Shown here: piece after piece, positions 1-14,196 of the stretch
How the letters are laid out: every line of letters begins with the position of its first letter
Position numbering within the stretch: the stretch's first letter is position 1
Source of the DNA: an uncultured Chloroflexaceae bacterium
GTDB taxonomy: Bacteria > Chloroflexota > Chloroflexia > Chloroflexales > Chloroflexaceae
Length of the DNA stretch: 14,196 nt
Direction: 5' to 3'
Assembly: GCA_937141995.1 (NCBI GenBank)
Contig: CAKZQX010000339.1
Coordinates: 1 to 14,196, forward strand
Translations under genes and position numbers: made by a program
Notes under the pieces: model-generated
Told to the model about the DNA's origin: nothing
Seen by the model: the letters and a program-made list of their open reading frames with translations, nothing else
Database searches by the model: none

Positions 1-2
1 CC

Positions 3-1499
3 AACTACTTTCTGGAGTTATACGCCGGGTTAATCTGGCTGGTTGGCACAGGGTACCGGCTCCTGGCGACGGGGCAACGCGAACCGCATGGCTGTGTATC
101 AGTCACGGGGCGCTGGGCACTGCTCATTCTGCTCATCGGGGCGCTGGCCTACTACCCGCCAACCTGGAGCCCGACAACACTGCGCCGCGCCGGACTGCTG
201 GAGCCGAGCCCGCCCCGGATGGCATTTGGGCAGTATAACCTCTGGCATGACACGCAGCGTGCGGCCGAAGTGCTGGCCGCGCTGGAGCGGGTGCATACGG
301 CATTGACGGCCGAAGTCCGCGCGGCGGGGCCGGTCATCTTCACCGACATTCCCGGCGTGGCAGCCCAGGCCGACCGGCTCTCGCGCTATCAGGCGTTTGA
401 GCAGCGGCAACTGCTGGATCAGGGCGACATGGAGCAGCGGCAATTGCTGCTGGAACTGGCAAACGGCGAGATCCCGCTTGCCGTGATTGACTTCCTGGGC
501 AACTGGCTAACGCCGGAGATGGTTGAACTACTGCAGCGGCGCTATGCGCAGGATGGCGCGCTTGGTACTTTTGATCGCTACCGGCCGGTGGCCCCCGGTC
601 CACGCACCCCGCTTGACCAGACCTTCGACACAGGACTGCAATTGCGTGGGTATCATCTAGCAGCACCGGCGGGCCGCACCGGGCGGCAGTTTGACGCGGG
701 AGCCCTGCTGGTAGTCACGCTGGAGTGGGAACGGAACGCACGCGCACCAACCGCTGACATCGCGGTGCGGTTGCAGCTTACTGATCAGACGGGGCGCGTT
801 GTCACCGCGACCGAGCGACCACTGCTCTATGGCGTGCTGCCCCCCGCGCAGTGGCCGGCAGACAGTTCGGTGCAGCATATGCAGCCGCTACGTTTACCGC
901 CGGATCTGCCGCCGGGCAGCTATCGGCTGGCGCTGGCGCTGCAATCGGACGAGCAGCCTTCATCACCGCTGCGTGAAATTGGGCGCATCACTGTGCAGGT
1001 GCCACAGGGGCGCTACTTTGCCGAAACCGACTATTTTGTGCCTGCGCCGCTGTTGCGCGCATGGCAGGCAACCGGCAGCCTTGAGCGAGTCGGGTACCCC
1101 CTGACCCCGGCTGTCCCGTTCGACTGGGGCACGCTGCAATGCTTTGAGCGCACCTGTCTGGAGTGGCGCGCCGGCCGGGTAGCGCAACGACCACTGGGGA
1201 CCGAGCACTATCTGGCCGAGACGCAACGCAGCGCTACCTGTGGCACTCTACCACCAGCAACCAGCGCTTCTTCGCCTCCCACTGTCTGTCCCGCTTTTGC
1301 CGAGGCGTGGACCGACTACGGCGGCATGGTGACGCTGGGACCGGCATTGAGTGGCGAATTGCTGCACGACGAGAATATTGTGCAGTGGACGCGCTACGCC
1401 CGCCTGGAGCGCCTACCGGAGAGTGATCAGGTTCACCTGGGACGGCTCGGCGACGACACGCTACGGTTGCCGCCGGGGATGCGTTATCGCTGGCCCTGA
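3..1499 (+). CDS. C-terminal part of a large membrane protein, family-39-glycosyltransferase-like (5' end outside window)
   Basis: The reading frame is open from the first bases of the window, so this is the 3' part (about 498 residues) of a longer gene. An internal ATG at 219 should not be taken as the start, because upstream in-frame codons encode membrane-type sequence. Two hydrophobic segments come first: one around YAGLIWLVGTGYRLL, preceded by an NYFLE motif, and one around WALLILLIGALAYY. A soluble tail of roughly 440 residues follows. NYFLE and the later 'P-x-A-V-I-D-F ... Q-R-R-Y' pattern resemble integral-membrane GT39/ArnT-like proteins of Chloroflexota. The middle of the tail looks like a beta-sandwich (residues about 200-330). 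It is followed by a Chloroflexota-type repeat with 'YFAETDYF', 'ERVGYPL' and 'CFERTCLEW', and a weaker second copy ending in 'YARLERL'. The substrate cannot be told. The catalytic loops would be in the missing N-terminal part, so the enzyme assignment is an inference from the C-terminal architecture. Confidence 0.6.
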   Translation, partial: NYFLELYAGLIWLVGTGYRLLATGQREPHGCVSVTGRWALLILLIGALAYYPPTWSPTTLRRAGLLEPSPPRMAFGQYNLWHDTQRAAEVLAALERVHTALTAEVRAAGPVIFTDIPGVAAQADRLSRYQAFEQRQLLDQGDMEQRQLLLELANGEIPLAVIDFLGNWLTPEMVELLQRRYAQDGALGTFDRYRPVAPGPRTPLDQTFDTGLQLRGYHLAAPAGRTGRQFDAGALLVVTLEWERNARAPTADIAVRLQLTDQTGRVVTATERPLLYGVLPPAQWPADSSVQHMQPLRLPPDLPPGSYRLALALQSDEQPSSPLREIGRITVQVPQGRYFAETDYFVPAPLLRAWQATGSLERVGYPLTPAVPFDWGTLQCFERTCLEWRAGRVAQRPLGTEHYLAETQRSATCGTLPPATSASSPPTVCPAFAEAWTDYGGMVTLGPALSGELLHDENIVQWTRYARLERLPESDQVHLGRLGDDTLRLPPGMRYRWP

Positions 1500-1529
1500 T
1501 ACGCCCGCGGCGTGTGGGCACACATCTTG

Positions 1530-1535
1530 TATACT
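1530..1535 (+). promoter_or_regulatory. Possible -10 element for the DUF697 gene
   Basis: TATACT lies 41 bases ahead of the GTG start at 1577, in the only intergenic gap available. There is no good -35 hexamer 16-18 bases upstream. A short GTGTG/CACAC inverted repeat at 1512-1523 sits just before it and could be an operator or chance. This is a weak call from motif match alone. Confidence 0.3.
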
Positions 1536-1576
1536 TTCCAAAAAATGGGAAATCAGGTCACTGAAGGAGAACACTA

Positions 1577-2665
1577 GTGCCGAGTTGGAACGATCTGGGC
1601 AATGCCTGGAACACCCTGCGAGAAATTGATGTCGATGAGATCCGCCGGGAGAGTGAGCAGTCACTCTCTATCGCCTGCATTGGCAGTCCCGCGCTGCTCG
1701 AAGTTATCACCGAATTGCTGCATTGCAACACCGAGGCGCGCTACCAACCGGCGTGGGTTGATCCACTGCGCTACTACAACCCGCCCCTTGTCGTGGTACC
1801 CGATAATTTTCGCCGAAGCGATCTGCTGCTGCTGGTCACTGATGGGCGGCAGCCCCTGCCACGGTCGGAGATGGAGATGTTTAACCAGCTTGAAGCAGTG
1901 ACGTTGCCCCTGCTGGTAGTTGTGCTCTACAGTGACCGCTTGACTGAATTTGCTTCCGGCGACATGCCGCCGTTCTTGCGCGCCGCACGTACGGTTACGC
2001 TTGCCGATCCATTTGCCGCCGGCGCTTCAGATACAGTGGCAAGCGCTATTCTCGAAACCATCCCCGGCGAACTGCGCCTCGCCGCAGCACGCCAGTTACC
2101 GGGACTGCGTTCGACAATGGCGCGCGAGCTGATCAACAACACCTCATTCAGTAATGCCGCCTACACACTGGCTGCCGGATTGCCGCAGCAGATCCCGATT
2201 ATCAGTATCCCCTTTGCGACCGCGGATATCCTGATCTTGACGAAGAACCAGGCACTGCTGGTCTACAAACTGGCCCTCTGTTACGGCGCGCCTCCCGATT
2301 TCCAGGAGCGCATCCGCGAAATTCTGCCGGTCATCGGTGGGGGGTACTTCTGGCGGCAGATGGCTCGCAGCCTGGTCGGACTACTCCCGGTCTGGGGACT
2401 GATTCCGCAGATTGCGGTGGCCTACTCCGGTACTTACACCACCGGCGTGATTGCCTGGCGCTGGTATGCCGGCAACGAACTGCTATCGCGCGAACGGATC
2501 AGGCAGATTATGCAAGAGGGCATGCAACTTGGGCAGGAACAGGCCCGCAAACTGCTGGAACAGGCCCGTGTCCAGGGTAGCCAGACTCCCGGTCGGGTGC
2601 GCGCGCTGCTGACCCGCCGGCGTGGACTGCCGGACAGAAACCCGAAGCAGACGCCGGAGGAGTAA
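1577..2665 (+). CDS. DUF697 (YcjF/GTPase-associated) membrane protein with a degenerate GTPase-like N-terminus
   Basis: A GTG start follows a strong ribosome site (AAGGAGA, 1564-1570) and gives 362 residues. The C-terminal half (about 195-305) matches the DUF697 pattern: a hydrophobic stretch, the motif 'LTKNQALLVYKLAL', then 'GGGYFWRQMARSL', a second hydrophobic segment 'VGLLPVWGLIPQIAVAYSGT' and 'TTGVIAWRWY'. DUF697 domains usually follow an Era/Der-like GTPase domain or belong to YcjF-like proteins. Here residues 28-145 keep the strand order of a GTPase, but the P-loop position reads 'IACIGSPALLEV' with no GK[ST]. The switch-like strand reads 'DLLLLVTDG', and the NKxD position reads 'VVVLYSDR'. 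It therefore probably does not hydrolyse GTP; this is an inference. The tail (300-340) is helical and Q/E/R-rich. It meets the next gene tail to tail with 5 bases between stop codons. Cellular role is unknown; inner-membrane location is likely. Confidence 0.75.
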   Translation: MPSWNDLGNAWNTLREIDVDEIRRESEQSLSIACIGSPALLEVITELLHCNTEARYQPAWVDPLRYYNPPLVVVPDNFRRSDLLLLVTDGRQPLPRSEMEMFNQLEAVTLPLLVVVLYSDRLTEFASGDMPPFLRAARTVTLADPFAAGASDTVASAILETIPGELRLAAARQLPGLRSTMARELINNTSFSNAAYTLAAGLPQQIPIISIPFATADILILTKNQALLVYKLALCYGAPPDFQERIREILPVIGGGYFWRQMARSLVGLLPVWGLIPQIAVAYSGTYTTGVIAWRWYAGNELLSRERIRQIMQEGMQLGQEQARKLLEQARVQGSQTPGRVRALLTRRRGLPDRNPKQTPEE

Positions 2666-2670
2666 GCCGG

Positions 2671-3336
2671 CTATGCTGCCGGTGCGATACACTGCGGGTC
2701 ATCATTGGTTGCCCGATTAACATAGGTGCTGACCGGGTAGACCGACATCTCCGCCTCGGGATAAGGTCGGAGCAGAGCCAACAGCGGATCGGGCTGACAC
2801 AATGCCGGATCAAGCCAGCGCGCGTAATCATCCGGTTGCAGGATCACCGGCATGCGCATGTGAATCGGACATAGCACACCGTTCGCCTCGGTGGTCAACA
2901 GAGTACACGAGTCAATCACCGTGCCATCTACGCTGCGCCAGGTTTCCCATAACCCGGCAAAGGCAAATGGCTGCTGCCGGCGCAAATGAAAGAAAAACGG
3001 CTGCTTTTGACCGGCGGTGCGCTGCCACTCATAAAATCCATCGGCAGGTATCAGACAGCGCCGCCGGATGAAGGCAACTCGAAAGGCCGGCTTTTCGACG
3101 ACGGTTTCAGCACGAGCGTTGATCATTCGCGCGCCGATGGCCGGATCGCCGGCCCAACCGGGAATCAACCCCCAGCGCATATGCGCAAGTGTACGACCTG
3201 CCTCCTGCTGCCGCACCACCGCAACGTCCTGGGTCGGCGCGATATTGTAACGGGGCGCAAGCGCAGGTATATCAGGCAGATGAAACTGCTCGGCCAGCGC
3301 CGGCCCCGACGTATGTAAACTGAAGCGACCACACAT
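2671..3336 (-). CDS. SOS-response-associated peptidase / HMCES-YedK family DNA-protein crosslink protein (SRAP)
   Basis: This 221-residue protein opens with MCGRF, the SRAP signature. After removal of Met, Cys2 forms a thiazolidine bond with abasic sites in single-stranded DNA. Other family residues are visible: Asn73 in 'MINARAET', Glu103 in 'GFYEW' and His159 in 'CPIHMRMP'. 'YNIAPTQ' (30-36) and 'RWGLIPGWA' (54-62) are also typical. Length is normal for bacterial members. Two ATG codons are adjacent. The second (3336) is preferred because Cys must directly follow the initiator Met and because the GGAG at 3344-3347 is then 7 bases away rather than 4. By family knowledge it shields abasic sites at stalled forks. 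It is convergent with the DUF697 gene, and a terminator separates it from the upstream coiled-coil gene, so it is probably transcribed alone. No LexA-like operator was recognised. Confidence 0.93.
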   Translation of the reverse strand: MCGRFSLHTSGPALAEQFHLPDIPALAPRYNIAPTQDVAVVRQQEAGRTLAHMRWGLIPGWAGDPAIGARMINARAETVVEKPAFRVAFIRRRCLIPADGFYEWQRTAGQKQPFFFHLRRQQPFAFAGLWETWRSVDGTVIDSCTLLTTEANGVLCPIHMRMPVILQPDDYARWLDPALCQPDPLLALLRPYPEAEMSVYPVSTYVNRATNDDPQCIAPAA

Positions 3337-3354
3337 CATCCTACTCCTTACCTG

Positions 3355-3391
3355 AAAAACAATCAGCCTGCCTTCGCGTGAAGACAGGCTG
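3355..3391 (-). terminator. Rho-independent terminator of the coiled-coil gene
   Basis: CAGCCTG (3364-3370) pairs with CAGGCTG (3385-3391). Inside, CTTC/GAAG continues the stem after one C/A mismatch, with loop GCGT. Read on the minus strand the stem is followed by ATTGTTTTTC (U-run at 3355-3359). It lies between the stop of the coiled-coil gene (3414) and the ribosome site of the SRAP gene. Confidence 0.75.
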
Positions 3392-3413
3392 CCACACTCA
3401 ACATAAACCCGAA

Positions 3414-3890
3414 CTACTCCGGCTTATCCGGCTCCAGGCGGGTTGTCTCTCCGGTTGCCGGAGTCTCTTCCTCATGTTCAATCGTCACACTCTGCATATC
3501 ACCTGTCGGAACAACTGCCCCTGTCTTCTGACGCTCGTTGAAGCTGGCAATCTGTTCCCGCAGGAATGCCACGCCGCGCGCCAGCGACTCCTGAAAATCA
3601 CGGGAAGCCTGGCTCTCCTGCGCCTGGTTCACCACCTGTTGACCACGCTCAGTCAAATTCTGTACCCGAGGATTCTCCTTGAGCGAACCCAGGCCGGTCT
3701 GCATCTGCGAACCGATTTCACGCAATCCTGAGACAAAATCCCGCTGGAGTTTCTTCGCATTTTCACTCTCGACAACCCCTCGAAACGCCTGTTCAAGCTG
3801 TTGGCCCAGTTCACGCAACTCCTTTGACAACTCAGCCTGCTGCGGCGTCTCCTGGGGCTGTTCCGACTGCTGGTCATGGTGTTCAGTCAT
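3414..3890 (-). CDS. Small hydrophilic coiled-coil protein of unknown function
   Basis: I do not recognise a named family. The start at 3890 (MTEHHDQQ) is chosen over upstream ATGs because GAGGAG lies 9 bases before it; the alternative ATG at 3899 abuts that site with no spacer. The product is 158 residues, rich in Q, E, S and R, with no cysteine and no membrane segment. Residues about 18-65 ('AELSKELRELGQQLEQAF', 'LQRDFVSGLREIGSQMQTGL') and 85-115 show heptad-like spacing of L/V/I/F, consistent with amphipathic helices or a coiled coil, a pattern seen in phasin-like or scaffold proteins. The last 40 residues are acidic and probably disordered. It lies downstream of the glycosyltransferase gene on the same strand with a 174-base gap, and has its own terminator. 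Cytoplasmic location is inferred from composition. Confidence 0.7.
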   Translation of the reverse strand: MTEHHDQQSEQPQETPQQAELSKELRELGQQLEQAFRGVVESENAKKLQRDFVSGLREIGSQMQTGLGSLKENPRVQNLTERGQQVVNQAQESQASRDFQESLARGVAFLREQIASFNERQKTGAVVPTGDMQSVTIEHEEETPATGETTRLEPDKPE

Positions 3891-4064
3891 ATCAATCATC
3901 TCCTCTACATGTGCTTTCCCTGAATGGCAGAACGTACACGGTCCTTGACAAGCGAGTGTATTTCGCCTCCAGGTAGCCGGGTTGAACATCTACCGCGTAA
4001 TTCCTGTGAGTGAGACGAGCAAACTACCGACACGGTTGCGCTTGCAGCAGCATAGCAAACCCGG

Positions 4065-4856
4065 TTACGGTCCTCGCCGGCGCAGCAAAAACCAGATCCC
4101 GCCGGCAATCGCCGCAACCCCGGCACCCAGGGCAGTCTTTTGCCGCCAGAGCGGTCGCCGCATCGTTGTAGCCGTATCGCTCGTGCCCAACCGAAAGCGC
4201 ATGCGCAGCAATTCCCACCATAACCAGAGCCCGATCCGAGTAAACTCATGCGACTGCGCTTCCGTGTCGTGCGCCAGACCAACTTGCACATAGGTTGCCC
4301 GCCGCTGAAGCGCCCGAACATACAGCTCAACATGGACAAGCGGGCTGTGTGACAATAATTCCCCCGGTTGCAACTGATCAGCGCGGAAGAGCGTCAGACG
4401 GCACCCGGTATCCCGCAGATCAAGGGCAAATAGCCAGTTGACCAGGCGGCGAAACAACTGCGCGCTACGCCCGGCATGCGCCAGGCGATGCCCAATAATA
4501 ACATCGTAATGCTCGACAAACGGCATCAGGCGGGCCAACTCACGTACGCGAACAGCACTGGAGATATCCAGGCAGAGCAGATATTCACCACGGGCCACAC
4601 TCAGACCATGCACGAGCGCGCGTCCATAGCCACGCGGATGGGCATGATGAATAACCATCACCGGATCACAGGTTGCCGCGAGATAATCCGCGCTCCGGGC
4701 CGTGGCATCCTGACTTCCATCATCAACAATAATAATCTCATAATCGGCAAAATAAGCGGGCAAAACGTCTAAACACTCACGCACCACCGCCGCCAGACCC
4801 GGCGCATCATTCCGAGCCGGCAGCACAAGCGAGAGCGATGCATCGTGAACAGTCAT
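4065..4856 (-). CDS. Family-2 glycosyltransferase (dolichol-phosphate-sugar-synthase-like) with C-terminal membrane anchor
   Basis: The start at 4856 (MTVHDASLSL) follows AGAGGAG. A longer frame to 4940 would run through the likely promoter, so it was rejected. The 263-residue product has a GT-A fold: 'LSLVLPARND' (8-17), 'YEIIIVDDGSQD' with Asp45-Asp46 (39-50), 'ARGEYLLCLD' (88-97), 'IGHRL' (121-125) and 'LRDTGCRLTLFR' (147-158). The last is the D-x-x-C-G-like motif of DPM1/GtrB-type enzymes. A single hydrophobic span (242-258) followed by RRR predicts a C-terminal anchor with the enzyme on the cytoplasmic face. The nucleotide-sugar metal motif, normally D-x-D, reads Asp97-Ile-Ser99, so the second acid is missing. 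The usual reaction is transfer of a sugar from a nucleotide-sugar to a lipid or glycan. Donor and acceptor cannot be told here. Confidence 0.82.
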   Translation of the reverse strand: MTVHDASLSLVLPARNDAPGLAAVVRECLDVLPAYFADYEIIIVDDGSQDATARSADYLAATCDPVMVIHHAHPRGYGRALVHGLSVARGEYLLCLDISSAVRVRELARLMPFVEHYDVIIGHRLAHAGRSAQLFRRLVNWLFALDLRDTGCRLTLFRADQLQPGELLSHSPLVHVELYVRALQRRATYVQVGLAHDTEAQSHEFTRIGLWLWWELLRMRFRLGTSDTATTMRRPLWRQKTALGAGVAAIAGGIWFLLRRRGP

Positions 4857-4930
4857 GGACTCCTCTTCTTGCTGCTCACCGAGGATTGGCAGACAGTTGA
4901 TTGCGACCCAGGTCAGGGTAACTGTTGACC

Positions 4931-4939
4931 AGTATAGCA
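4931..4939 (-). promoter_or_regulatory. Extended -10 promoter for the glycosyltransferase gene
   Basis: On the minus strand the sequence reads TGCTATACT, an extended -10 element (TG-n-TATACT). The -35 region is poor, which is usual for extended -10 promoters. It would start transcription near 4924, giving a leader of about 68 bases to the ATG at 4856. Confidence 0.5.
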
Positions 4940-4987
4940 TATCCCACGAAAGGATACCATATTGGCCGCCAGACGCGCATCGGGCAA

Positions 4988-5017
4988 TTGCGATGGTTTG
5001 GTAGAGTATGGTATAAT
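4988..5017 (+). promoter_or_regulatory. Promoter of the tRNA-Gln gene
   Basis: A -10 hexamer TATAAT (5012-5017) is preceded at 18 bases by TTGCGA (4988-4993), 4 of 6 to the -35 consensus. Predicted transcription start near 5024, about 20 bases before the mature tRNA. It is divergent from the glycosyltransferase promoter about 50 bases to the left. Confidence 0.7.
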
Positions 5018-5044
5018 TCTATATGCTGTATGTTGAAGTGATGA

Positions 5045-5115
5045 TGCCGGGTTGTGTAATGGCAGCACAGCGGACTTTGAATCCGTTAGTCCAGGTTCGA
5101 GTCCTGGCCCGGCAG
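5045..5115 (+). tRNA. tRNA-Gln (anticodon TTG)
   Basis: A full cloverleaf can be drawn. The acceptor stem is TGCCGGG (5045-5051) with CCCGGCA (5108-5114) and discriminator G5115. The D stem is GTGT/GCAC (5054-5057, 5065-5068). The anticodon stem is GCGGA/TCCGT with loop CTTTGAA, so the anticodon TTG is at 5077-5079. The T arm is CCAGG-TTCGAGT-CCTGG (5091-5107). The 3' CCA is not encoded and must be added. The U1-A72 pair and G73 discriminator fit glutamine identity. It stands alone with its own promoter and terminator. Confidence 0.95.
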
Positions 5116-5226
5116 CTTTATGTCTCCATTCAGAGGAACAGACAGAGCGCAGTGGTGGCACAGAGCAACCAACGAAGTCATAAATATCGGTGTGACATGT
5201 CTGGTTACGCACGCCGGCACAAGTGT

Positions 5227-5260
5227 GCAGTGAAGCCCTGGCTTCGCTGCTTTTTTTTCT
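5227..5260 (+). terminator. Rho-independent terminator of the tRNA-Gln transcript
   Basis: GCAGTGAAGC (5227-5236) pairs with GCTTCGCTGC (5241-5250), with one T-G wobble and the 4-base loop CCTG. Eight T (5251-5258) follow. It lies about 110 bases after the tRNA, so the primary transcript carries a long 3' trailer. Confidence 0.92.
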
Positions 5261-5335
5261 GGAAACGCTCCCACCCACCGCACGGTATCAGATGGTGCGC
5301 GTTTCGCCTTTGTCGTAAGACATGGTTTGATCGCA

Positions 5336-5357
5336 GGGGCGAAACAGCTTTCGCCCC
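5336..5357. repeat. Perfect 9-bp hairpin of unknown role upstream of the PRPP synthetase gene
   Basis: GGGGCGAAA (5336-5344) and TTTCGCCCC (5349-5357) form a perfect stem with loop CAGC. No T-run follows on either strand, so it is not a classic terminator. TTTCGCC also occurs at 5302-5308 and 5399-5405, giving three copies in about 100 bases of the prs upstream region. A protein site or a leader structure is possible. The role is unknown. Confidence 0.4.
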
Positions 5358-5552
5358 CACCCGGCAGCCCGGATAGTAATAGTAGAGGTGAAAGTTGTTT
5401 CGCCTCCACCGTTTAAATGCTGGTATACAATCACGACGTACGCAGGCAATATACCGCGCCGCGATCGCGGATCGTCCGGCGCGGCAATCACGCCCAGGAG
5501 TAGCCCACCTGCACACGTCCTGACAACAGAGTATATAGATGGGGGAGCACGG

Positions 5553-6491
5553 ATGGATGGACGACTGCTCGTCTTCAGTGGGAATGCGAATCGAACCCTG
5601 GCCCAGGAGATTACCAGTTGTCTCAGTATTACGCTAGGGCGGGCCATCGTTGGCACATTCAAGAATGACGAGACGCGGGTAAAACTGGAAGACAATGTAC
5701 GTGGCTGTGATGTCTTTGTGATTCAGCCAATCTGTACACCCGTAGATCATAACTTGATGGAACTGCTGTTCATTATTGATGCACTGCGGCGGGCTTCAGC
5801 CGCGCGGGTCACGGCCGTTATTCCCTACTATGGCTATGCCAAACAGGAGAAAAAGACCTCGGGGCGGGAGCCAATCTCGGCAAAATTGGTAGCGAATTTG
5901 ATCTGTACCGCCGGAGCGGATCGGGTGTTGACCATCGATCTGCATGCCCCGGCTATTGAAGGCTTCTTTGACATTCCTGTCGACCATCTTCAGGCTGCGC
6001 CGCTGCTGGCCGACAGTATTCGTGAACTTAACCTGCCCAACCCGGTTGTGGTTTCGCCGGATGCCGGCGGCGTCGGTCGCGCCAACCGCTTTCGCGAGCG
6101 CATTGGTGCGGGCTTGGCAATAATCGCCAAGCAACGACCGGCACCGGATGTTTCGGAAGTGGTCGAGATGGTCGGTGATGTGGAGGGTAAAACCACTATT
6201 ATTGTCGATGATATGATCTCTACCGGAGGAACGCTGATTGAGGCGGCCCACGCACTGATGGACCGGGGCGCGCGTTCGGTTTATGCCTGTGCTACGCACG
6301 GGATTTTCGCGGCGGAGGCGTTGGACAGTATTGCACAGTCACACCTGGTCGAGACCATTGTCACAAATACCATTCCCCTACCCGGCGCACATGATGGCGC
6401 GCGCGTGAAGGTTATCAGCGTTGCCGCACTGTTCGCCGAGGCAATTATGCGTATCCACAAGGATTTATCACTGAGTACACTCTTCTCCTGA
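5553..6491 (+). CDS. prs: Ribose-phosphate pyrophosphokinase (PRPP synthetase)
   Basis: It makes 5-phosphoribosyl-1-diphosphate from ribose 5-phosphate and ATP, feeding purine, pyrimidine, NAD, histidine and tryptophan synthesis in the cytoplasm. The start at 5553 (MDGRLLVF) has GGGGGAG 5 bases upstream and gives 312 residues, the family length. Longer in-frame starts were rejected. Family motifs appear in order: 'FKNDETRVKLEDNVRG' (36-51), 'IPYYGYAKQEKK' (90-101), 'REPISAKLVANLI' (105-117), 'LTIDLHAPAIEGFFD' with His131 (126-140), 'SPDAGGVGRA' (168-177), the flexible loop 'KQRPAPDVSEV' (193-203), the PRPP-binding loop 'IIVDDMISTGGTL' (216-228) and 'CATHGIFAAEA' (246-256). A -10-like TATACAAT at 5424-5431 lies in the leader, but I see no good -35. 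No partner gene is closely coupled; the next gene starts 147 bases later. The gap between holds only a weak CCGGG/CCCGG inverted repeat. Confidence 0.96.
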   Translation: MDGRLLVFSGNANRTLAQEITSCLSITLGRAIVGTFKNDETRVKLEDNVRGCDVFVIQPICTPVDHNLMELLFIIDALRRASAARVTAVIPYYGYAKQEKKTSGREPISAKLVANLICTAGADRVLTIDLHAPAIEGFFDIPVDHLQAAPLLADSIRELNLPNPVVVSPDAGGVGRANRFRERIGAGLAIIAKQRPAPDVSEVVEMVGDVEGKTTIIVDDMISTGGTLIEAAHALMDRGARSVYACATHGIFAAEALDSIAQSHLVETIVTNTIPLPGAHDGARVKVISVAALFAEAIMRIHKDLSLSTLFS

Positions 6492-6638
6492 CAGCCGGGT
6501 TATGCTTCGAGTATATCCCGGAGTTGATGCATGATTCATACCACCTACTACACTGTTGCTACCGGTCTGTAATCCAGGTAACGATGCGTTGTAGTTTTCA
6601 GGAGCAGAAGTTTAGCAGAAAGGATTCTCAGAGGTTGT

Positions 6639-8060
6639 ATGGACCCTGACCCTAGTTTTATCGCTATTGGTGTTGGCCTATGCCTGTTGGTACTGGCCTT
6701 CACATCCGCAGTTGATACTGCGTTTACTTCGATCGGTCGTCATCGTCTCAATGCCTTACTGGCTGAAGGAGTACCGCAGGCGCGTACGCTTGCCCGATTG
6801 ATCGATGACCCGTACCACTTTAAAGCGGTGACTATTCTGCTGCACACCAGCACAACGATTATCGCAACCGCCTTTACCCTCTATCTGACGCGCTATCTGG
6901 GAATGGGAGCCCAGGCCGGTTATCTGGCGCTACTCTGGTTTGCGATTCTGGTGGTCAGCGAGGCGCTTCCCAAGGCGCTGGCAACGCGCAACCCCGACGC
7001 CGTTGTGTTAACGCTCTCCGGTCCGTTTAGCCTGATTACACAGGTGCTCTGGCCGCTTGTAGCGGTGATTAATCTGCTGACACGCCCGCTTGTCCGACTT
7101 ATCCGGGGCAATGATACGCCACATGCGCCTCTGGTAACGGAGGAAGAGCTACGGATGCTGGTGAATGTCGGCGAAGAGGAGGGGTTGATCGAGCATGATG
7201 AACGCGAGATGATTGAGGGCATTTTCTCGTTTGGTGAGACCGTGTCGCGTGAGATTATGGTTCCTCGTGTCGATATTGTTGCGCTTGATGTTGATACATC
7301 GCTCGATCAGGCGCTTGAACTGGTTATCAGCGAGGGGCATTCACGCATCCCCGTGTATGAGGAAACGGTTGACAATATTGTCGGCATTTTATATGCGAAG
7401 GATCTGCTGCCGGCACTGCGTGATGGTCGCCGCGACACATCGCTCCAGGATCTGGTCCGTTCCTCGGTGCATTTTGTGCCCGAAACGATGAAGGTTGATG
7501 TGTTGCTCAAAGAGATGCAACTGCGTAAGGTACATATGGCGATCATTGTGGATGAGTATGGCGGTACTGCCGGGTTAGCAACTATCGAGGACTTGATTGA
7601 AGAGATCGTTGGTGAGATCCAAGATGAGTACGATATCGAAGAACCCTCGATCCAGATCATTAGCGATACTGAGTTGCTGGTCGATGCGCGGGTATCGATC
7701 GATGATATTAATGATCTGACGGACCTGAACCTGGAGTCCACCGATGCCGACCGGATCGGGGGGTTGGTCTATGAGCAGTTAGGACGTGTACCTGAGGTCG
7801 GTGATCGGGTTGTACTGGATGAGGCGGTGGTGACGGTGCTATCTGTGCAGGGCGTACGCCCGGAGAAACTCCGCATCACCTTCGACCGACCATCGCCGGA
7901 GGAAGAGGAAGAGCCGGAACCGCATCACAGCGAAATCCGGGCACATACCCTGCCGAGCCACAACGAAGACCTTAGCCACCCGCTCTTCGCGTTGCGCCAG
8001 TGGATGAGCCGAACCAATGGGAAGGAAGACCAGTGGAGCGACCTGACTACGCGGCACTGA
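6639..8060 (+). CDS. CNNM/CorC-type membrane protein (DUF21 - CBS pair - CorC_HlyC), putative Mg2+/ion efflux
   Basis: This 473-residue protein has the complete architecture of the bacterial CNNM/CorC ('hemolysin C-like') family. A DUF21 membrane domain covers residues 1-155, with hydrophobic segments at about 6-28, 62-84, 94-115 and 120-145; 'VVSEALPKALATRN' is the conserved DUF21 motif. An acidic linker follows (166-195, 'EEELRMLVNVGEEEGLIEHD'). A CBS pair runs from about 203 to 325 ('REIMVPRVDIV', 'GHSRIPVYEE', 'VDEYGGTAGLATIEDLIEE'). The CorC_HlyC domain is at 335-416 ('DTELLVDARVSIDDIND', 'GGLVYEQLGRVPEVGD'). Family members export or sense magnesium in the plasma membrane, with ATP binding to the CBS pair; the substrate here is inferred. 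The old 'hemolysin' name should not be read as toxin function. The start at 6639 follows an AGAGG site. The 3' end overlaps the cytidine deaminase gene, so the two are probably cotranscribed. Confidence 0.92.
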   Translation: MDPDPSFIAIGVGLCLLVLAFTSAVDTAFTSIGRHRLNALLAEGVPQARTLARLIDDPYHFKAVTILLHTSTTIIATAFTLYLTRYLGMGAQAGYLALLWFAILVVSEALPKALATRNPDAVVLTLSGPFSLITQVLWPLVAVINLLTRPLVRLIRGNDTPHAPLVTEEELRMLVNVGEEEGLIEHDEREMIEGIFSFGETVSREIMVPRVDIVALDVDTSLDQALELVISEGHSRIPVYEETVDNIVGILYAKDLLPALRDGRRDTSLQDLVRSSVHFVPETMKVDVLLKEMQLRKVHMAIIVDEYGGTAGLATIEDLIEEIVGEIQDEYDIEEPSIQIISDTELLVDARVSIDDINDLTDLNLESTDADRIGGLVYEQLGRVPEVGDRVVLDEAVVTVLSVQGVRPEKLRITFDRPSPEEEEEPEPHHSEIRAHTLPSHNEDLSHPLFALRQWMSRTNGKEDQWSDLTTRH

Positions 8061-8452
8061 TCGCCACGGCACGTTCTGCGCGGGAACACGCGTATGTGCC
8101 CTACTCTCGGTTTGCGGTTGGGGCCGCCGTGATAACTGCATCGGGGAAGATTTTCCCCGGTTGTAACATCGAAAATGCGGCCTACCCGGTCACACTCTGT
8201 GCGGAACGTGTGGCGCTCTTCAGCGCCTACGCTGCCGGAGAACGGGAAATTGTCGCAATGGCGGTCATCACCCCAACTGATGATGTTGCCAGCCCGTGTG
8301 GCGCGTGTCGCCAGGTTATGCTTGAACTGGCACCACGCAGCAGTGTGCTGCTGCTGAACCTGCAAGCAGTGGAGCGCTGGACGACACCGCATGAACTGCT
8401 GCCCCATGGATTCGGAGCAGGACAACTGGACGAGGCCGGCAGCAGTGGATAA
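8033..8452 (+). CDS. cdd: Cytidine deaminase (tetrameric type)
   Basis: It hydrolyses cytidine and deoxycytidine to uridine and deoxyuridine in pyrimidine salvage. The zinc site is complete: Cys56 and catalytic Glu58 in 'TLCAERVAL', and Cys89 and Cys92 in 'PCGACRQ'. Three cysteines mark the small homotetrameric class. 'PYSRFAVGAA' (23-32) and 'GCNIENAAYP' (43-52) are the substrate-binding segments. I chose the GTG at 8033 (139 residues) because AAGGAAG at 8022-8028 stands correctly before it. The GTG at 8000 would add 11 residues and has no ribosome site. The gene overlaps the end of the CNNM/CorC gene by 28 bases in another frame, suggesting translational coupling. About 40 residues after the second zinc motif form a C-terminus of ordinary length. 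No terminator with a T-run is found directly after the stop. Confidence 0.93.
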   Translation: MERPDYAALIATARSAREHAYVPYSRFAVGAAVITASGKIFPGCNIENAAYPVTLCAERVALFSAYAAGEREIVAMAVITPTDDVASPCGACRQVMLELAPRSSVLLLNLQAVERWTTPHELLPHGFGAGQLDEAGSSG

Positions 8453-8568
8453 AGCGCCGCACACATATAACAATCTTAACCGTGGTTGTGACCCGGTTCT
8501 TCGGAATTCGCTTCCAACCGCCTGATGAATGTTGAAACCATAGCCCGGATAGATACGTCACTGAAATC
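8453..8568. other. Start of the gene-free stretch between cdd and the SRP RNA
   Basis: From the cdd stop to the SRP RNA (8453-8771) no frame looks coding. The first 110 bases hold only a weak bulged hairpin (CGGTT at 8494-8498 with AACCG at 8516-8520, inner GGAA/TTCC). The rest is filled by the hairpins and terminator listed next. Confidence 0.5.
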
Positions 8569-8624
8569 CAGGCATTTCCAGACGCATGCCTGCCGGGACC
8601 GCGGCATACGCCTGGAAATGCCTG
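8569..8624. repeat. Long imperfect hairpin (13-bp perfect arms, extended inward)
   Basis: CAGGCATTTCCAG (8569-8581) is the exact reverse complement of 8612-8624. After an A/C mismatch the stem continues with CG/CG, a C/A mismatch, and ATGCC/GGCAT, leaving a loop of about 12 bases. It abuts the next palindrome directly, which suggests a compound intergenic repeat element of REP/BIME or MITE type. Genome-wide copy number cannot be seen here. Confidence 0.7.
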
Positions 8625-8665
8625 ATCCGACATCCGCCGGGGCTCCGCTCCGGCGGATGTCGGAT
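8625..8665. repeat. Perfect 16-bp palindromic hairpin
   Basis: ATCCGACATCCGCCGG (8625-8640) and its exact reverse complement (8650-8665) enclose a 9-base loop. The stem is GC-rich, with no T-run on either side. It starts one base after the previous hairpin ends. Confidence 0.8.
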
Positions 8666-8684
8666 GAACACTTCAAGGTTCATC
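8663..8684. repeat. Third small hairpin of the cluster
   Basis: GATGAAC (8663-8669) pairs with GTTCATC (8678-8684) around an 8-base loop. It overlaps the right arm of the 16-bp palindrome, so the two could form alternatively. CCGGCGG follows at 8684-8690 and repeats the core of the neighbouring palindrome. Confidence 0.5.
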
Positions 8685-8721
8685 CGGCGGCACAATAACA
8701 GATGTAGGGTTGCTATACGTG

Positions 8722-8756
8722 AATCAAAAACGGGGCGGCAGTTTCTGCCGCCCCGT
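8722..8756 (-). terminator. Strong terminator downstream of the SRP RNA
   Basis: A perfect 12-bp stem, ACGGGGCGGCAG (8730-8741) with CTGCCGCCCCGT (8745-8756), has loop TTT. On the minus strand the stem runs into GTTTTTGATTC, so it is best read as a terminator for the SRP RNA transcript about 16 bases beyond the RNA. On the plus strand only CTCTTTGC follows, so its value for cdd is doubtful. Confidence 0.85.
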
Positions 8757-8771
8757 CTCTTTGCATAAAAA

Positions 8772-8861
8772 GCACCGAAGGATACCCAGAGGAACTCGCC
8801 TACCGTTGCTGCTGTCAGGCCCTGGCGGAGTTCAGCGAGTATCTGCCATCCCCCGGTGCGC
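8772..8861 (-). ncRNA. ffs: Signal recognition particle RNA, small bacterial (4.5S-like) type
   Basis: This is the RNA scaffold that binds Ffh to target nascent membrane proteins to FtsY/SecYEG. On the minus strand the 90-base RNA folds into the single long helix of the small type. GCACCG pairs with CGGTGC at the ends, then GGAT/ATCC, CAGA/TCTG, ACTCGC/GCGAGT and CCG/CGG. The apical domain is CCAGG on one side and AGCAGCAACGG on the other, the conserved Ffh-binding internal loop. The tip reads GCC-UGAC-AGC, so the tetraloop is UGAC, of the URRC type, instead of the usual GNRA (GGAA). The closing pair would be C/A. TTTTTATG follows the last helix base. The 5' end fits the start predicted from the promoter. 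The exact mature ends are uncertain by a few bases. Confidence 0.87.
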
Positions 8862-8866
8862 AGCAC

Positions 8867-8895
8867 ATTATAGCTAACCTTACCAAAAATTTCAA
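8867..8895 (-). promoter_or_regulatory. Near-consensus sigma-70-type promoter of the SRP RNA
   Basis: On the minus strand TTGAAA (8890-8895) is followed after exactly 17 bases by TATAAT (8867-8872). Transcription would begin at about 8861-8859, which is the predicted 5' end of the SRP RNA helix. Agreement of promoter and RNA end supports both calls. Confidence 0.9.
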
Positions 8896-9023
8896 CCCGT
8901 TATGCCCGATTAAGTGTTGGAATAGTGTTAGCGTTCAGTATTCACCCCACAGAGAACAAGTAGTACCGGATGGGGATCAGTCGCAGCGTTGCTTCGTTCT
9001 GCGTTCTCCGGTTATTTAGTTCT

Positions 9024-9084
9024 TTCCACATATTTATTAATAGAAAACCGTAATGATAGTAGGGGATGTGGAAGGTGTGGAGAG
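9024..9084 (-). other. Basal unwinding module: tandem DnaA boxes, G/C tract, DnaA-trios and AT-rich element
   Basis: Reading the minus strand, CTCTCCACA (9076-9084) and CCTTCCACA (9067-9075) abut each other, followed by TCCCC (9062-9066). Next is TACTATCATTA, which on the plus strand reads TAA TGA TAG TAG (9051-9062). Then comes an AT-rich stretch with TTAATAAATA (9024-9049). This is the order described for the DnaA-trio basal unwinding system of Bacillus subtilis: boxes, GC tract, 5'-TAG-type trios on the complementary strand, unwinding element. DnaA would load from the boxes onto one strand and melt the AT-rich side. Confidence 0.75.
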
Positions 9085-9222
9085 AGATGCGTATCCGGCG
9101 TGCAGGGGCGGCGAAAAGGGTGGGTACAGGTTGTGGAGCATTATCCCCATTATACACCGGCGAGGGGAATGTCGGCACATCTTGCTTCGTGTACACATGC
9201 CGTCCACGCATTGTGCGCACGC

Positions 9223-9272
9223 TTATCCACAATTTCTTATAGTTATCCACATATTGCTGCTGGTTATCCACA
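9223..9272 (+). promoter_or_regulatory. Three perfect, helically phased DnaA boxes
   Basis: TTATCCACA occurs three times with start-to-start spacing of 20 and 21 bases, close to two turns of the helix, so bound DnaA would sit on one face. All point the same way. Upstream, two 8-bp palindromes (GTGTACAC at 9189-9196 and GTGCGCAC at 9213-9220) lie just before the first box. Confidence 0.92.
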
Positions 9273-9359
9273 TTTATGTGGAGATTAAACGGTGGCGGTT
9301 GATGGGGTGATGCGAGGTGTGTGAGCCGGTGGGCCGGAGAATAGTTCATTATGGCTAGA

Positions 9360-9396
9360 GTAAAGGGGCATGACTCATCTGGTCATGCCCCTTTAC
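9360..9396 (-). terminator. Perfect 15-bp hairpin, likely terminator of the DUF151 gene at the origin border
   Basis: GTAAAGGGGCATGAC (9360-9374) and GTCATGCCCCTTTAC (9382-9396) form a perfect stem with a 7-base loop, 22 bases beyond the DUF151 stop. After the stem the minus strand reads TCTAG with no clear T-run, so termination is likely but not classic. It would stop transcripts from entering oriC. Confidence 0.6.
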
Positions 9397-9417
9397 CCCA
9401 CAGCCTGATCAACAGGA

Positions 9418-9966
9418 TTACTCTTTGCGACTACCTTCCTCCGGCTCATCGAGGTCGAGCTTATTAATAAAATCTCTAAAGATCGAGAGGTTCTCTTCAT
9501 TCATCTCTGGTTCAGCCGCTTCAGACTCTTCCGTTGCCAGGGGCTCTTGTGCGGTTTGCTCTTCCTCATCAAAAAAGACACCCGCCTGATCGAGCACATG
9601 GGTTTCAACATAGATGGGAACCTCAATCCGTACCGCAAGCGCGATAGCATCGCTTGGCCGCGCATCCACCTCGATAGTTTGACCGTTTTGCTCGATAACA
9701 ATGCGGGCAAAGAAGGTGTTATCGTGAATATCATTAACAAAGATATGGCTAACAGTACCACCCATCTCGCCGATCAATGCCTTGAGCAGATCATGGGTCA
9801 GCGGTCGTTGGGGCTCATGGCCCTGGATCGCCATTGCTATCGCATCGGCCTCGAATGGCCCGATCCATATCGGAAGGTATCGTCTGCTATCAGTCTCGCG
9901 CAGCACAACAACCCGGTGCTGCGTAAGCAGACTCACGCGAATACTGTCAATTGTTACACGTATCAT
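9418..9966 (-). CDS. DUF151 / bifunctional nuclease family protein
   Basis: This 182-residue protein has the DUF151 (BFN) domain at residues 1-133: '[13 protein letters not shown]', '[19 protein letters not shown]' (31-49), '[10 protein letters not shown]' (55-64), and the signature '[13 protein letters not shown]' (101-113) with 'PIYV' following. Archetypes are reported as nucleases in plants and bacteria, but the catalytic role of the bacterial family is not settled. An acidic linker (133-156, many E) leads to a short C-terminal helix '[16 protein letters not shown]' (160-175), which resembles the UVR-like or '-FR-x-F-L-' tail often attached to this domain. The start at 9966 has GAAAGG upstream. 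It is transcribed toward oriC, with a strong hairpin after its stop. The neighbour on the right is divergent, across 299 bases. Cytoplasmic; substrate unknown. Confidence 0.88.
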
Positions 9967-10049
9967 CGGTCGGCCTTTCGTAAAGCGAGAGGTTGGCTCA
10001 AAACGTGCCCGGGTGACAAGATGACCTGTGCATCTGAAAAACTCTTACA

Positions 10050-10086
10050 ACATCTTAACATGCTGGTTAAGGGTACGTCAAGATGT
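10050..10086. repeat. Nested inverted repeats in the divergent DUF151/LysM-peptidase intergenic region
   Basis: ACATCTT (10050-10056) and AAGATGT (10080-10086) enclose CTTAAC (10054-10059) and GTTAAG (10066-10071). Two alternative hairpins share the CTT. Lying 25 bases before a TTGACA -35 element, it could be an operator. No regulator is known. The rest of 9967-10265 holds only the promoter listed next. Confidence 0.4.
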
Positions 10087-10110
10087 GATGTGCGTGAACA
10101 GAGAACGGTA

Positions 10111-10139
10111 TTGACAAAAGCGCAAGGTCGTAGTATCTT
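10111..10139 (+). promoter_or_regulatory. Sigma-70-type promoter of the LysM-M23 peptidase gene
   Basis: A perfect -35 TTGACA (10111-10116) and -10 TATCTT (10134-10139, 4 of 6) are separated by 17 bases. Transcription would start near 10146, leaving a leader of about 120 bases before the ATG at 10266. Confidence 0.65.
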
Positions 10140-10265
10140 CGCTCATCTCATCAGGTAAGGTACTATTGTGGTCGCCACGTTGCGGCCGGAATGATCCATG
10201 TTGTATCAGGTAAGCATGTGCGTGGGCATCATGTTCGACTGTGTCGCGCACCATGGTATTAATCT

Positions 10266-11777
10266 ATGTCAAATCGTGTGAGAAGGCCGCACGTTTCAAC
10301 ACATATAGCACAATCGTTATCATCATCATCTGCGCAGCGACTTCGTGGTCGATCAGCCCGCGCTATGCTGCAGGAGGTTGCGCCGGATAGTAGCGTAACT
10401 GTTGCTGTGCCGCCTTATAATCCGGGTTACCGGGAGAACTTTCAGCGGATTGGAGCCCGGTTTGCTCCCCGCAATCTGTGCTGTCGGTTACCGGCCCGCT
10501 TCTGGCTTCATCTACTGGTGTTTGTCGTTGTACTGACGATTATGCTTGGAGAAGTTCATCTGGCCTGGTCACACCAGACGTGGCGACCATGGTATGAGCA
10601 ACCGCCCCAGGTGGCCCGGTCTGGTATGACTGAGCCGATTGGTGCGGTTGTTCCGGCGGCGGTTGTGCCGATCGCGGAGATTACACCGGCATATAACAGC
10701 GCAGCAGTCACCGATCCGGGGGTGACAACGGCCATCATGCCGGCATGGGTTGCGCCTCAGACCAATAATGCGCCCGTGTTTCAAGACATGCATCAGTTGG
10801 CAGAAGGTGAGACGCTGGGTGAACTTGTCGCGCAGTACGATGTGTCGCTGTCCACGCTGATCTGGGCCAACGGTCTGCACACTGGTGATGTGCTGGCTGT
10901 AGGGCAGGAGTTACGCATTCCGCGTATCTCGGGCGTGCCCTATGTTTTTCAGGAAGGGGATACGCTGGAGGGTGTTGCGTCCGGCTTTGGGGTGGCTCCG
11001 GAGGCGATCTGGTTTTTTGAACCAAATATGCTTGATCCGGATCAGTCTGTGCCGGTTGGTCAGGAAATTTTTATTCCAGGAGGGACACCACCTCTGCCGG
11101 AGGCGCTGCTGGCACGTTATGGCGGTGAGGAAGGGCTTGCGGCTATGGCGGCGCAACCGGCCGGGGTTATGCGCGAGAATCGTACAAATATGCGCGCGGG
11201 GCCCGGCGTTGAGTATGCTCGGGTTGCGCAGTTGCAGGCGGGGCGGCGCGCGGCCTTGCTTGCGCGCCATGCACAGTGGCTCAAGATCGATGTGGCCGGT
11301 ACGTCCGGTTGGGTGCGTACCGATCTCCTGGATCTGCCGGCAGGCGTGATTGATCGACTGCCGGAAACCAATGATTTTCCGCCGCCGCCGCCGCGCTGGG
11401 TCTGGCCGACCTACGGCTCGGTTTCATCATATTTTGGCCCACGCTGGGGTTCGTTCCACTATGGGTTGGATGTGGCAAATCGGGCCTGGACACCGATTGT
11501 TGCCGCGCGCTCAGGGCGAGTGTTTGAAGCCGGTTGGTGCCGGGGGTATGGCTACTGCGTCAAGATCGATCATGGTGCTGGTATCCAGACAGTCTATGGA
11601 CATCTGGTTGATCAGCCGGTAGTTCCATCCGGGACGACAGTGACAGCCGGTCAGTTGATCGGGCATATGGGGAGTACCTATGATGCCGGCGGTGGGGGCT
11701 ACTCGACGGGCAACCATCTGCATTTTGAGGTTAAGATTAATGGTCGGGCGGTCGATCCGCTCAAGTTTCTTCCGTGA
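10266..11777 (+). CDS. Membrane-anchored murein peptidase: two LysM, SH3b and M23 domains
   Basis: A 503-residue protein predicted to bind and cut peptidoglycan cross-links outside the cell. Residues 1-78 are basic and Ser-rich and probably cytoplasmic. One hydrophobic segment (80-100, 'FWLHLLVFVVVLTIML') anchors the protein as type II. A Pro/Val/Ala-rich linker runs to about 172. LysM repeats follow at about 177-219 ('AEGETLGELVAQYDVSLSTL') and 226-271 ('FQEGDTLEGVASGFGV'). An SH3b domain is at 303-357 ('NRTNMRAGPGVEYARV'). After a poly-Pro stretch (372-376) comes the M23/LytM domain (382-503). Zinc ligands His398 and Asp402 ('FHYGLD') and His486, and catalytic His446 ('YGHL') and His484 ('HLHFE'), are all present, so it should be active. 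The start has no clear ribosome site, and the first ATG is accepted on frame length alone. It lies 233 bases before parB. Confidence 0.9.
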   Translation: MSNRVRRPHVSTHIAQSLSSSSAQRLRGRSARAMLQEVAPDSSVTVAVPPYNPGYRENFQRIGARFAPRNLCCRLPARFWLHLLVFVVVLTIMLGEVHLAWSHQTWRPWYEQPPQVARSGMTEPIGAVVPAAVVPIAEITPAYNSAAVTDPGVTTAIMPAWVAPQTNNAPVFQDMHQLAEGETLGELVAQYDVSLSTLIWANGLHTGDVLAVGQELRIPRISGVPYVFQEGDTLEGVASGFGVAPEAIWFFEPNMLDPDQSVPVGQEIFIPGGTPPLPEALLARYGGEEGLAAMAAQPAGVMRENRTNMRAGPGVEYARVAQLQAGRRAALLARHAQWLKIDVAGTSGWVRTDLLDLPAGVIDRLPETNDFPPPPPRWVWPTYGSVSSYFGPRWGSFHYGLDVANRAWTPIVAARSGRVFEAGWCRGYGYCVKIDHGAGIQTVYGHLVDQPVVPSGTTVTAGQLIGHMGSTYDAGGGGYSTGNHLHFEVKINGRAVDPLKFLP

Positions 11778-11822
11778 GCTTGCTCCGCCGGTTCGTAGTA
11801 GAACATTCAGTGTTTCTATGAT

Positions 11823-11894
11823 CCTGTCCTGCGGTTGACTCTCGGCAGCACGCTGGTCACTAGCGCTGACCGTAGCCCGATGCATCAGGACAGG
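11823..11894. repeat. Distant inverted repeat, possible structured 3' or leader RNA before parB
   Basis: CCTGTCCTG (11823-11831) and CAGGACAGG (11886-11894) are exact reverse complements 54 bases apart. Inside is GGTCA-CTAGCGC-TGACC. After the outer arm comes GACTGGTTTTAGAC, with a run of only four T. It could be a branched terminator of the peptidase gene. No known riboswitch or RNA family was recognised. Confidence 0.4.
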
Positions 11895-11917
11895 GACTGG
11901 TTTTAGACAGTTCACCG

Positions 11918-11926
11918 TGTTACAAT
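11918..11926 (+). promoter_or_regulatory. Candidate extended -10 promoter for parB
   Basis: TGTTACAAT matches the TG-n-TATAAT extended -10 pattern with one change. No good -35 is present. Transcription start near 11933 would leave a leader of about 78 bases before the parB ATG. Confidence 0.4.
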
Positions 11927-12010
11927 TGATTCTGTATGCGGCAACGTGTGTGAACCGGGAAGTAACGGGTTGCGCGCGTTACTCCTGCAATCCAGTGTCA
12001 AGGAAGCTGT

Positions 12011-13141
12011 ATGAGTTTCAATAACGACCAGCGTGATTTATCCGGTGCATCCATCTCCGGCGAGGGCGCTGCCGCGCAGATCATCCGCGAAATTGATGTC
12101 ACGGCGATTCGGCCCAACCGGAGCCAGCCCCGGGATTATTTTGATGAGCAGGCGCTTGCAGAGTTAGTGGCATCAATCCGGGAGCATGGGTTGCTCCAGC
12201 CGCTGATCGTCACCGAACATGCGCATGGAGGCTATGAGTTAGTCGCCGGTGAGCGGCGCTGGCGTGCTGCACAGCGGGCGGGTCTGGCGCGCGTGCCGGT
12301 GCTGGTCAAAGATGTGACGCCCCTGCAACTGCTCGAACTGGCGCTGGTTGAGAATGTGCAACGGGCTGACCTGAATCCGCTGGAGGAGGGACGCGCATAT
12401 CAGACGCTCAAGGATGAGTTTGGGCTGAAGGATGAAGAGATTGCCCGGCGTGTCGGCAAGAGTCGTGTCACGGTGGTCAATGCGCGGCGTCTGATGCGGC
12501 TGATCCCGGCAGCACAGCAGAGCCTGATCGCCGGTACCATCACCGCCGGGCATGGGCGGGCGCTGTTACGGCTGGAGCAACCAGAGCAGCAGGCGGCGGC
12601 CCTGGCGCTGCTGGTGCGCGCTGAACTGAGCGTGCGCGAGATTGAGCGTGTAACCGAGTTTGTCCTCGACCCACGGCTTGCGTCACCGGTGCAAGCGGCA
12701 CTGCTGGCCGGTAGTATCACCGTTGGTCATGCGCAGGCACTGCTCTGTCTGGAGGATACAACGTGTCAGACGGCCCTGTTGGGTACGGTGATTACCCATG
12801 GCCTGGCGGTGCGCGAAACGGAACGCCTGGGTACGATGGTTGCCACGGGTACGCCGGTGGCGCAGGCCTACGAGCAGGTCCGTGGACATGCGGCGAGTAG
12901 TTCCCGGGTACTGGATCAGCCGGGTCAGCCATCCACGCAACACGATCGAGAACCGTCCGATCCGGTATCTGCGCAGCGCATGCCTGCTCCCGAAGATGCG
13001 GCTGTCCAGCGTATGTTTGAGGAGGTTCTGGGGACACCGGTGCAGCTTACCCGGACTGGTACGGCAATCAAGCTGACGATCATGCTCTACAGCGAAGAGC
13101 AGATGCAGGGGTTGTATGACCTGATGGCGAGTGCGGTTTAA
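12011..13141 (+). CDS. parB: Chromosome-partitioning protein ParB (CTP-dependent DNA clamp) with internal duplication
   Basis: ParB loads at parS near the origin, binds CTP, slides and brings in ParA/SMC for chromosome segregation. The 376-residue frame starts at an ATG after AAGGAAG. The N-terminal CTPase domain has 'IRPNRSQPR' (33-41), 'SIREHGLLQPLIV' (55-67), the nucleotide motif 'GERRWRAAQ' (80-88) and 'ENVQRADLNPLEEGRAY' (114-130). The helix-turn-helix is 'EEIARRVGKSRVTVVNARRL' (142-161). The following module, 'GTITAGHGRALLRLE ... SVREIERV' (163-214), occurs a second time at 222-273 ('GSITVGHAQALLCLE ... AVRETERL') with a constant offset of 59 residues and no gap. I count 23 identities in 52 positions. 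Normal ParB has one copy. A disordered Pro/Ser/Gln linker (290-330) precedes a C-terminal dimer region (331-376). No parA lies beside it. Two parS-like sites follow the stop. Confidence 0.95.
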   Translation: MSFNNDQRDLSGASISGEGAAAQIIREIDVTAIRPNRSQPRDYFDEQALAELVASIREHGLLQPLIVTEHAHGGYELVAGERRWRAAQRAGLARVPVLVKDVTPLQLLELALVENVQRADLNPLEEGRAYQTLKDEFGLKDEEIARRVGKSRVTVVNARRLMRLIPAAQQSLIAGTITAGHGRALLRLEQPEQQAAALALLVRAELSVREIERVTEFVLDPRLASPVQAALLAGSITVGHAQALLCLEDTTCQTALLGTVITHGLAVRETERLGTMVATGTPVAQAYEQVRGHAASSSRVLDQPGQPSTQHDREPSDPVSAQRMPAPEDAAVQRMFEEVLGTPVQLTRTGTAIKLTIMLYSEEQMQGLYDLMASAV

Positions 13142-13157
13142 CGAACAATTTTGGCGC

Positions 13158-13175
13158 TGTGTAAAACGTGAAACA
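13158..13175 (+). promoter_or_regulatory. parS: parS-like ParB-binding site, copy 1
   Basis: TGTGTAAAACGTGAAACA. Its last 16 bases match the widely conserved parS sequence TGTTTCACGTGAAACA at 13 of 16 positions. The right half-site ACGTGAAACA is perfect; the left half has AAA instead of TTC. GCTGT/ACAGC flanks give it extra dyad symmetry. It lies 17 bases after the parB stop. Binding is inferred. Confidence 0.6.
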
Positions 13176-13208
13176 GCTCTCCCTGCCTGGTTGCCGCGTG
13201 TGTTCTCA

Positions 13209-13226
13209 TGTGTAAAACGTGAAACA
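13209..13226 (+). promoter_or_regulatory. parS: parS-like ParB-binding site, copy 2
   Basis: The same 18 bases as copy 1, exactly repeated 51 bases further on in the same orientation. The flanks differ (ATGT/ACAT arms here), so conservation stops at the element. This points to a site rather than a larger duplication. Confidence 0.6.
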
Positions 13227-13256
13227 TCGGCAGTATTGCCATACTGGATAAACGCG

Positions 13257-14177
13257 ATGGCCTTGATTATTGCGTTCGGTAATCCGGTCTACGATGAAAT
13301 AATCACTCCCTCTGTCGCAACTGCTGGGCGTGTTCTTTCGGGTTGCTCAACAAATGGATGTCTGGCGTTAACCCGGCTGGGGCATCGTTCCGCGCTGGTA
13401 GGGAATATCGGGCCGGATTATCATCAGCGCTTTCTCGCTGATATGCGGCGTTATGGCGTAACTCCCTATGCTGAGGTGTCGGCGCAGACAGGGGGATTTC
13501 GCCTGATCTATGATGCCGCTGGTAGTGGTAATCGTACCCTGGATGTGCTTGGCTGTGCCGGGCCGGTTGCGCATGTACCTGACCTGTGTGCCGTGGCCGA
13601 TGCGATTATCATTGGCCCAATCCTGCAAGAAACGCCGCTTGTGCTTATTGAACGGATTATGGCAGTAAGCGCGGCACCGCTGCTACTTGATCCGCAGGGT
13701 TTGTTGCGCGAACTTGGTCCGGGGGAGCGGATCGCGCATACGCTGCATCCGGATATGCGGCGAATTGCGCCGTTGTGTCAGGTAATCAAGGCCAATGAGG
13801 TGGAAGCGCAGGTATTGACCGGGGTGCCTTCGCGCCGGTCGCCGGGGGAAGCGGCGCGGAGGCTGCGGGAACTGGGATGCCGGATTGCAATTGTTACGCT
13901 GGCGGAACTTGGTTCGGTGATTGACGATGGCATGCGGCAGTATCACATTCCGGCCTATGCCACCGATGCCTGCGATCCGACCGGGGCAGGCGATACCTAC
14001 ATGGCCGGATTCGTGCATGCCTACCTGGATAATCCGGATGATCTCTATGCTGCCGGTTGTACCGGCGCGGCGACCGCTTCGATCTGGATTGAACATACCG
14101 GCCCGGATGCGCCGATATGTCCGAATGAAGTAGACCGCCGTACCGCGCTGCTGCTATGCCGGCGTCCGCAACTGTGA
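13257..14177 (+). CDS. PfkB-family (ribokinase-like) carbohydrate or nucleoside kinase
   Basis: The start at 13257 (MALIIAFGN) gives 306 residues, normal for the family. A longer frame from a GTG at 13131 would translate the two parS-like repeats into 'CVKRET' twice, so it was rejected. The ribosome site is weak (GGA at 13245). The N-terminal substrate-lid part has 'GCSTNGCLALTRLGH' (29-43) and 'GNIGPD' (49-54). The ATP domain has 'IKANEVEAQVLTG' (177-189), 'IAIVTLAELGSV' (210-221) and the PfkB signature 2 'DPTGAGDTYMAGF' (240-252), with catalytic base Asp246 and the anion hole GAGD. The first residues of that signature are usually D-T-T; here Pro replaces the first Thr. The substrate is not evident: ribose, fructose, adenosine or another sugar are all possible. 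It lies about 115 bases after parB on the same strand, perhaps in the same transcript. Confidence 0.9.
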   Translation: MALIIAFGNPVYDEIITPSVATAGRVLSGCSTNGCLALTRLGHRSALVGNIGPDYHQRFLADMRRYGVTPYAEVSAQTGGFRLIYDAAGSGNRTLDVLGCAGPVAHVPDLCAVADAIIIGPILQETPLVLIERIMAVSAAPLLLDPQGLLRELGPGERIAHTLHPDMRRIAPLCQVIKANEVEAQVLTGVPSRRSPGEAARRLRELGCRIAIVTLAELGSVIDDGMRQYHIPAYATDACDPTGAGDTYMAGFVHAYLDNPDDLYAAGCTGAATASIWIEHTGPDAPICPNEVDRRTALLLCRRPQL

Positions 14178-14196
14178 GCAGGAGTAACGCCTCTCT

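Follow-up and report, generated by a model that had tools for sequence, protein, structure and literature searches.

Bacterial replication origins are commonly looked for beside dnaA; the oriC of Escherichia coli is distant from it. In Bacillus subtilis, distal DnaA boxes are described in PMC6669920 as required and are thought to act through a loop, and a distal box is functional at many distances. The rules for a basal unwinding system (BUS), as given in PMC8287927, comprise one box with at most 2 mismatches, a partner with at most 4, a spacer of at most 16 bp, and three consecutive trios with A in the middle position, (.A.){3,}. According to PMC10721633, B. subtilis DnaA accepts C about as well as A in the middle of the first trio and G or T less well, a preference exerted via an amine contact to Asn187; this residue is named there as a base-capture residue together with Ile190, Ile193, Arg202 and Glu228. 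For Thermotoga maritima, helical phasing between the boxes and the unwinding element is reported to matter (PMC10316083).

The locus analysed here belongs to a Chloroflexales MAG and occupies positions 9012-9272 of the window, the whole stretch of 14,196 nucleotides that was studied. It is very probably the chromosomal replication origin of this genome, and would be opened via array-delivered DnaA at a triplet module. Observed are the elements themselves, their conservation, the gap length and the triplet frame in relatives, a skew coincidence in two Chloroflexus-type chromosomes, and five residues of this genome's DnaA that are identical to those of B. subtilis.

Architecture and surroundings of the locus

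Read from the sequence, the region 9012-9272 contains a triple DnaA-box array, a weaker box and a module facing the opposite way (Table 1). The three array boxes (at 9223, 9243 and 9264) are exact copies of TTATCCACA with start-to-start spacings of 20 and 21 bp, and TTATCCCCA at 9141-9149 matches in eight of nine positions, both as the initial annotation had stated. The window has 7 box matches with at most 1 mismatch, against 2.06 (sd 1.41) expected, a number reached in 0 of 200 shuffles, and at least three exact boxes within 555 nt arose in 0 of 20000 Markov-1 simulations. A box cluster beyond chance is thus found in the window, and it is also found in the relatives.

Table 1. Features of the probable origin and its neighbourhood, in window positions
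Feature	Position	Strand	Details
SRP RNA gene, other side of the proposed origin	8766..8862	-	Rfam RF00169, 48.2 bits
AT-rich stretch, presumed duplex-unwinding element	9012..9047	.	83% AT; unwinding presumed
Five triplets CCG-TAA-TGA-TAG-TAG	9048..9062	+	box strand: CTA-CTA-TCA-TTA-CGG
Short spacer	9063..9066	-	GGGA on + strand, TCCC on box strand
Inner DnaA box of the opening module, CCTTCCACA	9067..9075	-	3 mismatches; abuts outer box
Outer DnaA box of the opening module, CTCTCCACA	9076..9084	-	2 mismatches
Gap between triple array and opening module	9085..9222	.	138 bp
Fourth, weaker DnaA box, TTATCCCCA	9141..9149	+	8-of-9
DnaA box 3 of the triple array, TTATCCACA	9223..9231	+	exact; 20 bp from box 2
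DnaA box 2 of the triple array, TTATCCACA	9243..9251	+	exact; 21 bp from box 1
DnaA box 1 of the triple array, TTATCCACA	9264..9272	+	exact
Inverted repeat after the BFN gene, probable terminator between BFN and origin	9361..9395	.	sequence reading; putative function
DUF151 / bifunctional nuclease-domain gene (BFN), marker of the origin's position	9418..9966	-	Pfam PF02577, 148.7 bits
parB, origin-side partition locus	12011..13141	+	Pfam PF17762, PF02195

The second module that had been annotated, facing the other way with two abutting boxes, a G-rich tract and an AT-rich stretch, is indeed present at 9012-9084. Its boxes have 2 and 3 mismatches and a spacer of 4, which falls within the BUS box rule, as do all 48 of the 48 called modules of the order (genomes with a module score of at least 1.5 entered this comparison). 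The run TAA-TGA-TAG-TAG, initially read as trios, lies at 9051-9062, preceded by CCG at 9048-9050, but the middle base of TGA is G, so that only two consecutive middle-A triplets adjoin the box and not at least three 3'-NAN-5' trios. TGA also breaks the looser rule 3'-R(A/C)Y-5', which the other four triplets follow. Judged by its letters, the module is BUS/DnaA-trio-like, yet non-canonical. The wider spacer and box options of the published program would give matches elsewhere in the region, and shuffles give them too. The AT-rich stretch adjoining the boxes is a predicted unwinding element on the basis of its composition, and includes a box-like CTTTCCACA at 9022-9030.

Rfam and Pfam searches also bear out the annotated neighbours, the SRP RNA gene on one side and the DUF151 gene on the other, and neither dnaA nor dnaN is in view, as had been noted: their matches lie on other contigs (C867 and C598) of the same genome, G000, of which the window is contig C339. 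This genome has 5.4 Mb in 1122 contigs, a completeness of 86%, and is placed in the same family as the Chloroflexus-type genomes. The SRP RNA gene adjoins the proposed origin in 4 of the 10 relatives searched as well. Other features were recorded in passing. There is a tRNA gene at 5045-5115, a few kb from the proposed origin, and tRNA genes occur in the fetched stretch of 5 of the 10 relatives searched. A T-box leader (RF00230) lies at 1748-2012 of L151, near the presumed Chloroflexus origin, upstream of a gene that by eye resembles the tryptophan-synthase beta chain. A CRISPR-like array with repeats of ~37 nt, also seen by eye, occupies about 2847-3486 of L031 and starts ~330 nt downstream of the dnaA of the window's genome.

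Conservation in Chloroflexales and the triplet frame

Using TTNTCCACA three times at exact 20/21 spacing, with at most 1 mismatch in all, as the pattern, we identified the array once per genome in 54 of 82 order genomes, and in none of the 82 with the reversed control. It lies just 3' of the same BFN gene in 53 of these 54; in G057, array and BFN are on different contigs. The exact array was not found in 28 of the 82, including Herpetosiphon, genus g34 and fragmented MAGs. Herpetosiphon and g34 have boxes after BFN at a different spacing, and a box pair follows BFN in 4 of the 8 g34 genomes searched. Seventy-three of the 82 genomes have a BFN match and were used to count boxes (at most 1 mismatch) in the following 700 nt: 69 of the 73 have at least 3, a number reached by 0 of 365 letter shuffles (the shuffles here and below preserve letter counts and not dinucleotides). 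The exceptions are G038 and G057, with no box, and G069 and G077, with one. G038 (L053 / L073) is peculiar, as it has a BFN homologue, no box within 700 nt and a reversed local skew; either its origin has moved or its bin is mixed.

The length of the gap is another shared characteristic. Among the 53 of the 73 genomes with an array at 3 mismatches or fewer, the gap is 136-141 bp in 39, and exactly 140 in 24, compared with 12 of 1060 shuffles. The module finder searched 0-330 bp beyond the array and rewards CTACTA; a triplet-blind finder gives a gap of 136-141 bp in 37 of 53 genomes vs 14 of 1060 shuffles. Gaps in the remaining 14 genomes are 151-249 bp long; helical phasing among these was considered and dropped, about half being in phase by eye. 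For the 24 genomes with 140 bp, the mean identity between genera is 0.36 in the gap and 0.71 in the array, and between families f1 and f4 it is 0.325 and 0.67, respectively. Because the gap sequence is little conserved between genera, its length appears to be kept more than its sequence, apart from weak boxes. These occur at few offsets within the gap, one of them beside that of the 9141 box: a counterpart with at most 2 mismatches at the neighbouring offset of 124 +/-1 has a genus-weighted frequency of 0.39 (37 relatives, 15 genera), the shuffled 99th percentile being 0.067.

The triplets were analysed in a frame anchored on the boxes and the first CTA, with triplet 1 uninformative and triplet 2 onward free. 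In triplets 3-5 of the order, 5.15 of 6 positions follow Y-N-R in frame vs 2.11 and 1.91 in the other frames, and 41 of 53 relatives have at least 5 of 6 such positions in frame vs 0 and 0. The 25 modules recognised in other families of the phylum, of which 15 come from one family, f13, have 5.20 of 6 in frame vs 2.80 and 1.16, with at least 5 of 6 in 21 of 25 vs 1 and 0. Counted on the trio strand, A or C occupies the middle of triplets 2-5 in 172 of 212 cases in the order (a count without a formal null) and in 91 of 100 in the other families. The A/C shares for triplets 2-5 are 0.95, 0.66, 0.69 and 0.94 in the order, weighted by genus, and 1.00, 0.75, 0.62 and 0.62 in the other families, weighted by family. 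In 32 of 53 relatives, four or all five of the triplets conform to 3'-R(A/C)Y-5'. The DnaA of the window's genome is identical to that of B. subtilis at Asn187, Ile190, Ile193, Arg202 and Glu228 (alignment with manual position count), that is, at five of the five base-capture residues. The loose published BUS rule, applied in our own coding over 600 nt, matched 60 of 73 regions vs a mean of 20.9 of 73 after shuffling; given such frequent matches in shuffled regions, it proves little on its own.

The layout repeated in these relatives hints at a mode of DNA opening, in which the steps of DnaA binding, looping, base capture and melting are those that we infer. DnaA would load on the phased triple array, whose spacings of 20/21 bp are about two helical turns each, and on the weak box at 9141. 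The DnaA bound at these boxes would then reach the weak pair at 9067-9084 across the near-constant gap, through looping or along a continuous nucleoprotein. From this pair an ATP-DnaA oligomer could extend over GGGA onto the + strand triplets 3'-GAT-GAT-AGT-AAT-GCC-5', where it would capture the purine and the amino base (A or C) from most triplets, and it may finally melt the adjoining AT-rich stretch.

Alternatively, the locus could be an origin in which the triplets are irrelevant and melting proceeds via the AT-rich stretch and the triple array, with E. coli-like recruitment as the model for triplet-independent melting. Runs of at least three consecutive middle-A trios occur in 7 of the 53 order relatives and in 10 of the 25 modules from other families. 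They are missing here and in 46 of the 53, and even under the looser rule three consecutive 3'-R(A/C)Y-5' triplets from the first occur in only 17 of 53, which favours this alternative. The triplet frame is nevertheless in phase with the boxes in the relatives and in the other families, and the middle bases lean towards A/C, the pair accepted by B. subtilis DnaA according to PMC10721633. We regard irrelevant triplets as unlikely. The initial annotation had supposed the same opening mechanism as in Bacillus; the comparison supports only a working like that of the DnaA-trio system, as three consecutive middle-A trios are absent from this module and from those of 46 of 53 relatives.

Chromosome polarity, dnaA and the partition locus

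Two Chloroflexus-type chromosomes have a clear skew: G006, which we take to be C. aurantiacus J-10-fl, and G005, presumably C. aggregans. With 40 stretches of 20 kb in G006, the two-arc fits are best with the origin at 1.977 and 1.957 Mb, the array being at 1.967 Mb, and fits from 1.93 to 2.07 Mb are nearly as good. With 20 stretches in G005, the fitted origin is at 2.579 Mb on the sampling grid and the array at 2.628 Mb, within the next sampled stretch. Sampling in both was denser near the array than elsewhere. The antipodal contrast at the array was reached by 0 of 5000 one-sided permutations in G006 and 0 of 5000 in G005, and at dnaA this contrast is negative in both. Since dnaA is near the record start (about 1.4-1.5 kb in both records), it lies 1.97 Mb (G006) and 2.06 Mb (G005) from the array round the circle, and it is within 0.19 and 0.37 Mb, respectively, of the best-fitting terminus. 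Whole-chromosome skew failed as a general test in three further chromosomes, which are not counted as support: 118 of 5000 permutations in G042, with the best fit elsewhere at 4.01 Mb; 1445 of 5000 in G064; and 1257 of 5000 two-sided permutations in G181, from twenty 5-kb samples only. A dif-like pattern, considered as a terminus locator, gave only 3-mismatch matches and was dropped. Of 29 loci, 25 have at least 2.5 kb on both sides; within 5 kb, the BFN side has the higher local skew in 21 of these (20 of 24 when one genome counted twice is corrected).

These results bear on the possibility that the true origin is the box cluster before dnaA, the BFN-side array being a secondary DnaA-binding site. 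The dnaA upstream region of the window's genome does have 5 boxes within 1 mismatch, and the published maps agree with such an origin: the C. aurantiacus genome paper places oriC at twelve o'clock of its map, with dnaA as Caur_0001 (PMC3150298), and the Herpetosiphon map is oriented to dnaA and counted from the replication origin (PMC3368417). The negative antipodal contrast at dnaA in G006 and G005, and its position near the fitted terminus, speak against it, and boxes at dnaA vary from 0 to 4 per locus in 10 relatives, a weak comparison, as the upstream reach is short and some boxes are elsewhere in the locus. An origin at dnaA is thus very improbable. The published C. aurantiacus oriC, at the map top with dnaA first, is probably wrong; provided that G006 is that record, the origin would lie near 1.967 Mb. 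The probable origin of this model phototroph would thereby shift about 2 Mb from its genome-paper position.

Partition genes were found near the array. Exact parS sites occur once each in G005, G006 and G008, 2.3-2.4 kb from the array. The order in G006 is array, BFN, M23 peptidase, parA and parB, with parS at the M23/parA junction, and parA and parB are on the same side of the array in several relatives. Unlike relatives such as L151, the window gave no parA match between the M23 gene and parB (11778-12010); parB starts 234 nt after the M23 gene. No parS within 2 mismatches was found in the window. Two identical imperfect parS-like 16-mers, with 3 mismatches, are located right after parB at 13160-13175 and 13211-13226, and one exact parS was found in the window's genome on another contig, C460.

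The cluster might also be a site of DnaA titration or reactivation, like datA and DARS, or regulate neighbouring genes, with no origin function. Three Chloroflexus-type genomes do have a second DnaA-box pair, with boxes 19 or 20 bp apart, at a distance of 6.5-7.5 kb from the array (L151 about 3162; G005:C1:2620162; G008:C1:1895753), so nearby clusters of boxes may serve other uses; this pair is perhaps regulatory. Such a site would not be expected with a triplet-bearing AT-rich module, a coincident skew switch and dnaA adjacency in other families, and a terminator-like repeat at the end of BFN separates this gene from the cluster; there is little chance that either accounts for the locus. Several relatives have parAB near the array, which could point to an integrated plasmid or secondary replicon as the source of the origin. 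This is highly improbable, as 53 of 82 order genomes have a single array beside BFN, two single-contig chromosomes have theirs where the skew fit places the origin, and chromosomal parAB near oriC is usual.

The initial annotation, which had proposed a chromosomal origin away from dnaA, is thus supported by conservation on the BFN side, skew in two chromosomes with dnaA ~2 Mb off, local skew and parS/parAB nearby. Of the checks that it suggested, comparison with relatives found boxes and triplets kept and the array beside BFN in 53 of 82 order genomes, and the skew switch coincided with the array in the chromosomes of two relatives with clear skew, three other chromosomes being uninformative and the genome itself being in 1122 contigs.

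Distribution in Chloroflexota and comparison with known origins

The array is present in 114 of 400 genomes of the phylum, once each, with 0 in the reversed control; by hand count these are 31 of 40 genomes inside the order and 83 of 360 outside. From the 83 outside genomes, 40 loci, hand-picked for family spread, were fetched. A recognisable module, above the 99th percentile of shuffles, is present in 25 of the 40, and no module was found at this threshold in 15. The gap is 136-141 bp in only 5 of the 40 loci and 206-259 bp in 19 loci of f13 and f45, so the near-constant length is claimed for Chloroflexales only. A dnaA match starts 1.4-1.6 kb from the array in 10 of 40 loci (families f83, f68, f27, f37 and f18), and none was found within the fetched 3 kb in 30 of 40, including all 19 of f13 and f45. 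In G181 and G385, both single-contig, the distance from array to dnaA is 0.93 and about 0.62 Mb, respectively. Families differ in whether the array and dnaA are neighbours; either the layout would have moved or dnaA would have left. Dehalococcoides is a genus of the same phylum. Its Ori-Finder box, TTATCGAAA (PMC2275245), differs, and such lineages would not show the array searched here.

It seems reasonably, if not strongly, likely that much of Chloroflexota shares one ancestral origin blueprint: an exactly spaced triple DnaA-box array facing a tandem-box opening module across a lineage-specific gap, with triplets following an amino rule (3'-purine, A or C, pyrimidine-5'). This blueprint would have parted from dnaA as a unit, the Chloroflexus dnaA now being near the terminus, and maps that start at dnaA would misplace oriC. 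If so, natural C in trio middles could serve as evolutionary evidence for the base-capture model from B. subtilis. The layout could serve as a signature by which the origin is recognised in sequences from much of the phylum. It also offers dozens of natural variants with which to test how DnaA reads a single-stranded motif, and it illustrates clearly that an initiator gene can lie with its origin in some families and away from it in others with the cis-layout kept.

Titles and abstracts of the open-access literature yielded no Chloroflexota origin with trios and no relocated C. aurantiacus origin; a DoriC entry may exist. Among the BUS predictions for 2070 species (Pelliciari et al. 2021), the main text of PMC8287927 does not contain 'Chloroflex', and Chloroflexus may be in its supplements. 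The module of the window agrees with the box rule of those predictions and not with their trio rule, and, as three consecutive trios were looked for and two found, we file it as a BUS variant and not as a strict member. With the rule of three middle A used for prediction, the module goes unrecognised in 46 of 53 relatives; this may account for some of the origins that were reported to lack trios.

The locus resembles the BUS of B. subtilis oriC (incC), with its DnaA-boxes 6/7 and DnaA-trios, in the tandem co-oriented boxes, the short spacer, the AT-rich DNA beyond, triplets that begin 3'-GAT-GAT-5', and the five identical base-capture residues of DnaA. It differs in not being beside dnaA/dnaN, in having only two consecutive middle-A trios, and in the exactly spaced triple array that faces the opening boxes across a near-constant gap. 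Origins of the E. coli type are likewise apart from dnaA, whereas here relatives in the phylum have the same array beside dnaA. The T. maritima oriC, with five boxes and three TAG repeats, is similar in the TAG triplets of its unwinding element and in its flanking boxes; its box consensus differs. No triple array with convergent tandem boxes is described for it in the consulted part of PMC10316083. By analogy, the locus would suit an origin of two modules, with a distal array passing DnaA on to a BUS-like opening module; this follows what has been proposed for B. subtilis (PMC6669920) and is close to T. maritima.
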